DNA of 64,000 nt from Calothrix brevissima NIES-22 (GTDB lineage: Bacteria > Cyanobacteriota > Cyanobacteriia > Cyanobacteriales > Nostocaceae), in the NCBI RefSeq assembly GCF_002367995.1, contig NZ_AP018209.1, forward strand, positions 1 through 64,000, given 5' to 3'. Shown in pieces: positions 1-64,000 of the stretch. The notes beneath the pieces are model-generated. The model had not been told where the DNA came from, did no database searches, and was given only the letters and a program-made list of their open reading frames with translations. The stretch's first letter is position 1; every line of letters begins with the position of its first letter. Made by a program: the position numbers and the translations under genes.

Positions 1-27
1 TGTCACTGTAAGCATAAGATGAGCAAC
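1..27. repeat. Left terminal inverted repeat of the Tn7-like element
   Basis: The 27 bases match the reverse complement of 5917-5943 with one mismatch. The outermost bases are TGTCACTG. Confidence 0.9.
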
Positions 28-74
28 TTGCTCAGTTTATGCTTTCATGCGCGGGTTGTTCATCTTATGCTTAC
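28..74. promoter_or_regulatory. Subterminal TnsB-binding-type repeats, left end
   Basis: Two further copies of the end motif lie at 28-46 (TTGCTCAGTTTATGCTTTC) and 55-74 (GTTGTTCATCTTATGCTTAC). Both point opposite to the copy in the terminal repeat, so the left end carries one copy facing out and two facing in. The role as transposase binding sites is inferred from Tn7-family architecture. Confidence 0.6.
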
Positions 75-434
75 AAAAAGGAAAGGGAAGCACCGTCCAA
101 CAGTCAAATCAAATTCGTGGAGGTATGAACAATATTGCTGCTTTACCGCCAGCTTACCATCACACTTCAATAAGCAAAGAAATTCAAACACAAAGGGGAC
201 AGGATGGATTATACATTTTGTTCTTTACAGCTAGGGTCTTTGGGGGGGCACAGGGATTTGTATATAGTGAACAGGCTAAAATTCCCCATCAAAATTTATT
301 TTTAGGATATCGATTAAGGGTAAAACATGCAATCAATTCCTATTGGTATTATGTCACGATTGGAGATTAAGCTCATACAATTTAAATGCCAGGGATAGTA
401 GTTGAAGGCTAATGAGAATTGTTAATTATGGAAA
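75..434. other. Non-coding left-end region of the transposon
   Basis: Between the end repeats and the cargo gene I see no convincing gene. The open frames here lack a ribosome binding site and recognisable protein character. I found no CRISPR-like repeat in it. Confidence 0.5.
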
Positions 435-989
435 ATGATGAAATTGAAGACTGCGATATTTGCGAGTGTCATTTTATTTGGAACTCAGCTTGGTATGGAA
501 CCAAGCAAAGCTATCCCTGCGTCAGATGCCGCGCCACAGACTCAACTTTCTCCAACCGTGATATTAGGATTTGCTGGGGTTTTGCAACCGGACTGTGTTC
601 GACAGGTTGAAGCAGGTGAATATCGCTGTGCGAAGCGTTGGGCAGAAGTAACCCATTTGCTCAAATCATTGGTTTATCAAGATGTTGAATCGCAACTTAT
701 TCCACCCCTTCAACATCAACTGGCGATCGCAGATCAATCCTGGCATCAGTTTCAAACACAACACTGCCAACAGTTAACTCAACGCTTACGCAATACGCCA
801 GATTTTCCAATTGCAACATCTATCTGTTTAGCGCGATTAAATAACGATCGCATTCTAGAATTGCAGAGAGAAGGCGAGGTTATAACTCCCAGTAGCTCAG
901 GTCTGGGTTCAACTGATTACACTCGGCATGATCGAGAGAATTTCCAAACCCTCAACAGGGTTAATTCCCAGCTTGTAACACCACCTTAA
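435..989 (+). CDS. Secreted LprI-like (DUF1311-type) protein, transposon cargo
   Basis: The 184-residue product starts with a hydrophobic signal-type segment (about residues 5-25, ending near SKA). The mature part has the pattern of the lysozyme-inhibitor LprI / DUF1311 family: a helix with W..FQ...CQQLTQ (about 103-115), then SICLARLNNDRILELQ (about 129-144), with paired cysteines. Family members are periplasmic or exported; some inhibit lysozyme. It is the only cargo of the transposon and converges on tniQ, overlapping its 3' end by about 80 bp, which suggests the left end was compacted. The start could also be the next codon, ATG at 438. The family call is moderately sure; the function is inferred. 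Confidence 0.6.
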   Translation: MMKLKTAIFASVILFGTQLGMEPSKAIPASDAAPQTQLSPTVILGFAGVLQPDCVRQVEAGEYRCAKRWAEVTHLLKSLVYQDVESQLIPPLQHQLAIADQSWHQFQTQHCQQLTQRLRNTPDFPIATSICLARLNNDRILELQREGEVITPSSSGLGSTDYTRHDRENFQTLNRVNSQLVTPP

Positions 990-1826
990 AAACGTAGTGA
1001 GAGTAGGTTTTCGCCAATATTTAGCTAGCGGAGTATGGTTATAAGAAGAAGTCTCACTAAGTGTTGGCAGAGCGGCGAAAATCTGTCCGACAGATTGAGC
1101 AGCCCACTTGTCCCAATCGAACCGAGATCCGTGAGATTTAGCAGTATTATCGAAAAACCGACCCAGCCATGCATTACAAGCACAACAATAACCAAGAGAA
1201 TGACAATCTAGATTGAGAAATTTTTGAAAACAACCACAGTACAAGCAGCGCAATTGTAGGTAACGTTGGTGAACTGGACAAACACTAACAGCTTCTATTG
1301 TCCACAACAAAGGGTGATAAATAGGTTTTCCAGCTTCACGCCAGTCTTGATAACAACCAGGACACCAACGTTGTTCAGTATGGAAAATATGATTGAAGTT
1401 AAGCCGCCAGGAATGCCATTGGAGTAAAGTCAGAAAACTCAGATCCCGCCTAGCAGTTAATTTTTCAACGATGGCAACTACCTTTGAAACATGTTGCGTT
1501 CGGTCTAACCAAAATTTAGCAGACTGCTGTTGTAAAAGTGCAGGCTCCCGATGCCAAGCATTGATGAGCATTTTGATAGCATCATCAGCTTTCAACAAAT
1601 CCGGTGGTTGGTTGCTTTGGATAAATAACGGCGTAATTTTATAGCGAATTAAACTAGCAACCTCGACACCATGTGCAGCAGCCAAGCGCTGTAAGTAACT
1701 AGTAAAACTTTCAACTGTGGGTGTACCAAAACCTATTGGTTGAAGAGAGTAAAGATGACTGCGTTTTGGAAGTTGGTTCATTGTTAAGTCCCAAGACTCA
1801 TAATTAGCCAAACTTTCAACCGACAT
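909..1826 (-). CDS. tniQ: TniQ family transposition protein
   Basis: This is the target-selection factor of Tn7-like elements, which links a target-binding factor to TnsC. The start chosen is the ATG at 1826 (MSVESLANY...), which gives about 305 residues and overlaps the end of tnsC by 11 bp; the longer frame upstream only shadows tnsC. The middle holds the TniQ zinc-binding motifs: CPGC, then CPVHQRY, CLYCGC and CCAC. It is shorter than a typical TnsD (about 500 residues) and longer than the tiny type V-K TniQ, and no second TniQ/TnsD is present. Whether it reads DNA itself or needs a partner encoded elsewhere cannot be told. Confidence 0.85.
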   Translation of the reverse strand: MSVESLANYESWDLTMNQLPKRSHLYSLQPIGFGTPTVESFTSYLQRLAAAHGVEVASLIRYKITPLFIQSNQPPDLLKADDAIKMLINAWHREPALLQQQSAKFWLDRTQHVSKVVAIVEKLTARRDLSFLTLLQWHSWRLNFNHIFHTEQRWCPGCYQDWREAGKPIYHPLLWTIEAVSVCPVHQRYLQLRCLYCGCFQKFLNLDCHSLGYCCACNAWLGRFFDNTAKSHGSRFDWDKWAAQSVGQIFAALPTLSETSSYNHTPLAKYWRKPTLTTFLRWCYKLGINPVEGLEILSIMPSVIS

Positions 1827-2922
1827 TTTCACCACCTCCAACAGGACGACGTTGAGGTTTAGTGTTACCAGTAGCAGAACGACGAGATTGAGTTTTGGTT
1901 GTCTGGGATGTGCTATGTGTAACTGACACCTGATGAGATTCCAAACCCAAAGCAATTCTCAAAGCGGAACTATCCGAGGTCAACTCAAGTTGCTTTTCTC
2001 CCAATCTTGTTTCATTGACGATAATTATGCATTGTTCATGAGAGTAAGCAGAAGATATAAGGTGCGACAGAGTGAGAGTTTTAGCTCCCTGGTGTAACGC
2101 CGTTGCCAATGCTTGAGATAACCAATCTTTGAGAATACCGACACAACCGAAACTGCGTTCGTAGCAAAAATCCCAGTATTGAAGTAAATCAGGCTCTTCC
2201 TCAAAAGGTAAATGACGTTGGAAAGTTTGAACAACACCTCTGAAAGCTTTTAAATCTTCTTCATTCTCAGCTTTGTACCGTTCAAAATGAATATCCAAGC
2301 TGCGTCTGCATAACTGGGCACTCAAGTTACGAAGTATTAACAAGTCATAAGTACCTGCTAGTACAAATTTGACCCCAGTCAGGTTTGCTAGGGACTTAAT
2401 ACAGTCCGTCTGGTCACGTAATTTGCGTCCACTGGCAACTTTACTGAGATTTTGTGCTTCATCAATGCAAAAAACTTTCAGACGACGATGTTTAAGTGCA
2501 GCTTCTAATGATGTTTTCAACTTCAAATTAGTGATTCGACCAGAACCAGGTAACTGAATGCATGGGTCTTGGAGAACGCCCAGAGCACGTAGATAAAAAT
2601 CTTTCCAATCAAAATTACTAAATTCAGGGGTAGCTACTTCGATATTAGCGATAGGAATAAAACCTTTATCTAGCTCCATTTCTTTTTGAAAAGAACCTAG
2701 TAACTTTTGTGTGATGCGACGTAATAATGTGGTTTTCCCTACACCTGTTGGGCCAAATAAAAATATTAAAGAAAAGAACGCTGGGTCATCAATTGCATTT
2801 TTGAGTTTCTCTGCTGCTCTTAATAATTTGGGATGTGCCATTGTATATTGCTGAAAATAAGCAATTTTGTCAGCAATAGGTAGAGTTAGTAATTCTTGAG
2901 GAAAGCTATAATCATGTGCCAT
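1816..2922 (-). CDS. tnsC: TnsC-like AAA+ ATPase (TniB family)
   Basis: The 368-residue product is the ATP-dependent regulator that bridges target selection and the transposase. It has Walker A GPTGVGKT at residues 57-64 and Walker B VFCIDEAQ at about 150-157. A basic, low-complexity C-terminus (about 335-365) may contact DNA or transposase. The start ATG overlaps the TAA stop of tnsAB (TAATG), and the gene runs 11 bp into tniQ, so the three genes should be translationally coupled. Assignment is firm from the motifs and gene order. Confidence 0.92.
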   Translation of the reverse strand: MAHDYSFPQELLTLPIADKIAYFQQYTMAHPKLLRAAEKLKNAIDDPAFFSLIFLFGPTGVGKTTLLRRITQKLLGSFQKEMELDKGFIPIANIEVATPEFSNFDWKDFYLRALGVLQDPCIQLPGSGRITNLKLKTSLEAALKHRRLKVFCIDEAQNLSKVASGRKLRDQTDCIKSLANLTGVKFVLAGTYDLLILRNLSAQLCRRSLDIHFERYKAENEEDLKAFRGVVQTFQRHLPFEEEPDLLQYWDFCYERSFGCVGILKDWLSQALATALHQGAKTLTLSHLISSAYSHEQCIIIVNETRLGEKQLELTSDSSALRIALGLESHQVSVTHSTSQTTKTQSRRSATGNTKPQRRPVGGGENVG

Positions 2923-5690
2923 TAGAACTCTCCATAATATTCAAGGGTTTCTGTGGCATATGCACTTAAATGGCTGACTCTTTCACAATTTTTATCTTCA
3001 TTAGTCGAGTCATTTTCTGGAGAATCATTATTTTCTGCTGCCGGAAATTCTCCTACATGTAAACTTGGTTCGGGGAGGAAATTATTTTGAATCATTTTGT
3101 GAACTTTTTCATGTTCAGCATCGCGCAAGCGTTGTTTGAGAATAGCGCCTTCTTGAGCATGTTTTGAGTTTAAAAATTCTACTAGTTCTCTATCATTGAT
3201 TGTTAACTTTCGCCCATAATTGCGTTGGCGCTGATTAAGTTCTGCACTGACGAGCCGGATTTCTTTTTCGGAACGTCCTTGGAAGTATTGATAGTAAGAA
3301 GAAATGCATTTGACCCACTGTCCTTGTGCCAGTGCATAGGCAATTCCTGCATTCCAAGGGTCGTAACGAACCCACAGCATTGATTTCTCGATTTCTGGGT
3401 CACGGAATACATCTGCCCAGTAATAAATATTGTGTATTTTGACACCCTTTCCTGGCTGAACTTTACGCTTTCGTTGATCGGGTGCTGGTAGAGTCAGAAT
3501 CTGGAATAATTCGTCATTTGCCACTCTTCGGTGTAAGCGACTTCCACCTGTTGCTAGTCCAGTGACAAAAGCATCATGGGGACTAGTACCTAATGCCGGA
3601 TGCAATCGTTGGTCATAAACTGAATATGCCCATTCGCAAAAGGCAGAGTACAGTTGTTCTAATGTCCAAATTGCTAATCTTTCTGGACTGACAGATTTGG
3701 TGACTTGACGGTGAAGGCGTTTGATTTGGGTGTTACCTTGCAACTCATGAATAAACTGCGTATTCGCGGTGCCAAATAGTCTTTCAACAATTGAACCAAA
3801 CCGAGCATATGCTGGCGGGCGATACTTCAGCGTGCAAGTATAAGATGCTAATAATTGTTCAAAATAGTGACTGTGAAATTCTTTTCCGTTATCGACAACA
3901 ATATTTTGCGGAAACCGTCCAAATCTGGCGACGCATATGCGAATTACCATCATACAATCACGGTAGCTTGGCTCATCGAAGGTCAGGTAAACTGATAAAA
4001 TTCTTCGACTATATGCATCAACCATAAAGGTTGCCCAAGGACGACCTAAATTGTGATGAATTGAGTTGTTTGTAGCAATATAACAATTAGTTAGAGATTC
4101 GAGGGAACTGACTAATTCAATGTCAATTTGAGTATGGTCAATATGGACAATCTCGAAGGGACGACTACCATGTTGTGGAGTAGTTTGCTCTAATTCCCAA
4201 TAAAATGGTTCTTCGGCAATAGCGGCTCGATTACCAAGACGTTTTCTGGTTTGATTGTGCCCGCTTCGTTGTTTAATCGCTTGGCAAAATGTGATTCTCG
4301 ATGGTGGTTTCAATGGGGGTTCATGGTTTTGGCACGCTAAGACAAATGCCTCGTAAACCCGTAATTTTCTGCGTTGTTTGGGTGTTTCATAATGCTCTAT
4401 GATAAATTCGAGCATAAATTCTTGGGTTTGAGAATCAATTTTGGGAGTACGATTGCCTTTACTTTTATGCTTGGGCAGTAATCCCAGGTATCCATGACCA
4501 TAGATGAGTAAGGCTTTTTGGTATTGAGTACGCCAACGACGGACTGTGCTGCTTGGATATGCTCTCGGATTATCTCCTAAGTATGGTTGTATTAAATTGT
4601 AGCGACGGTTGGCTTCGATAATATCTTCACAAGTTGCATGTTTAATAATTTCCGTCGCTGCTGCTTTAATATTTGAGGTTTGTGTTGTCTCAACTCCCAC
4701 AATTTTACCTGTATCAATCAATGCTGTGAATGCTGCATTTGGTAGTTCTATAAGTTTGCCATCTGCACGTAATAATCCAGTAGTAGTCGTCCCAGTATTT
4801 ACTATTTCCCATGACTCTCCATCCCAATAAATATTAGTACCTACTGCTATTTGGAGTAATATTTGATTACTAGTTTGGGTTTTTGACTCGATTGAGTTAA
4901 GATGCTCATAAGATAAAGCAACATCTTGGTTAATAAATACGAGTACGGTTTCTGGTTGTGAGAGTTTGACTTGATTCAGTTCTACGTAAAGTTTATCTGT
5001 GGCTATTAACCAATAAAGAACATCGGGATTTATTTCTTCTATTTGTAACAGTTCTGCCAGGGTTATTCCTGGATAATTTTTTACCGTGGCTCTAATCAAG
5101 CTAGGCTCGGTTTCGTCTAGAATTTCTGATGAGTATCCGAAATAATCTGATAGCCAAATTAGATTTTGTTGAAACTTCCAATTAATCAAAGCATCTGACC
5201 ATACGTGAAAGTCTAAGCCTTGAAGACGAGCGTATTCTTCACCTGGGGGACAATGCCATTTGCCATCTGGGCTTTTGCAATAGCGATTTGGGTTCAATTC
5301 GGTCAGCTTGTTGAGTTCTAGTTCGGTTTTGCATTCCTCCCAAAAAGCTGAATCTGTCCGAATTATAAAGAAATCGGGTGTGTACTGGTGTCTGTTTTTT
5401 CGCCCGTTTTTGCTTTGATAGACTAATTCTATTGCTGGCGGTTGGTCGTAATATTCGAGTACAGATGGGTCATGTTCTAGTTCATAAATACGTGCTAATT
5501 CGTTATGATGGCTCTCAAATTGAATAGTCACTCCCATTTTTCTTGAGGGGTAACTGCCACATACGTTTTTTCTTGCCCCGGTTACTCGACGAGATGGGTT
5601 GGCGCTGCGAATCTCCTCAATTATTGCCTGCGCTGCTTGACTGAGGTCTTGTTGACGGCACCAGTTGTTAAATTCTTGCTTGCCAAGCAT
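2922..5690 (-). CDS. tnsAB: TnsA-TnsB fusion transposase
   Basis: One chain carries both strand-cleaving activities. Residues 1-200 are TnsA-like: a nuclease core with E59, D106 (TPDFF) and E119/K121 (EECK), used to cut the 5' ends. Residues about 400-760 are a TnsB-type DDE integrase: D at about 517 (HIDH), D at about 599 (VVDNGKEF) and E at about 635 (VERLFG). The fusion predicts cut-and-paste movement rather than cointegrates. I chose the ATG at 5690 (MLGKQEFNNWC), because that N-terminus resembles other cyanobacterial TnsAB proteins. A GTG at 5750 would add 20 residues. Known TnsAB fusions occur in cyanobacterial Tn7-like elements and in some type I-B CASTs. Confidence 0.92.
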   Translation of the reverse strand: MLGKQEFNNWCRQQDLSQAAQAIIEEIRSANPSRRVTGARKNVCGSYPSRKMGVTIQFESHHNELARIYELEHDPSVLEYYDQPPAIELVYQSKNGRKNRHQYTPDFFIIRTDSAFWEECKTELELNKLTELNPNRYCKSPDGKWHCPPGEEYARLQGLDFHVWSDALINWKFQQNLIWLSDYFGYSSEILDETEPSLIRATVKNYPGITLAELLQIEEINPDVLYWLIATDKLYVELNQVKLSQPETVLVFINQDVALSYEHLNSIESKTQTSNQILLQIAVGTNIYWDGESWEIVNTGTTTTGLLRADGKLIELPNAAFTALIDTGKIVGVETTQTSNIKAAATEIIKHATCEDIIEANRRYNLIQPYLGDNPRAYPSSTVRRWRTQYQKALLIYGHGYLGLLPKHKSKGNRTPKIDSQTQEFMLEFIIEHYETPKQRRKLRVYEAFVLACQNHEPPLKPPSRITFCQAIKQRSGHNQTRKRLGNRAAIAEEPFYWELEQTTPQHGSRPFEIVHIDHTQIDIELVSSLESLTNCYIATNNSIHHNLGRPWATFMVDAYSRRILSVYLTFDEPSYRDCMMVIRICVARFGRFPQNIVVDNGKEFHSHYFEQLLASYTCTLKYRPPAYARFGSIVERLFGTANTQFIHELQGNTQIKRLHRQVTKSVSPERLAIWTLEQLYSAFCEWAYSVYDQRLHPALGTSPHDAFVTGLATGGSRLHRRVANDELFQILTLPAPDQRKRKVQPGKGVKIHNIYYWADVFRDPEIEKSMLWVRYDPWNAGIAYALAQGQWVKCISSYYQYFQGRSEKEIRLVSAELNQRQRNYGRKLTINDRELVEFLNSKHAQEGAILKQRLRDAEHEKVHKMIQNNFLPEPSLHVGEFPAAENNDSPENDSTNEDKNCERVSHLSAYATETLEYYGEF

Positions 5691-5785
5691 AATTTTAGGT
5701 GAGGAGAGAGTGTTGCTTGCCAATGTCTCTCCTACTGTTGATCTCAGCACAATGCTGTATATTTATGAACAAAGTGTTGAAAATG

Positions 5786-5943
5786 TTTGCGCAACTTATA
5801 CTTTCTCAATCATATTTTTGCTCAACTTATACTTTCAAGACTCGTGGATTTGCTTGTTACTCCTGACGAAATTAATACTGTTTCCAGCAATCTGTTGCTC
5901 AACTTATGCTTTCACAGTTGCTCATCTTATGATTACAGTGACA
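5786..5943. repeat. Right end of transposon: TIR and TnsB-site repeats
   Basis: There are four copies of the end motif in the same orientation: 5786-5805 (TTTGCGCAACTTATACTTTC), 5817-5836 (TTTGCTCAACTTATACTTTC), 5894-5913 (GTTGCTCAACTTATGCTTTC) and the terminal repeat at 5917-5943. The closely packed terminal pair and spaced inner pair resemble the asymmetric ends of Tn7. The promoter of tnsAB must lie in or next to this array, so binding could also repress it (inference). Confidence 0.75.
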
Positions 5944-6310
5944 ACTCACAATTGAAATACCAGATGAACTAGTCGGGCGTTTAGAACCTTTGCAAAGTCG
6001 TTTACCTGAATTGCTTTGGCGATTGTTGGATAGCGATCCCAAACAAACAACTGAGCAGTCAAAAGTTAATATAGGAACTGTAGAAATTGCCGAAGTTTAT
6101 GTGGAAGTGCTGGATTTCTTAATTAAGCGTCCAACGCCAGAAGAAATTGTTGAGTTTAAAGTTTCGCCCCATACACAAATGCGGCTGCAAGTATTATTAG
6201 AAAAGAACCGTTCTGGTTCACTCACTCCAATAGAAATAGCAGAATTAGATGTGTACGAGCAATTAGAACATATGATGATTTTACTCAAGGCGCGCGCTAG
6301 GGAAAAGTAA
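5944..6310 (+). pseudogene. 5'-truncated gene upstream of HNH nuclease, cut by transposon
   Basis: The frame is open straight from the transposon tip, reading IEIPDELVGRL then the track-visible part that begins at a TTG at 5990. No ATG or GTG is available downstream of the tip, and a stop lies in the last codon of the transposon in this frame. The N-terminal wording (I-E-I-P-D-E-L) is that of a protein start, so only a few residues were lost. The product (about 120 residues) is helical and acidic, and sits 9 bp ahead of the HNH gene. Such pairs are common in cyanobacteria and look like toxin-antitoxin-type cassettes, but the role is not known. A TTG restart could rescue a shortened protein. 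Confidence 0.7.
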
Positions 6311-6319
6311 TCAAATAAG

Positions 6320-6733
6320 ATGACATCTAATTCAATTTCTACAGAACTTAGGAAGCTGGTCATAAGTAGAGCTTCAGGACGCTGTGAATATTGTTTAATC
6401 CATCAGGATTATTCAATTTATACTCATGAAGTAGATCATATTATTGCTGTGAAACATGGAGGAGAAACTGCATCTGAAAATTTAGCGCTTTCATGCCTAT
6501 CATGCAATCGTCATAAAGGTTCTGATTTCGCTACTATCGATGCAGCTACAGGAGAAATTGTCCCATTATTTAACCCACGCCGTCAAATTTGGGATGAACA
6601 TTTCTATTTTGATAAAGCGAGAATTGAGGGAAAAACTCAGATTGGAAAAGCTACTGCAAAATTACTTCAGTTCAATATTCCCAATCGTGTGCTGCAAAGG
6701 CAAGTATTAATGAGCCAACAACAATATCCGTAA
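6320..6733 (+). CDS. HNH endonuclease
   Basis: The 137-residue protein has a complete HNH core: CEYC (residues 18-21), THEVDHIIAVKHGG (about 34-47), then ENLALSCLSCNRHKG (about 53-67). Two CxxC pairs would bind the structural zinc, and VDHI carries the catalytic histidine. The family cuts DNA; many small cyanobacterial members are single-domain and of unknown use. It follows the truncated gene by 9 bp and probably shared its transcript. Insertion of the Tn7-like element upstream may have removed its promoter. Confidence 0.88.
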   Translation: MTSNSISTELRKLVISRASGRCEYCLIHQDYSIYTHEVDHIIAVKHGGETASENLALSCLSCNRHKGSDFATIDAATGEIVPLFNPRRQIWDEHFYFDKARIEGKTQIGKATAKLLQFNIPNRVLQRQVLMSQQQYP

Positions 6734-6898
6734 GTATTGATTGCATACCTGATTGAGTAGTAAAATTAGATTTAATTAATTGTTGTTACAGTAGAGCATT
6801 GAGTAAAGCTAATTTATCGGGAGCATTATTTTCAGTCAAGTTACAACATTATTCAAAGTTAAAAACTAACACTATTCTTTTAATTAATTGAATAAAAA

Positions 6899-7921
6899 AT
6901 GATAGAGAGCGCAGAATCTTTACCACCGATTAAATTAATTCCGATTGAAGATGCCACAGTTAATAGAGAGTCAGGAAGTAGTAAAAGGAATACTTTAAAA
7001 ACTCCGCCAACTGATATTCGGTGGGTGAAAGTATTAGAATTCTTACGTAGCAACAATCTTGCATCCAACAGCCGCAAGCTTTATGAACGCGAACTCAAGC
7101 GATTTTTGGGATGGACGCAGTTGCACTATCATGAACTGCGATCGCGTCATATAGGTCTGTACAAACAATACTTGATGGAACAAGTGTGTACAGACGCAGG
7201 TAAACCACTTTCCAAAAGCAGTATTAATGCTGGATTGGCAGCTATCAAGAGTTTCTTCAAATGGTTGAGTCTCACCTACCCGGAGATGATGACTACAAAT
7301 CCCACACAGGGAGTCAAGCTAGAAAAAGTACCTCTGCCACCTGCTCAAAGTTTAACAGCAGAACAGATGGAATCAGTGTGGTCAGCTTTGGAATATTTAG
7401 GCGAAACAAAGGTTCGGGATACCGCACTGGTTCATATTCTCAGTCATGGACTCCGCGCTGGGGAAGTAGTGAATTTAAATGTCGGGTCATTTGATGGTAA
7501 GTTGCTGTTCTTACCTGACACAAAGACCGCCCAACCTCGCTTGGTACCTTTAAGAAAAGAAAGTAGAGAGGTGGTTGCAGAGTATTTGCAATGGCGAGAG
7601 GCACAGGGGGAAGTTTTAACTAGCCTCAGTCCACTGATGATTTCGCATCATCCATCATATCTTGGAGAACGCCTTTCTTATCACGGTATTTACTTTGCTG
7701 TGGAGAAAATTGGGGAATTAGCAAGCATTGAAGACTTGCATCCTCATCAATTTCGTCATACTTATGCTACTGATTTGTTGTTACTGGGTGTAGATCCGAC
7801 TCATGCCCGAAAACTGACTGGACATACTAGCGAGAAGGCTTTTCGACGGTATACACTTCGCAGTGAGCAAGAAGCGGCAATCTCTGCTTACTATCGTGCC
7901 ATAGGTGAAGAGGAAGAATAA
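6899..7921 (+). CDS. Tyrosine recombinase (XerC/D-like integrase)
   Basis: The 340-residue protein has a SAM-like core-binding domain (about residues 42-145) and a catalytic domain with R186 (GLRAGE), H283xxR286 (HPHQFRH), H309 (GHT) and Y318 (RRYT). All visible active-site residues are present, so it should be active. It would resolve plasmid multimers or move a cassette. The 165-bp gap upstream is AT-rich and holds no gene. It is diverged from the second recombinase at 13484-14413, which suggests separate sites. The start is the ATG at 6899. Confidence 0.88.
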   Translation: MIESAESLPPIKLIPIEDATVNRESGSSKRNTLKTPPTDIRWVKVLEFLRSNNLASNSRKLYERELKRFLGWTQLHYHELRSRHIGLYKQYLMEQVCTDAGKPLSKSSINAGLAAIKSFFKWLSLTYPEMMTTNPTQGVKLEKVPLPPAQSLTAEQMESVWSALEYLGETKVRDTALVHILSHGLRAGEVVNLNVGSFDGKLLFLPDTKTAQPRLVPLRKESREVVAEYLQWREAQGEVLTSLSPLMISHHPSYLGERLSYHGIYFAVEKIGELASIEDLHPHQFRHTYATDLLLLGVDPTHARKLTGHTSEKAFRRYTLRSEQEAAISAYYRAIGEEEE

Positions 7922-7957
7922 AAGGGTATAGGGTGTAGGGTGTGGGGTGTAGTAAAA
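7921..7957. repeat. Short tandem heptamer repeat (GGGTGTA type)
   Basis: Runs of GGGTGTAGGGTGTGGGGTGTAG follow the recombinase stop. They are a typical cyanobacterial short tandem repeat. Confidence 0.75.
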
Positions 7958-7994
7958 ATGCAAAATTTAATATAGCGTTTTGCTTAAATAAATA

Positions 7995-8372
7995 ATGAAT
8001 GAGCAAACATCAATGCAGTCATATCAGGATTTAAAAGCTTGGCAAGAAGCTATGAATTTAGCAGAAGAATGTTATGAAGTTACAAAAGAATTTCCCAAAG
8101 AAGAAACCTATGGCATGATTTCACAAATACGGAGAGCTTCTGTTTCTGTCCCAGCTAATATTGCCGAGGGCTATGGTAGAAGAACAAGAGGTGAATATAT
8201 TCAATTTCTCTACATAGCTCAAGGGTCACTTAAAGAACTTGAAACTCATCTTTTATTGTCTATTCGTGTCAGATTAGCTATTGCTGAAGACATAAATCCA
8301 GTTCTTAATCAGTGTAAATTAGTTGGCAAAATTCTATTAGGTTTAATTCGGTCTCTTGAAGGTAGAGGATAA
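7995..8372 (+). CDS. Four-helix bundle protein (S23/Avd-like)
   Basis: The 125-residue protein matches the bacterial four-helix-bundle family first seen as 23S rRNA intervening-sequence proteins: YQDLKAWQEAMNLAEE at the N-terminus, then QIRRASVSVPANIAEG (about 47-62) and ARRTRGEYI-like text after it. Relatives include the Avd accessory protein of diversity-generating retroelements, but no reverse transcriptase or template/variable repeat pair is nearby, so an Avd role is not supported. The start may be the ATG at 8013. It sits between two heptamer repeat tracts in opposite orientation. Confidence 0.8.
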   Translation: MNEQTSMQSYQDLKAWQEAMNLAEECYEVTKEFPKEETYGMISQIRRASVSVPANIAEGYGRRTRGEYIQFLYIAQGSLKELETHLLLSIRVRLAIAEDINPVLNQCKLVGKILLGLIRSLEGRG

Positions 8373-8394
8373 CAGAGTGTGGAGTATTTATGAT

Positions 8395-8432
8395 TTTTCT
8401 ACACCCTACACCCTACACCCCACACCCTTACT
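8395..8432. repeat. Short tandem heptamer repeat (inverted copy)
   Basis: The run ACACCCTACACCCTACACCC is the reverse complement of the tract at 7921-7957, so the four-helix-bundle gene is bracketed by inverted copies. Confidence 0.7.
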
Positions 8433-8434
8433 CT

Positions 8435-8899
8435 ATGCCCAAACCATTAAATCCTAAGTGTCAGTTGTGCGCTAAGTTACCAACTGCTAAAGCAAAGGTA
8501 TTGCATGGAACCCAAGGAGATGGATGTTGGAATCCAAAGGTCTGCCATAATCGGCGCTCATTTTACCGTAGCCGAACTGAAGATAATTCGGGGATTGATT
8601 CGATAGCGGTCGAACCACCAGCTACATATTTTGCTGTGCTGTACTTATACAAAGAGCCGGGAGATAAACCTTTACATGCATTGGGTGCTGAATTGTGGTT
8701 GGGGCAAAAACCGATTTGTCGTCTGGAACCCATTCACTGTTTTGGGCTGACTGCTGGCAAGATTCGCACCTATACAGATAAGGTATTACAAGCATTCGCC
8801 AAGGAATATGGTGTTTCGCTGTATCAATATAAGGATATGTTTGAGATTAGCCCTAGCCACTGTCCAGTGCGTCCTTGTCCGTTACATCCAGAATCATAA
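8435..8899 (+). CDS. Cysteine-containing cyanobacterial hypothetical protein
   Basis: I do not recognise a named family. The start chosen is the ATG at 8435 (MPKPLNPKC), because the longer frame would translate the upstream heptamer repeat. The 154-residue product has CQLC near the N-terminus and CWNPKVCHNRRSFYR at about residues 31-45, which suggests a small zinc site, then a globular part with YFAVLYLYKEPGD. It ends 2 bp before the next gene, so the two are probably cotranscribed. Confidence 0.65.
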   Translation: MPKPLNPKCQLCAKLPTAKAKVLHGTQGDGCWNPKVCHNRRSFYRSRTEDNSGIDSIAVEPPATYFAVLYLYKEPGDKPLHALGAELWLGQKPICRLEPIHCFGLTAGKIRTYTDKVLQAFAKEYGVSLYQYKDMFEISPSHCPVRPCPLHPES

Positions 8900-8901
8900 A
8901 A

Positions 8902-9579
8902 ATGACTACATACCGTCAATTAACGATTTGGGATGTGCTTGATAAGATATCAGTTGCACCACCAAGTTCAACGCTTGCTCCGGTTTGGGAATGTTTGGAT
9001 ACGGAACTCCAGGATTTATCTGTGGAAGCACAGTTAGAAACTGCTGCTGTTGCGTTTAATCAAATTGCAGAGATTCTCAAATCTCGGGCGACGATGCTGT
9101 TGCAGGATGTGCGCGAGATCAATAATCCAGACGGGCCGATTGTGGGCACTGATATCTTTGCTGGGTTAGTGCGAACCACAATGCAGCTGGATTTGGATGA
9201 TTTGATTGAACCTCCCATACCACAGACTTTCAAACCACATGGCCCCCATCAGTTTTCAAATACTAACTCTAAAGGTGATTCGGTGGTAGCGCCTGTGGAG
9301 AAAGAGAAAGTTTTAGAAATGCTCTTAGAAGTCAAGAGTGTAGAAGATGTTCACAAACTGGCGGGTGATGAAGATGTACACAAGTGGCAAAGTGCGATCG
9401 CTTACTACCTTGCAGATATTCAAGATGAAATTTCGCTCCCTCAACTACAAAATGCTTTAAAAATGCCGATTGTTGAGGTATGGCTGGGATTGTTGCTGGG
9501 TGGGTTTACTTTGGAACAGCGTGGAGATTTTTATAATAACCAAAATATTTGGTTGGTTAAAGATAAAGTAAATTTTTAG
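8902..9579 (+). CDS. Hypothetical protein
   Basis: The 225-residue product starts at the ATG at 8902, directly after the preceding stop. The N-terminus (TYRQLTIWDVL) resembles short plasmid proteins of cyanobacteria. Residues 35-85 are predicted helical; the C-terminal half (about 140-215) reads like a compact helical domain with W..AIAYYLADIQDEISLPQL and a hydrophobic WLGLLLGGF. No catalytic motif is visible. The pairing with the cysteine protein upstream points to a shared but unknown task. Confidence 0.6.
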   Translation: MTTYRQLTIWDVLDKISVAPPSSTLAPVWECLDTELQDLSVEAQLETAAVAFNQIAEILKSRATMLLQDVREINNPDGPIVGTDIFAGLVRTTMQLDLDDLIEPPIPQTFKPHGPHQFSNTNSKGDSVVAPVEKEKVLEMLLEVKSVEDVHKLAGDEDVHKWQSAIAYYLADIQDEISLPQLQNALKMPIVEVWLGLLLGGFTLEQRGDFYNNQNIWLVKDKVNF

Positions 9580-9837
9580 CTGAGAAGACGACATATCATA
9601 ATCCTAGCCATCACAGCATACATAAGCTAATCGTAATTTGAATTGCATCATTTTTATGCTGGTAAAAGCTGCAAACCCTATCCCTTGCTCCCTGCCCATG
9701 TGGTCTCAATATACAAATTAAATGCTTAAAAGCTTAGCTGCTTCGCTCATTTGGTGTCAGACACTCATAACTTGCGATCACTCCTTTCTACTCGCTTTTA
9801 GATTTACTTTATTAAATAGCCTCTAAAATAAAATGCT
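9580..9837. other. Intergenic region before membrane protein/Hsp70 pair
   Basis: I see no gene or clear repeat here. It presumably holds the promoter of the membrane protein/Hsp70-like gene pair. Confidence 0.4.
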
Positions 9838-10730
9838 ATGAAAAAGATTAGTATATTTTTTAGTGAAGAACGCAACCAACTCCAGAAAGATATTGAAAGT
9901 ACTACTAGCATTGAGCAGATAGTTAAGCTAATTCAAAATCGACTTGATAATTTGGAAATAATTTACATTAGCGAGCTAAATTTAACTCAAGTCCGTTTAG
10001 CTTCCTTGTTTTTGGATACGTTGCGACAGTCTATTGGGACTTTGACTGCTGCTAACCTCGCTCAAATCCCTTCCACACAGCAAAAGCAAATTACTAACTC
10101 AGCTACAAACTTGAACCCTAACAGAGTAATTTTGAAACTATTAAAGATACTGCTTTATATAGGAATTTTAGCTTGGTTGTTCTATTTAACTCAAACTACA
10201 TCAAGTGCATGGATGGCAATTTTGTTAGTTGCTGTGCTTTTGGGGTTGGAAGTTGTACTGCAACTCGATAAAAACAATCAGGATGATAATCCAACTTCAC
10301 AAGCGCTATTAAACTTACCTCAAGCTGTTCTCCAGGTTAATAGTCAAGTTCTTTTGGACAACCTGGCTGATGCACTTCACACCATTGATCTAGCAATTGC
10401 TAGATTTGATGCAGGAAGTAAACCTGAAGATGATCTTGGTATAGAAGAACTACCAGAGTTATTGGGTTTTCTTCAAAAGCTGATGGGTGCATCATTTCTG
10501 GATAAACCCCAGATGGCGATCGCACTAGCGCAACTTCTACCACAAATTTTAATGGAGCAAGGAATTCGTGCCCAAATTTACCGAGTCAACGAAATTATTT
10601 TGATTTTGAGCCAAGTATCGACCCTGACAGCAAAGATTATGTAACATTAGCACCTGCATTACTAAAAGGAGATCGCTTGTTGCGGCGCGGCAGAGTCATT
10701 GAGCCAGCGTATCCCCAGGCTCAAGATTAG
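9838..10730 (+). pseudogene. Membrane protein with 1-nt frameshift near its 3' end
   Basis: The frame from the ATG at 9838 stops at 10644 after 268 residues. Its last 19 residues look unlike a protein end. In another frame, from about 10592, the same DNA reads YFDFEPSIDPDSKDYVTLAP and continues to a TAG at 10728-10730 with a polar, protein-like sequence. One missing A in the GAAATT at 10591-10596 would join the two into one protein of about 297 residues. The N-terminal part has a cytosolic helical region, two membrane segments (about residues 98-118 and 122-142) and a helical tail. The gene lies 90 bp ahead of the Hsp70-like gene, so it is probably its partner. It could be a real mutation or a sequencing error. 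Confidence 0.65.
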
Positions 10731-10820
10731 CAGATACCAATAATTCACGCATTCGTTCATGAAGAAAGCTAGACATAAACGGTGTCGGCTCATTTTAAAA
10801 AATTGGTAGACAATAAGATT

Positions 10821-12743
10821 ATGGAAATTTTAGAAACAATTGGTTTTGATTTGGGGCATGGAGAAACAGCTGTTGCTAAAGCGATAGTTGAGAGCATCGA
10901 ACCACCCCAGATGCTAGAAATTAATAATAGAAAAAATCAAATTACAGCTCTGGCTTGGCATCCTAAGCTTGGTTATCTAGTGGGAGAACAAGCATTAATT
11001 CAAGCTGGCGTTACCCAATTAACAATTTCTTTCAAGCAAAAACCAAACAACGACCCCAAGTATCAACAGACAATTAGCACTTTTGTTGCTACCTACTACC
11101 GCCTGTTGCAAGAAAGTAAACAAATTGAAGGTGGAGAAAATACTTACTTTTACATTGGTTGTCCTTCTGGATGGTCTCTAAGCGATCGCACAGAATATCA
11201 AAAGCTACTACAATCAGCTGGAATTGACTTGCTCAATGTTGTTCCTGAATCGCGGGCAGCTTTTATGCAAGCCAAAGAAGCCGGGAAACTAGAATATCAA
11301 AAACTACTTTCATCGGTACTAATTGTCGATATTGGTTCTTCAACTACAGATTTTACTTTAGTTAAAAGTTTAGAAGAAATCCCTATAGATTTTGGTAGCA
11401 ATACTTTAGGAGCATCATTAATTGATCGAGCTATTTTTGAGCGCACTTTAGCTAAACATGAGCAAAAAGCATTATTAGAAAAAATATTTGCAGAATATCC
11501 CCATCACCAAGCGCGTTGTGAACTCGCTTGTCGTAAAACTAAAGAAAATTACTTTTCTAATGAACAGCTATATAGCGATGCTCAATCCTTTGCCCGTGGC
11601 TTTGAGTCTATCAATGAGCAAATCTATTTTCTTCCCCAAGTTAACCAATTAATTATGGCAGAGATATTGCATCAACCTTTGCCAGAACTAGGGCAAAAAA
11701 GTTGGATACAATCATTTCGCGATGCAGTCTTAGAAGCGAAAAAGCAGCTAGATAAACAAGGAATTGTACCCAAAATTTTGCTGATGACTGGTGGCGCATC
11801 TCGGATGAAATTTACACACCAAATCTGTCAAGAAATCTTTCCCGAACCAGAAACCCTCCTCCGCCCAGATCCTGAACCAGAACGTTGTATTGCCTTGGGT
11901 TTAGCGCGTGTAGGTAGATGGGATTTGCGTGCTACTGCTTTTCAACAAGAAGTTAGCAAACTCGTAGAATCAAACAAGATTAAAGAACTGATTGCTAGGC
12001 GGATTCCCGAGTTAGTTGAATTATTAACTCAGCCACTAACAGATAATTTGATTGAAAATGCAGTTCGACCAGGAGTAAAAGACTGGCGTCAAAATAAAAT
12101 CAGGACTTTAGCCGATTTAGAAACCTCAATTAAAAATCAGGCAGAACAGTGGCTACAAGGTGATATCGCCCAGCAGATAATTAATAATCAATGCATTAAT
12201 TGGTTTAACAATCAAATTCAACCAGACTTAGCTGCCCAAACAGATCCAATATGCCGCAAGTTTCAAATACCCAGAAGTAGTTTAAGATTTGAGGATAGCA
12301 TTGACCCAAATTTTGTTAACCCAGAACTAACAATTGGTGATGCTATTCTTGCCGACACAGTAGCATTTATTGTCAACATTGTAATTGGTGGGGGTACTCT
12401 TGGTAGCATCATTACTTTGATACTAACCGGACATTTTACCTGGCCTATCGTCTTAGTATATGGTGCTTCGGTGATGGCTGCAGGAATGCAGCTAAATCGT
12501 AAAGGTGTTCAAGAAGCAATCAAGACTAATGTTGATGTTCCAGGTTGGCTACGTCCTAGTTTCTTGAGTGATAAAAAAATTGATGATATGTGCCAGCAAA
12601 TTAAGCCGGAGTTAGAGAAAGCACTGCGAGAACAACTAACAGCAAATCAGGAGGCTTTTAACGAACTCATTACCAAAGTTGAGCAAGGGCTAGAAAAAGC
12701 TCTTGTCTCGAAAGTTCAGGAGGCAATAATTCTGATCCAATAG
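10821..12743 (+). CDS. Hsp70-like actin-fold ATPase with C-terminal membrane segment
   Basis: The 640-residue protein starts at the ATG at 10821 (MEILETIGFDLGHGETAV); a GTG at 10782 would add 13 unlikely residues. It has the Hsp70/actin phosphate loops: IGFDLGHGE (about 7-15), VDIGSSTTDF (about 170-179) and MTGGASRMK (about 321-329). After residue about 400 it is not a DnaK substrate domain. It is helical, with a hydrophobic stretch at about 512-560 that could enter the membrane. Related Hsp70-family proteins occur in cyanobacteria with unknown roles. The upstream membrane protein is the likely partner. The chaperone activity is not shown. Confidence 0.8.
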   Translation: MEILETIGFDLGHGETAVAKAIVESIEPPQMLEINNRKNQITALAWHPKLGYLVGEQALIQAGVTQLTISFKQKPNNDPKYQQTISTFVATYYRLLQESKQIEGGENTYFYIGCPSGWSLSDRTEYQKLLQSAGIDLLNVVPESRAAFMQAKEAGKLEYQKLLSSVLIVDIGSSTTDFTLVKSLEEIPIDFGSNTLGASLIDRAIFERTLAKHEQKALLEKIFAEYPHHQARCELACRKTKENYFSNEQLYSDAQSFARGFESINEQIYFLPQVNQLIMAEILHQPLPELGQKSWIQSFRDAVLEAKKQLDKQGIVPKILLMTGGASRMKFTHQICQEIFPEPETLLRPDPEPERCIALGLARVGRWDLRATAFQQEVSKLVESNKIKELIARRIPELVELLTQPLTDNLIENAVRPGVKDWRQNKIRTLADLETSIKNQAEQWLQGDIAQQIINNQCINWFNNQIQPDLAAQTDPICRKFQIPRSSLRFEDSIDPNFVNPELTIGDAILADTVAFIVNIVIGGGTLGSIITLILTGHFTWPIVLVYGASVMAAGMQLNRKGVQEAIKTNVDVPGWLRPSFLSDKKIDDMCQQIKPELEKALREQLTANQEAFNELITKVEQGLEKALVSKVQEAIILIQ

Positions 12744-12839
12744 TGGAATTGAGGCGGGAAAGTAGCATTACTTCTGTAGCATGATAATCAAAGCCGTTTT
12801 GAATAGCTAAAATGGACAATAAAAAAGTATTGTAAGGTC

Positions 12840-12876
12840 TACAGACAGTGTCATAATACCCAGTAAACTGTCTGTA
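12840..12876. promoter_or_regulatory. Inverted repeat upstream of the RHH gene (probable operator)
   Basis: The perfect 10-bp arms TACAGACAGT (12840-12849) and ACTGTCTGTA (12867-12876) are 17 bp apart and lie 24 bp before the ATG of the ribbon-helix-helix gene. Placement suggests autoregulation (inference). Confidence 0.6.
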
Positions 12877-12900
12877 CTAGAGTATATAAGTAGTGTAGAC

Positions 12901-13482
12901 ATGGCTGCTATGGAACGCGAATCAATTAACTTTAAACTTCCCAAAACCTTAACTCAAGCACTCCGCACTACTGCACGAGAACGTCATACCACTGCTACCG
13001 ATTTAGTTATCCAGGGTTTGTATCATGTCCTGGGGCCAACTCCTGGTACAGAAGTGAGTGTAGAAACTCGTCTACACAATCTAGAAGCTCAATTGAGTGC
13101 GCTCGCCAATCGGCAAGAAGTTAGTATAGAATCTGGTGTAGAAACTAGCTTACAACAAAGACTTTCACTGTTAGAGCAAAAAACCGAAGCAATTGCCCAA
13201 CGCTTAGCAAAAATAGAAGGAGCAATCTCTGTCCTCTCTGGGCGCTCATATCCAAGCTCTAAGCGCAAATCAAATAATTACCACCCGCCACAACTAGAAC
13301 TTCAAGCATTACCAGCCCAAAACTTAGCCTCAAGACTAGGTTTAACAGCGTCATATCTTGTAGACCACTTTGAAAAACTTTCCACCAAAGATTTCATCAG
13401 TTGGACTCGTAACCGCGACCCAAGAAGTATTGGCTGGGAGTTCCACCCAGAAGACGGTCTGTACCATCCAATACAGCAATAG
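12901..13482 (+). CDS. Ribbon-helix-helix / coiled-coil DNA-binding protein
   Basis: The 193-residue protein has an N-terminal ribbon-helix-helix motif (ESINFKLPKTLTQALRTTAR, about residues 5-24, then a helix to about 45). A predicted coiled coil follows (about 60-115, with LEQKTEAIAQRLAKIEG). The C-terminal domain (about 130-193) resembles a small helix-turn-helix with LASRLGLTASYLVDHFEKLS, then WTRNRDP..IGWEF. Two DNA-binding ends joined by a coiled coil would suit a plasmid regulator or partition adaptor. It converges on the recombinase gene with 1 bp between stops. An alternative start is the ATG at 12910. The family name is not known to me. Confidence 0.7.
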   Translation: MAAMERESINFKLPKTLTQALRTTARERHTTATDLVIQGLYHVLGPTPGTEVSVETRLHNLEAQLSALANRQEVSIESGVETSLQQRLSLLEQKTEAIAQRLAKIEGAISVLSGRSYPSSKRKSNNYHPPQLELQALPAQNLASRLGLTASYLVDHFEKLSTKDFISWTRNRDPRSIGWEFHPEDGLYHPIQQ

Positions 13483-13483
13483 T

Positions 13484-14413
13484 TTATACATCCATCAGCT
13501 TCAAAGCACTGCTATCACTTGGTCTAGCCTTGAGATAGCGGTCAGTCACCGCCAAATTGGCATGACCCAAAGTTTCCTTCACCAGTACCGGATTAGTTCC
13601 CCGCTCAATCGCATGAGAACCATGAGCATGACGCAACCAGTGAACTGAAACCTTTTCACTCAGCCCAGCAGCTTCTGCTATCTCCTTAATAATCGGGTGT
13701 AGATTTTGACGGTCGAGATGCCCTCCCTTCTGACTCGCAAACACTGGATCTGTCGCTAGTGCATTTCCCTTAAACTCCATCAACTCCACCCATAGCTTCG
13801 ACTTAATCAGAATAGTCCGGTTTTTACTGCCCTTGGCTTTGCGAACATAAACCTGACCACTATCTCCGCGTGGACTCAAATCTCCCCAAGTTAACTGACA
13901 CAACTCATTAGCCCGTAACCCCGCCTGATACAACAGCTTAACGATCAACAAATTTCGACGCGCCGTGTATTGCCTTTTCGGCGTCTTCACTTGTTCCAAT
14001 TTTTTCTGAGCCATCCGCACCAACAACTTAATATCTGCCTCATCCAAATAGCGTTCATTGATTGCGTCTGGCATTTCATTGAGCTTGAGTGCCATACCAA
14101 CATTGAAAGGTAAATAACCAATTTTATGAGCAAAAGAAATCAAACTTTTAGCCGCCGCCAAATACATCCGTCTGGTACTTTCCGCTTGACCCTGAAATTG
14201 AGTTGCGTATTCCACCAAATCTTCATAGGTTACCTTGTTGAGAGGTTTCCGCAAAAACACCAAAAATCGCTTCGTATAACGCTGGTAAGCCTGCACAGAT
14301 GACTCTGCCTTTCCTTCCAACCATAAAGCAATCAACTTCGCCTCCCCTTGCCTGGGAGATAGAGTAGCGATCGCCTGACGATAGTTGTTCACATGCACCA
14401 GCGACAGAGCCAT
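13484..14413 (-). CDS. Tyrosine recombinase (XerC/D-like integrase)
   Basis: With the start at the ATG at 14413 (MALSLVHVNN) the protein has 309 residues. It shows a SAM-like N-terminal domain (about 25-105) and the full active site: R167 (GLRANE), K194 (KGSKNR), H258xxR261 (VHWLRHAHG), H284 (GHA) and Y293 (DRYL). It should be catalytically competent. It lies between the RHH regulator and the replication gene, a position that suits plasmid multimer resolution. An upstream start at 14443 would add 10 residues. Confidence 0.88.
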   Translation of the reverse strand: MALSLVHVNNYRQAIATLSPRQGEAKLIALWLEGKAESSVQAYQRYTKRFLVFLRKPLNKVTYEDLVEYATQFQGQAESTRRMYLAAAKSLISFAHKIGYLPFNVGMALKLNEMPDAINERYLDEADIKLLVRMAQKKLEQVKTPKRQYTARRNLLIVKLLYQAGLRANELCQLTWGDLSPRGDSGQVYVRKAKGSKNRTILIKSKLWVELMEFKGNALATDPVFASQKGGHLDRQNLHPIIKEIAEAAGLSEKVSVHWLRHAHGSHAIERGTNPVLVKETLGHANLAVTDRYLKARPSDSSALKLMDV

Positions 14414-14443
14414 TTGTTTTACTCTCAAATTTATCAGACACAA

Positions 14444-14854
14444 CTTAATTTTTGTCTGCTTTTATAAGGTCTGATTTTTATTATCTCTTAATACAGGTAC
14501 TTGGGATACATCTATCTTATTTATTAAGTAATGTTAAAGCAGCACTTACTTAAGTATTTAATGCTTTAAATGCTAAGTTATATACTTAATTATTCTGGCA
14601 CAAATGCTTTTGTTGTACTTAAATCCTCAAGATATAGGCGATCGCGTTGCGCCCTTGCGAACAGTACTGGAAAGATACATCGAAAAAGAAATGCTAGACA
14701 AGCTCGGCGGTGGCAGAGCGATCGCCTTAAAGAGCAATAAGTTAACTCAGAATGCGATTTGGAATTTTGCTACGATTTTCCCTAGATTCCGCCTTTCACT
14801 CTGATGCGAAAAAGTGAAGCACCGTGCTGATAACAAGGCAACTTCAAGAGGAAA
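14444..14854. other. AT-rich intergenic region between integrase and rep
   Basis: 14500-14600 is AT-rich with repeated TTAAGTA-like words (TACTTAAGTATTTAATGC and similar). This could be a recombination or unwinding site. I do not accept the 66-residue frame at 14604 as a gene. Two HIP1-like octamers lie at about 14640 and 14720. Confidence 0.4.
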
Positions 14855-14917
14855 GGCAATACGGGAGCAGATGAGAATTTATCAACAGCGATGAGTGCTA
14901 TAAGCTCCCGTATTGCC
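14855..14917. terminator. Long-stem hairpin just downstream of rep
   Basis: A perfect 14-bp inverted repeat (GGCAATACGGGAGC at 14855-14868, GCTCCCGTATTGCC at 14904-14917) encloses 35 bases. It begins 5 bp after the rep stop on the minus strand and is followed there by a short T-rich stretch. A terminator or mRNA-stabilising hairpin is likely. Confidence 0.6.
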
Positions 14918-14921
14918 GACT

Positions 14922-17900
14922 TTATCCTTCCATTGGCAAAACCTCCTCATCTAGCAAGGTGTAAAATTCTCTTACAGCAGTATGAAGTTGGCACAGTTCA
15001 TGAGGATATCTCGCTTCACACTCCAACACAGTCTCCCAGCGCAAAACTCCACTCCATCGCTGGAGAATGACTTTAATTGCGTCCACTCCTTGAGCAACAA
15101 CAGAGCGAAGCATTTCTACACAATGGAGTAGGGTAGTGGGGTCAGTAGGAGGTGGGTCAAAATCCGTAGTATCCCCCCCTTGATGAGGGGAGTTACCTAT
15201 ACATTCTTGGGGGGGGGTGGATACGGGCTGTTGTTTTCGCTCTACAGCAGATGGAAACTGCACGATCGCCTGTAATGAAGTGGGAGTTTTGCCAACAGAA
15301 CTTGTATTCGACTCATTAAAGGTACGTCCTTGTTGACGGTGAGCAATTACATGAAAAGCAAATTCTAATTCCTCTAGTGAAAGTGAGTAAATTTTCACTT
15401 GTTGACCGCGTGGCCCCTGTTTGCGACAGGATAACTTGAGTCCCAGCTGCTCAACTAAAATAGCTAGTAACCAAATGGGTTCACAGTCCCTTGGGACGGT
15501 AAAACCAAGAATTGCTTTAATGTGAGCAGCACAATGAAAGGCAATCTCCCTCATATTCAGTAAGTCTGGGTCGGTAGCCGTCATCTCGCCCCCGGCTATC
15601 AATCGTTGAAGAATGTGATGTAAACCCAAATTGAAGCGGGCCAGCCATCGCGCTGAATAATTCCCCCAGTCGATGCATAAAGGTAATTTTTCGCGTTCGG
15701 TGCGGTCTTTATCTGTGACAATTTTTGGTGGTGCTGGATATTGTCTCCCCGTTTTAGGGTCAACAATTGAATCGAATGGTGCTTCTAAAATTGCTTCTAA
15801 GTCAGCAAGCGCTCCAATTAACCGACCACCCGCATCTTTTTCAACGAGTTGGGGGGTGACCTCCATACCGTAAGCTGACCGAATACGATACTTCTCGCAC
15901 TCAAAAACTTCTTCTGGTGGCAAGTAATCTTTGCTCTTACGCTGACGATACTCAGTTGCTGTAATATTATTAGCCCTGGTAACAGCCAAATTATAAGCAG
16001 TATCCAAAGCTGCGGCAGATTTTTTCAAATTTTCCAGGGAAAGCAGATCGTCATCACTCCCTACTGAGATAAATGTATTGCCCATCTCTGACAGCAGCGA
16101 GCGCAAATCATCACGCAGATTATTGATAGACTGGTTGCGGTTGGCCAAAATTTGGCAGTAAGCCTCTAGCGCCCAATCTTTCTCTGCACCCCGCTTACCA
16201 GTTTGACGGTCAATTCGCAGTAAGAAAGCCGTCATTTCGTTTGTTTGCAGTAAGCGTTCTTTAATTTTGGCGGCGTTAGTGTCTTTGTAGCCAAAGGGAG
16301 GGCGCTTTGCCACCCAAACGTGAAATGGAACTTTCGGGCGATAGCGAAACAGCTGTTGGGCACACTCAGTTGCGGTTTGGGAAACTCCATGAAACGCACC
16401 AAAAACCAAATCAAAATGATATTGGGCAATGTCTACTCCAGTCCCGAGGCTGGGAGAGGTCAGTAAAGCATCGAGGTTTTTGACGGCGTTGGTAATATCT
16501 TTGATGAAAGCAATGTTTTCTTCAGATCCGGAGTTGTCGGAATGGATAGACCAGATGCGTAGCTGATTTTTGAAGCAGGGAAGATTTTGCACCTCAGCGC
16601 TGTTGTCGTCTTTTGAGCGGATTTGCACTGTGAGTGACTGTTCAAGTTTTTTAATAAAGCGCTTCGAGTCAGAAACTACCATAATTTTTTGCCCACTCAT
16701 CAGGGCTGCTGAAATCTGAGCAACTAGGGCGCTGGAATTATTACCTTCATACCAGTAAATAGTCCGCTCTCCATTTCGCCATTCGTTTTTGATGATGTAA
16801 GGGATTTCTGGTTGCGGTCGCATTGCTCGGAAAAAATCGATGGTAACGTCGTCCATGTGAGCATCAGCTATGACAACCAGTGGTGCATTGTATACTATAT
16901 ATTCCAGTACTTCTATTATTGCGGCGCGATGTTCTTTGCAAGTGTTACTGTGCAAAAGGTGTGTGAGGTATTGGCAAGCTTCATCAATAAAGATGCAGCC
17001 GTAGGTGAGGGCTTGAGTGTTGAGCTTATGCAAGCTATCAATAGTAATGCTCAAAGCAGTAGCTTGAGCTAAACCTACGTAACCTAATTCTGAGTACATG
17101 GCAGTTTCTAAGCGCAGAGCCAGATTTTTCAGCAGGTTAACGCGATGTCCGTTGTTGAGGAATCTTGCTTTTGGATTTTGGTTACGCCACCAGCGCATGA
17201 GTTCAGTTTTACCTGTACCCATATCACTCCACAAAACCACAAGCCCTGATTGAGGAAAGCGAAAAGATGCTCTGCTCTTGGAAGGATATTGGGCACAGGT
17301 GAGAGAATTGCGGTAATTTTCGACTAGGTTTTCGGAGTCATGTCTTGGGGTTGCTGCACAGCTAACTTCGTGTGATTCAGCTTTTGGAGTCATGTCTTGG
17401 GGTTGCTGTAAAGCTAATCGTGTCTGACTCCCCTGTTTTAGGGACTGAGGTGGACAATGAGAATTAACCTTGGGGGTGAACAATTGTGCTGTTGCTTCCT
17501 CATCAAAATTGGCAATCTCCAAAGCTTGGGTGAGATATTTGATATTGACTGTCACATCTGGTTTATATTTGCTCAGTCCCCATTTTCTAGCATGATACGA
17601 GCGCCGATAATCAGCCAGTGTTTTGGCATCATCAATGATTGCCAATAGCAGTGCTAAAGCATCCTTACCCCTAGAGACCACAAAATCATCAACACCTTTT
17701 TCTGGCCCTGGTAATAGTGCCACTTCAGTTGTGCAACCGTATGCTTCAATTGCTTTACCAGTGCGAACTGTTGCTTGAAAAACTGACCAGCGGGTCGAAG
17801 CTTTTGTTTCATAATCGAAGAGAATAATAAACTTGCGCCCGCTCCCTGCCAAGGGTACTAAGTCTGGGTGTAAACGTTCATCAAAATCCTGCTGTCCCAC

Positions 17901-18530
17901 GCGCCCGTTCCAAATTCCCGGGAGCGCGATCGCTACAAACCCCTGACTTAATAAACAGGCTGCTTTTTTCTCTCCCTCACAAAGAATGATGGGAATTTCT
18001 CTGTGTAATTGCACCCACTCCCAAAATAAGCGTGGGTTGAGTCGGTCAAACAGACGCAATGCTAAGGGAGAATGATATCGTTTGATATTGTACCGCCGGG
18101 CAACCTTATCCCAAATACAGTTGGGGACATCAAAGTAAGTGACGCGGTTGGGTGTTTTGGGAGGAGATTCGTATTTGACGGGTTTGTTTTTCTCAAAATT
18201 AATACGGGGATGATCTGGTTTGAAACGCCCCCATTCCATAGGAAGCCAATTGTTGAGTGGGTCTAGTCCATTTACCCACCATCCCCCCAATGTTGTGTGA
18301 GCATATCGTTTTAAGTACTCATCTCTTAATCGCCCATCGTTACGTCTGGCTGTTTGCGGTAGTGCATAAAGTAAATATTCGTATACTATCGATCCACTAA
18401 GAGAACGAACATTGAGAGCAGTTAATTGGGGGTCAACACCTGAAGCTGTTACCCATTCAAGCCAATGCTTGTCTGTTAATTGGTCTTTACCATTAGTAAC
18501 ATTGATATTAATTACATTGGTAAGTGTCAT
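14922..18530 (-). CDS. CyRepA1-type plasmid replication protein (DUF3854 + helicase)
   Basis: The 1202-residue protein fits the CyRepA1 family, shown to drive replication of large cyanobacterial plasmids. The N-terminal third is a DUF3854/TOPRIM-like domain, with EGEKKA (about 185), FDYET (about 238) and KGVDDFV (about 279), which suggests a primase-like active site. A superfamily 2-like ATPase domain follows, with Walker A DMGTGKTE (about 436) and Walker B FIDEACQ (about 513). The C-terminal third is helical and has proline-rich linkers. About 1.3 kb of non-coding DNA lies upstream, a good place for the origin. The DUF3854 region resembles the C-terminal part of the relaxase at 36823-41313. 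Confidence 0.88.
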   Translation of the reverse strand: MTLTNVININVTNGKDQLTDKHWLEWVTASGVDPQLTALNVRSLSGSIVYEYLLYALPQTARRNDGRLRDEYLKRYAHTTLGGWWVNGLDPLNNWLPMEWGRFKPDHPRINFEKNKPVKYESPPKTPNRVTYFDVPNCIWDKVARRYNIKRYHSPLALRLFDRLNPRLFWEWVQLHREIPIILCEGEKKAACLLSQGFVAIALPGIWNGRVGQQDFDERLHPDLVPLAGSGRKFIILFDYETKASTRWSVFQATVRTGKAIEAYGCTTEVALLPGPEKGVDDFVVSRGKDALALLLAIIDDAKTLADYRRSYHARKWGLSKYKPDVTVNIKYLTQALEIANFDEEATAQLFTPKVNSHCPPQSLKQGSQTRLALQQPQDMTPKAESHEVSCAATPRHDSENLVENYRNSLTCAQYPSKSRASFRFPQSGLVVLWSDMGTGKTELMRWWRNQNPKARFLNNGHRVNLLKNLALRLETAMYSELGYVGLAQATALSITIDSLHKLNTQALTYGCIFIDEACQYLTHLLHSNTCKEHRAAIIEVLEYIVYNAPLVVIADAHMDDVTIDFFRAMRPQPEIPYIIKNEWRNGERTIYWYEGNNSSALVAQISAALMSGQKIMVVSDSKRFIKKLEQSLTVQIRSKDDNSAEVQNLPCFKNQLRIWSIHSDNSGSEENIAFIKDITNAVKNLDALLTSPSLGTGVDIAQYHFDLVFGAFHGVSQTATECAQQLFRYRPKVPFHVWVAKRPPFGYKDTNAAKIKERLLQTNEMTAFLLRIDRQTGKRGAEKDWALEAYCQILANRNQSINNLRDDLRSLLSEMGNTFISVGSDDDLLSLENLKKSAAALDTAYNLAVTRANNITATEYRQRKSKDYLPPEEVFECEKYRIRSAYGMEVTPQLVEKDAGGRLIGALADLEAILEAPFDSIVDPKTGRQYPAPPKIVTDKDRTEREKLPLCIDWGNYSARWLARFNLGLHHILQRLIAGGEMTATDPDLLNMREIAFHCAAHIKAILGFTVPRDCEPIWLLAILVEQLGLKLSCRKQGPRGQQVKIYSLSLEELEFAFHVIAHRQQGRTFNESNTSSVGKTPTSLQAIVQFPSAVERKQQPVSTPPQECIGNSPHQGGDTTDFDPPPTDPTTLLHCVEMLRSVVAQGVDAIKVILQRWSGVLRWETVLECEARYPHELCQLHTAVREFYTLLDEEVLPMEG

Positions 18531-19802
18531 TATTTTATCCTCCGATGATGATTGTGTTCATCGGAGCTACCCACTGTTTGAGAGGGTGGGGTGTAGATTG
18601 TAGTGAAGATTCTTCTCCTACTTCCTACTCTTTTTCCAACGTAAGTTTTTGAGATTTGACCAATTTTTTGGGTTCTCAAACCAAAACTATGGTTGAAAAC
18701 CTAAAAAAACATTAAATAATTGAGAATTTTCTGCAATTGATTATCGTAAATCTTAATACCTACTTTTGAAAGATCCCCTACCCTTACTCTTTAGGGCGAA
18801 AGTAGTGGTGCTAATATCAAGTGTTACCAACAGCTAACAACTCTATCTCAACTCAGTTAAGAAAAAGATTTCAACCTTTTAACAAACCAGTTTCGTTCCT
18901 TCAAAGGCTGAAATTTTGAGTAACGAAACTTAAGAAGTTAGTTTGACATCTGTGATGCACTTGATTCAAGTTGCGCTTACTTTGCCTATATGACGCAGAC
19001 ATTGTTACATTGAAATAGCTTTAATATTTGTTACGGTTAGTTGTTAACCGCATAGCTTATGTCTGGCGTGTGGGCAGCTAACCGATTTCTTTTTTTAGTG
19101 ACTTGCCACAACTCCCTAAGCGACAAGGTAATGCTTAGGGCATTGTCAGTCAAAAAATCAAAAATCAGTCCGATGTTTTAGTTCAAAGCCAAACAAAACA
19201 GCTGTTAGCTGGAAAATTCGAGTGTTCAAGACATTATCCTCATATACGAGGCATCTAGCCGAAAAGTTTCTTCCTAAACTATTTGTGACTAGATAGCTCT
19301 AGGTATCAAAATGTTTTCAACCTAGAGTCGGGCTAGAGTTGGGAGAAATTGTAGCGCTAGATGCCTTTTTTGCTATTTGTTTAAAAAAAGGCATACTACT
19401 CCATCCCCTATATGCTAATATTGCCAACAGGGGTCGGTCGTAAGGTATCGTTAGGCTCTGAACAAATTTTGGTGTTTTCTTGACCGCCAAGTCTTTCCGA
19501 CACCAATCCTGTTTGCTAACGACTCCCCTCACATTCTGGTTATCTTAATATGTTGCTTTTGTCGGTTTTACCTCCTTCACACATCGACGAAGACTATTTC
19601 TGGGTATCATTGCTTTCGCTAGAGTAACATGAATTGCTCCAGGACAGTATTAAAACTCGCTGATCTCTTCCGTGTTGCCGATTCTGTCACAGATATAAAA
19701 GCCGTCTGGTGACTATCATTTGTTGCCTATAAGTGGTGAAATCAATATTTCCTTACTCAGAGTAAATCCACGCTGATGAAAGTTTTGACAATCCTAGAGA
19801 GC
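18531..19802. other. 1.27-kb non-coding region upstream of rep (probable origin/control)
   Basis: No gene is credible here, yet the DNA is rich in inverted repeats: AGTTTCGTT/AACGAAACT (18889-18897 and 18922-18930), CGGTTA/TAACCG near 19034-19050, CCCTAAGC/GCTTAGGG (19114-19121 and 19133-19140), and the larger structure at 19249-19371. There is also a CTACTTTTG/CGAAAGTAG pair around 18760-18810. I see no obvious iteron array. Position next to the Rep gene makes it the best candidate for the replication origin and copy-number control (inference). Confidence 0.5.
19249..19371 (+). ncRNA. Candidate structured RNA with T-tract, upstream of rep
   Basis: An 11-bp perfect closing stem (AGGCATCTAGC at 19249-19259, GCTAGATGCCT at 19356-19366) ends in six T on the plus strand (19366-19371). 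Inside is an 8-bp stem CTCTAGGT/ACCTAGAG (19297-19304 and 19320-19327) with a 15-base loop. The plus-strand direction is opposite to rep, so it could be a counter-transcribed RNA if the rep leader reaches this far. I have no promoter evidence. Confidence 0.4.
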
Positions 19803-20711
19803 TTATGAGAAAATTTCCGACTCCAATACAAGCAACAATTTCTCTTCCAAAGTAGTTAAATAAGGACGGTTCAGCTTTCCCAAAGACTCCAGAAATTTTT
19901 GCACCGATTCCTCTAATGTACTCGAATACACTCGACTAATGCGATCGCTAAGAAGTTGCATCTGCTGACAATCATCAGGCAAGTAATTGAAGGATTGTAA
20001 ATGCTTCAACCCAATGGTGTACTCTGCATCCCACATTCTCACAGTACAACTAAATTCGTTGACTTGAGTAACAATTGCCCAACAGCCACCTTTGCCTCTA
20101 AGTTCTGGATTGTCCTTAGTTAGGATTTGGCAGACTTCGCCGACAAAGTAGGTATTTGGTACTTTGGTACGTTCCATGATGCGTTGTACAACATCCTTGA
20201 CGATTCTACCAGTCGGTACTTTACCACCTGCTTGTTGTACTGCACTCTGCCATACTTCCCACTGTTCCTGCGGTTTTAGCTTTGTAATTGGTCGGACTTG
20301 CCCTTCAGTTGTCGGTAGAATTTGTGATTTATTTGTTGTCAAATCTTCATCTGGCAAAATTTGACAACAAATTGTTGTCAAATTTTCGTAGACATCAGCT
20401 GCCGCAATCAAGTAATTTGACTTTTGGCGGCTATGACCAAATCTATCACGGCAATAATCCTCGAAAGTTTTATGAGTCGAGCGGTATAGTCTGCGATCTC
20501 GCAACTCCATCAACGCCTTACCTGCTTCAAAAAATGCTCTTTCTACCTTCCGTTCTAAGTGTAGACGATCTCGCTGTTCTTCCTCTGTCAGATCAGAAAT
20601 TTCCACAGATGTTACTGTGATAGTTGCTGAAACTGGATCTGCTTGATGGGAGATATCCTTATTGGCCTCTGTTGCAGGTATTTCTGAGTTACTAGAGGAT
20701 GGTTGGTTCAT
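19803..20711 (-). CDS. Cyanobacterial plasmid DNA-binding protein (ParB-like accessory)
   Basis: The 302-residue protein belongs to a family repeatedly found on cyanobacterial plasmids. An N-terminal disordered tail is followed by a helical part, LERKVERAFFEAGKALMELRDRR (about 52-74, shown only in pieces), then YCRDRFGHSRQKSNYLI (about 85-101), which looks like a helix-turn-helix. The segment after it has QVRPITKL (about 137-144) and GGKVPTGRIVKDVVQ (about 161-175), resembling the KorB/ParB HTH region. The C-terminal half has a small beta-rich fold. It probably binds DNA near the origin; its exact role is not known. Confidence 0.6.
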   Translation of the reverse strand: MNQPSSSNSEIPATEANKDISHQADPVSATITVTSVEISDLTEEEQRDRLHLERKVERAFFEAGKALMELRDRRLYRSTHKTFEDYCRDRFGHSRQKSNYLIAAADVYENLTTICCQILPDEDLTTNKSQILPTTEGQVRPITKLKPQEQWEVWQSAVQQAGGKVPTGRIVKDVVQRIMERTKVPNTYFVGEVCQILTKDNPELRGKGGCWAIVTQVNEFSCTVRMWDAEYTIGLKHLQSFNYLPDDCQQMQLLSDRISRVYSSTLEESVQKFLESLGKLNRPYLTTLEEKLLLVLESEIFS

Positions 20712-20936
20712 CGAAACTCCTGGGTCTGAAACAAGAGAAAGAAACAGAAACCTAAATCGTGAGGTTTAGGAATCACCGTGGCTGTCTTCCCTGTAAGGAT
20801 GTGAATATTCCCCATCTCTTATACTTTGATGATGTACGTTTAAGGTCGATTGCAAATAATCCTCTGTTATTTGGATAGTTGCAATAACTCCAGTAAAGAA
20901 ATTGAAAGTAGCAGCATAGGAAGAAGATCTGTGTAA
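20712..20936. other. Intergenic region
   Basis: No gene is seen. A short inverted pair flanks GGTTTAGGAATCACC near 20760; otherwise nothing stands out. Confidence 0.3.
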
Positions 20937-21197
20937 TTAAGTATTACTCTCGCCAACAAGAGTTACACCAAAGTCTACACCTAAGACTTGTTCGATTTTG
21001 CGAAGGTTCTCAATTGAAAGTGCTCCTTTGAGAGTTTCTTTTTCAATGTCGTACCAGTAAGTGCGCGATACACCAACCTCATCACATATTTGCTCGAGAG
21101 ACTTACTGCAATTTAATCGAGCTTGCTTGATCTGCTCCCCTAAGCCTTCAATTTCAACTTCTTTAACCTGTCTAATTCGCATTCTGGTATTCATCAC
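20937..21197 (-). CDS. XRE-family HTH repressor
   Basis: The 86-residue protein is a single helix-turn-helix domain of the Cro/CI-XRE type. Helices 2 and 3 are SLEQICDEVGVSRTYWYDIE (about residues 34-53) and the following helix reads SIENLRKIEQVLGV. It faces a 940-bp non-coding stretch that ends at the first gene of the secretion operon, so it may control conjugation, its own gene, or both. Inverted repeats lie just upstream of its start. Alternative ATG starts lie at 21194 and 21188. Confidence 0.85.
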   Translation of the reverse strand: MMNTRMRIRQVKEVEIEGLGEQIKQARLNCSKSLEQICDEVGVSRTYWYDIEKETLKGALSIENLRKIEQVLGVDFGVTLVGESNT

Positions 21198-21220
21198 ATT
21201 ATCACTTCCTAGAGTAAAGG

Positions 21221-21281
21221 GTTAACTATTAGTTTTTTTATAAACTATCAGCTATTAGTTAACACACTATAAACTAATAGT
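21221..21281. promoter_or_regulatory. Operator-like inverted repeats next to XRE repressor
   Basis: ACTATTAGTTT (21225-21235) and AAACTAATAGT (21271-21281) form a perfect 11-bp inverted repeat; GTTAACTA (21221-21228) and TAGTTAAC (21256-21263) form another. The set lies 24 bp upstream of the repressor start, which suggests autoregulation. Confidence 0.6.
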
Positions 21282-22136
21282 GTACTAAATAATGTCATAC
21301 AAAAAAACATACTGGTTCTACTGTGTACTAATTGAAAAATCAAAACCATAGATTTGGACATATTTCATCGGTGATGGGTCAGCGGTTTACTGTTGGTATC
21401 TGTGTGGCGAAGTAGTGTATGTATTTTTGATGCACATTTTTGTAATAAGTAGTTATTTGTTTACAAATAAAAACAAAATTCTGATTTAATACATAAATGC
21501 ATCATTTAGTCAATCTTTCAAAATGGTAAAAATCGGTAAATAAATATATAGAAAGTAGAACAAATTTTGCAGGTTTTGTTTATTCCAGATAAATTGGACT
21601 ACAGTTTTTTTATTGTTCCTTTGCAAAATAATTATGCTTGTTAGCACAAAAGCTTTATTCCTCACGCTTGGAATTGATTAAAGCAAAGGACTGTCAGGGT
21701 AAAAGCATCTAAGTTAACAAATTTTAGATTGTGAATTAAAGTATTCCAATCTAAAATATTTCGGTTGAGGCTCTCGAAGAAGTCTAAAATCATTGCATTC
21801 TGGTATTTTTTAACTCTTGTTAGTTATCAAGGTTAATAACCAAAGCTCATAATCAGCATTTATCAAGAAGAAGTCAGGAGTCAGAATTCATTTAAATATT
21901 CTGTACGAGTAGCTGATTACTATAAATTAAAATCTCGTCCCTTATGGGCAACAAGAAATTCAAGCATTCTCGTCTTAAAACTCTACCCATAAAGGGATAG
22001 AGCATTCTAAATTCTCAATTGTGAATTCTGGGTTCTGATTTTTCAAATAGTAGAGGGAAAACCCTCACAATAGCCTCTAATGAAAGGCAGCAGCCTTCAA
22101 ATAACAGTTAACCAAGTTTACTAATAAGACGGCATT
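21282..22136. other. Non-coding region upstream of the secretion operon
   Basis: AT-rich; no gene is seen. A repeat-rich patch at about 21870-22045 resembles 56228-56408 (described separately). The promoter of the secretion operon is expected here. Confidence 0.4.
21870..22045. repeat. Dispersed hairpin element (copy 1)
   Basis: It contains ACTCTACCCATAAAGGGATA at about 21979, which is repeated exactly near 56261, and a second hairpin, CCCTTATGGG. GGAGTCAGAATTC and GAATTCTG words flank it. It has no coding capacity and looks like a small non-autonomous repeat. Confidence 0.5.
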
Positions 22137-22625
22137 ATGCAAAGAAAAACACCCCCTGTGGCTTTAGCTTTGCTTAAAGCATCTACATCAGCATCCATGC
22201 AAGTAGATAGTAAAGCCAGAAAAAATTCAGCCACAAAAAACTTACTTGAGAGATTATTTCCAGTACGTTGGCAGTTAGTTTCAGTCGCCACCACACTCTC
22301 TGTTGCCTTGCAATCAAGAGCAGCTAGAGCAGATTCAATATTTTCTAATGCCCAAAAAGCAATGGAATGCATAATTACTAATGCCTCAGCAGGTGGAGCA
22401 ATTAGTAATGCAGTTCTGACTAGTCTGCCAATGATTTTATTTACCGCCTTGACAATAGTTTTATTTGGTTATTTCTGCTTCTCTGTATATCAAGGAGTTG
22501 CGGCTTATGGGCGTGGTGAAGAAGTAAGTAATGTCATTCAGCAGCCAATTTTCACTTTTATATCTGTGATATTGATTGTAGTATTTCAATCTCTGCTTTT
22601 TGGTAATAACGCAGCTTGTAGTTAA
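22137..22625 (+). CDS. VirB2/TrbC-like pilin subunit
   Basis: The 162-residue product has a long N-terminal leader, then a hydrophobic segment ending at SRAARA (about residue 64), which fits signal peptidase cleavage. After it come two membrane spans (about 100-122 and 136-156) separated by a short loop, as in VirB2 pilins. It is the first gene of the operon and sits 47 bp before the VirB4 gene, the usual place for VirB2. Sequence identity to named pilins is weak, so the call rests on topology and order. Confidence 0.65.
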   Translation: MQRKTPPVALALLKASTSASMQVDSKARKNSATKNLLERLFPVRWQLVSVATTLSVALQSRAARADSIFSNAQKAMECIITNASAGGAISNAVLTSLPMILFTALTIVLFGYFCFSVYQGVAAYGRGEEVSNVIQQPIFTFISVILIVVFQSLLFGNNAACS

Positions 22626-22672
22626 TTCTGGCTTGGCTTTCAGACACCCTATGCTATGGCTCTAAAAATCTG

Positions 22673-25600
22673 ATGAAACAAGAGATAATCAAAGTCAATC
22701 AGAGCTTAGGCGAAAGTCCCAAATTTGGCCCGTTTACAGGCAGACAATTTGTAATTTTTGCGGGTGTATTCTGTGTAGTTTTTGGACTTTTGAGCCTACT
22801 TTTAGGATTAGATATTTTCTGGGGTTTAGGTTTGGCATTCTGGGCCAGTTTTTCAATCGCCTTACTGTCAGGAGATAAACCATATCTTTATTGGTCTAAA
22901 ATTTACCCAATTATTCCCAGATGGACAAGGGGATATGCCACTTACACTCAAGCACAGCACAAGAAAAAAGTTGGAACCAGAAAAGTCAAATTGACTCGCT
23001 CATCTCAACCTAAAACTCTCAACCCTTTTGAAGATTGGTTGGATTTAACTACAATAGTCAGACTCAAAAAAGATTCCTACGTTATTGGAGCCTATTTACT
23101 CAGTAAAAAGCATCTAACTGAGAGTAGTAATACTCTGCAATTAATCTTTGGTTATTCCTGCACGGGAATTCATCCCCTATTCAACTCTGCACAAGAAATA
23201 GAAGCAGTAGCTAGAGCTTTTGAAAGCGGCTGTAAAGAAATACCACAAAGAGAAAAAATCACGTTTAGATGGAGTTCTTTCTGTGATGATAGCGATAGTG
23301 CAGAATATTTAATGCAACGCTTGAATCATCCAGCTTCTCTAGAGTGCGAATTCCTAGACTGGGGAAGACTTGCCCGAACACAAAAGCTTACCAAAGAAAA
23401 GGCGCGTAAGAATATCAAACTCAACATTTACTGGTCATTTACTATAGCTTCTGAAGCTTTAGAAACCTCAGACCCAGTAGATAAGTTTTTGGTAAAATTG
23501 GCTAATTTCTTACAACGCAGATTTACAGATTCTGGCGTTAATCAATTAACCCTGAAGCGATTAACGCAAATATTAACAAAAGCTCTAGAAGCCTCATTAA
23601 GATACCAGCAGATTCTTGCAGAGATGGGGTTAAATCCTCAACCAAAAACAGATAAGGATTTATGGCAAGAACTTTGTAAAAATATTGGAGCTAAAGAAGT
23701 CACTATTCCGCACACTTTGGTATTCGATGAGCAAGGTGTGAGAGAAGAAATTGATGAAAAAGCTTTGTTTGATAAACCAATCGAAATTATCAATCAGCCT
23801 CATCTGACTTCTATCATCCTCAATAATGGTGTGCCTTTTGCAGATAAGCGCTGGATTTGCTTACCAAATGGTGATGAGAAGAAGTATGTCGGGGTTATGG
23901 TATTGAGCCGCAAACCAGAAATCTTTGCTGACACCAAACATCAAGTTCGTTTCCTGTGGGATTTATTTTCGCGTCACAACATTTTTGATGTGGAAATCAT
24001 CACGGAATTTTCCCCAGCTGACCGAGGAATTACCCGTGCTGCCCAACAAATGATTACCAAACGCTCTAGGGCGTTAGATTTAAATGTGCAGCAGAAAAAA
24101 TCAATTGATGTTTCTGCCCAAATTAATGTTGAGCGTTCGGTGGAAGCACAACGACAACTGTATACAGGGGATGTGCCGCTCAATTTGAGCTTGGTGGTGC
24201 TGGTTTATCGAGATACAGCAGAGGAAATAGATGATGCTTGCAGACTGATTTCTGGCTATATTTCTCAACCTACAGAACTCACCCGTGAAGTGGAGTATGC
24301 TTGGTTAATCTGGTTGCAGACATTATTAATCAGGCTGGAACCAATTTTGATGCGCCCGTACAATCGGCGGCAAACTTTCTTTGCTAGCGAAATTCTGGGA
24401 CTGACCAATATAGTACAGAATAGTCCCGCAGATATGCAAGGGTTTGAGTTGATTGCAGACGAAGGAGATTCACCAGTCAAAATTGACCTCTCAAAAACCA
24501 AAAATATCTTGATTCTCGGTACAACCGGCTCAGGTAAGTCTGTTTTAGTCTCATCCATCATTGCTGAGTGCCAAGCTCAGGATATGAGCGTTTTGATGAT
24601 TGACTTGCCCAATGATGATGGCACAGGTACGTTTGGCGATTACACGCCCTATCACAACGGCTTTTACTTTGATATCTCCAAGGAGTCCAATAATTTGGTG
24701 CAACCTTTGGATTTATCAAAAATCCCTGTAGAGCAAAGGGAGGAACGAGCTAAGGCACACAGGAATGATGTGAACTTGATTGTTCTGCAATTAGTTTTGG
24801 GTTCGCAGACTTTTGATGGCTTCTTGTCGCAAACAATTGAGTCTTTGATTCCCCTGGGGACAAAAGCTTTTTACGATGATCCTGATATTCAAAGACGCTT
24901 TGCACTTGCTAAGTCAGGGGGATTGGGTTCTGCGGCTTGGGAGAATACCCCAACGTTAGCAGATATGGAACATTTCTTTGACAAGCAGCATATCAGCCTG
25001 GGATATGAAGATGAGAATGTTGAGCGATCGCTTAATTATATCCGGTTGCGCTTTCAATATTGGAAAAATAGCAGTATCGGCAATGCCATCTGTCGTCCCT
25101 CAACTTTTGATACTGATGCTAAGTTAATTACTTTTGCGCTGACGAATTTGCAATCAAGTAAGGATGCAGAGGTTTTCGGGATGTCTGCATATATCGCCGC
25201 ATCTCGCCAATCGCTCTCAGCGCCGAATAGCGCGTTCTTCATGGATGAAAGCAGCGTATTGTTGCGGTTCGCTGCTTTGTCCCGGTTGGTAGGACGTAAA
25301 TGTGCCACAGCGCGGAAATCAGGTTGTCGAGTCATGCTGGCTGGGCAAGATATTCTTTCGATTGCTAATTCCGAAGCGGGCGAGCAGATTTTACAAAATA
25401 TGCCCTGTCGTTTGATTGGGCGGATAGTACCTGGGGCTGCTAAGAGTTTTTCTGAGCATTTGGGAATTCCTCAAGAGATTATTGAGAAAAATGAAAGTTT
25501 TCGCCCCAATATTAAGCAGTTATATACGCTTTGGCTGTTGGATTACAACAACAAATATATTCGCTGTCGATATTATCCTTCTTACTCAATGTTGGCGTTG

Positions 25601-25729
25601 GTGGCAAATAGTCGGGAGGAGCAAGCAGCCCGTGACCGATTTAAAGCTATGTATGCAGATAAATTTCAATGGGTTGCGGAGTTTTCTAAGTATTACGTGG
25701 ATTGCATTAAACAGGGTAAGCCTCTATGA
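22673..25729 (+). CDS. virB4: VirB4 conjugation ATPase with N-terminal VirB3-like segment
   Basis: The 1018-residue protein powers assembly of the type IV secretion channel at the inner membrane. Residues 20-68 form two membrane spans like VirB3, and so explain why it is about 200 residues longer than a plain VirB4. The ATPase domain has Walker A LGTTGSGKSVL (about 616-626), the MIDLPNDDG segment after it (about 641-650) and Walker B FFMDESS (about 856-862). A late RxG region (RLIGRIVPG) agrees with the family. No VirB11 is seen in the window, so VirB4 and VirD4 would be the only ATPases. Confidence 0.92.
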   Translation: MKQEIIKVNQSLGESPKFGPFTGRQFVIFAGVFCVVFGLLSLLLGLDIFWGLGLAFWASFSIALLSGDKPYLYWSKIYPIIPRWTRGYATYTQAQHKKKVGTRKVKLTRSSQPKTLNPFEDWLDLTTIVRLKKDSYVIGAYLLSKKHLTESSNTLQLIFGYSCTGIHPLFNSAQEIEAVARAFESGCKEIPQREKITFRWSSFCDDSDSAEYLMQRLNHPASLECEFLDWGRLARTQKLTKEKARKNIKLNIYWSFTIASEALETSDPVDKFLVKLANFLQRRFTDSGVNQLTLKRLTQILTKALEASLRYQQILAEMGLNPQPKTDKDLWQELCKNIGAKEVTIPHTLVFDEQGVREEIDEKALFDKPIEIINQPHLTSIILNNGVPFADKRWICLPNGDEKKYVGVMVLSRKPEIFADTKHQVRFLWDLFSRHNIFDVEIITEFSPADRGITRAAQQMITKRSRALDLNVQQKKSIDVSAQINVERSVEAQRQLYTGDVPLNLSLVVLVYRDTAEEIDDACRLISGYISQPTELTREVEYAWLIWLQTLLIRLEPILMRPYNRRQTFFASEILGLTNIVQNSPADMQGFELIADEGDSPVKIDLSKTKNILILGTTGSGKSVLVSSIIAECQAQDMSVLMIDLPNDDGTGTFGDYTPYHNGFYFDISKESNNLVQPLDLSKIPVEQREERAKAHRNDVNLIVLQLVLGSQTFDGFLSQTIESLIPLGTKAFYDDPDIQRRFALAKSGGLGSAAWENTPTLADMEHFFDKQHISLGYEDENVERSLNYIRLRFQYWKNSSIGNAICRPSTFDTDAKLITFALTNLQSSKDAEVFGMSAYIAASRQSLSAPNSAFFMDESSVLLRFAALSRLVGRKCATARKSGCRVMLAGQDILSIANSEAGEQILQNMPCRLIGRIVPGAAKSFSEHLGIPQEIIEKNESFRPNIKQLYTLWLLDYNNKYIRCRYYPSYSMLALVANSREEQAARDRFKAMYADKFQWVAEFSKYYVDCIKQGKPL

Positions 25730-25737
25730 AACTGATT

Positions 25738-26060
25738 TTTCCAAGGGTGTTGGGTGTAGGGGGTGGGGTGTAGTGAAAAAAGGTTTGTGTCTTGAAATGG
25801 CATTTATTTCTATTTCTCTTTCTTGGTGTTTTTCTACACCCGAATGGCACTAAGAAAAGGTGAAAGCTCGTCAGGGCAGGGTGTTGGGGGTAGGGTGTTG
25901 GGTGTAGTGTTTCAGACAATTAAATTTCAGTTGCATCAAGGAGTTCAACATCTTCTTAATTCCCCACACCCCACACCCCACACCCCACACCCAAAAGCCA
26001 CTTATATCAAGGGTTTGCGCGTAACTTAGTGCCATTCCCCTATACCCTACCCCCTAGTTT
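25738..26060. repeat. Heptamer-repeat-rich spacer inside the secretion operon
   Basis: Tracts of GGGTGTAGGGGGTGGGGTGT (about 25748), GTTGGGGGTAGGGTGTTGGG (about 25881) and CCCCACACCCCACACCCCAC (about 25963) occur in both orientations. The inverted tracts could form hairpins and lower read-through. I see no gene. Confidence 0.7.
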
Positions 26061-26061
26061 T

Positions 26062-26619
26062 ATGAAAAAGTTAGAAATCGTTACTGGATTAGCACAATAT
26101 AAAGTGTTGCTGGCAATCTTAGGAGTGTTAGCAGCATGGGCATCATTTGAAGGGTGGAAATGGAATCAGGCACAACATGAGAAATATATTGCTCAGAAAG
26201 AAGAAGCTTGCAAGCAACGTTTAGCTACGGCTGACCGCTATGTACAGAGTAATCGATTTCTGCAAGCTGAATACTATGCACATAAAACACAATCACCGTT
26301 AAAAATTAAATTAGAAAAACCTGGGATTACAACTAGTTTTCAAGCAGAAAAAGAATACATATTAATGTATAACAAACCCGTGCATTTAATACCTGAAAAT
26401 CCCAGGTATGAAGGTAGTTTATTTGAAAGATTATCTAGACAACCAACTAAATATCCACCAGAACCATTAATGGTAACCGGAAAAAAACTCTTAGGAAATA
26501 ACGCAGAAGTAATATCTGCTTGCTCTCCTAAAACTTTTATAGTTCCACTGGATAATTTATATGAAACCAATCAAAAACTTGACATTAGCCCTTATCTGCC
26601 GCCGTTTAGTAGTTTTTAG
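26062..26619 (+). CDS. Membrane-anchored hypothetical protein of the secretion operon
   Basis: The 185-residue product starts at the ATG at 26062, 12 codons inside the longest frame, which would otherwise translate a repeat. A single membrane span (about residues 13-29) is followed by an extracytoplasmic part with two cysteines (EEACKQRL, then SACSPKTF). It overlaps the VirB5-like gene by 59 bp. I do not recognise the family. The place between VirB4 and VirB5 suggests a channel accessory protein. Confidence 0.6.
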   Translation: MKKLEIVTGLAQYKVLLAILGVLAAWASFEGWKWNQAQHEKYIAQKEEACKQRLATADRYVQSNRFLQAEYYAHKTQSPLKIKLEKPGITTSFQAEKEYILMYNKPVHLIPENPRYEGSLFERLSRQPTKYPPEPLMVTGKKLLGNNAEVISACSPKTFIVPLDNLYETNQKLDISPYLPPFSSF

Positions 26620-27319
26620 TAGCTTAATAGTTCTATTGATTGTGTTTTCAGCTTTACCTGCTAAGGCTGGGGCATCTTTTCTGGAGCAACTCCAACAGGT
26701 TCTTGTGAGCCTAAAAACTTCTATTGAGCAGTACAAACAAGAATTTAGCCAACAGTGGCAAGAATTGAACGCAGATTTAAACGATGCTATCAGTTCTACA
26801 GTGGGAGATTTAGGGATACCTGATCCCTTAAAAGCTGGTAAAAAAATTAAGGTAGTTATTCAAGAACAAGAGACAGATTTAGTGCAAACTGATTCTCAAA
26901 CCCAAGGTGATAATGCTCAAAGAGACTGGCATCAATCTTATACTTATGGGCTTTCTGAATCGGTTTTGGGTAGAGAAGGACAGAAAACTCAAGCCCAAGA
27001 GGGTGAAATTTCTAATCAGGCTTTGGCAACTTCATCTAATAACGCAGATGAAGTTCAAAATGATGTGATTACTCAAGACATTTTAAAAAAGATGGCAGTG
27101 CAGAATCTGCAAACAACACTTATTACTAAGTCAATTCATAGCGAAGCCCAAAAACAAACTAGGGCTTTATCAGCCGCAAACATTAATCTGAGTGATATCT
27201 CTAGTAGGTTAGATCAACAAGCCAAGAAAGAGCAAGCTATTAGTAACTCTAGCGCTCGACAAATATTAGATGCAGCTGCATTTGCTGATGGTTTTTGGGA
27301 AAAAACAAATGATCAATAA
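26561..27319 (+). CDS. VirB5-like secreted pilus-tip protein
   Basis: The 252-residue product has a signal peptide (hydrophobic about 18-34, then SALPAKAGA), followed by a helical, glutamine-rich mature part with coiled-coil character (QYKQEFSQQWQELNADLND). This fits VirB5-type minor pilins. The C-terminal part has QTTLITKSIHSEAQKQT, also helical. It lies directly before a VirB6-like gene and overlaps it by 11 bp. Call is by topology and order rather than by motif. Confidence 0.6.
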   Translation: MKPIKNLTLALICRRLVVFSSLIVLLIVFSALPAKAGASFLEQLQQVLVSLKTSIEQYKQEFSQQWQELNADLNDAISSTVGDLGIPDPLKAGKKIKVVIQEQETDLVQTDSQTQGDNAQRDWHQSYTYGLSESVLGREGQKTQAQEGEISNQALATSSNNADEVQNDVITQDILKKMAVQNLQTTLITKSIHSEAQKQTRALSAANINLSDISSRLDQQAKKEQAISNSSARQILDAAAFADGFWEKTNDQ

Positions 27320-28361
27320 TGTAACTGGTTTCTGGTACTTACTAGATGTAACTGGACATACTAATGCTGAAGATATCGTTGATGGTGCTATCAATGGCTC
27401 ACGATTGGTTGTATCGTCATTTAATCAAGATTGGCAGGATTTAGCTAATGGTCAAAGTGAAATATATAAAGCAGTAGTCACTATTTCTGCTTTATGTGGT
27501 GTTGTATTTGTTTCTTTTTGGTCAGTGAGTTGGTATTCACGCATGATGCAGGAGGGATGGAGTCATGATGTTTTAAATGAGATGGTGTATCCGTTATTGG
27601 TGTGTTTGATGTTGACAATCAATAATGGGCAGTTACTAGCTAGCACCTCTTTAATGTTTCGCAATACAGCTATTAACTTAAATGATAAAGTGCTAAGTAT
27701 TACGCGCAACGGTATCAGCTTAAGAGATGCGATTCGTAGTACCAATATGAATCAGGCTTTTATTCTTTCAGTTCAAGCACAACTTCAAGAATGTGAAAAA
27801 GAGCCAGAGAATGGTAAAGATGACCAAGGACAACCAATTAATCCCAGAGAAATCTGTCGAGAGACTAAAATCAATCAAGCCAAACAAAAAGCTCAAGAAT
27901 ATCGCGATAAGCATGGATTACCATCTTATTCAAATAGCTGGAATCCATTAGATATTGCAGGTCAAACTATCAATTCAATGGTACAAGCTTTATCATGGAT
28001 TATCTTTAGCGGGTTACAAGCAGCGTTTCAATATGTTGTGCAAGTAGCATTTCTATTGAATGCTTACATCGCTCCTATCTTTCTAGTACTTTCGCTTTTT
28101 CCTTTTGGCACTAAACCAATCTATGCTTGGGTTGCTGGCTGGCTGGCACTTACTTTAGTACTGATGTCATATTCAATTATTTGTGGGATTGCTGCTAGTT
28201 CAATTGTGAATGCAGACAGTAATAATCCTTTATTCTTACAGCTAATAGAAGCAATTCTTTCTCCGATTTTAGCAATAGCAATAGGTGCGGGTGGAGGAAT
28301 GGCTGTTTTCTCCGGTTTCTCTAGTAGTGGTAGGTTAATCTCAGGGAGGGTATTTAGATGA
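27309..28361 (+). CDS. VirB6/TrbL-like polytopic membrane protein
   Basis: With the ATG at 27309 (MINNVTGFWYL) it has 350 residues. Membrane spans are predicted at about 63-83, 95-115, 230-265, 268-290 and 295-345, ending in a glycine-rich span (AIAIGAGGGMAVFSG). A long polar loop (about 140-215) with cysteines CEKEPE and CRETK would face the periplasm. This matches inner-membrane VirB6/TrbL channel proteins. It overlaps the next gene by 4 bp (ATGA), so translation is probably coupled. Confidence 0.75.
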   Translation: MINNVTGFWYLLDVTGHTNAEDIVDGAINGSRLVVSSFNQDWQDLANGQSEIYKAVVTISALCGVVFVSFWSVSWYSRMMQEGWSHDVLNEMVYPLLVCLMLTINNGQLLASTSLMFRNTAINLNDKVLSITRNGISLRDAIRSTNMNQAFILSVQAQLQECEKEPENGKDDQGQPINPREICRETKINQAKQKAQEYRDKHGLPSYSNSWNPLDIAGQTINSMVQALSWIIFSGLQAAFQYVVQVAFLLNAYIAPIFLVLSLFPFGTKPIYAWVAGWLALTLVLMSYSIICGIAASSIVNADSNNPLFLQLIEAILSPILAIAIGAGGGMAVFSGFSSSGRLISGRVFR

Positions 28362-29074
28362 GATTACTGGATAAGAAAGAGATTAATTTTACTCCTTTGG
28401 TATCTATAGGACAAACTGTTATTTTAATATTTTTATTTTTAATTACTCTCGCTAATTCTAGTAGATTGGGAAAAATTTCTAATAGCAAGCCGACTCTGGT
28501 TGAACTTCAAGATGGAACTTCTATTAGGGCGGTTGCGATGGGAGAAAAAGACCGCACTGACCAAGCTATTATGGATTTTGTGGGGCGGACTATGATGAAT
28601 TTGATGAGTTGGAATGCTCTCCCTAAATCATCAGACGAAAATCTCGACCCCAGAAATTTAAAAATTGACCCTGGTATCCAGATATCTGATAAAAAAGTTA
28701 CTACAAATACCTGGAATGCAGGATTTGCATTATCAGAAGATTTTCGGGCTAGTTTCTTACGCGAAATAGCAGCTTTAACGCCATCTGATGTATTTAATGG
28801 GGAGACACAATCAGCCTTAGTAGTGCGCTATCTTGCGCCTCCGCAAAAGTTATCTCCTGGGCAATGGCGTATAGATATGGTTGCCAATTTGGTGGTTTTT
28901 AAAGGTAAAGACCAGTCAGGTAAAGGAATTTCTTTTAATAAAACTATTTTTGTCAGAGCGGTAGATACGCCACCTTTACCGAATAATCCTTCAAAACAAC
29001 AGTTAGCAGCTTATAACGCCAGAATTGCGGGAATGGAAATTTATCGCATCCAAGACGTAGATTTGGGTAGGTGA
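28358..29074 (+). CDS. VirB8/TraE-like membrane-anchored protein
   Basis: The 238-residue product has one N-terminal membrane span (about residues 14-33) and a soluble periplasmic part of about 200 residues, the layout of VirB8 and TraE. The soluble part has FRASFLREIAALTP and the strand-rich WRIDMVANLVVFKGKD, consistent with a NTF2-like fold. It overlaps the VirB6 gene by 4 bp and precedes VirB10 by 4 bp. The identification is by position and topology. Confidence 0.6.
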   Translation: MRLLDKKEINFTPLVSIGQTVILIFLFLITLANSSRLGKISNSKPTLVELQDGTSIRAVAMGEKDRTDQAIMDFVGRTMMNLMSWNALPKSSDENLDPRNLKIDPGIQISDKKVTTNTWNAGFALSEDFRASFLREIAALTPSDVFNGETQSALVVRYLAPPQKLSPGQWRIDMVANLVVFKGKDQSGKGISFNKTIFVRAVDTPPLPNNPSKQQLAAYNARIAGMEIYRIQDVDLGR

Positions 29075-29078
29075 TGTT

Positions 29079-30605
29079 ATGTCAAGTCAGGTTATTGAAA
29101 ATTCAAATTCTTCTACTAATAAAGAATCTAACAATCGTAGCCAAGAATTTGCTCAGATGAATGGTGTAGAGATTGAAAAAAATTCATCATTATCGATAGA
29201 AGTAACGCTCTCTGAGGAACCAAAGGAACCAGAAGAAGTTGTCACAACTCGCCCGATAGCGGGACATCCTTTGTTGAAAGGCTTAACAGTTTCTGGTGGA
29301 GTTTTGCTATTAGTTCTGATTTTTGGGGCGATGATTGGCACATTGACAGGAGCTTTAAAAGAAAAGGGCAATAATCAAACCCAACAAAGTGCAAAAACTA
29401 GCCAAGAGATGAAAAAACAAGAGGAGGAGGAGGACGGAAATCTCAAAACAGCTATGGCTATTACTACCCAAAAAGGTGAATTGCAATCTATTAGTAAAAA
29501 AGATAATGGGGATGTATCACCCACGCCATCACCGACAACCACCCCGACAGCTACTGTTACTGTTAAGACTCAACCAAGAATAACGCGATCGCCAACAATT
29601 TATCAAGCACCGCCACCACTTATTCCAGTTACCAGACCTAGTACAAGCTATCAAGCTACTCCCCAACCTCCAGTTAGACAGCTTGCTTCTGTAACTACCC
29701 CTGCACCACAACCTAAACCCGTAAAATCTAATGTTGGCAATACCAACCCATTACCAAAGGTTAAAACCACGCCCAAAGACCCGATGCAGGAATGGTTAGC
29801 AGTAGCCAATATCGGCAATTATGCTTCTAGCGATTCTAGCAGTGGAGAATCAAACAATGAGGTGACAGATTTAAAAAATGCTGGCGTGGAAGGAGGTACA
29901 GGAGTTAGGCCAGCCAATGTTTCTAGCAATCAAGAAGTACCTCAGTCACCACAGACTAACTATGATGGCAAACGGGTATTGGTTGGGACTCGTGCGACAG
30001 GTGTAATGGAAACTCCAATTGCTTGGGTGGGTAGTGGCGTAAATAATCAGCAGCAAGCACAGAATTGTTTGATTAAACTATCAGAACCGCTCAAAGCTTT
30101 TGATGGTAAAGAAGTATTACCTAAGGGGTCTTATGTTGTTGCTATCCTCAATCCCACTAATTCAGAAATAGCTCAGATGACGGCGGTTTCTGCACTTATT
30201 AATAGTGGTGGTCAGACACAAGAAAGACAACTACCAGCAAATTCTATTTTGATATTAGGTAAAAACGGTAATTTACTAAAGGCTGAATCTCGTAAAGGTG
30301 GCAGTAATTTAGGCAATTCGCTCATAGCATCTCTGCTAGGAGGTTTATCTAAGGCTGCTGAGATCCAAAATCGCGCTAATTCCGAAACAACAATTAGCTC
30401 ATTAGGTACGACTACTACAACTACAAGTAATAGTGAGAAAGATTTAGTAGCTGGTTTTGCCCAAGGAAGTATTAATGAGATTTTGTCGAGGATGAAAAAC
30501 TCCAATGAGCAGCAATTACAAGGACTACAGCAGCAACAACAAGTGTTTGTTATTGAAGCTGGTAAGCAAGTACAAGTTTTCGTGAATCAATCTATTTTGA
30601 TATGA
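29079..30605 (+). CDS. virB10: VirB10/TrbI-like channel protein
   Basis: The 508-residue protein spans the envelope in VirB10 systems. An acidic cytosolic N-terminus (about 1-65) leads to one membrane span (about 67-90), then a proline/threonine-rich linker (about 145-225), then the C-terminal domain (about 285-430) with GTRATGVMETPIAW and LPKGSYVVAILNP. The last 80 residues are Ser/Thr/Gln-rich. The region agrees with the VirB10/TrbI fold; the order with VirB9 downstream is typical. Repeat DNA directly follows the stop. Confidence 0.8.
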   Translation: MSSQVIENSNSSTNKESNNRSQEFAQMNGVEIEKNSSLSIEVTLSEEPKEPEEVVTTRPIAGHPLLKGLTVSGGVLLLVLIFGAMIGTLTGALKEKGNNQTQQSAKTSQEMKKQEEEEDGNLKTAMAITTQKGELQSISKKDNGDVSPTPSPTTTPTATVTVKTQPRITRSPTIYQAPPPLIPVTRPSTSYQATPQPPVRQLASVTTPAPQPKPVKSNVGNTNPLPKVKTTPKDPMQEWLAVANIGNYASSDSSSGESNNEVTDLKNAGVEGGTGVRPANVSSNQEVPQSPQTNYDGKRVLVGTRATGVMETPIAWVGSGVNNQQQAQNCLIKLSEPLKAFDGKEVLPKGSYVVAILNPTNSEIAQMTAVSALINSGGQTQERQLPANSILILGKNGNLLKAESRKGGSNLGNSLIASLLGGLSKAAEIQNRANSETTISSLGTTTTTTSNSEKDLVAGFAQGSINEILSRMKNSNEQQLQGLQQQQQVFVIEAGKQVQVFVNQSILI

Positions 30606-30665
30606 AGTCGGAAGTTGGAAGTCGCAAGTCGCAAGTCGCAAGTCGCAAGTCAGAAGTCGGAAGTT
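30604..30665. repeat. Heptamer repeat (AGTCGCA type)
   Basis: The tract GTCGCAAGTCGCAAGTCGCA and its variants extend over about 60 bp. It belongs to the same class as the repeats at 43840-43960. Confidence 0.75.
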
Positions 30666-30784
30666 GGGATGAATTTGATTGCTAATTAATTTATCAAAAG
30701 CTCTCTTGCATTTTTCATTATTCTGTCTCCTGAATTCTGTCTCCTGACTTCTGCGATATTTTTCATGAATCAATATATTATGAT

Positions 30785-31603
30785 ATGAAACGTTTAAGTT
30801 TATTACTGATAACTACTTTATTTATCAGTGCTATGCCTGGCAGAGCTTTAGCACTACCGCCTGCTAGAAATGTATATTCACAAGATGCCCAAGGTCACAA
30901 CTCCAATGGAATTGATTTAAAAGTTTGGAGTGGTTACGGGCTAACTATCAACTTTATCTCTACAGGTGAAACTATTAAGCAGGTTTGGCTAGGAGACCCT
31001 TCACACTTTGCTCTTAGTTCTAATGGCAATTTATGTCAGCGTGGTGCATCAAATGATGAAAATTGTGGTACTGGAGGGGCTACAGTTTTATTTTTAAGGC
31101 AGATTAAACCGATTGATTTCCCATCTCTCACTTCTTCTGTTGATGGTAGTACTGTGATGACTGTGATTACTAATAGCTCTCTTGGTCAAAAACAGTATCA
31201 ATTTAAGTTAATTCCAGCTAAAGGTAAGCCAGAGTACACAAGTCTCATTATCAAACCTGATTCTGATAGACCAAAGCCTTTATTAGTTGAAAAGCCAAAC
31301 AACAGGAATTTAAACACTACTACCATTTCAACTCGAAATTCGGCTCAATCAAACAGATTTTCAAATAATAATTCTCCAGTTTTAAATGCTTCATCATTAA
31401 GAAATGATGCCAATTCTATTGCCCTTGGTTTAGCTGTTGCAGTTGGTAACGGCACAATTAAACCTAAGTCTGGAGAATGGCGGAAAGCACAAGATACTAT
31501 TCGCTTACTGAGGAAAGGTAAACCGAGAGTAGAGGCTATCAGATTATCAGGTATTCCCCAAAACCTCTTTAATCAATTAATTCAATGGGGGCAAAGGCGG
31601 TGA
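30785..31603 (+). CDS. virB9: VirB9/TrbG-like periplasmic protein
   Basis: The 272-residue product has a signal peptide (about residues 1-23, ending RALA). The N-terminal domain reads like VirB9/TrbG/Cag[15 protein letters not shown] (about 45-58), then [13 protein letters not shown] (about 64-76) and a strand-rich region ending near residue 160. The usual C-terminal VirB9 domain is replaced by an Asn/Ser-rich linker and a helical tail with a repeat-like [20 protein letters not shown] segment. So it is a divergent form. The next gene overlaps by 19 bp. Confidence 0.7.
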
Positions 31604-32799
31604 TTGTAAATAAAGTTATTTTCTCAACAATTTCTGTTTATTTAATTGCTATTTCACTATTGGAATTACCAAGTATAGCAATTGCAGAAATCCCAACAGT
31701 TACTCATACTTCCGGGAAATATCAATTAAAGTCTCCTGATTGGACAAAGATAAACTGGAGTAGCTTAGATCCAGTTCAGGAGCCTGGATACATCAATGTC
31801 TCATCAGATATTGCGGCTAAATTAGGCTATAATCCCTCCCGTTCTTGGTCAGCCGGACAGAATATTGATTCTGTAGTTATGTTAGGTGATGTGGAGGAAG
31901 CTTTTGCACAAAGCCAATTTACTTTGAAACTGATAGCTGACATCAGCTTAAATCAGATTGATTCTTTAAGATTACAAGATTTTGGTTTGGTTAAATGGCA
32001 GACTCTCGGTTCATTAGCTCAAGCAATTCCCAATTTGAACAATATTAATGTGAGCCAAATTAAACCTATTCAAGACTTACTTCGGAAGTCGGGTATTTCT
32101 CCCAATGGTACAATTTCACAAGTTTTACATGACTATCCAAAAGTAAGTAATCTTCCACTCGGTAATTTAGATTTAAGTAAGTATCCGTTAAGTTCAATTC
32201 CTCAATTAACAGAAACAAGGATTAGTAAATTTCTCAATTGGCAACAAAGTTTTATTAATCAAGTTCCTGGTCTCTCTAAAGTAGCCTTTGATAAAATGCC
32301 CCAACCAATTAATTCTGGGTTGGATGTCGTTGGTATTGCTTCTGTGGTTTTAGGTAAATCTGAACGTGGAGATTCTAAAGCCAGAGACAATTATTTTGTA
32401 TCAGGTAAAGTAACTCGTTCTAATAAAACTGTTGCTGTTGCTTGTGGGGTGGGTCAAGAATGCCCTTACTTAGAATTGGGGGATGTTGCGGGGCAACAAG
32501 GTAACCTCTATGGTAAGCGTTGGGCTTCTGGTTCCTCACAAAAAGTAGATGGCGGTTTTGGCATATTGCAACGTGTCAATGGTGGTAAAGAACCTACAGG
32601 TAGGTTGGTCTATGGTTCTGGTTTCAAAGTCGTCCTCACAGGTGTTAATGAATCTACTGGGACTGCCAACTTTGGTTTATTCTTTCGTATTTGCGTTAAC
32701 TTCTTTGGGACTGGTAAATCTTGCACTCCCTACTTTATCGGCCCAGTTCCTTGGATTCCTATTAAGGAGAATGATTTAATTATTTTGGGTAAAGGATGA
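31585..32799 (+). CDS. Secreted hypothetical protein of the secretion operon
   Basis: The 404-residue product has a signal peptide (about residues 8-34). I do not recognise the family. The middle (about 105-240) reads as helical repeats with conserved prolines ([19 protein letters not shown]). The C-terminal part (about 265-404) is strand-rich with four cysteines ([28 protein letters not shown]). It lies between VirB9 and VirD4 and overlaps both neighbours, so it should be part of the channel or pilus. An alternative start is the GTG at 31600. Confidence 0.6.
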
Positions 32800-34568
32800 A
32801 GATGGCTAAAATTGCTAAAACTACCCAACCAGTAGATAATCTTGTTCCTCAAAACTTTTACAATGCGTTCTTCTCCCCGATGGGTTTGGCATTACTTGTA
32901 GGTATTGGGGCGCTAATGTTAGCGAAAGCTATGGAAGGGCGCGGCGCATCCAACAAATTAGCACGGGCGCGATGGGCGGGCGCTAGGGAGAAAACAGCAG
33001 CTCGTAAATTAGCTTGCAAACAAATTACTGAGCGCAGACATAACAGAGTAGCTCTCTACATCGGTACGCCTGTGGGTACAAAATCTCAGGTTGTTGACAA
33101 CAAACGCATTACCAATATTCCTGAAGATAAAAGCCGACTCTACTTGCCAGATGTGCAACGGGGGATTTTGGTTTGCGGCGGTGCTGGTTCGGGTAAAACC
33201 TTTTCTATGATTAACCCCCTGGTGCGTTCTGCTATTGACCAGGGACTACCAATTATCCTCTATGACTTTAAATATGCTCATCAAGAATCGGCTACATCTG
33301 CGGCTAAAGGTCAAGCAGCGAAACTGGCAGGATATGCAGCTATGCATGGGTATGAGGTTTCTATCCTCGCTCCCGGTTTTCCTGAGTCCTGTGTAGCTAA
33401 CCCCCTGGATTTCCTGCGGAGTGAAACTGATGCAGAGATGGCACGTCAATTAGCGATCGTTCTCAACCGCAATTTTAAATTATCTTCTGGCGGTGATGTC
33501 TCAGACGGTGGTTTCTTCGTTAATGCTGGAGATCAGTTGGCACAGGCAATTTTTATGCTGGCTAGGGGTACTGATTTCCCAGACATTATGATGTGCCATG
33601 CGATTCTCAGTCTGCCGAAATTGATTGACCGCATTCAACAAGCTTCTTTAAATCCTTGGGTAAAAGTTGCTTTTGACCAATTTTTGTCTGTAGCTGGTTC
33701 TCCAGAAACTGCCGCTAGTATTGTTGGTACTACGAGCGGGTTATTTACTCGCTTTATGACCCCCTCTACTCTTTCTGGCTTCTGCGGACAGACAAATATC
33801 CCCTTGGATTTGAAAGGGCGGAAAATGGTGGTGTTTGGCATGGATAAGGAGAAGCGAGATGTGATTTCTCCTTTATTGGTGTCTATTTTGCACCTTTTAT
33901 GTTCTCGCAATTTAGCTGGTAAACGCACAGAACCATTGCTATTGGCACTAGATGAATTACCAACTTTGTATTTACCAGCTTTGGTAGATTGGCTCAATCA
34001 AAATAGGGAGGATGGGTTAATTTGTTTATTGGGATTGCAAAATTTATCACAGCTTGAAAGGGCTTATTCCAAAGAAACTACTAATGCTATCTTTGGTGGT
34101 TGTGCTACAAAGGCTTTCTTTAATCCTCAAGATGATGTAGCGGCTGAACGTTTTAGTAATTTCTTAGGTGATGAACAAATTAAGCATAGAGAACGTTCGC
34201 GCAGTTCTGGTGGTAAAGGTGGTGCTAGTACTTCAATTTCTGAACAAAATAGTACCCGTAATTTATTTGAGGTGAACCAATTTAATACTTTACCGGAAGG
34301 TAGAGCCGTAATTGTTAGTCCTGGGTTTCGCTCTGGTCAAAATGTAAGTATTCCCTTATTAGAGCAGATTCGGATTCCAGCATCTGATATGAATTTGGAG
34401 TCTAAAAGTATTGAGAAATGGTACGAACTCCAACAAAAATTTATTTCCCAATCTACTCTGCTTATACCATCTGCTAAAGAGCTAGAAAGGCGAAATTTAG
34501 CAGCAGAAAGATTATTACCTTTAGTTGAGAAGCAGGCAGAAGCAAATCAAAAATTGAAAAATCTTTAG
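32796..34568 (+). CDS. virD4: VirD4/TraG-type coupling protein
   Basis: The 590-residue protein brings the relaxase-DNA complex to the channel. It has a single N-terminal hydrophobic span (about 28-50), where classic VirD4 has two. Walker A is GGAGSGKTFS (about 127-136) and Walker B is LLALDELPTLY (about 380-390). A TraG-like QNREDGL...GLQNLSQLE segment follows (about 402-425). A long unresolved C-terminal tail (about 500-590) is charged. It starts within the preceding gene and precedes two small genes. Assignment is firm. Confidence 0.9.
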   Translation: MKMAKIAKTTQPVDNLVPQNFYNAFFSPMGLALLVGIGALMLAKAMEGRGASNKLARARWAGAREKTAARKLACKQITERRHNRVALYIGTPVGTKSQVVDNKRITNIPEDKSRLYLPDVQRGILVCGGAGSGKTFSMINPLVRSAIDQGLPIILYDFKYAHQESATSAAKGQAAKLAGYAAMHGYEVSILAPGFPESCVANPLDFLRSETDAEMARQLAIVLNRNFKLSSGGDVSDGGFFVNAGDQLAQAIFMLARGTDFPDIMMCHAILSLPKLIDRIQQASLNPWVKVAFDQFLSVAGSPETAASIVGTTSGLFTRFMTPSTLSGFCGQTNIPLDLKGRKMVVFGMDKEKRDVISPLLVSILHLLCSRNLAGKRTEPLLLALDELPTLYLPALVDWLNQNREDGLICLLGLQNLSQLERAYSKETTNAIFGGCATKAFFNPQDDVAAERFSNFLGDEQIKHRERSRSSGGKGGASTSISEQNSTRNLFEVNQFNTLPEGRAVIVSPGFRSGQNVSIPLLEQIRIPASDMNLESKSIEKWYELQQKFISQSTLLIPSAKELERRNLAAERLLPLVEKQAEANQKLKNL

Positions 34569-34575
34569 GAGGTCA

Positions 34576-34980
34576 TTGATGAATAATTTATCTGAATATG
34601 AATTGCAGTTATTAAGCAAACTGCCGCTTGATATTGCAGCGTTGGTTAACAATTACCGTACTGATATTATCAATGCGGCTGAGTTTTGGGATGAGCCACC
34701 GTTGACAGTAAATCATGTTCCAGAATTTATTGAAATTTACTATGGCGATGCGGAAAGTCCTCACATTTTCATAGTAAATGGGGAACTCCAAGATTATAAC
34801 GTCACCAATTTACCTGATAAAACTAAGTCAATCTCAGTCTTAATTGATGACCAATGGGCTTATGTCCAAATTGAGGGTCAAGTAATTCTCAATCGTTTAG
34901 GAGGTGTGATTTTACCCGATGTTTTAGTTAGCCCATCAAGCCTAATCAATTCACTTGTAGGAGTAATAAATCATGGATGA
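34576..34980 (+). CDS. Small hypothetical protein after virD4
   Basis: The 134-residue product is acidic and has no signal or membrane span. It overlaps the next gene by 8 bp. Its second half (SISVLIDDQWAYVQIEGQVILNRLG) loosely resembles a segment of the next protein (SVRIMIGKDKVYHVKDGKVLSDKLG), so the two may share a small beta domain. Function is unknown. Confidence 0.6.
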   Translation: MMNNLSEYELQLLSKLPLDIAALVNNYRTDIINAAEFWDEPPLTVNHVPEFIEIYYGDAESPHIFIVNGELQDYNVTNLPDKTKSISVLIDDQWAYVQIEGQVILNRLGGVILPDVLVSPSSLINSLVGVINHG

Positions 34981-36346
34981 AATTAAAGGAGAAGCTAAAC
35001 AAGTGCAACATGATTATTTAGAAATCCTTGATGATATTCTGCATAAGCTATTAGAGAAGGGTAAGTTTCAAGAGTTAGACACCACTAAAGAATTATCAAT
35101 TTACGTTGGTAACCAACCCAAGTATAAGGGTCATCCTGATGGCGAAGTTTCTGTAAATTTGATGACTCCAGAACTGGTAGATAAAATCAATACGGCTATC
35201 AACAACCCGCAAAATTTGCAAGGTTCTGTTCGTATCATGATTGGTAAGGATAAAGTCTATCATGTGAAGGATGGAAAGGTTTTAAGCGATAAGTTGGGTT
35301 TGAATAACCTCCTGAGTCAGAATCAATCCCAGTCTCAACAACCAGTCAAAACAGTACAACAATCTTCATCTCTTGAGAATTTACAAAAGCAGGTTGAAGC
35401 TTTACAACAGAAAGTTAAAAACCAGCAAATTTTGATTGATAGTTTCGCTAGTCAAAAGCAATCAAGTGTTGAAGTTACTCAAAAGCTATCAACTGATTTG
35501 ATTAGTCTGAAACAAGCTTTTGATGCTCAACAACAAACGATTGAGCAATTGCAGAAAGGTCTGGATGCTATCAAGAAACACAATAACCCTGTGCTAAAGA
35601 ATGTCAACTTAAGTAAATGGATCAACTCGATTGAGACTAAAGCTAAGAACACTGCTAAAAATCTTTATGAACAGGTGAAAACTACTCTCACTCCTAAAGC
35701 CGATAAAGTCAAAGCTCAACTAGAGACCCAAATCATCAGTTTAAAAGAGCAGATGAATCAACAAATGGAGTCTGTTGTAGCTGAAATGAGGTCACAACTT
35801 GCAGCTGTTAAAAGCGATTTTGAGTCTAATGTGGGTGTAGTTAAGGATGGTATTGGTGAAGTTAAGCAGTTAGTTAGTGATGAAATTCAGCATGGTATGG
35901 AGCGTCATCAAGCGGCTATGGGTGCTGTTGGGAGTAAGGTTTCACAGGAAGTTAATACAGTCCATAAACAGATGACTAAAGCTGTTGGCGATTTACATTC
36001 GGCTACTAATCATGCTGTGAAGCAGAATGTAGAAAAAGTTACTAACACTGTGATGGATATCAAAACTAAGGCGCTGGCTAAGAGCGTGGATTCTATGCTG
36101 CATCTTTTTGGTGATTTGCATCAAGATGGTTCTCGTAGTTATGAGAGTAAAAATTACAATTTTTATCAAAATGGCGATAGTATTACTGTTACGGCTAAAG
36201 ATGGTCGGGCGGTAATGATAGACGGTGATTTGACTGCTCAAGCTACAGAGAAAGATGTTGAATCTTTGGAGGTAGTAGAAGAAGTAGTTTCTGATTATTT
36301 AAAGCACAGCCCTACCCAATCTCAATCAGCAAAATTGAGAAGATAG
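34973..36346 (+). CDS. Long coiled-coil protein of the transfer operon
   Basis: The 457-residue product has a small beta-type N-terminal domain (about 25-105) followed by a long coiled coil. Parts read LENLQKQVEALQQKVKNQQI (about 138-157) and later amphipathic repeats with Q/K/V/S (about 225-380). A short globular end (about 390-440) with YNFYQNGDSITVTAKDGRAV follows. There is no membrane span. It is the last gene of the operon, 45 bp ahead of a strong terminator. A role in holding or spacing transfer components is a guess. Confidence 0.65.
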   Translation: MDEIKGEAKQVQHDYLEILDDILHKLLEKGKFQELDTTKELSIYVGNQPKYKGHPDGEVSVNLMTPELVDKINTAINNPQNLQGSVRIMIGKDKVYHVKDGKVLSDKLGLNNLLSQNQSQSQQPVKTVQQSSSLENLQKQVEALQQKVKNQQILIDSFASQKQSSVEVTQKLSTDLISLKQAFDAQQQTIEQLQKGLDAIKKHNNPVLKNVNLSKWINSIETKAKNTAKNLYEQVKTTLTPKADKVKAQLETQIISLKEQMNQQMESVVAEMRSQLAAVKSDFESNVGVVKDGIGEVKQLVSDEIQHGMERHQAAMGAVGSKVSQEVNTVHKQMTKAVGDLHSATNHAVKQNVEKVTNTVMDIKTKALAKSVDSMLHLFGDLHQDGSRSYESKNYNFYQNGDSITVTAKDGRAVMIDGDLTAQATEKDVESLEVVEEVVSDYLKHSPTQSQSAKLRR

Positions 36347-36833
36347 TATCAATTCAAAATTCAAAATTCAAAATTCAAAATTCGCTCATTAGAAAGCTAG
36401 ATATCACCAGAGTTTGAGGTGTGCATCTATAGCTTTCTTTTTTTAATCGGTATAATTTTGTTTTTGAAAGCTTCTTCAATACAAGATGTGGAGTGTAGGG
36501 AATAAAGAAAATTGTTAACTTTAATGTATTAAAATCTAATAGTCTTAACGCTGTCTTGTCACTTTTAGAAAACAATAGCAGGCAAGTTTTGAGCCTTGGA
36601 TTTAATTTTGCTTTGAGGCTGAATTTTTTCTCCATCAATTAAGTTTTATAAACAAGAAGTGAAATCAAAGCCCTATAATCCTTTGAAAAATTTAATTCTC
36701 CAAGTTTGACAAAATAGTCTTTCATACCAATTCAGTAAAAATATGAGAAGATGCAACCTCTAAAATTTATACTACTTGCTCTATTAATGAGCGAATTTTG
36801 AATTTTGAATTTTGAATTTGTATTATCTTCTCA
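36336..36833. repeat. 498-bp segment bounded by about 50-bp inverted repeats
   Basis: The left arm (36336-36391) and right arm (36785-36833) are inverted copies. Both contain TGAGAAGATA, a run of CAAAATT heptamer-like units, and CGCTCATTA. The left arm has one extra unit. Each arm covers the stop codon of a convergent gene, so the last residues (R-R) of both proteins come from repeat DNA. Between the arms no gene is credible. It could be a MITE-like insertion or a structure that protects both 3' ends. Confidence 0.7.
36391..36446 (+). terminator. Rho-independent terminator of the secretion operon
   Basis: AGAAAGCTA (36391-36399) pairs with TAGCTTTCT (36430-36438), with GAT/ATC extending the stem inward, and seven T follow. 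It ends the plus-strand operon. Confidence 0.8.
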
Positions 36834-39800
36834 TTCCCCTCGTAGGTTTTGGTGATTGCTCATATTTAGCTACTGTTTTAGCTATCTTCTCCTGTTCTTT
36901 TCGCCATAATTCTTCTTTAATAGTGGTCAATCTTTCTTGCAGTATCGGCGATTTTAAAACATCAGCAATAGTTTTCATCTCTAGAGTTTTCTGTTCTTTC
37001 TCCCAGGTTTCATGATTTTTAACCTGGGATTCCCATTGCTGGATTGTTGATTCTAAGTTTTGTTTTTGAGTAAATAATTCTTTAATAGTTTCTATAGTTT
37101 CTAGTTGTTTATTTAAAGCCGAGTTATATTTATTACTCAATTTATGAAGTGGGAAATATTCCATTACTCTGATAGCTTTCTCTTGAATAGCGTGTTCTAT
37201 CCATAAACTGTCAAGTTGTTGTTGTAATTGATTAATTTGGCTAGAAATTGCTTGTCTATCAATTGTCGGTGGCAGTTGTGCTACTGAATCTGAGAAATAT
37301 TCATTAACAGCTTGTTCTAAGTACAGTAACTCTTGGTTAGTTAGTTCATTGATTACTTTGTTGAATGATGAAAAAGTAGTTTTATCTGAAAAACGTTGTT
37401 GCAGTCGTTGTTTACGTTCCTGTTCATTCAACTTTTTGGGCGGTGCAGGTGGGATATGTCGCTGTTTATTGTTGTTATCTCGCCATGTTTTGAGGGTTGA
37501 TGCTGAGGAAAATGCCTTTTCGTATGCCAGTGGCCCCATTGCCACAATCAAATCATCAACTCCTTTATTAGGGCCTGGCAATGTCACCACACTGACCCTA
37601 GCGCCCTGTTCCTCCAATAATCTACCAGTGCGCGAGATGGCAATTTCTATATTTTGCAGAGTTTCAGGTCGCGTCTCGTAGTCAAAGCAGAAACTAATTT
37701 CCCGGTCTGGCGTGGCGAAAACAGCTAACTCATCCATGAGTCTAGCTTTCATCTTTTCCCCTAGCTCATCTTTACTGCGATAACCGGCGTAAATCCCTGG
37801 TAGTCCAATGGCAGGGTGTCCCTGACTCAACAGACTGGCAGCTTTCTTCGCTCCTTCAGTGATTGTGACTGGTAGATTATGCTTCCAAACACAGTACCAA
37901 AATCCCGAAGTGCGATCGCACTCGCTTGGTTCTACCCCAAATTTTTCATACATACGTTCTGCAATATCATCCGGCACATCAAGCAGGAAGATACTCAGTT
38001 CAGTTTTTGGTGGATGCTCATATTTAATGAATTTGCCTGGCTTATCAGCTTTTTCTCTTGGGTTATTGGGTTTGTAACATCCCCACAACTTCCTTTCAGG
38101 TTTATCTCCAGACTGTAGATTTGCGAAGGATTTGGGATTAACGCCAGCATCACACCACCAACCTCCATCTTCAATGTGAGCATATTTGCTGATCGTGCCA
38201 TTGGACAACCTGCCTGTATTAGTACGTGGCAGTTTGTCACTGTACATCAGGTATTCCCAAGCTTCATGCTCCCAATCTTGAGTCTGATGCAGACTTTTGA
38301 AGTTAAGGGCGGCAATTTCTGGGTGAATGGCACTGTCTTCTACCAATTCTCGCAAGTGTTGAGAGTCTAGTCTTTCGGGGGCTTCACCCAAATTAGCGGG
38401 AGTCCAAAATGCTACTTTTGGCTGTGCTGTTTTTGGGATTGGTTTTTTAATAACAGGCGGTTGAGTAGGAACGGGAGGCTCTTGAGCTGGGGTGCTGGGG
38501 GGCAGAGGGGAAGAATTGGGCGGAGGGGCTGGGGTGCTGGGGTGCTGAGGGGAAGAATTGGGCAGAGGGGCAGAGGTGCTGGGGTGTAGAGGAGAAGGCT
38601 TACTGTAAGATTGCTCCTCCGCTCCTCCGCTCCTCCGCTCCTCTGCTCCAGAGTTCCTCCGCTCCTCTTCTTCCGGGCTTCTAGCTACAATTACAGCATT
38701 TGCAACCTGTTCTTTCTCTAGTTTTAACTGGTGTTGCTTCTCTAATTCCTTCTGCCGCAGTACAAAGAGAGCATTTTCTTTAGCTTTACTCAACTGTGCC
38801 AAAGCTAGTAAATTGTCTTTATCCTCCGTGTACAGTTTCAAGTCATACCTGGCACGGCTAACGGCAACATAAAAACTTTCCTGCCCAATAGTCTGATCCG
38901 CAGCTATCAGCACCCTATCGGCAGTTTTTCCTTGGCTACTATATGTAGTGCTGACAATCGCATAATCCAGGTGCTGGGCTTGTTGCAGGTTTACTGATTC
39001 TGTTAGACCACTATCTAAATACTCAATTTGAGCTTTATGAAGGTCAATGGCTTTAACGACAAACTCCTGACCGTTACGCCGTCCTAATTGTCGGTCGTTT
39101 TTTGTCCAGCGTAGGCGATCGCTCTTAGCTATTTCAATACTTTGTCGTTGGTAAACTGCTTTACTAAATCCCGTGTCTACTTCAAGTTGCTTGCCATCAG
39201 TAGCCTTTAATATCAATCGGTCGGTGTCCTTGCCTACGACTTCATACAACTCACCCTTGGACAGCCCCCGACGCTTATAACTGCGAGTGGGCATCACCAT
39301 ATCACCCAACTCAAAGTTGTGAGTGTAACGCATTTGTACTGATGTGAGGTCTTTGGCTTGCAGTTGGGTGATATTGGTCGCGGTTCCTAAACTCCCTTCA
39401 GCTTTTAAATGCTCCCGAATGGCTTGAGTGATTGCTAAACGTTCAAAGTTTGTTCCTGCTAATACTAGGGTTCGTGTTCGTTCAGAGGGCGTGGATTTGA
39501 TATAGTCAGCAGCGATCGCCTCAATTTTGGATTCTGGGGTTACAGTCTGGATGTAGCCATTTTCATCTAAGCGTTCAAATCCCTCTTGAATTCGACCGGA
39601 TGCTACTAGGTCTACTGCTAATTTGAGTTTCGGCGCACGTTGTCTATTCGATTCGTTTAAGTGGCTGGTTTTAATACCTGCCTGTTGCAGCGATTTGAAG
39701 GGGTTGCCAGCTTCTACAGCTGATAACTGTTTTGTGTCTCCCACTAACAATACTCTGGCTTGCTCAACAGTAGCCCGTTCTAGCAGGGCTAGGGCATCTT

Positions 39801-41313
39801 TAGCACTGAGTAATCCGGCTTCGTCCACTACCCATATTTGATTGGGTTCAATTTCTTGGGGTGGTTCAGAAACTAACAATCTAGCAACTGTTTCGGCTTG
39901 GATATCCAACTCTTGACTCAAAACCTTAGCCGCCATCGAACTGGGGGCAAAGCCTTTGATGGTGTAGCCTGATGCGATGGCGATTGCCTCCGGCACTGCG
40001 CGAAGCGCAATCGCTTTTAGTTCCTTGAGTGCAAAAGTCTTACCAGCACCAGCTACTCCCTGCCATGCCATGAATTGGTCTGTTGTGGTTGCTGCATCTA
40101 GTACCGCTCGACGCTGATCTTGGTTTAAAGCTGTTTTCTCCAGGTGGCTAGAAACTACCTTTTGGTGGGCCAGTGGGCTAATTTGACCCTGCCCCTTCTG
40201 CATCAATTTAATGGTCGCCAATTCTCGGTGAACTGCCGCTAGGGTGGTAAAGTCGCGTTTTTCTGGTGATAGGCTGAGTAATTCTGAGCTAGTTTTAATT
40301 AATGGCTCAATCAGGCTTACGTCCGTGGCTAATCCCTGGTCGAGGATGAATTTTTCTAAGTCTTCCTGGGTAAAAGCAACATTTCTTTCCGAGCAGTGGG
40401 CGATCGCCATAGCTAAATTCTCATGGCTGACTAACCTCTGTTGTAGTTCCGGCTGCGCTTCAAGAGCCTGGACAAAATTAATCCCCAATGCTGCTGCTTC
40501 TTCTCTCCACTTAGCTTTTAACTCTTGGGGGTTGATTTTCTGCTTTAAATTCCGGGTGGTAGTCCAAGCTGCTTCTCGCTCGGCCCAAGTTGCATTTTCA
40601 CCTGCTGCATTTAATATTTGCTGTCTGCGTTTGGAGAATTCTTGTAAATCCTCAACTCTTAACCCTTTTATCTCAAACTGTCCGTGTTTTCTAGGTTCTA
40701 CTTGATACCCTAATTTCTCTACCTCTATTGCTAAGTAGTTTTGGTATACCATACCGAGAAATTTCTTATTTTTGAAAATCTCATCGTTAAGTAAGCTATA
40801 CCATTTACCATTTTCTAGCTGCGTCATGTTCATGACCAAGGCATGAGTATGCAGATGTGGGTCTAGTTCCCTGGTTTCAATATGGTCAAATTCCGCGACT
40901 ACTAGGTTGTTAGTCCGGATCAGTTGCTGTCCCTGTTGGGTTGTGGCTCTGGTGTAGCTATAACGTTGTTCAATCAGTTCTAAAGTCTTTTGTACCGCTA
41001 ACTGATGGGCTTGTATCAGTCTTTCATCCCCGCCTACCAACGCTTGCAGGCTAACACTTTTCGGTGCGGAGAAGGTAAAGTCGGTTGCGGCGCGACGTTG
41101 AGATGAGTTTAACTTCCTAGCACAGAGGTTTTGGCTGCCGTCAGGCTTAAGCCCATTGACAATGTTAGAAAATGTTTCTTGATGATCTACTGCTCCTGAT
41201 AGCCCTAATTTTTTTGCACCTTTACCAGACCAGCGTGAAGCACCTTCCTGGTAATATCCTTCCATGAAGTAATGTACTGCTTGCTGAGGTTCTGTATTCT
41301 TTCCTGTTAACAC
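36823..41313 (-). CDS. MobF relaxase-helicase (TraI/TrwC type) with C-terminal DUF3854
   Basis: This 1496-residue protein nicks and unwinds DNA for transfer. The relaxase domain has Y20/Y21 (MEGYYQEG) and the histidine triad HLHTH (H153, H155, H157). The helicase domain has Walker A GVAGAGKTF (about 417-425) and Walker B VVDEAGLL (about 494-501). A linker of short tandem repeat origin (about 870-935) leads to a DUF3854/TOPRIM-like domain (about 975-1290, with EGAKKA and FDYET), then a coiled coil. The GTG start at 41313 is supported by GGAGG about 8 bp upstream. The extra domain is related to CyRepA1. Confidence 0.93.
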   Translation of the reverse strand: MLTGKNTEPQQAVHYFMEGYYQEGASRWSGKGAKKLGLSGAVDHQETFSNIVNGLKPDGSQNLCARKLNSSQRRAATDFTFSAPKSVSLQALVGGDERLIQAHQLAVQKTLELIEQRYSYTRATTQQGQQLIRTNNLVVAEFDHIETRELDPHLHTHALVMNMTQLENGKWYSLLNDEIFKNKKFLGMVYQNYLAIEVEKLGYQVEPRKHGQFEIKGLRVEDLQEFSKRRQQILNAAGENATWAEREAAWTTTRNLKQKINPQELKAKWREEAAALGINFVQALEAQPELQQRLVSHENLAMAIAHCSERNVAFTQEDLEKFILDQGLATDVSLIEPLIKTSSELLSLSPEKRDFTTLAAVHRELATIKLMQKGQGQISPLAHQKVVSSHLEKTALNQDQRRAVLDAATTTDQFMAWQGVAGAGKTFALKELKAIALRAVPEAIAIASGYTIKGFAPSSMAAKVLSQELDIQAETVARLLVSEPPQEIEPNQIWVVDEAGLLSAKDALALLERATVEQARVLLVGDTKQLSAVEAGNPFKSLQQAGIKTSHLNESNRQRAPKLKLAVDLVASGRIQEGFERLDENGYIQTVTPESKIEAIAADYIKSTPSERTRTLVLAGTNFERLAITQAIREHLKAEGSLGTATNITQLQAKDLTSVQMRYTHNFELGDMVMPTRSYKRRGLSKGELYEVVGKDTDRLILKATDGKQLEVDTGFSKAVYQRQSIEIAKSDRLRWTKNDRQLGRRNGQEFVVKAIDLHKAQIEYLDSGLTESVNLQQAQHLDYAIVSTTYSSQGKTADRVLIAADQTIGQESFYVAVSRARYDLKLYTEDKDNLLALAQLSKAKENALFVLRQKELEKQHQLKLEKEQVANAVIVARSPEEEERRNSGAEERRSGGAEEQSYSKPSPLHPSTSAPLPNSSPQHPSTPAPPPNSSPLPPSTPAQEPPVPTQPPVIKKPIPKTAQPKVAFWTPANLGEAPERLDSQHLRELVEDSAIHPEIAALNFKSLHQTQDWEHEAWEYLMYSDKLPRTNTGRLSNGTISKYAHIEDGGWWCDAGVNPKSFANLQSGDKPERKLWGCYKPNNPREKADKPGKFIKYEHPPKTELSIFLLDVPDDIAERMYEKFGVEPSECDRTSGFWYCVWKHNLPVTITEGAKKAASLLSQGHPAIGLPGIYAGYRSKDELGEKMKARLMDELAVFATPDREISFCFDYETRPETLQNIEIAISRTGRLLEEQGARVSVVTLPGPNKGVDDLIVAMGPLAYEKAFSSASTLKTWRDNNNKQRHIPPAPPKKLNEQERKQRLQQRFSDKTTFSSFNKVINELTNQELLYLEQAVNEYFSDSVAQLPPTIDRQAISSQINQLQQQLDSLWIEHAIQEKAIRVMEYFPLHKLSNKYNSALNKQLETIETIKELFTQKQNLESTIQQWESQVKNHETWEKEQKTLEMKTIADVLKSPILQERLTTIKEELWRKEQEKIAKTVAKYEQSPKPTRGMRR

Positions 41314-41329
41314 TAACCACCTCCAAAGA

Positions 41330-41520
41330 AAGCTGGGGGAGCAGGGGTAGCCGGGGGAGCGGGGGGAGCAAGAGTTTCTGAGAAATTACTCGTTTGTTCT
41401 GCAATCTCTCTATTTTCAAAAGTTTAGTTTTCTTCTTTTTTAACCTCTCTATCTTCAAAAATTCTTTTCTATCCCCAGCCTCCCCAGCCTCCCCAGCTTC
41501 CCCAGCCCTTCCCTGCCCCT
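41330..41520. repeat. Short tandem repeats (GGGGAGC and CCCCAGC types) near relaxase start
   Basis: GGGGGAGCAGGGGTAGCCGG-type text occurs around 41335-41370 and CCCCAGCCTCCCCAGCCTCC around 41474-41505. The second tract codes for the GKLGRLGRLG end of the neighbouring gene. Confidence 0.6.
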
Positions 41521-41952
41521 TTCATAGAATGTCAGGTTTAGCGGTTGGAATAATTCAGGTATTTGGCTAGGCTCACTAATTACAAATTCAAGTTCTATAT
41601 CTGGGACATTCTTGAGCAAGCTTATTATCTTTTCAAAGTGCTGACCATCAACGCACCAAACTTTGAATGAAGCATAACGGTTGGGCTTTATCTCATAAAA
41701 AAATCTGTCACTCTTTGGTAGCTTTCTAAATACTTCCACAGCATCCGGATGATATTTACAAAAGTTAAAACCTACCCAGTTAATCGGTTTAAAATAGGCG
41801 ATGCGGATGACGACACTACCCCAATCCCTTGTTGTAGAAGATGAATGACTACTCCAGTAAGGGCTGTTCTTCCAGAAACACATCGACATCATTTGATGCA
41901 CTTGAGTCTTTAAAAGCGCAGGAGTTACTTTCTGTAGTATTGAGTAATTCAA
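41455..41952 (-). CDS. Hypothetical protein upstream of relaxase
   Basis: The 165-residue product has a globular body (about 40-140) with FFYEIKPNRYASFKVWCVDG and VPDIELEFVISEP. Its last 20 residues come from a short tandem repeat, so the natural end was probably changed by repeat insertion. It lies 141 bp upstream of the relaxase, same strand, where relaxosome accessory genes often sit, but I see no DNA-binding motif. Later starts (for example the ATG at 41892) are possible. Function is unknown. Confidence 0.5.
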   Translation of the reverse strand: MNYSILQKVTPALLKTQVHQMMSMCFWKNSPYWSSHSSSTTRDWGSVVIRIAYFKPINWVGFNFCKYHPDAVEVFRKLPKSDRFFYEIKPNRYASFKVWCVDGQHFEKIISLLKNVPDIELEFVISEPSQIPELFQPLNLTFYERGREGLGKLGRLGRLGIEKNF

Positions 41953-42063
41953 AACTTAATATTTGTTAATACCGCTTTGATACCTTTTTAAATTTTAAAT
42001 TATTCTCCATTTTTTTGGGCAAAACTTTTTTGCGTACTGTGCGAAAAAACTAATTTAGAAAAG

Positions 42064-42227
42064 TGACATGGATTTCACATGAAACTGACATGAATTTACC
42101 AAGGATTTAACATAGAAGCTATGTTAAGAAACATAGAGTTACCATGAAAATCACATGAATGTAACTTAGGATTAACAAGAAAATTACCAGAGTTTACCAT
42201 AGATTTCACATAAAACTGACATAACAC
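42064..42227. repeat. parC-like centromere: about fourteen 11-bp direct repeats
   Basis: The repeat consensus is about TNACATGRATT, spaced by 11 bp: 42064, 42075, 42086, 42097 and 42108 form one set of five. A break follows at 42119-42128. Units then continue at 42129, 42140, 42151, 42162, 42173, 42185, 42195, 42206 and 42217, with steps of 10-12 bp. The best units are TGACATGGATT, TCACATGAAAC, TGACATGAATT and TCACATGAATG. The break contains a hairpin ACATAG-AAG-CTATGT (42110-42124). It sits 49 bp before parM. Plasmid R1 parC also uses 11-bp repeats in two sets. Confidence 0.8.
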
Positions 42228-42275
42228 ACTGATGTGTTTTGTTACCGAGATTTTTATCTACTGAGTCATTAAATT

Positions 42276-43394
42276 ATGAACCCATTAACACTGGCAGTAG
42301 ATCCGGGTGGTTCTTTTCTCAAATGTTTCTACACTTTGGAAAGCTTTAAACCGGAACTTATTTTGATGGAGCCGGAAGTCGCTACAGTTCCGCTAGAAAG
42401 TTTACAAGCTTACGAACAAAGTAAGGTTGGTAGTTCTTCTCCTGAAAATAGTGCTTGGATTGAATATCAGGGACACTTTCAAGCTGTTGGCTTTTTAGCT
42501 AGGAAACGCTTTAATGCAGATTTACAACTGCAACGTCGTAAGTTTGAACTGGCTTTACCTAAAGTCTTGGCGATTGTGGGAGCGATCGCAGATAAACATG
42601 ATTTACCTAATGATTCTTCTATTAGGTTAGGTATCTTACTTCCCTGGGGAGAGTACCAAGATAGAGCTTTGTTTGGGGAGTTAATTACTAAAGCACTGGC
42701 TGGTTATCGCTTTAAAGGTCATTCTAAATCCTTTGTGTTGGATACTTTCATGTGTCTGCCAGAAGGCGGCGGTATCCTTACTAGAGGCCGCGCACCAGGC
42801 TCTAGCATTAAAGACCAGACTGTAGCAGTGATTATGCTCGGATACAGAGATACTTCTATCCTGGTGATTGAACGTGGAGAAATGAGCAAAGGTAAAACTG
42901 AACCTTTGGGATTTTCCAAAATGATTGAATCTGTGATGGCGCAAACATCTGGCTTAAATTCCCATCAGCTAACTGCGGCGATTTGCAAGGCGGGACGGAA
43001 TATTAATCCCAAAGCGTTGGAGGAGTTGGCTTCTGTGGATGCTGCTTATCAAGAACATGAGCTAGCCACAATTAAAACTGCTGTCACTAATGGCAGAAAA
43101 GAATACTGGATGATGTTGTCTAATTGGTTGAAGTTGCAAGTTCCTCGTGATGTGGGTGAAGTGATTATTGGTGGGGGCACAGCTCACTATTTTCGCTCTC
43201 AACTAAATAATCTTTTCTCTAACGCTACGGTTAACTGGTGTGAGAATTTAGAATCGCAAATCACCAATAATTTTTCTGGGGTGACTGCTAAATCCCTGCA
43301 ATACCGTCTCACAGATGTCTATGGATTATTTTTCTATCTATGCGGTAGCAGTTTGAAACAGAATCAAGTGCAAGTAGGTACTGCCAATGGATAA
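42276..43394 (+). CDS. parM: ParM/StbA-like actin ATPase (plasmid segregation)
   Basis: The 372-residue protein has an actin fold of the ParM class: phosphate-1 loop AVDPGGSFLKC (about 7-17), IMLGYRDTSILVI (about 190-202) in place of phosphate-2, and the adenosine motif VIIGGGTAHY (about 294-303). Such proteins form filaments that push plasmid copies apart. It follows the 11-bp repeat array and overlaps the next gene by 8 bp, which gives the standard parC-parM-parR order. Divergent from E. coli R1 ParM in sequence. Confidence 0.82.
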   Translation: MNPLTLAVDPGGSFLKCFYTLESFKPELILMEPEVATVPLESLQAYEQSKVGSSSPENSAWIEYQGHFQAVGFLARKRFNADLQLQRRKFELALPKVLAIVGAIADKHDLPNDSSIRLGILLPWGEYQDRALFGELITKALAGYRFKGHSKSFVLDTFMCLPEGGGILTRGRAPGSSIKDQTVAVIMLGYRDTSILVIERGEMSKGKTEPLGFSKMIESVMAQTSGLNSHQLTAAICKAGRNINPKALEELASVDAAYQEHELATIKTAVTNGRKEYWMMLSNWLKLQVPRDVGEVIIGGGTAHYFRSQLNNLFSNATVNWCENLESQITNNFSGVTAKSLQYRLTDVYGLFFYLCGSSLKQNQVQVGTANG

Positions 43395-43839
43395 CCTAAT
43401 TGAGTACCGATGTCGAATTGCTATAGAAGCTCAAGAATCCAATGTCGCTCTGGTGAATTTTCTCAAAACTAAGGAGACTTTAGCTTTTACTGAGAGAGAT
43501 AAAGTTTTTTCAGCTCTTTCGGCTTATTGGCTACCTTTCGCTTTAAGAAATGCCGGATGTTCGGATTCTCAATCAAAGCAGTGTGCTAAGAACGCTATCT
43601 ATCGGTTGAAGTTGCATATTAGTTATCTGGTTGAAAGTTTTGGTCTAGATAATGAAGATTTTGTCACTCAACCCGTAAAAGCTACCGAGCCAATTTCACC
43701 AGTTAACAAAACACCAAAGGTTGATGTTGATTTGACACCATCAACTGCTAAGGCGAGTTCAGAAAATACGCCTGAACTTAATTTAGAGCAGTTGATACAT
43801 CACGAAGATGACAGCACTTTTGAAGGATTATTTAACTAA
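43387..43839 (+). CDS. parR: ParR-like adaptor protein
   Basis: The 150-residue product overlaps parM by 8 bp. Its N-terminal part (about 1-100) is helical, without a visible ribbon-helix-helix motif but basic in places (CAKNAIYRLKLH). A disordered linker (about 105-135) leads to an acidic, hydrophobic C-terminal tip, HHEDDSTFEGLFN. In known systems a ParR C-terminal peptide caps the ParM filament. The call is from order, size and this tail, not from sequence identity. Confidence 0.6.
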   Translation: MDNLIEYRCRIAIEAQESNVALVNFLKTKETLAFTERDKVFSALSAYWLPFALRNAGCSDSQSKQCAKNAIYRLKLHISYLVESFGLDNEDFVTQPVKATEPISPVNKTPKVDVDLTPSTAKASSENTPELNLEQLIHHEDDSTFEGLFN

Positions 43840-43962
43840 GTCGGAAGTAGGAAGTCGCAAGTCGGAAGTAATTAATTAAAACTCTCTACTTCCGACCTCC
43901 AAATTCCGACTTCTGGAAAAACCGTACTTCCGACTTCTGACTTTCGACTTCCGATTTCATTT
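43836..43962. repeat. Heptamer repeats (AAGTCGG/CCGACTT), inverted
   Basis: GTCGGAAGTAGGAAGTCGCA units around 43840-43870 face CTTCCGACTTCTGACTTTCG units around 43925-43955. The inverted arrangement may form a hairpin between parR and the next gene. Confidence 0.7.
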
Positions 43963-43979
43963 AATTAATAGGGGGTAAT

Positions 43980-44756
43980 ATGCCTTATACCAAAGAGGCG
44001 TTACAAAATATGTACGCTCTATCAACAGAAGATGTCAATGCATCTCTAGAAATTTGTGGATTACCTGTAGATAAACAGGAGTATGATGATGAAGAAATTG
44101 CGGCGGTTGATTTTCAACAAGCAGTTGATTTAGTCAAACAACAGAACTCTAATACGTCCACTACACCAGAAAATGATGCTCTAGAAGGTAAGAAGAAAAG
44201 GAAAACTAAACCGTTAGATACTACCGAGTTACTTGCTAAAGCTCGTGACAAAGGGGTTAAACTCACCCTGCTAGAAACTATGCAAGTATTACAAGCTTGT
44301 GGGCTATCAGAAAAGGAAGAATATTCTCAGTCTGAATGCTTACGCTTTCTCGAAGCAAGCGATTTAATTAAAAAGCAGCACAAATCTGTTGAGGAAGTGG
44401 CACAACATTTTGGGGTAACTACCGATAGCCCTACACAATTTGAGGATGTAGATACAAGTGAGCTTCTGCAAGAACTAGGAGAGACTACAGCTTTATTGGG
44501 GGAAGAGGAGCGAGAGTTAATTAGGGAAATGGTGCGACAGAAGGCTAAGGGTGATATGGCTGGGCTGCCTAAGTTGTATTTGCAATCATTAATTGAGGAG
44601 ATGAAATCGTCACAATTTCAACAAGAATGGCAGCAACTACGAGATGCTTTCAAAGCTAGGATCATGGGAAAAAAGCCAACTTCCCCAGCATTCCCACCGC
44701 AGCCACCTTTGATGAGCTTGCCACCGATATCGGAGAATGGGTCAACATCCGAATAG
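43980..44756 (+). CDS. Hypothetical protein, zero-frame product (possible frameshift gene)
   Basis: The 258-residue product is acidic and helical, with two similar modules: about 1-60 (YALSTEDVNASLEICGLP) and about 80-150 (TLLETMQVLQACGLSEKEEY), each followed by a short acidic stretch. The modules look like small HTH-type folds. From residue 233 the zero-frame end is proline-rich and short (PTSPAFPPQPPLMSL), unlike the rest. An in-phase slippery sequence covers codons 231-232, and a long -1 frame opens there. It follows parR by 140 bp. Function is unknown. Confidence 0.65.
   Translation: MPYTKEALQNMYALSTEDVNASLEICGLPVDKQEYDDEEIAAVDFQQAVDLVKQQNSNTSTTPENDALEGKKKRKTKPLDTTELLAKARDKGVKLTLLETMQVLQACGLSEKEEYSQSECLRFLEASDLIKKQHKSVEEVAQHFGVTTDSPTQFEDVDTSELLQELGETTALLGEEERELIREMVRQKAKGDMAGLPKLYLQSLIEEMKSSQFQQEWQQLRDAFKARIMGKKPTSPAFPPQPPLMSLPPISENGSTSE
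44669..44675 (+). promoter_or_regulatory. A AAA AAG slippery heptamer (candidate -1 frameshift site)
   Basis: The heptamer is in the exact X XXY YYZ phase of the zero frame (codon 232 ends at 44675). An AGGA lies 10 bp upstream, as in the dnaX stimulator. The -1 frame is open from 44660 to 45166. Confidence 0.55.
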
Positions 44757-45166
44757 ATGAGGAAAAGCGGACTATTGAGGTCAAAGCACACAAAATTATT
44801 GAGGAAAAAGCCAAAAAGAGAGCCACAGAAATAGCCTTGACCAAGCTCAATGAATCTCAGCAATGGATTGAGGTTGAACAAAAACGTTCTCAACTCAGAA
44901 GGCAGCGCTCACATGAATTGAGAGTAAATTTAATTCATTTTGCTCGTTGGCTATGTTCTGGCTGGTCTGGTTGGTTATTTTATTTAATTTGGTTTGCAAT
45001 CTTCAGTTCTTTGGGTTTCGCTTTGGGTCTTAACCTCCCTTCTGCTATTGCCTGTCGCAGTACCAAAAGTTTTTGCTACCTTTTACGATTGGATAAAGAA
45101 ACCGTGATTATCCCTAGTGATTACACTAGACAAACATCTCAAAAAAAATCCAATCGTCAACGTTAA
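44675..45166 (+). CDS. -1 frame extension: coiled coil plus membrane domain
   Basis: This reading frame follows the slippery site and gives 163 residues. It reads ANFPSIPTAATFDELATDIG, then a charged coiled coil (DEEKRTIEVKAHKIIEEKAK), then a hydrophobic segment of about 30 residues (WLFYLIWFAIFSSLGFALGL) and a short tail. The frame has no ATG or GTG before a TTG at 44837, yet its text is clearly protein-like from 44675 on. So either the fused product (about 395 residues) is made by -1 frameshifting, or an ancestral gene lost one base. A separate start at the TTG at 44837 is the weaker alternative. Confidence 0.6.
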   Translation, partial: ANFPSIPTAATFDELATDIGEWVNIRIDEEKRTIEVKAHKIIEEKAKKRATEIALTKLNESQQWIEVEQKRSQLRRQRSHELRVNLIHFARWLCSGWSGWLFYLIWFAIFSSLGFALGLNLPSAIACRSTKSFCYLLRLDKETVIIPSDYTRQTSQKKSNRQR

Positions 45167-45186
45167 TTAATTCGACTGGTTTTACC

Positions 45187-45220
45187 TGACAAATAAATTT
45201 TGATCAAAATTTATTTGTCA
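45187..45220. repeat. Perfect 34-bp palindrome
   Basis: The sequence is self-complementary without a loop and centred on GATC (45202-45205): TGACAAATAAATTTTGATCA is its first 20 bases. It lies 20 bp after the frameshift gene and 20 bp before a terminator. Confidence 0.8.
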
Positions 45221-45240
45221 AGTTTTCAGTTTTTAAATAT

Positions 45241-45280
45241 AAAGGGAGGGTATTTTTTAACTACCCTCCCTTTATTTTAT
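45241..45280. terminator. Bidirectional terminator between convergent genes
   Basis: AAAGGGAGGGTA (45241-45252) pairs perfectly with TACCCTCCCTTT (45262-45273). T-rich DNA follows on the plus strand and A-rich DNA precedes it, so it can serve both the parMR-side genes and ardA. Confidence 0.85.
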
Positions 45281-46032
45281 TAGTGACGACTAAAAACGTA
45301 GACTTTGTTGTAACTTTCTTCTACTGAATAGTAGGAGTCAATGAACCAATCACGGGCTATTGCTGACCAATTGAGGTAGAAGCTAGGAATACCCATGTCT
45401 TCTAAGTTTTTAATCAATCCTTGTTGTTCGAGTTGATCGTAAACAAAGTCTTCTTCACTTTCGTACTCACCCCAATAATGTTCTTGAAAATCTTCTACGC
45501 TAGCCTCACTACTGTCATATTCATAATAAGCTGCATAGGCTGAACCATGCTCTGATAAAATTTGAGCAAGTTCGGCTAGTTTTTCTATGCTTTCGTATTC
45601 ACTAAGATGAATACCATACCAGTTTTGAAAATCATGTATTGCCCACTCCTCACAGGCTTCATAATTATGACAGGGTGACCAAGATAACATCCATTCAATA
45701 TCATCTTGAATGTCTGAAGCATCTTGTGTACAGTCGATCCACATTCCGTGTAAAAAGCCGTTATTGTATGCAGATAGACAGGCTACATAAATCTGTGGTG
45801 CATCATCATCCTGGCACTCACGCTCATGCTTGGGGAAGGGAAGTAAACAGCTTGCACCTTCAACTATTGGTAAGGCAACACCTGCTAAATTGATTGCTAA
45901 ATCTACTGCCCTCTGTTCTCGAATTGGACAGATTAAAACATTACCCTCAAGATGGCAGTTGTAAACTTGTTGGGCAACTAATTGAGCATCTTGTTCTGAG
46001 TGAAATATTAGAGTGTTAGAAAAGAAATTCAT
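45280..46032 (-). CDS. ardA: Antirestriction protein ArdA
   Basis: The product has 250 residues, somewhat longer than typical ArdA (about 165-180). It is strongly acidic with many Asp/Glu, and carries the family pattern PQIYVACLSAYNNGFLHGMW (about 78-97) and EEWAIHDFQNWYG (about 127-139). ArdA mimics B-form DNA and blocks type I restriction enzymes, which protects DNA entering a new host. An N-terminal extension of about 75 residues precedes the ArdA part. The convergent terminator ends it. Hairpin DNA lies in its leader. Confidence 0.85.
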   Translation of the reverse strand: MNFFSNTLIFHSEQDAQLVAQQVYNCHLEGNVLICPIREQRAVDLAINLAGVALPIVEGASCLLPFPKHERECQDDDAPQIYVACLSAYNNGFLHGMWIDCTQDASDIQDDIEWMLSWSPCHNYEACEEWAIHDFQNWYGIHLSEYESIEKLAELAQILSEHGSAYAAYYEYDSSEASVEDFQEHYWGEYESEEDFVYDQLEQQGLIKNLEDMGIPSFYLNWSAIARDWFIDSYYSVEESYNKVYVFSRH

Positions 46033-46065
46033 GTGTTAGAATCCTTCTAGTATTGAACTCAGAAG

Positions 46066-46100
46066 AAGCACCTTTAGATTGGTCGTCGGGGGTGCTTTTT
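46066..46100. promoter_or_regulatory. Hairpin in the ardA leader
   Basis: AAGCACC (46066-46072) pairs with GGTGCTT (46091-46097), loop 18 bases, followed by T residues on the plus strand. It could be a plus-strand terminator. Single-strand hairpin promoters are known upstream of ardA on some conjugative plasmids, so that is an alternative. Confidence 0.4.
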
Positions 46101-46220
46101 CTGTTGTGTATGCAAGAGTTTTGGATTTAGCGCTACATCTTAAAACTTCACGCTTCGGTATCGGTTCCGTTGCCGGGAGTCTTTTTGGCACTCCATTTCC
46201 TATCTCTCACTCTTTTATTG

Positions 46221-46301
46221 TCCCACATATATGTGGGATTTACAAGTATTCTAGCCGTTTTTAATGATAAAAATATCTAATATATTGCCACATATATGTG
46301 G
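46221..46301. promoter_or_regulatory. Two palindromic operators (CCACATATATGTGG)
   Basis: A perfect 18-bp palindrome (46221-46238, TCCCACATATATGTGGGA) and a 14-bp palindrome (46288-46301) with the same core lie 66 bp apart, centre to centre near six helical turns. They precede the ribbon-helix-helix gene by about 40 bp, which suggests autoregulation. Confidence 0.7.
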
Positions 46302-46340
46302 GCTTTGCTATTCTAGTTGTAGAGAGAAAGGATAATCACT

Positions 46341-46538
46341 ATGACAAGAAACGATATTGCTACTCGCTTTAAATCAAAAGGAGTTGGCGTAAAATGTGAT
46401 ACTAAACCTATATCCGTGATGCTTCCGGAAGATTTAGATGCTTATGTGCGTAGCAAGCCCAATCGTTCCGAGTGGTTGCGGCGGGTTATTGCTCTTGCTG
46501 TGGCTAAGGAACAAGCGGAAGCTCAAAAGGAAGATTGA
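46341..46538 (+). CDS. Ribbon-helix-helix (CopG-type) regulator
   Basis: The 65-residue protein has the RHH pattern: strand PISVMLPEDLDAYVRSKPNR (about 23-42) and a second helix SEWLRRVIALAVAKEQ. A GGAG-like sequence (GAGAGAAAGGA) lies upstream. The two palindromes before it have the size expected for an RHH dimer-of-dimers site. It could control ardA, which is divergent, or be an antitoxin whose toxin partner has been lost. Confidence 0.8.
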   Translation: MTRNDIATRFKSKGVGVKCDTKPISVMLPEDLDAYVRSKPNRSEWLRRVIALAVAKEQAEAQKED

Positions 46539-46633
46539 TTGTGAATTTGGCTCAAGAGCGATCGCGTTACTTCCCGTTTTGGTTCTAAAGTCATGGCATT
46601 TTCCTGCACAACTCTAGTGGTATGTTTAGAAAT

Positions 46634-46849
46634 CTTACAGACTAAACTGACAGATCATAATTAAGCGTATTCGTCCCTCGTTGTGCAATATTGCATCCAA
46701 ACCACGAGCAACTTTACTCAAGATAGCACTGCTGAAAAAACCTGCTTTGCGGTCATACTGGATGGCACACTCTAAAGCAGAAATATAAAAATCAGCAATT
46801 ATGTTGTGGGTATTGCTGGAGTAACTAATTTTCTAAGGATATTCTCGTA
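46634..46849 (-). pseudogene. N-terminal remnant of a PLD-domain helicase-type protein
   Basis: On the minus strand, bases before the TAA read NTHNIIADFYISALECAIQY, then DRKAGFFSSAILSKVARGLD and EGRIRLIM. This matches the start of phospholipase D-like domains fused to superfamily 2 helicases, a class often found in defence islands. A stop lies before it and the frame ends soon after, so only about 65 residues remain. Confidence 0.6.
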
Positions 46850-46897
46850 AAATTTTCGGCATATTATGCGGTTGTTTATATCCTTTGAAAATTAATA

Positions 46898-47146
46898 TTA
46901 ACGAGGTCGATTTTCTCGCCCGTGATAGACACGTAAAATAACAACATCATTCTCAAGAATAACGTAGTGAATTATAAAACCGTATTTACCAAAAGAAACT
47001 AAAAGTTTTCGTAGTCCTGCTATTTCATCTACAATTGCGCCTCGACGGGGATTTTGCTGTAAACTTTCACCTGAAGAGACAATCAGTAGACCTAAAAGTT
47101 CTGCGATCGCGCACAGAAATATATCTATAAAATTGATCATTGTCAA
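46898..47146 (-). pseudogene. ParE/RelE-type toxin with damaged N-terminus
   Basis: The second half of the 82-residue frame is typical of ParE toxins: ESLQQNPRRGAIVDEIAGLR (about 27-46), then LRKLLVSFGKYGFIIHYVI and VVILRVYHGREN. The first 25 residues (NFIDIFLCAIAELLGLL) do not match the expected start helices and are hydrophobic, so a frameshift or other change has altered them. No antitoxin gene is adjacent upstream. It is probably inactive. Confidence 0.65.
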
Positions 47147-47326
47147 AATAACCGTATTCTTGGATACATTTTCTAGAAAAACCCATAAGCAAGACTAAAT
47201 AAGTAAAACTAATGAATCGCCGCAAGAGTTAAGGGTAACGTGCCCATCAAAACACAGTTCTGGTGTTGTGTTACGCAGTTTTTGTAAAATATTGAGATAA
47301 AAAAGCAAAATTGAGGATTATTTAGT

Positions 47327-47572
47327 TTGGCTATGACTACAACTACCCCAGTTCTAACTGATAGTAAAACGTTGAACGAAGTAGTTAACTGTTTAACAGA
47401 AAATATTCCAATTCAGACTCAAGGTAAGTGTGAACAGAAGAATATTTTTGAAATTTTAATTCGAGCAGCAACTCAGAAAGATAGTATTGAAAACACAACC
47501 AAAGTCTTAAAAAATGTTCCCACAAGCAACGATATTCGTTACCACTTAGAGAAATATTCAGACAACAGTTAA
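47327..47572 (+). pseudogene. N-terminal fragment of an ISH3-like transposase
   Basis: The 81-residue frame starts MAMTTTTPVLTDSKTLNEVV and includes NIPIQTQGKCEQKNIFEILI and VPTSNDIRYHLEK, which I recognise as the N-terminus of cyanobacterial ISH3-type DDE transposases (normally about 380 residues). The catalytic region is missing. No terminal repeat was recognised. Confidence 0.55.
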
Positions 47573-47791
47573 ATCGACTGGAAGCAGTTGCACCCAAAAA
47601 TGTGGCAGCAGGCGAGCGCTACCCTGACATGAGTACTGTTAACCGTTGATCTATCTCAGTGCTAGTGTTTTTTCAGCTTTTACTTTTAGTGAGCGATCGC
47701 TTGGACAATTTCCTTGCTTGCATGGGCGATCACTTTCCTCTAAGAATATATTTTGACACTCCACCGCCGTTCTACGGCGGGGATTCTTGGT
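47573..47791. other. Remnant DNA between two IS fragments
   Basis: In the plus strand a short frame reads RQQLNRLEAVAPKNVAAGER before stopping at about 47649; I cannot name it. A HIP1-like octamer is at about 47693. Confidence 0.35.
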
Positions 47792-47950
47792 TCACAGTCC
47801 AATCTTTTCCCCGCAGGATTGCTCCAACGAAGCAAGAGGATTGAACTCCCCAAGCTTATAAGCTCCGCCCGGGCAGGGCGTACCCTTCGGGTTCACCACT
47901 TTGCTTATGCCGGGGAACCCGTCCACCGCAAGTGGCTCACTTAGTCCCTG
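47755..47950 (-). ncRNA. Possible omega-RNA/right-end region of an IS200/IS605 remnant
   Basis: The region at and beyond the TnpB 3' end is GC-rich and hairpin-prone, including CCGCCGTTCTACGGCGGGGA near 47762-47781 and CGCCCGGGCAGGGCG near 47866. In intact elements the omega RNA overlaps the tnpB 3' end and the right end. Structure here was judged by eye only. Confidence 0.45.
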
Positions 47951-48275
47951 CTGTAAGATGTTAATCGCGGCATTGATATTCCTGTCTTCAACAAATTTGC
48001 AATGAGGGCAAATATGAGTTCTAGTTGATAGAGACTTCTGCACTTTTTCACCACAGTTAGAGCAATTTTGACTGGTGTTGTGGGGAGCTACAGCAATAGT
48101 TATCTTCCCGTACTTGTAAGCAAAATAATCTAACCATTGGCGAAACTTTGACCATCCTGCATCACTGATCGACTTAGCCAGATGTCGATTTTTTACCATA
48201 CCTTTTACATTTAAATCTTCATAGACTACCAAATCGTTAGATTGGATTTGCTCTAAAGCCTGCACCATTAACGTA
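47792..48275 (-). pseudogene. C-terminal fragment of TnpB (IS200/IS605)
   Basis: The frame holds the RuvC-II glutamate (VVYEDLNVKG, about 26-35 of the fragment), the zinc ribbon (C80, C83, C98, C101) and the RuvC-III aspartate (EDRNINAA, D106). The N-terminal half with the RuvC-I aspartate and the DNA-recognition lobe is missing, so it cannot cut as a guide-RNA nuclease. Homology begins at about 48275, and the codons before it look unrelated. The extra 40 residues after the usual TnpB end overlap the omega-RNA-like DNA. No TnpA is seen nearby. Confidence 0.8.
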
Positions 48276-48357
48276 TGTGATTTAAAAATGTATATTTTCA
48301 CCTTGTAAAATGCGGCTTTGTTGAGCAGTAGCTATGCCCCTATTTTTCTGCTTATTT

Positions 48358-48684
48358 TTATAACCACGAACGCTGATATACCTCCCATTGATTGCAGTAC
48401 TCCTGCTGCCGATACTCTTGTGGGATTTCCATTTCTTTGCACTCGTTAAACAGCGATTCAAAAGCCTTCCAGAATTGCCCATCTCGTGGCTCATTCACTA
48501 AATCCCACTTGTTGAGTGCTCGCTGCAACAAAAAGAATGCTGCCAGCTTTTCGAGTGGTTGTAAATCCCACTTCTCTTCTAAGAAATAATGATCTATTGC
48601 TTTGCTTGGGTCAAACCCAGTTTGTTGGAGATATTTGTATCCATCAAAACGTAAAGCACAGGTATTTATTGTATCGTCGTTCAT
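48358..48684 (-). CDS. Hypothetical protein
   Basis: The 108-residue acidic product has no signal or membrane span. Its text reads LQPLEKLAAFFLLQRALNKW and EPRDGQFWKAFESLFNECKE. Such short acidic proteins are common on cyanobacterial plasmids, but I cannot name a family. AGGAG is present upstream of the ATG (TTAGGAGAAAAAAATG on the minus strand), which supports the start. Confidence 0.6.
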   Translation of the reverse strand: MNDDTINTCALRFDGYKYLQQTGFDPSKAIDHYFLEEKWDLQPLEKLAAFFLLQRALNKWDLVNEPRDGQFWKAFESLFNECKEMEIPQEYRQQEYCNQWEVYQRSWL

Positions 48685-48989
48685 TTTTTTCTCCTAATTG
48701 TGTACTCATCTACTGCGATATTCTGTTAATATTCCTCGCTTTATCAACCAAGAGCGAGACATAAACTGGTGAAACTTCATGTATTCTCCAGAAATCCAAT
48801 ATATCCCCAAAATATCGACCTGAAAAACTGCTCAAAAATCCTCTCACAGTACGTAAAAAAGTTTTGACAGATTTTTATTTTCAAAACTAAAAAAAGAAAA
48901 AACGTCCTTCAAAAAGACTGCTTTAATACTATATCTATACCTGCTTCGCCAGCCGTATCTTTTAAGTATGGGGTTTCTGATTAATATTA
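48685..48989. other. Intergenic region
   Basis: AT-rich; I see no gene, repeat or clear terminator. Confidence 0.3.
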
Positions 48990-49780
48990 TTAATATCGTC
49001 TGAGTAGTTTTACTAAATCATCTCTACCATGTTCTTGAGTGATTTGCAGAGCAGTTTTACCATCACTGGTTTTGGCATTAATGTCTGCGCCTTTATCCAG
49101 TAATAGTTGGACTATTTCTAGACTTCCCTTATATGCTGCTAAGTGTAGTGCTGTATAACCATCTTTAGTCATAGCATTAAGATTTGCACCCTTATCCAAA
49201 AGCAATTTTATGACTTCTTTGTTACCAACTGCTGGTAAGTTTATCAATGTAGTTCCATATCTTCTGGCTATGACTGAGTGCAGTACAGTATTATCATAAT
49301 TATCTTTAGCATTAACATCTGCACCTTTATCTAAAAGGATTTTAACTATTTCTGGATTGCCATCATCATCTGCTGCGGCTATATGTAATGGTGTAACACC
49401 GTAATTATCTTTAACGTTAATATTTCGGCTTTTATCCAACAGTAGTTTGATGATGTTAGCATTACCATTCTTTGCTGCTAGGTGTAATGCTGTGGTACCA
49501 TCATCACTTTTAGTGTTAGGATTGACACCCCGCTCTAGAAGTAATTTAATCATTTGGAGATTGCTATTTTCTGCTGCTAGGCGCAATAGTTCACCACCAT
49601 GCTGATTTTCAGCTTCAAGACTAGCACCTTTAGCTAATAGCAATTTCACTATTTTTACTTGATTGATTTGCAATAAAGGTGTTGTCAAAAAACCACCTTG
49701 TACTGCTACATATAATATGCTTTTTCCACTCTGATTTTTGGGGAGCAAATCTGCACCTTTATCTAACAGTCAACAATACT
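48990..49780 (-). pseudogene. Ankyrin-repeat protein, 5'-truncated
   Basis: At least six ankyrin repeats are visible, with units such as GTTALHLAAKNGNANIIKLL and GYTALHLAAYKGSLEIVQLL. The frame extends upstream of the listed start as LLDKGADLLPKN, which is itself the end of another repeat, then meets a stop at about 49783. So the 5' part, with any signal peptide, is lost. The remaining TTG start (49748) may still give a 252-residue soluble protein. Ankyrin repeats bind other proteins; the target is unknown. Confidence 0.7.
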
Positions 49781-50170
49781 ATTGAGATAGATAACTTGCC
49801 TAATTTCGTAATCTCATCTAGTCGCATTTAATTCTTATCCTAATCGTTGTTTTCTCGCTCTGCTCCCAGAGCTTTCTTCTGTGATGCAGTCCTGATGGTT
49901 TGCTCCCAAAGTTGTGCCGCTAAATTGCTGGCCTTTCATTGAATAGCTGATGTCTTTACTCTTACCTTTATCGGGGAAAGGCAGAGGGCAGGAGGCAGAA
50001 GGCAGAAGGGAATTCTGGCTCCTGTCCTCTGTCCGTGACCGAAGGGAACAAGGGTTTAAGACCCCCACTGAACCTCCGTTCAGTGGCTCTCGTTCAGGTG
50101 GGGTTGAATCCCCATCTGAACGAAACCTTCTGCCCTCTGCCTTCGTACTTCTGCCTTCTTCAACCGTAGT
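49781..50170. other. Non-coding patch with hairpins
   Basis: Between the ankyrin remnant and the next fragment are low-complexity GGCAGAAGGCAGAAGG-like repeats (49980-50010) and the hairpin cluster at 50030-50125. I accept no gene here. Confidence 0.4.
50030..50125. repeat. Hairpin cluster, possible IS200/IS605-derived element
   Basis: Two adjacent inverted repeats: CCACTGAAC/GTTCAGTGG (about 50064-50086) and CGTTCAGGTGGGG/CCCCATCTGAACG (about 50090-50123). The wording is close to right ends or omega-RNA scaffolds of cyanobacterial IS200/IS605 elements, which is my inference. Confidence 0.45.
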
Positions 50171-50330
50171 TCAGTGACGAACTTTTACACCTTCTAGTTG
50201 CAGTCGTTCGATTAATTGCGGCATTGTGGGCGAGTCTGCGGTGGCGCGGTCGATGAGTTCTTGCCGTTTTTGTTTGATGGGGGGTTCTTGTGGCGTTGGG
50301 CGAAAGTGACAAATCAGGGTTAAGTCTTAA
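50171..50330 (-). pseudogene. C-terminal remnant of a mobilisation relaxase
   Basis: The minus strand reads TPQEPPIKQKRQELIDRATA, then DSPTMPQLIERLQLEGVKVR and a stop at 50171-50173. This resembles the tail of the cyanobacterial relaxase/mobilisation nuclease family (PTMPQL.ERLQ..GV.V). The catalytic N-terminus is absent. Confidence 0.5.
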
Positions 50331-50981
50331 CTCAATAGTATTGGTGAGCGTCTTAACTGTGCTCGTGGCTTAATTAATTCCTGAAGGGCTAGAGTATTAG
50401 CTGGAGGATGAAAGGTAGGTAATTATGTAAGCTAAAAACTCAGCAACTAATGTTTTTAACATTATTGATACTTTTATTGCTCATTGTTTTATGTGCGATC
50501 GCTAAGGCTTGTGAGGTTGTAAAAATTATTGATGAAGTGTCTGAGGAGTTAGATGAAAAATAACTGGCGGGAGCAAGCCGGAGACATTTGTGATTGAGTA
50601 TGTATTGTGCATGGGAAAGAAGCGTTGCGATCGCTTCTTGAGCTTGGTCGATAACTTCTCTACGAGACGCTACGCGGAGCTTGCTTCCCCATAGGGTTAC
50701 GTTAAGCTCCGCTAACGCAGCTGCGCTTAACTAAACAATTTTTAAAGAGGAAAAGGCGATGCCAAAGGCGGGAAGCTACGCTCTGGTAGAGTGGAGGCGC
50801 TCGCCTTTGTGTTTAAGGAAAAACTCTTTTGAATCGAGCTAAATCATCAATAATTATTGATTTTGCTGAGACAGTAAGATGATAAACTACTGTAATTCGA
50901 TAGAGATATAGTACGAAATATTAGCAAAAGTTGGTCACACTTCTGCTCACAACGCAAGGCAGAAAATATTACAAAAGGTCT
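50331..50981. other. Non-coding region with HIP1-like and repeat DNA
   Basis: It contains HIP1-like octamers and, near 50660-50730, a repeat with GCTACGCGGAGCTTGCTTCC-type text that is common in Nostoc-type genomes. No gene is accepted. Confidence 0.4.
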
Positions 50982-52391
50982 ATGTCAGATAAATCAGGCT
51001 TTATTTTGCGGCTGTCTGTGCTGTTGTTGCTGGGGATTGTCTTGCTCAATATGATGTCAAGCGGGGCGATCGCACTCCCAAGCGTTTTTCCTACAGGAAC
51101 AACCCTCTACGAGCCTAAGCGAGCTTACAACAGTTATGTATTGTTCAGCGCTCCGGACGGGAACACTCATCTTGTCGATATGAACGGGAACGAAGTTCAC
51201 AGTTGGAACAAGTTCGGTTTCCCGGCGGAGATGATCGACCCTTCCCAGAACGGCGGTGTAAAAGGGCATATCCTACTTCAACTCAAAAACGGTTCCTCCC
51301 CGTTCGGCAACATCTTTGCCAATCAGGAAGTGGGTGAACTCGATTGGAAAGGTGCAGTGGTCTGGCGCTACGGGAATCAAGCTCCCGGTGAAAACGCGCG
51401 TCAGAATCACGACATCAATCGTCTGCCCAACGGCAATACGCTCCTAGTCACTACTGTTGATTGCGTTGTTGCAGGGGTCAGCAATCAACCCATTGCCGAT
51501 CAACAAATTGTCGAAGTCTCTGGTGATGGAAAGGTGGTATGGAGCTGGACGGTTGGGGATCATATTGATGAATTTGGCATTACTGAGCAAGGGCGGAAGC
51601 TGCTGCGTCAGTTATATCAACAAGGCGATCGCGGATTTGGATTTTTGACCATCAACGATATGCAGCCGATTGGGCCGAATCGATGGTTTGATGCTGGAGA
51701 TCGGCGTTTTGCCCCGGATAACATTGTGATTGACTCCCGCGAAGCCAGCTTTATTGCCATCATCGACAAGCAAACGGGCAAAATTGTCTGGCGACTTGGC
51801 CCGGATTACTGGAGTGGTGCAGACAACAAAGAAAAGTCTGTTGCGAGTGCTTCTGCCCTGACCAAGTTCAGCCTTGCTATTCCCCGACCTGTGGATCAAA
51901 CCAGTGGCCAGCACGATGCCCACATCATTCCTCAGGGCTTGCCTGGTGCCGGAAATCTTCTGGTTTTTGACAATGAGGGGCCTTCGGGGTTTCCACCCAA
52001 TCCACTAAGTTTAGAAGTGGGTTCGCGAATTCTGGAGATTGACCCGCAACAAAAAACTATCATCTGGCAGTATAGCGGCATCGATTCAGACCAGCCTCCC
52101 TGGGGATTCTACAGCTCGTTCATCTCCAGCGCTCGACGGCTCCCCAATGGGAATACGTTAATTGACGAGGGTATGAACGGACGTTTATTTCAGGTGACTC
52201 CATCCGGTGAAATCGTATGGGAGTACATCAATCCCTACAATGGTCGCCAGAACATTGGTTTTGACCGAGAAGTTTCAACCAATTGGGTTTACAGGGCGCA
52301 GCCGATTCCCTACGACTGGGTGCCAGACGGAACTCCACATCAGGAAGATGCGATCGCACCTCCCAAAAATTCGGAGTTTCGGCTGAAATAG
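50982..52391 (+). CDS. Arylsulfotransferase-family (ASST-like) exported protein
   Basis: The 469-residue product begins at the ATG at 50982 (MSDKSGFILRL). It has an N-terminal signal or anchor (about 6-32). The remainder is a beta-propeller of the arylsulfotransferase/ASST-like type, with NHDINRLPNGNTLL (about 146-159), SGQHDAHIIPQG (about 306-317) and SARRLPNGNTLIDEG repeating the LPNGNTL motif. ASST enzymes move sulfate between phenols; residues for activity were not verified. The base composition is clearly richer in G+C than its neighbours, so recent transfer is likely. A remnant follows it directly. Confidence 0.75.
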   Translation: MSDKSGFILRLSVLLLLGIVLLNMMSSGAIALPSVFPTGTTLYEPKRAYNSYVLFSAPDGNTHLVDMNGNEVHSWNKFGFPAEMIDPSQNGGVKGHILLQLKNGSSPFGNIFANQEVGELDWKGAVVWRYGNQAPGENARQNHDINRLPNGNTLLVTTVDCVVAGVSNQPIADQQIVEVSGDGKVVWSWTVGDHIDEFGITEQGRKLLRQLYQQGDRGFGFLTINDMQPIGPNRWFDAGDRRFAPDNIVIDSREASFIAIIDKQTGKIVWRLGPDYWSGADNKEKSVASASALTKFSLAIPRPVDQTSGQHDAHIIPQGLPGAGNLLVFDNEGPSGFPPNPLSLEVGSRILEIDPQQKTIIWQYSGIDSDQPPWGFYSSFISSARRLPNGNTLIDEGMNGRLFQVTPSGEIVWEYINPYNGRQNIGFDREVSTNWVYRAQPIPYDWVPDGTPHQEDAIAPPKNSEFRLK

Positions 52392-52392
52392 C

Positions 52393-52543
52393 AGTATGCG
52401 TTATCTATTCAAGCGAGGATAATTGCATAGGAAAAGCCAAACGCGGAATTTACGGAATTGAATACCATGAAGTTGTAAGTAAAAGCACTGGTCACAAACT
52501 TTTATTTGACCTTCCTAAACAATCTTCATGGATTCAAGGATAA
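52393..52543 (+). pseudogene. C-terminal remnant of an unknown gene
   Basis: Directly after the sulfotransferase stop an open frame reads CVIYSSEDNCIGKAKRGIYG, then EYHEVVSKSTGHKLLFDLPK and ends at 52543. It lacks a start of its own, so it looks like a gene tail cut by the incoming DNA. Confidence 0.4.
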
Positions 52544-52551
52544 AGCTTATT

Positions 52552-53169
52552 ATGTCTGGTGATATTGAAATTTTGTATGTTGATAAATCCAATGATGAAA
52601 GCAATTCTACTGTGCTGGTATTTGCCAAGCCTACAGAATTAAATTCTAACTCCTTTTCACAAGCATGGCAGGTAATTGAAAATATTGGCTATAACAGTTG
52701 GCACAAATTTTTCTACACTAGCAACACTGAAATCCAAGCTCTTTGGGACAATGGCAGAAGTGGAACTTTCCCAATAGAAGCAGTTGTGGGAAAAAACTAC
52801 AGTCTTAAAGAAACTCCTAGTGGCTTTGCTTTAGAAGAAGATGGTACTAGCAGCGCACCTAATCAGTTCAGTGTTACCAATCAAGTTAGCACTCCTGGAG
52901 GGATTTCGGTCGTTGCCTTAAAGGACGGAAAACCAATTGCTATAGCGTATGGGGTTTCTAGAGAAGAAAAAGCAGAGTTTGAGTTTAACTTGCAGCCTAA
53001 AATATATTTTGGGGTAGTTTCACAGCAAAAAGGTGATGTTGTCGATTCAACAGTCATGAGTGAGCTGAAGGAAGTTTCTCTAGAAGGATTGGCAAACGTC
53101 ACGGTGACGATGAAAGGTGATGCAGCTAATGGTTATACATTTGAAGTTTCTGATACAGTTGCTGCTTAA
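52552..53169 (+). CDS. Hypothetical protein
   Basis: The start chosen is the ATG at 52552 (MSGDIEILYVDKSND), giving 205 residues; the longer frame uses the ATG at 52528. No signal or membrane span. The text is strand-rich with alternating polar positions (STVLVFAKPTELN, QPKIYFGVVSQQKGD), suggesting a beta-sandwich. I do not recognise the family. A terminator follows, so it is transcribed alone or with the remnant before it. Confidence 0.6.
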   Translation: MSGDIEILYVDKSNDESNSTVLVFAKPTELNSNSFSQAWQVIENIGYNSWHKFFYTSNTEIQALWDNGRSGTFPIEAVVGKNYSLKETPSGFALEEDGTSSAPNQFSVTNQVSTPGGISVVALKDGKPIAIAYGVSREEKAEFEFNLQPKIYFGVVSQQKGDVVDSTVMSELKEVSLEGLANVTVTMKGDAANGYTFEVSDTVAA

Positions 53170-53197
53170 ACTTTAAAGCAAGTCAATCGAGTGAAAA

Positions 53198-53236
53198 AAG
53201 GGGGGTTTTCAATATAATCCCCCTTCTGTGCTTTTA
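53198..53236 (+). terminator. Rho-independent terminator
   Basis: AAGGGGGG (53198-53205) pairs with CCCCCTT (53219-53225) and a short T-rich stretch follows (CTGTGCTTTT). Confidence 0.6.
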
Positions 53237-53346
53237 GCCTTTATGGTTAGCGATCGCTAATTGCTTTGGGCTTGCGATTATTTGTATTCCTAGATAATAT
53301 CTTCAGTGTTTAATGCTAGGTTTATTTCAATTTATATATAAGCATC

Positions 53347-53799
53347 ATGATTGTCGCCTTTAGCAATCAAAAAGGAGGGGTGGGTAAATCAACTGCTGCT
53401 GTTCACATGGCGTACTGGCTTAGTCAACGCCAAAAAACACTGATGGTTGATGCTGATGCCCAACAAAGTAGTTCAGTCTGGGCTAAGTCTTTGGGTTTGG
53501 CTTACCAAGTAATTCAAGACCCAGAAGATTTGTTTGAAACAATTCCTCAGATGCAAACTCAATATACAGCTTTGGTCATCGATGGGCCAGGTTCGCTATC
53601 TGAAACCACAAAAGCCATACTTGCTCGTTGTGACCTAGCTTTAGTACCTTGTCAATCTTCTGGATTAGATTTACACAGCAGTCATAAAATTTTGCGTTTT
53701 ATTAAACACGCTACGGAATTACGCTCAGGTTATCCCAAAGCTGCTTTGTTTTTAAGTCGAGCCACCAAAGGCACAGTAGTTGAGAGTTATGCCGTTTGA
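53347..53799 (+). pseudogene. parA: Truncated ParA-family ATPase
   Basis: The 150-residue frame starts with a perfect deviant Walker A (FSNQKGGVGKSTAAVHMAYW, about 5-24), the A' motif TLMVDADAQQSS (about 36-47) and a Walker B-like VIDGPGSL (about 77-84). Normal ParA proteins of this class have about 200-210 residues; this one ends at RATKGTVVESYAV just after the KGT-type motif, and the following DNA does not continue the family. No ParB or centromere is seen beside it. Segregation therefore more likely depends on the ParM system. Confidence 0.75.
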
Positions 53800-54445
53800 G
53801 AGATACATATCAAGCGGCTGTAGTGCGAAAAATACTAAAGGTAGTTCATACTTTTTTCGCCCTACAGTAGAATCCTACTATTTGGAGGCTTTTTCTCTGT
53901 AAAGAAAATTTCCTCATGATTACTATTAGGGTCGTATAAGAGCGATCGCACTTTTAGAACTACTCTTATCAGCTCGCATTTTTGAAAATTAGCACCATCG
54001 TTAAGGTGTGCAAAGTACTATTGGCTCCTATCTAACTTATCAAGCGATGTCTATGATGGGCTACGCTTACGCATCTCACAAAACGGGAGCAAATTGCACT
54101 TTTAATTTAACCTATACTGCAAAGCGATCGCACTTCTAATTCAACTTTTACTGTAAATGCAATTGCTTTGGTTTATTACGCACATACAGCGCTTTTGAGA
54201 TAAGTGAGGTACACCAATTTTAGGAATGCTTTTAAAATTTGAATTTGATTCAGTTGCTGTACCTCATAAACATCGAATCTACTGTAATTAATCAAAACTT
54301 AAATTGAATTCACAGTAGATAGATGCCAGTATCCTAAATACTCTAGGCAGATAGTATCGATCGCTTTGATGAGTAATATTAGTGATGCTTTTTGGAAAGC
54401 GCATTTTGCAATCAAAGTCTAACAATACACTTTCCACCATAGTAA
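53800..54445. other. Non-coding region
   Basis: HIP1-like octamers (for example near 53942 and 54124) and scattered short repeats; no gene, RNA or terminator that I would support. Confidence 0.35.
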
Positions 54446-55648
54446 TCAATTCATCAGTTTCAAATCTTCGCGCTTGGTGTTTGAGCCAACCATCTTGATT
54501 AACTGCTGATTGAGGTAGCTTTGTGCTGAAACATAAAGGTTATCCCAAATTACCGGATTGCGGCAGATTTTAGTCCCAATTGTATTCCCAGCTAATTTTT
54601 CTGACACCAAGTATTTCCTGTAATAGTTAGTCCACAGATGTTGCAAAAAATCAAGAGCGAACTCATCAAAAGGAATAATCCAATTGTACTGTTCGTCCAA
54701 AAATATACGGTAGGCAGCAACAATGGGCATAGCAATATCAGCAGGTGCGCTAAACCCAAATGAATATCGGCTATCGGGCAAGAGCGTATTCTTGCGTGGG
54801 TCAATTGAGGCGAGGTCAATGATTCCTTTTTTTCTGGGCTTGGTGATATGTTCCTCAATGGTCTTAAACAATTGTTGTTCAATCCACAATGCTTTTGGCA
54901 GTAGCGGCAGTAATTTCGATAGTCTTTGTCTTTCCGCTTCACTCAATGACGGTGTATTACTGACAGGTGGGTGTTTAGTTCTACTCTTGCTGTCTGGGTT
55001 GTATTTGTTTCTGTCCAGGCAGTTCATCAACTTAATTAAATGGTTGACGTTGCATTGGGGACTTTTAGGCGCACCGCTTTGGTTTTGGTAATAGGCAATG
55101 CGGAATTTTGTTTGTTGGTCACGCTCTAGTTGCGCTAGAAATTGTTTGATGAATTTGTAATCACCCCTGGCGTTTACCTTTGAACGCGCATCTACTGGGG
55201 CAGATGTATTAGATGCTAAGGCGATATCTTTGGCTTCATCCTCGCTTAAGCCAATATGAATAGTAACTTTAACCCTGGCTTTGGAGAGGTCGTACTTGTA
55301 GTCTTTGGCCTGTTGAAAAGCCAAAACCGTATGCCCCCCGTTAATAATGCCATCGCTACCACCTTCAGGTGCCTCAAGGATTTCTAACTCTAGCTGTGTC
55401 TTTTTACTGTTAGGCTTAACCTTATTTGCACATAGCACGATTCCACTATGCCGCTCAAAGAATTTTTCGGGTTCAGTGGTCAATGAGTCGTAGATTTGTC
55501 TGTAAGTGGAACTTTTGCGGTTAGGTTCTCTGATATTTGGCTCTAATGGAAGGTCAGTGGGAAAGGTGTCTACATGGGCGGTAGCGACAATGCAGTTGGA
55601 ATTTGCGTTGAAGTACTGATCTACTTTTAAAGCCCAATTTTTTGGCAT
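54446..55648 (-). CDS. AIPR-family (abortive infection) protein
   Basis: The 400-residue product carries the AIPR family hallmark: FFERHSGIVLCAN (about 63-75) followed by GSDGIINGGHTVLAF (about 97-111) and a helical block with EDEAKDIALASNTSAPVDAR. AIPR proteins are linked to phage resistance in lactococci and occur in defence islands, but the mechanism is not known. It is shorter than the founding members and stands alone, with no restriction or toxin gene beside it. The start at 55648 is an ATG. Confidence 0.75.
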   Translation of the reverse strand: MPKNWALKVDQYFNANSNCIVATAHVDTFPTDLPLEPNIREPNRKSSTYRQIYDSLTTEPEKFFERHSGIVLCANKVKPNSKKTQLELEILEAPEGGSDGIINGGHTVLAFQQAKDYKYDLSKARVKVTIHIGLSEDEAKDIALASNTSAPVDARSKVNARGDYKFIKQFLAQLERDQQTKFRIAYYQNQSGAPKSPQCNVNHLIKLMNCLDRNKYNPDSKSRTKHPPVSNTPSLSEAERQRLSKLLPLLPKALWIEQQLFKTIEEHITKPRKKGIIDLASIDPRKNTLLPDSRYSFGFSAPADIAMPIVAAYRIFLDEQYNWIIPFDEFALDFLQHLWTNYYRKYLVSEKLAGNTIGTKICRNPVIWDNLYVSAQSYLNQQLIKMVGSNTKREDLKLMN

Positions 55649-55887
55649 AGTTTTTCTAATGTAAGGAGTGCAGCTTCTTCAAAGAAGAATACAAAATTCA
55701 AAGTAGTTATGAAAGCGATCGCCACAACCCGTTAACTCCCATCCACTAAGATTTTGGGTCATCCAATTTAACTGACGCTACGCTGGGAGTGGCGTGATGC
55801 TTTGATGGGTTGTGACTTTCGGTAGTAGTTGTTGTATGATTCTGCGATAGTAATTTCTTTATTTACCGAATTCGTGAATTTTTGTGT

Positions 55888-56289
55888 ATGTCCCGTCTCA
55901 ATCCAGACATGGTTCGCCAGTATCTACAAGAAATTAGCCGTTTTCCCTTATTGAGTGCCGAACAGGAAATTGCCTATAGCAGACAGATACAGCAGATGAT
56001 AGCTATTGAGCAAGCCACAAGTGCGCTCAAGCAAAAGCTGCATCGAGAACCGATGAGGGCTGAATTGGCGGCGGATGTGGGCAAAGATGAAACAGAATTA
56101 AACAGGATTCAACAGCTAGGTCAACGAGCTAAACAGAAGATGGTGACATCGAACCTGCGGTTGGTGGTTTCGATTGCGAAAAAATATCAGTGGAGTAAAT
56201 TAGAATTGCTGGATTTGCTTCAAGAAAAGGAGTCAGAAGACAGAATTCAGAATTCAGAATACTCTACCCATAAAGGGATAGAGTTTTAA
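55888..56289 (+). pseudogene. Truncated group 2 sigma factor
   Basis: From the ATG at 55888 the frame matches sigma region 1.2 (DMVRQYLQEISRFPLLSAEQ), an inserted helical part and the start of region 2.1 (KMVTSNLRLVVSIAKKYQ). At LLDLLQE the match breaks off at about 56227 into repeat DNA, and regions 2.4 to 4.2, needed for promoter recognition, are missing. So the product cannot act as a sigma factor. The break is at the edge of a dispersed hairpin repeat, which suggests insertion and deletion there. Confidence 0.8.
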
Positions 56290-56408
56290 TTATTGTTGAA
56301 TATTTAATACTAGTTTCGCCCACTAGGGGCAAGGTTTTAAACCAATATTCATCCACCAGTCGCACAGAATTCATACTGAATTCTGACTCCTGATTTCTGA
56401 ATTCTGCT
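56228..56408. repeat. Dispersed hairpin element (copy 2)
   Basis: It contains ACTCTACCCATAAAGGGATA as at 21979, and CGCCCACTAGGGGCAAGG like the second hairpin there, in the other order. Inverted GGAGTCAGAA and TTCTGACTCC words bound it. The truncated sigma gene ends in it. Confidence 0.6.
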
Positions 56409-56452
56409 ATATAAAAGTCATCCAAGAAAATAGTAGCAAGGTATGAGGTTAA

Positions 56453-57028
56453 ATGCCGATAAAATACGTGAATATAAAAGAACAGATATATTATCTTCAT
56501 CAAGGGATGACCAAAACTGGTAAACCAAAGTATTTCTTTTCTATGAAAAATGAAGGGCATGTAGTTGAAGCTATGCCTAAAGGCTATGAAATCTATGAAA
56601 ATCCTAACGCTCAGGTTTTTCTCAGAAAGGTTCAACCTAAAATTATTAGTGATGAAGAAAGGTCAACTGTAGAAGAAGGAATAAAAAAGTTTTCTAATTT
56701 AGAATCCTACCAAATAGATATAAAAAAAGAGACTATTACTGTATATACAGCAGATCAAGACGTTAATCTGCTATCAGAACTGCTAAACTTTAGTTTAATA
56801 GATAAATTGCGAGAAGCACAAACTAGACTTAAGAAGTCAATCTCTTATTCGCCCATGCTTCGGTTTATTTTGATTGATGAACAGAAGCGGAGATTTATCA
56901 CCCAAAGATATTGTTTTTTAGGAAGAATTGATGACTGGATTGACATAGGGAATCAAGGCACTCTTCAGGAGCTTGTCAAAAATTATGTAAAACATTTAGG
57001 ACAAGAGTCGTTTTTTGAACTCCATTAA
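56453..57028 (+). CDS. Hypothetical protein
   Basis: The 191-residue product has an N-terminal part (MPIKYVNIKEQIYYLHQGMT, then TGKPKYFFSMKNEG) like a small beta domain that recurs in bacterial hypotheticals, and a helical second half. The last third (about 125-191) is polar with LRFILIDEQKRRFITQRY. No signal, membrane span or catalytic motif is visible. The ATG at 56453 follows a GGTATGAGG stretch that may serve as a weak ribosome site. Confidence 0.55.
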   Translation: MPIKYVNIKEQIYYLHQGMTKTGKPKYFFSMKNEGHVVEAMPKGYEIYENPNAQVFLRKVQPKIISDEERSTVEEGIKKFSNLESYQIDIKKETITVYTADQDVNLLSELLNFSLIDKLREAQTRLKKSISYSPMLRFILIDEQKRRFITQRYCFLGRIDDWIDIGNQGTLQELVKNYVKHLGQESFFELH

Positions 57029-57243
57029 GGAATATTTCACAAAATCTAAAATAGGTTCTAAAATCGCCAGCTATAATGTAGCTTTTGAGAAATTGCCTAA
57101 AACAGGAAACTGCAAGCGTACTATTCAAATCTACTTCAAGTTTTGATATAGGTACTTGAAACTTCTAACAGAGCGGTTAAGATTCAAGAAGTTGTTGGGT
57201 AAATTCAAATCCAACTCAATCTAGTCCCTATTTACTATAGACA

Positions 57244-57495
57244 ATGCCAAGCAAGGTAATCAACGTTAAAGAATATACAGTTCGAGCGCATCAACGTGAG
57301 ATTCACACTCGGATTTTTAACTTTGTGTGTAAGCAATGCGAACAACCAACGCAGCGTGAAACTTATGGGCCACGACCACTCTACTGTGAAAGATGCCGTG
57401 CGCCACAACCACCGAAGAAATCTTCCGCGCCTCCCAAGAAGAAAGCACTACCAAGACCCATGACTTATAAAAGTGATGTAGATATAACGAAATAA
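57244..57495 (+). CDS. Small zinc-ribbon-like protein
   Basis: The 83-residue product has [20 protein letters not shown] and then ERCR, so two CxxC pairs about 15 residues apart. A basic, proline- and lysine-rich tail follows ([16 protein letters not shown]). This combination suggests nucleic-acid binding. No family name is known to me; the gene stands alone. Confidence 0.6.
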
Positions 57496-57683
57496 TCTCT
57501 TGTAATTTCAGCACAAAAGGTGCTTTTTAACTAATTGTTTGAGAAGCATGTTAGTTGTGTTGGAAATACAAAAAAAACTTACATTTTTAGATAAAGTTTG
57601 TGTGACCATTTATTTGAGACAAATTTTACACCTGAATACACAAATAATTTCCCCCAATAAAAGCGAATTCTATAGGAAAAACG

Positions 57684-58505
57684 ATGATTTACCATACTTA
57701 TATTCCGCGATCGCCTTTATCTAAGTTCGTCAAATTTTTGTGGTCGAGTGAGGGCGATAACTTACCTTCATCACGGGTAAAGTTGCTACCGATTGGCTCA
57801 ATGGAATTACTGATAAATCTCCGGGAGAATACAATACCTCTGTACGATAGTAACACTGGGGAACAATGCGGTAGTACAAGCAGCATGAGAATCATGGGAA
57901 TCCATTCTCAAAGCTTGATAATTGACAATCACAGCCAGATATCTGTGATGGGCGTGCGTTTCCAAGCTGGTGGTAGTGTCCCATTTTTTCAGCTTCCCAT
58001 TAAAGAATTACATAATCGGGTAATCTCGCTCAATGAATTATGGAGCGCTCGCGCTAACGAATTGCGAGAAAAGTTGCTCAAAGTTTCCCAATTAGAAACT
58101 CGTTTCCGCATCTTGGAGCATTATCTCCTAACTATGGTGCAATCATCCCCACAACATCCAGTCGTTGATTTTGCATTAGATAAATTTGCAAATTTACATC
58201 CACCCACAGTTAGAGAAATTACAAACCAAATTGGTATTAGCCCCCGTTATTTTGGACAGTTATTCAGCAACTGTGTGGGATTAACACCCAAGTTATTTTG
58301 TCGCATTCAACGTTTGCGAAGAGTTCTTTGTCTATTAGCCGGGAAAACACATACCGATACCGATTGGACTGATATTGCTTTCACTTGCGGTTACTTTGAC
58401 CAAGCACATTTTATTCACGACTTTCGCAGTTTAGCTCTTTGCACTCCTAGTGAGTATATCAAACACCGAGGTCTTCATCCCTGCCATATTGTATTACCCG
58501 ATTAA
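57684..58505 (+). CDS. AraC-family transcriptional regulator
   Basis: The 273-residue protein has an N-terminal sensor-type domain (about 1-160, with LLPIGSMELLINLREN) and a C-terminal AraC double HTH (about 175-265). HTH1 reads REITNQIGISPRYFGQLF and HTH2 DIAFTCGYFDQAHFIHDFR, followed by CTPSEYI. The next gene downstream (58581) has the same direction and is 75 bp away, and may be its target. Effector is unknown. Confidence 0.88.
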   Translation: MIYHTYIPRSPLSKFVKFLWSSEGDNLPSSRVKLLPIGSMELLINLRENTIPLYDSNTGEQCGSTSSMRIMGIHSQSLIIDNHSQISVMGVRFQAGGSVPFFQLPIKELHNRVISLNELWSARANELREKLLKVSQLETRFRILEHYLLTMVQSSPQHPVVDFALDKFANLHPPTVREITNQIGISPRYFGQLFSNCVGLTPKLFCRIQRLRRVLCLLAGKTHTDTDWTDIAFTCGYFDQAHFIHDFRSLALCTPSEYIKHRGLHPCHIVLPD

Positions 58506-58580
58506 GGTCATTTTTTTACAATACCTCCTATCTTTTCTCTGCCAAAATTAAGATGCAGCAGAATTGGGAGATTGCAATAA

Positions 58581-59111
58581 ATGGAATTATTAACAGAATT
58601 TGTATCAGCCAACCAAAAAACCGATATTTTTACAATTGGTCAATATATTGAAGCCCACATAAATATCAATTGGGAAACCGTAATCCAAAAACATAATGAT
58701 AAATTATTGCGTGCATTTACCAAAGCGGGAGATATGGCTTATGGAGCTTATTTAAATTTCCTGTTTCGCCCCATTCATCTGCAGCTAAAACAGGTTGGTT
58801 TATATCCAAACCCAAGGTTTCCTGGTGATTTCAGTATATCTAGAGAATGGGGTAATCTTGAACAAACAAATCAACAGCGTTGGATGTGGAGTATTATCAA
58901 ATCAATAGAAGGAGATTCGCTAGGAACAATTGTCACCATTACTTTTCACGACCACAACCAGTTTCGCATCCCCCAACAGCCCGGAATTATCGCTTTAGCC
59001 CAAACAGATACAGATGCTGTTGTAGAAATGCTTTCGCAGTTTTCTACTGATTTCAAGAATGCACGCGAATTCAAGATTGAATATGCAGAATATTTGCAAA
59101 GTCAAAATTGA
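58581..59111 (+). CDS. Hypothetical protein downstream of AraC regulator
   Basis: The 176-residue product is soluble, with TRP/PHE-rich text such as FPGDFSISREWGNLEQ and RWMWSIIKSIEGDSLG and a helical end. I do not recognise a family. The start ATG at 58581 has GGGAG about 12 bp upstream. It is likely cotranscribed with the AraC gene. Confidence 0.55.
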   Translation: MELLTEFVSANQKTDIFTIGQYIEAHININWETVIQKHNDKLLRAFTKAGDMAYGAYLNFLFRPIHLQLKQVGLYPNPRFPGDFSISREWGNLEQTNQQRWMWSIIKSIEGDSLGTIVTITFHDHNQFRIPQQPGIIALAQTDTDAVVEMLSQFSTDFKNAREFKIEYAEYLQSQN

Positions 59112-59172
59112 ATTTCTCAAAAACTCGCGTAACGCCCGAATTAATAATATTAAAAGAGAATTATCCGCCATG

Positions 59173-60288
59173 TTATTCAGGACTACAGATAAATCCTGTC
59201 TCTTTAAGCAGTCGCTCTAGTTCTGCGTGCGGAAATTTCGTGTCCTTGTTTTTGTTATCCCACATCGCAGAAAAAAAATTTTGCATCAGCGTAATGATGC
59301 TACGGTATTTAACAATGCTGGCAACATAAAAATCATTTAACTTGATATCGCCGTCAGCATATATTTGTTCGATATTGTCAAGTAATATTGACCGCTGTTC
59401 ATAAGGTTTTAAAGTTTCTTTGATGCTATATTTTTCTCTAATTCTGCGTTGGTCATTTTCTGAACATGAATCATAAGGTGCGCGAATTAAGTGACCCAGA
59501 TTCCTCAGAACTTCGCCATAATCGTAAAATTTGTTCTGCTCAAAAAAAGATTGTTCTTCTGTTGTTAACCCAAAACTTTTGTCCAGTACCAAGCCAAAAT
59601 CGCTCAAATAAATCTGCTCGCCGTCAGTGAGAATATTACGAAAATGTGCGTCAAAGTGAATGATTCCCTTCATCCTCAAAAAGTCAATCGTTGTGCATAA
59701 CTCATCCAAGGGTTGCTGAAGTTTGTCCGGGTTTAAGAGTAGCCATGTTTCCAAAATATGGGGAATGTATTCTAGTAAGAGAACTAATTCATAGTTGGCA
59801 TTTGCTCTATCTAATAAATATTTCCCCGCATTCTCACTATTACCCCAATATTCTATGTAACTTTTGTAATGCTCTCTATCTACATCAGCACGCTGCCCAG
59901 AAAAGGGAATAATCCGATAATGGTACATTAGGGGAAAAGTCGCAATTTCACCTGCTAATACCCAGTTAGTTGTCTTGATATGGGTTACGAGTTCTCGAAA
60001 AACTCCAAAACCAGTGGAACCTAAGCCGTAATTACAGTAAGTCGGCAAGTTATAGAGGTTTTTGGTAGAAAAGAGGTTGTCAAATTCAATATCCGTCACA
60101 GGAACAAGTTTCACAAAAACCTGGGATTCTCCCAGAGTGATGGTGTAATTTCTCCCCCAACCTGTACTTGAATCATTCGACTCACTATTGTCAAACAAAG
60201 AAAGCAATTGTGCATTATCTAACTGAGCAATTTGTGAACTGAGGTGGAAGTATTTCTTTTTTCTAATTTCTATAGGATTATGAGCCAT
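59173..60288 (-). CDS. Protein-kinase-fold protein
   Basis: The 371-residue protein shows kinase-fold elements: a probable ATP lysine K60 (VFVKLVP), a catalytic loop HFDAHFRN (211-218, H-x-D-x-x-x-x-N) and DFG (230-232). A glycine-rich loop is weak (STGWGRN at about 41-47). There is no second domain and no membrane span. It may phosphorylate a protein or a small molecule, as antibiotic or lipopolysaccharide kinases do. The C-terminal third is helical. It converges on the preceding gene; no partner is obvious. Confidence 0.7.
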   Translation of the reverse strand: MAHNPIEIRKKKYFHLSSQIAQLDNAQLLSLFDNSESNDSSTGWGRNYTITLGESQVFVKLVPVTDIEFDNLFSTKNLYNLPTYCNYGLGSTGFGVFRELVTHIKTTNWVLAGEIATFPLMYHYRIIPFSGQRADVDREHYKSYIEYWGNSENAGKYLLDRANANYELVLLLEYIPHILETWLLLNPDKLQQPLDELCTTIDFLRMKGIIHFDAHFRNILTDGEQIYLSDFGLVLDKSFGLTTEEQSFFEQNKFYDYGEVLRNLGHLIRAPYDSCSENDQRRIREKYSIKETLKPYEQRSILLDNIEQIYADGDIKLNDFYVASIVKYRSIITLMQNFFSAMWDNKNKDTKFPHAELERLLKETGFICSPE

Positions 60289-60562
60289 TTTCCTGGGTCT
60301 AGCTACAGCGCATTGAGTGTCAGCAGGCTAATGTTTCCTCGCTGGAAAATACTGTTAACAGGCGATCGCTATTTTTGCTGACTTAATCAAGACTGGGAAA
60401 TTCATCATAATCAGGCGATCGTGCTTATTAATATATGTAAACTGGTAGTATACTCAAGTTCTCCTAGGAGAATACTTTAATATAGCAAGATAACAGGGTG
60501 TAAATGGATGATACTTGGTGAAGTATTGTATCCATAAGCTACCAAAGTACAGTAGGTAGACT

Positions 60563-61822
60563 ATGAAACAAAATTTACTAGTAACAACAACAGTAGTTGC
60601 CCTGACGACGTTAGTAATGACAGCAGCTTTGACTCCTGTTTCTCAAAGCTTAGGTCAACAGTCACAAGGCGCTTTTAAACAATCACCAACACAAGTGGTT
60701 GATGAAGTTTGGCAAATTGTGCAACGGCAATATTTTGATCCCACTTTTAACGGGGCTGACTGGCAAGCTGTACGCCAACAGTATGTAAATCGTTCCTATA
60801 GTTCTTCTGAAGATGCATATAAAGCAATTCGTCAGATGCTTGCGAAGCTAGGCGATCGCTTTACGCGATTTATGAGCCCTGAAGAATTCAAAGCGATGCA
60901 GGTAAACTCAGAAAATGCCGCCATTGGATTAAATGTGAGGGCTAGCGAAAAAACTCAGGAACTAGAAGTTATCAGTCCTATCGAAGATACACCTGCTTAC
61001 AAAGCGGGGATTTTATCTGGGGACGTGTTAGTTAAAATTGACGGTCAAAGTACTCAAGGGCTAAGTGTTAGCACTGCTGTCGGTCGGCTACGAGGTAAAG
61101 TAAATACACCCGTAGTTTTAACTATCAGGCGAGGTCAAAAGCCGTTAGAATTCAAAATTGTCAGAGAAAAAATCGAATTCCGTCCAGTCAGCTATCAAGT
61201 AGAAAAAACTGGCAAAAGCAACATTGGCTATATTCGCCTGAAACAATTTAGCGCTACTGCTGGCCAAGAAATGAATCAAGCCATCAAAGATTTAGAAAGC
61301 AAACAGGTGGCTGGTTATATTCTAGATTTACGCTCTAATCCAGGGGGCTTACTGTTCTCTAGCGTGGATATTGCCCGGATGTGGCTCAATAAGGGTACGA
61401 TTGTTTCAACTGTTGACCGTCAGGGTGAAATGGCGCGTGAACAGGCAAATGGACGAGCTTTAACAAATAAACCCTTGGTAATTATTGTCAATGAAGGTAC
61501 AGCTAGTGGAGCGGAAATTCTCACCGCAGCACTGCATGAAAATGATCGAGCTATTTTGCTAGGTGTCAAGACCATTGGCTACAACACAATTCAATCAGTA
61601 CGATCTCTTGCTGATGGTTCGGGTATAGCCGTAACTGTAGCAAAGTGGCGTACCCCTAAAGGACAAGATATTTATAACTTAGGAATTGTCCCTGATGTGG
61701 TTGTGAATTTAACGCCAGATCAACAGCAAGCAATGATTCAAAAGCGTTCATTTGGGACAATGTCAGATCCTCAATTCTCCCAAGCTGTGGAGAAACTTAC
61801 CCAGCTAATACAAAAAGAATAG
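60563..61822 (+). CDS. S41 family C-terminal processing protease (CtpA-like)
   Basis: The 419-residue protein is exported (signal segment about 5-33). It has an N-terminal helical part, a PDZ domain (about 110-200, with AGILSGDVLVKIDGQS) and the S41 core with YILDLRSNPGG (about 252-262), the serine in NEGTASGAE (about 311-319) and the lysine in LLGVKTIGY (about 333-341). CtpA enzymes cut C-terminal tails, for example of photosystem II D1. The usual K-T-F-G-K-G text is KTIGYNT, so it is a divergent paralogue. The promoter region lies in the 270 bp upstream. Confidence 0.88.
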   Translation: MKQNLLVTTTVVALTTLVMTAALTPVSQSLGQQSQGAFKQSPTQVVDEVWQIVQRQYFDPTFNGADWQAVRQQYVNRSYSSSEDAYKAIRQMLAKLGDRFTRFMSPEEFKAMQVNSENAAIGLNVRASEKTQELEVISPIEDTPAYKAGILSGDVLVKIDGQSTQGLSVSTAVGRLRGKVNTPVVLTIRRGQKPLEFKIVREKIEFRPVSYQVEKTGKSNIGYIRLKQFSATAGQEMNQAIKDLESKQVAGYILDLRSNPGGLLFSSVDIARMWLNKGTIVSTVDRQGEMAREQANGRALTNKPLVIIVNEGTASGAEILTAALHENDRAILLGVKTIGYNTIQSVRSLADGSGIAVTVAKWRTPKGQDIYNLGIVPDVVVNLTPDQQQAMIQKRSFGTMSDPQFSQAVEKLTQLIQKE

Positions 61823-62031
61823 TCGTAAAAGGTAGCAAAAAGTAAATATTTATACGCAGTTGTGTCAACTAGTTTAGTATTGCTAAAACTCAGGATGAGT
61901 GCGATCGCCCTACTTCTGGCAACATGAAAGCAGGGCTGATTATATGCCTCAAGTCCTCGATAGGATGTAATGTCGCCACCAAGAACTTGAAACCATTTAT
62001 TCGCTATCTTTTGTTCACCAGCATACGCCCA

Positions 62032-62862
62032 CTATCTGTAATCAGTAGATTCAGCTAGAGCACGCCATTGTGCTGTTTCCTGCTCGACGTAAGCGTTTTT
62101 AAGAGCAATGACTTGCAGGGTGTCTGTACCGAGAGGTAACCGTAGAGGTGGTGTATCTGCGTTGACGATCTGTAGCATCGCTTGGGCGAGCTTGGTGGGG
62201 TCTCCCAGTTGTTGATAGTTCCGTTGGGATGCCATTTCACGAGTTTTACCGACAGTCTCCGTGTAATCCGAAATTTGTATTGCCGTTCGCTGGAGCGAGC
62301 TGCTATCGAGAAAATTGGTTCGGAAGTATCCCGGCTCGACCACAGTTGCATGGATTCCTAAAGGAGCTAACTCACCATGCAGAGCTTCGGTAATGCCCTC
62401 AACGGCAAATTTGGTTGAGCAATAGATGCCCCACCCTGGATAGGATTGATAGCCCCCGACAGACGACAGGTTAATAATGTGTCCTCTTCGGTGCTGGCGC
62501 ATACTGGGCAATACCGCGCGGGTTACATTCAACAGCCCGAAGACATTGGTGCGGTATACCCGCTCAACCTCGTCTGCACTGGTTTCTTCGATGCCGCCCA
62601 GTAGACCGAATCCGGCATTGTTGACTAACACATCGATCTGCTCAAAGCGTTCCAGTCCTGCTGCAACTGCCGCTTGCACCTGAGCCTCGTCGGTAACATC
62701 CATACTCAGTGTCAATACATTGGGGTTTGACTCGAATTGATCCAGATCGGTCTTGTTGCGGGCGGTGGCAATTAATTGGTCTCCTGCTGTCAAAACGGCT
62801 TTTGCGATTTCGGCTCCAATTCCACGGGAAGCACCTGTAATGAACCATGTTTTCTGAGTCAT
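62032..62862 (-). CDS. Short-chain dehydrogenase/reductase
   Basis: The 276-residue classical SDR has the cofactor motif TGASRGIG (9-16), NNAG (81-84), serine S133/S134 (NLSSVGG) and YxxxK with Y147 and K151 (YCSTK). R34 after the second strand (ATARN) favours NADP. The substrate is unknown; this type is often annotated as an oxidoreductase or retinol dehydrogenase-like. It lies divergent from an AraC gene with a 221-bp shared upstream region, a pairing seen often in bacteria. Confidence 0.9.
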   Translation of the reverse strand: MTQKTWFITGASRGIGAEIAKAVLTAGDQLIATARNKTDLDQFESNPNVLTLSMDVTDEAQVQAAVAAGLERFEQIDVLVNNAGFGLLGGIEETSADEVERVYRTNVFGLLNVTRAVLPSMRQHRRGHIINLSSVGGYQSYPGWGIYCSTKFAVEGITEALHGELAPLGIHATVVEPGYFRTNFLDSSSLQRTAIQISDYTETVGKTREMASQRNYQQLGDPTKLAQAMLQIVNADTPPLRLPLGTDTLQVIALKNAYVEQETAQWRALAESTDYR

Positions 62863-63083
62863 TGGTTGATCTCCTTGATTGCCTTATCCTTTCATTGCCT
62901 TTCTGACATGGGTTCATCATAGGCTTTATAAACAAGGCTATAAATACATAAACCTTGCAGGTTATTGCCTAATCCTCTCAATCGAGAGGGTGATGCTCAA
63001 AAGAATCCTCTATAATATGCACAGTCAAACGGTGAGAGAGATAGTTCTCACGACAAGTCGCTAAGCGTTTACAAGAATCCGGT

Positions 63084-64000
63084 ATGACAAATGAATCCCG
63101 AAAGCACGAAACCACAATAGATGCTTGTCAAGAACTGACGAAATTAGTGACCCGTCACACGGATGGCAGGGGGGATGGGATTCATTCAACGGCGATTGCT
63201 CAGTTGGAATTTATCCGGGAATCAACTGCGCCTACAGCAGTCTGCGCTGTGTATGAACCGACGTTTTGCATTATTCTTCAGGGTAAAAAAGAAACCTTAC
63301 TGGGCAAGGAAACCTATTACTATGGTGCTGCTCAATATCTTGTTGCCACAGTCGATCTACCGCTTAGTGGAAATATTGTCGAAGCGACATCGAATAAGCC
63401 GTATCTATGCTTTAAGTTAAGCCTGGACGCGACTGGGCTTTGGGAGATTATTGATCAAATCCAGTGCAATCGAGATCAAAAAGAAAGTTCAGTCAGAGGC
63501 TTATTCGTCAGCGATGCCAATGCCGCGTTAATTGATTGTGCCACTAGACTCACTCGGCTTCTGGATACCCCACAGGATATTTCATTCCTGGCACCGATGA
63601 TCATTCGGGAAATTTACTACCGTCTTTTGATGGGCGATCAAAACGAAGCAGTTTGGCAGATTGCGACCTCCGGCAGCCATATGCAGCGTGTTGCAGAGGT
63701 GATTAAACAGATCAAAGCTGAGTTTACAAAAACATTGCGCGTTGATGATTTGGCAAAGCAAGCGAGTATGTCTCCTGCATCATTTCATCGGCACTTTAAG
63801 GCAGTGACCTCAATGAGTCCGTTGCAATATCAAAAGCAGTTGAGGTTATTGGAAGCCCGTCGTCTAATGCTGGCTGAAAATGCGGATGCAACCTATGCGG
63901 CGTACCAAGTGGGTTATGAGAGTCCTTCTCAGTTCAGCCGCGAATATTCCCGTATGTTTGGCGCGCCACCGATGAAGGATATTGAGCGTTTACGAATTGC
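63084..64000 (+). CDS. AraC-family regulator with AraC_N domain (runs off window)
   Basis: The frame begins at the ATG at 63084 (MTNESRKHETTIDACQEL) and is still open at the window end (about 305 residues seen). The N-terminal half fits the AraC_N domain (EPTFCIILQGKKETLLG, then YYGAAQYLVATVDLPLSG). The C-terminal half has two HTH motifs (VDDLAKQASMSPASFHRHFK and AAYQVGYESPSQFSREYSR). It is divergent from the SDR gene, so it probably activates it. The 3' end lies outside the window. Confidence 0.9.
   Translation, partial: MTNESRKHETTIDACQELTKLVTRHTDGRGDGIHSTAIAQLEFIRESTAPTAVCAVYEPTFCIILQGKKETLLGKETYYYGAAQYLVATVDLPLSGNIVEATSNKPYLCFKLSLDATGLWEIIDQIQCNRDQKESSVRGLFVSDANAALIDCATRLTRLLDTPQDISFLAPMIIREIYYRLLMGDQNEAVWQIATSGSHMQRVAEVIKQIKAEFTKTLRVDDLAKQASMSPASFHRHFKAVTSMSPLQYQKQLRLLEARRLMLAENADATYAAYQVGYESPSQFSREYSRMFGAPPMKDIERLRI

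Follow-up and report, generated by a model that had tools for sequence, protein, structure and literature searches.

A conserved candidate -1 frameshift that adds a predicted membrane anchor to the third gene of cyanobacterial ParM-type partition loci

Behind a ParM-type actin-like gene and a small ParR-like gene, the stretch of 64,000 nucleotides of Calothrix brevissima NIES-22 analysed here (contig NZ_AP018209.1, positions 1 to 64,000; hereafter the window) carries an open reading frame, A, whose end is overlapped by a second frame, B, lying at -1 to it (Table 1). The question raised by this locus is whether A and B are joined by ribosomes that slip back one base on a slippery heptamer, are two separate genes or are the halves of a broken one, and what a joined product might do beside a partition system. 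A preliminary description made from the letters of the window had favoured the slip. Overall, the evidence is best explained by a frameshifted third ParMRC gene that would give a soluble A and a membrane-bound A-B serving as a tether, a reading that sequence comparison makes likely as a whole, and whose parts are held with differing confidence below.

Table 1. Features of the partition locus and of the A/B pair in the window
Feature	Position	Strand	Basis
11-bp iteron array (about CATGAATTTAC), candidate centromere of parC type ahead of ParM	42060..42220		autocorrelation
ParM-type actin-like gene, 372 aa, CorM/FcmB relative	42276..43394	+	PDB and NCBIfam searches
ParR-like small gene, 150 aa, overlapping the ParM stop	43387..43839	+	named by position
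ORF A, zero-frame product, 258 aa	43980..44756	+	ORF reading
First copy of the tandem domain of A (about 55 aa), residues 10-60	44007..44159	+	profile search
Second domain copy of A, residues 91-142, HTH-like on weak evidence	44250..44405	+	profile search
AGGA, possible internal Shine-Dalgarno-like stimulator, place not conserved	44658..44661	+	sequence
ORF B, -1 frame	44660..45166	+	ORF reading; tblastn matches on 26 PLSDB plasmids
Slip site GGGAAAAAAG with two in-phase heptamers, G GGA AAA and A AAA AAG	44666..44675	+	sequence and alignments
Long helix predicted for B, probably a coiled coil	44699..44953	+	AlphaFold model, residues 14-98
Zero-frame stop of A, TAG	44754..44756	+	ORF reading
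Predicted transmembrane helix of B	44960..45031	+	AlphaFold model, residues 101-124; hydropathy
Conserved Cys pair after the membrane helix, -1 frame residues 132 and 139	45053..45076	+	alignment

Reading frames and slip site

The A AAA AAG on which the preliminary description was built does lie in X XXY YYZ phase at 44669-44675, GGA AAA AAG being codons 230-232 of A, and is overlapped by another heptamer in phase, G GGA AAA at 44666-44672, that had gone unmentioned. The -1 frame opens, as had been described, after the TAG at 44657-44659 and closes with the TAA at 45164-45166; its start at 44660 stands 9 bases before the first base of A AAA AAG and 15 before the last, the latter agreeing with the earlier figure of 15. 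It had been said to contain no ATG or GTG before 44837, and this is correct: B in the window has no ATG, its first start-like codon is a TTG at 44837, and its first GTG follows at 45104. A slip would join 232 residues of A to the 163 encoded past it (44675-45163), which agrees with the lengths proposed earlier, 258 residues for the soluble form and about 395 for the fusion.

Homologues were drawn from several collections. In PLSDB, tblastn found A on 27 plasmids and B on 26, mainly of Nostoc. By profile search, A was present in 60 of the 217 genomes surveyed in the family and B in 30 of 388 genomes drawn from the order, and a class-wide draw of 388 genomes gave 14 with A and 14 with B; the genome of the window is included each time. 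A further search of genome contigs gave 10 loci, and in the viral contigs searched no relative of B was confirmed. The A/B pairs were read in all frames with profiles made from 13 to 14 pairs, a procedure that would have counted any single-frame A-B fusion. In the first set, B lay at -1 in all 93 distinct overlapping pairs. The final set, to which class-wide loci were added and which was de-duplicated on the first 300 bases of B, held 99 distinct pairs, and B lay at -1 in 98 of them, from plasmids, chromosomes and several families, and at +1 in one, with its own ATG at the stop of A. Homologues in which the two parts form one uninterrupted frame had been named beforehand as the observation to look for against a slip, and none is present among the 99. 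Since many pairs are closely related, the 28 protein clusters (60% identity) into which the 98 fall are the fairer unit.

Not counted among the 99 are loci without an A/B overlap (L106; L030, for the second half of its B; and L158 with L176 and L186, whose A is in two pieces), A-only copies that are cut or broken (L096, the same as L172, L103, L139, L140, L141, L152 and L181), distant A-only loci with A-type domains (L118, L119, L120, L122-L125, L142, L146, L177, L178, L180 and L187) and 11 B-only loci. Broken pairs that were counted are L030 (B in two pieces), L108, L126 and L137 (A in two pieces) and L138 (short A and B). In six of the 11 B-only loci, B lies at -1 to a long zero-frame ORF, and a classical heptamer is present in four of the six; two (L134 and L135) have a neighbour in another frame and three are uninformative.

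Alignment of the homologues, suggested earlier as a check, bears the proposal out: the heptamer and the -1 overlap are kept while the flanks vary. A classical heptamer lies within the overlap in 93 of the 98 pairs, or in 92 by the stricter count, since the AAATTTG of L102 sits off the conserved place; at least one member has one in 25 of the 28 clusters. The identity of the heptamer varies and its place is constant in most pairs. Eighteen near-relative pairs, the window included, share GGGAAAAAAG with its run of six A, and the other pairs have GGGAAAG, AAAAAAG, GGGAAAC, GGGAAAA, GGGAAAT, AAAAAAA or TTTTTTG. Five of the 98 have no classical heptamer, the off-position L102 being a sixth, and the G-rich variants GGGGGAG or GGGGAAG are found close to the start of the overlap in L060, L061, L063, L109, L138 and L102.

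Over the 93 pairs, the frequency per codon of any in-phase X XXY YYZ rises from 0.0045 in the part of A ahead of the overlap to 0.0270 within it. For GGGAAA[GAC] and AAAAAA[GAC], a set picked after the sites had been viewed, the rates are 0.0015 and 0.0260, and at least one such heptamer is present in the overlap of 87 of the 93 pairs against 6.0 expected from the upstream per-codon rate; 106 of them are in phase, with 1 and 20 in the other two phases. Both A_AAA_AAG and G_GGA_AAG are described as highly shift-prone in E. coli, and G_GGA_AAC as reported from viruses of halophilic archaea, in an excerpt of PMC5009743. Judged by this conservation of site and frame, GGGAAAAAAG is very probably the site of a programmed -1 ribosomal slip.

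Moreover, the two frames of the overlap look equally constrained. In 53 nearest-neighbour comparisons, in which kinship is handled only by the single use of each neighbour pair, 106 differences are silent in frame 0 only and 101 in the -1 frame only, against 76.7 expected for each by opportunity, and 112 changes alter both frames against 138.1 expected; the one-frame-silent counts being nearly equal, neither frame appears to be free. The zero-frame tail SLPPxSENGSTS is recognisable in the 13 aligned A members. Beyond the overlap, A has a dN/dS-like ratio of 0.33 and B, immediately past it, one of 0.35; by this measure B is under purifying selection there.

Stimulatory elements are less uniform than the site itself. 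The AGGA that had been likened to that of dnaX is present in the window, 7 bases ahead of the heptamer; its place is not conserved among the pairs. Some Shine-Dalgarno-like 4-mer stands upstream in 14 of 18 near relatives, at differing positions, and an upstream Shine-Dalgarno was rejected as a general stimulator, being weak over all pairs and variable in place. A downstream stem-loop, for which RNA folding had been suggested as a check, was not found in the window by pseudoknot-free folding (z 0.75). Over 49 thinned loci the mean z in three folding windows was -0.32, -0.53 and -0.27 (controls -0.01 and -0.16), and z fell below -2 in 5, 6 and 4 of the 49 loci (controls 1 and 3); downstream RNA structure was likewise rejected as a general stimulator. 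A clade of six (L058, L059, L062, L129, L132 and L133) has a strong, invariant hairpin 6 bases past the heptamer, with no compensatory change among its six sequences.

Predicted proteins and their place in the partition locus

The -1 frame had been described as encoding a coiled coil and a hydrophobic segment that would serve as a membrane anchor, and structure prediction agrees. Modelled with AlphaFold from 11 sequences (mean pLDDT 72, pTM 0.31), B contains both helices listed in Table 1, the long one with a pLDDT of 81-92 in blocks of 10 from residue 21 on, and after them a poorly predicted tail. The best 19-residue hydropathy is at least 1.3 in B of 92 of 93 pairs, and at this threshold a membrane segment is found in A of 7 of 93. 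The cysteine pair is invariant in 14 divergent B proteins, and Cys-X4-10-Cys lies beyond the hydrophobic segment in 90 of 93. On hydropathy and model together, B very likely supplies a membrane anchor, with its cysteines probably outside the cytoplasm, on the far side of the membrane.

The part shared by both products is harder to place. Of 130 A proteins searched for the tandem domain, 128 matched, 79 of them with two copies and 49 with one. The AlphaFold model of A is helical (mean pLDDT 70, pTM 0.30), and Foldseek returned nothing for it at E 0.001 or better. Pfam HTH/MerR matches in relatives of A are sub-threshold; MerR_1 was reached only by distant relatives of the domain (E 0.0037 and 0.033, below its cut-off), an hhalign comparison of the domain with MerR was not significant (probability 5%), and a PDB sequence search gave weak leads at most for DNA binding. 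The HTH/MerR resemblance is only a lead, and DNA binding by A is a weakly supported suggestion.

Variation in A takes several forms. N-termini of different types (MPYTKE..., MYRQSE..., MYQPQE...) precede one conserved middle part, which looks like an exchange of the first domain copy. In L108, L126 and L137 (reverse complement or forward strand, about 1488-2348), A is split between the domain copies by a second -1 change, by decay or by a second slip; in the overlap of the split in L126, GGGAAAA and AAAAAAC are in phase. In L146, as in L125 and L142, a 483-aa ORF with strongly hydrophobic stretches adjoins a protein with a single A-type domain. Distant A-like frames in L124 (reverse complement, about 1480-2330) and L177 (1311-2458, forward strand) are followed by a hydrophobic -1 frame that is unmatched by the B profiles and has an in-phase T TTT TTG; in L118 the T TTT TTG is present and the hydrophobic segment absent. 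The frameshift-to-membrane trick may have been reused independently in L124 and L177.

The ParM/ParR context assigned to A/B in the preliminary description has gained support from a CorM match, a ParR-like profile and iterons. The ParM-type protein matches PDB entry 9rmi, named CorM there, at E 3.8e-13, and CBg-ParM at E 0.0048. It has no Pfam match, and orthologous loci carry a ParM/StbA family annotation. Its score against NCBIfam FcmB is 57.9 bits, under the cut-off of 300, and membership of the FcmB family was rejected on this ground; the genome has an FcmB of its own (C1:986698-987819, 750.8 bits), around which neither A nor B was found (stretch L151).

The ParR-like gene has no significant profile or PDB match. 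A profile from 12 such genes matches in 76 of 93 A/B loci, seeds included, and in 71 of 93 pairs, a count that takes in the seed loci of both profiles, A is preceded on its own strand by a ParM-like and a ParR-like gene. Among the 22 pairs without both genes, 17 have fewer than 1000 bases of sequence upstream of A; in L084, L101, L132 and L138, neither gene is present in the 1.4 to 1.9 kb ahead of A. L015 misses the ParR-like gene alone, because of an ambiguous base, and the fused ParR-A gene suggested by a 430-aa open frame in L015 and L077 was rejected, the ambiguous base lying at the junction.

Autocorrelation of the iteron array has maxima at 11, 22 and 33 bases (z 4.9, 3.6 and 5.7 against mononucleotide shuffles), with direct repeats spaced 65, 22 and 11, and an 11-base period is among the top three in 13 of 14 relatives examined, L006 peaking at 10. 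Given that these iterons lie upstream of ParM and that their period is common to relatives, the locus is taken to be of the ParMRC type, with A/B as its third gene.

Two observations concern the surroundings. The spacer between the ParR-like gene and A (43840-43975) is rich in repeats (AAGTCGGAAGTA and its inverse), fragments of which occur elsewhere in the genome; it looks like an inserted repeat element, since L073, whose ParM is 99% identical, has 11 bases there. Further downstream, a 65-aa ORF (46341-46538) lies beside a gene at 45280-46032 that is annotated as ArdA in relatives and has no NCBIfam match in the window; several relatives have an ORF at the place of the former, one of them annotated as a ribbon-helix-helix protein.

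In the preferred reading, the majority of ribosomes would make the soluble A of 258 residues, and a fraction would slip back one base in the cell to make the A-B fusion of 395, in which the last 26 residues of A would give way to a long helix, a single membrane helix and a short tail with two cysteines. The soluble and anchored forms would co-assemble through the A residues that they have in common, their proportions being fixed by the slip, and the assembly would hold either the partition complex or the ParM filament at the membrane as a tether. This tethering role is put forward tentatively and falls a little short of being probable.

A frameshifted A/A-B could also serve conjugation, in the relaxosome or the mating pore, and not partition. 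Such a role is conceivable because a MobF relaxase adjoins many of the loci examined, divergently so in the window and several relatives, and 13 of the 27 PLSDB plasmids with A are typed as conjugative; however, another 13 are typed as non-mobilizable, and four loci of 14 kb, taken from megabase contigs in three genomes (L144, L145, L147 and L148), have ParM, the ParR-like gene and A/B with no match to the MobF of the window. Conjugation is on this evidence an unlikely function of the pair. The idea of a dead relaxase beside chromosomal copies was rejected, the translations of L143 and L150 being without a stop.

Other origins of the two-frame arrangement

B might instead be a protein in its own right, started alone from TTG or a non-standard codon, or by coupling to the end of A. 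Annotation points this way: in 12 plasmid loci B is a separate hypothetical gene in eight and unlisted in four (the PLSDB gene tables being incomplete). An ATG or GTG precedes the conserved B part in 15 of the 98 -1 pairs, and an ATG, GTG or TTG in 39. In L164, from a 76% complete genome with weak matches, B is at +1 and its ATG overlaps the stop of A (AATGATCGATAA), and in L134 and L135 the ORF ahead of B is in another frame, with short overlaps; from these arrangements it follows that fusion is not universal. Most pairs, however, have no such start (no ATG or GTG in 83 of 98; no ATG, GTG or TTG in 59), and separate initiation leaves unexplained the in-phase heptamer and the -1 coding sequence that reaches back to it. 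As a general account it is very improbable. The pair in L164 (reverse complement, about 453-1860) has the appearance of a natural, unfused A and B encoded by coupled separate genes.

Slippage of RNA polymerase on the run of A, in place of the ribosome, is marginally less probable still. Suitable runs do exist, with six A in the window and 17 near relatives and seven (e.g. L088) or eight (L126) in others, but the relatives with GGGAAAG or GGGAAAC carry just three at the same place, and it is therefore ribosomal slippage that fits. Runs of 9 are those mentioned for bacterial slippage in an excerpt of PMC5009743.

The loss of one base from a single ancestral gene, or a sequence error of one base, which would leave the second half dead or misread and had been held to be the main alternative, accounts for two halves that form one unit and for a B without a start codon, but is hardly credible given 98 of 99 pairs with the same -1 arrangement, no single-frame homologue and purifying selection on B.

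Relation to known systems and significance

In phage lambda, gpG and gpGT arise at the slip site G GGA AAG. As proposed for A/B, the -1 slip falls near the end of the first frame and gives an N-terminal part with or without an extra domain, and an excerpt of PMC5009743 puts the ratio of gpG to gpGT at 30:1. The lambda proteins act in phage tail assembly and have no membrane anchor. The slip in E. coli dnaX uses a stem-loop and an upstream Shine-Dalgarno-like element, neither of which is general among A/B pairs. It shares with A/B the sequence A AAA AAG and gives, as would A/B, two forms with a common N-terminal part, gamma and tau (excerpt of PMC5009743). The dnaX slip shortens its product, whereas the A/B slip would lengthen it.

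The parC site of plasmid R1 has 11-bp repeats. ParMRC (type II) systems resemble the locus in the window in the ParM-type actin, the small gene behind it and the 11-bp iterons upstream, and differ from it in that the window has a third, probably frameshifted gene with a predicted membrane domain; ParMRC is not known to have such a gene. The actin of the window is also a relative of the FcmBC/CorM system of heterocystous cyanobacteria. In N. punctiforme, FcmC is needed for holding FcmB filaments at the membrane, according to an excerpt of PMC12645912. FcmBC, unlike the present locus, is a chromosomal shape system, and the genome has its separate FcmB.

Full-text searches of openly licensed papers found, among the matches listed, neither published frameshifting in a ParM-type operon nor a paper on CorM. 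Partition, ParM, Nostoc and Anabaena are not mentioned in the main text of the GeneTack survey PMC3711429, and the A/B cluster could be listed unnamed in its supplements.

Existing annotation misses the proposed A-B fusion in 12 plasmid loci. If the slip is real, it would be a case of conserved programmed frameshifting beyond phages, transposons and dnaX, within a plasmid partition operon. It is possible, if on balance doubtful, that a whole class of cyanobacterial ParMRC loci ties actin-driven segregation to the membrane through a third component whose soluble and anchored forms are set by frameshifting. Were this true, it would offer a ready intermediate on the way from DNA segregation to the membrane-bound FcmB/CorM that shape filamentous cyanobacteria. 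The ParM-type actins of cyanobacteria would gain a candidate membrane partner, and the origin of membrane-acting actins would become directly testable.
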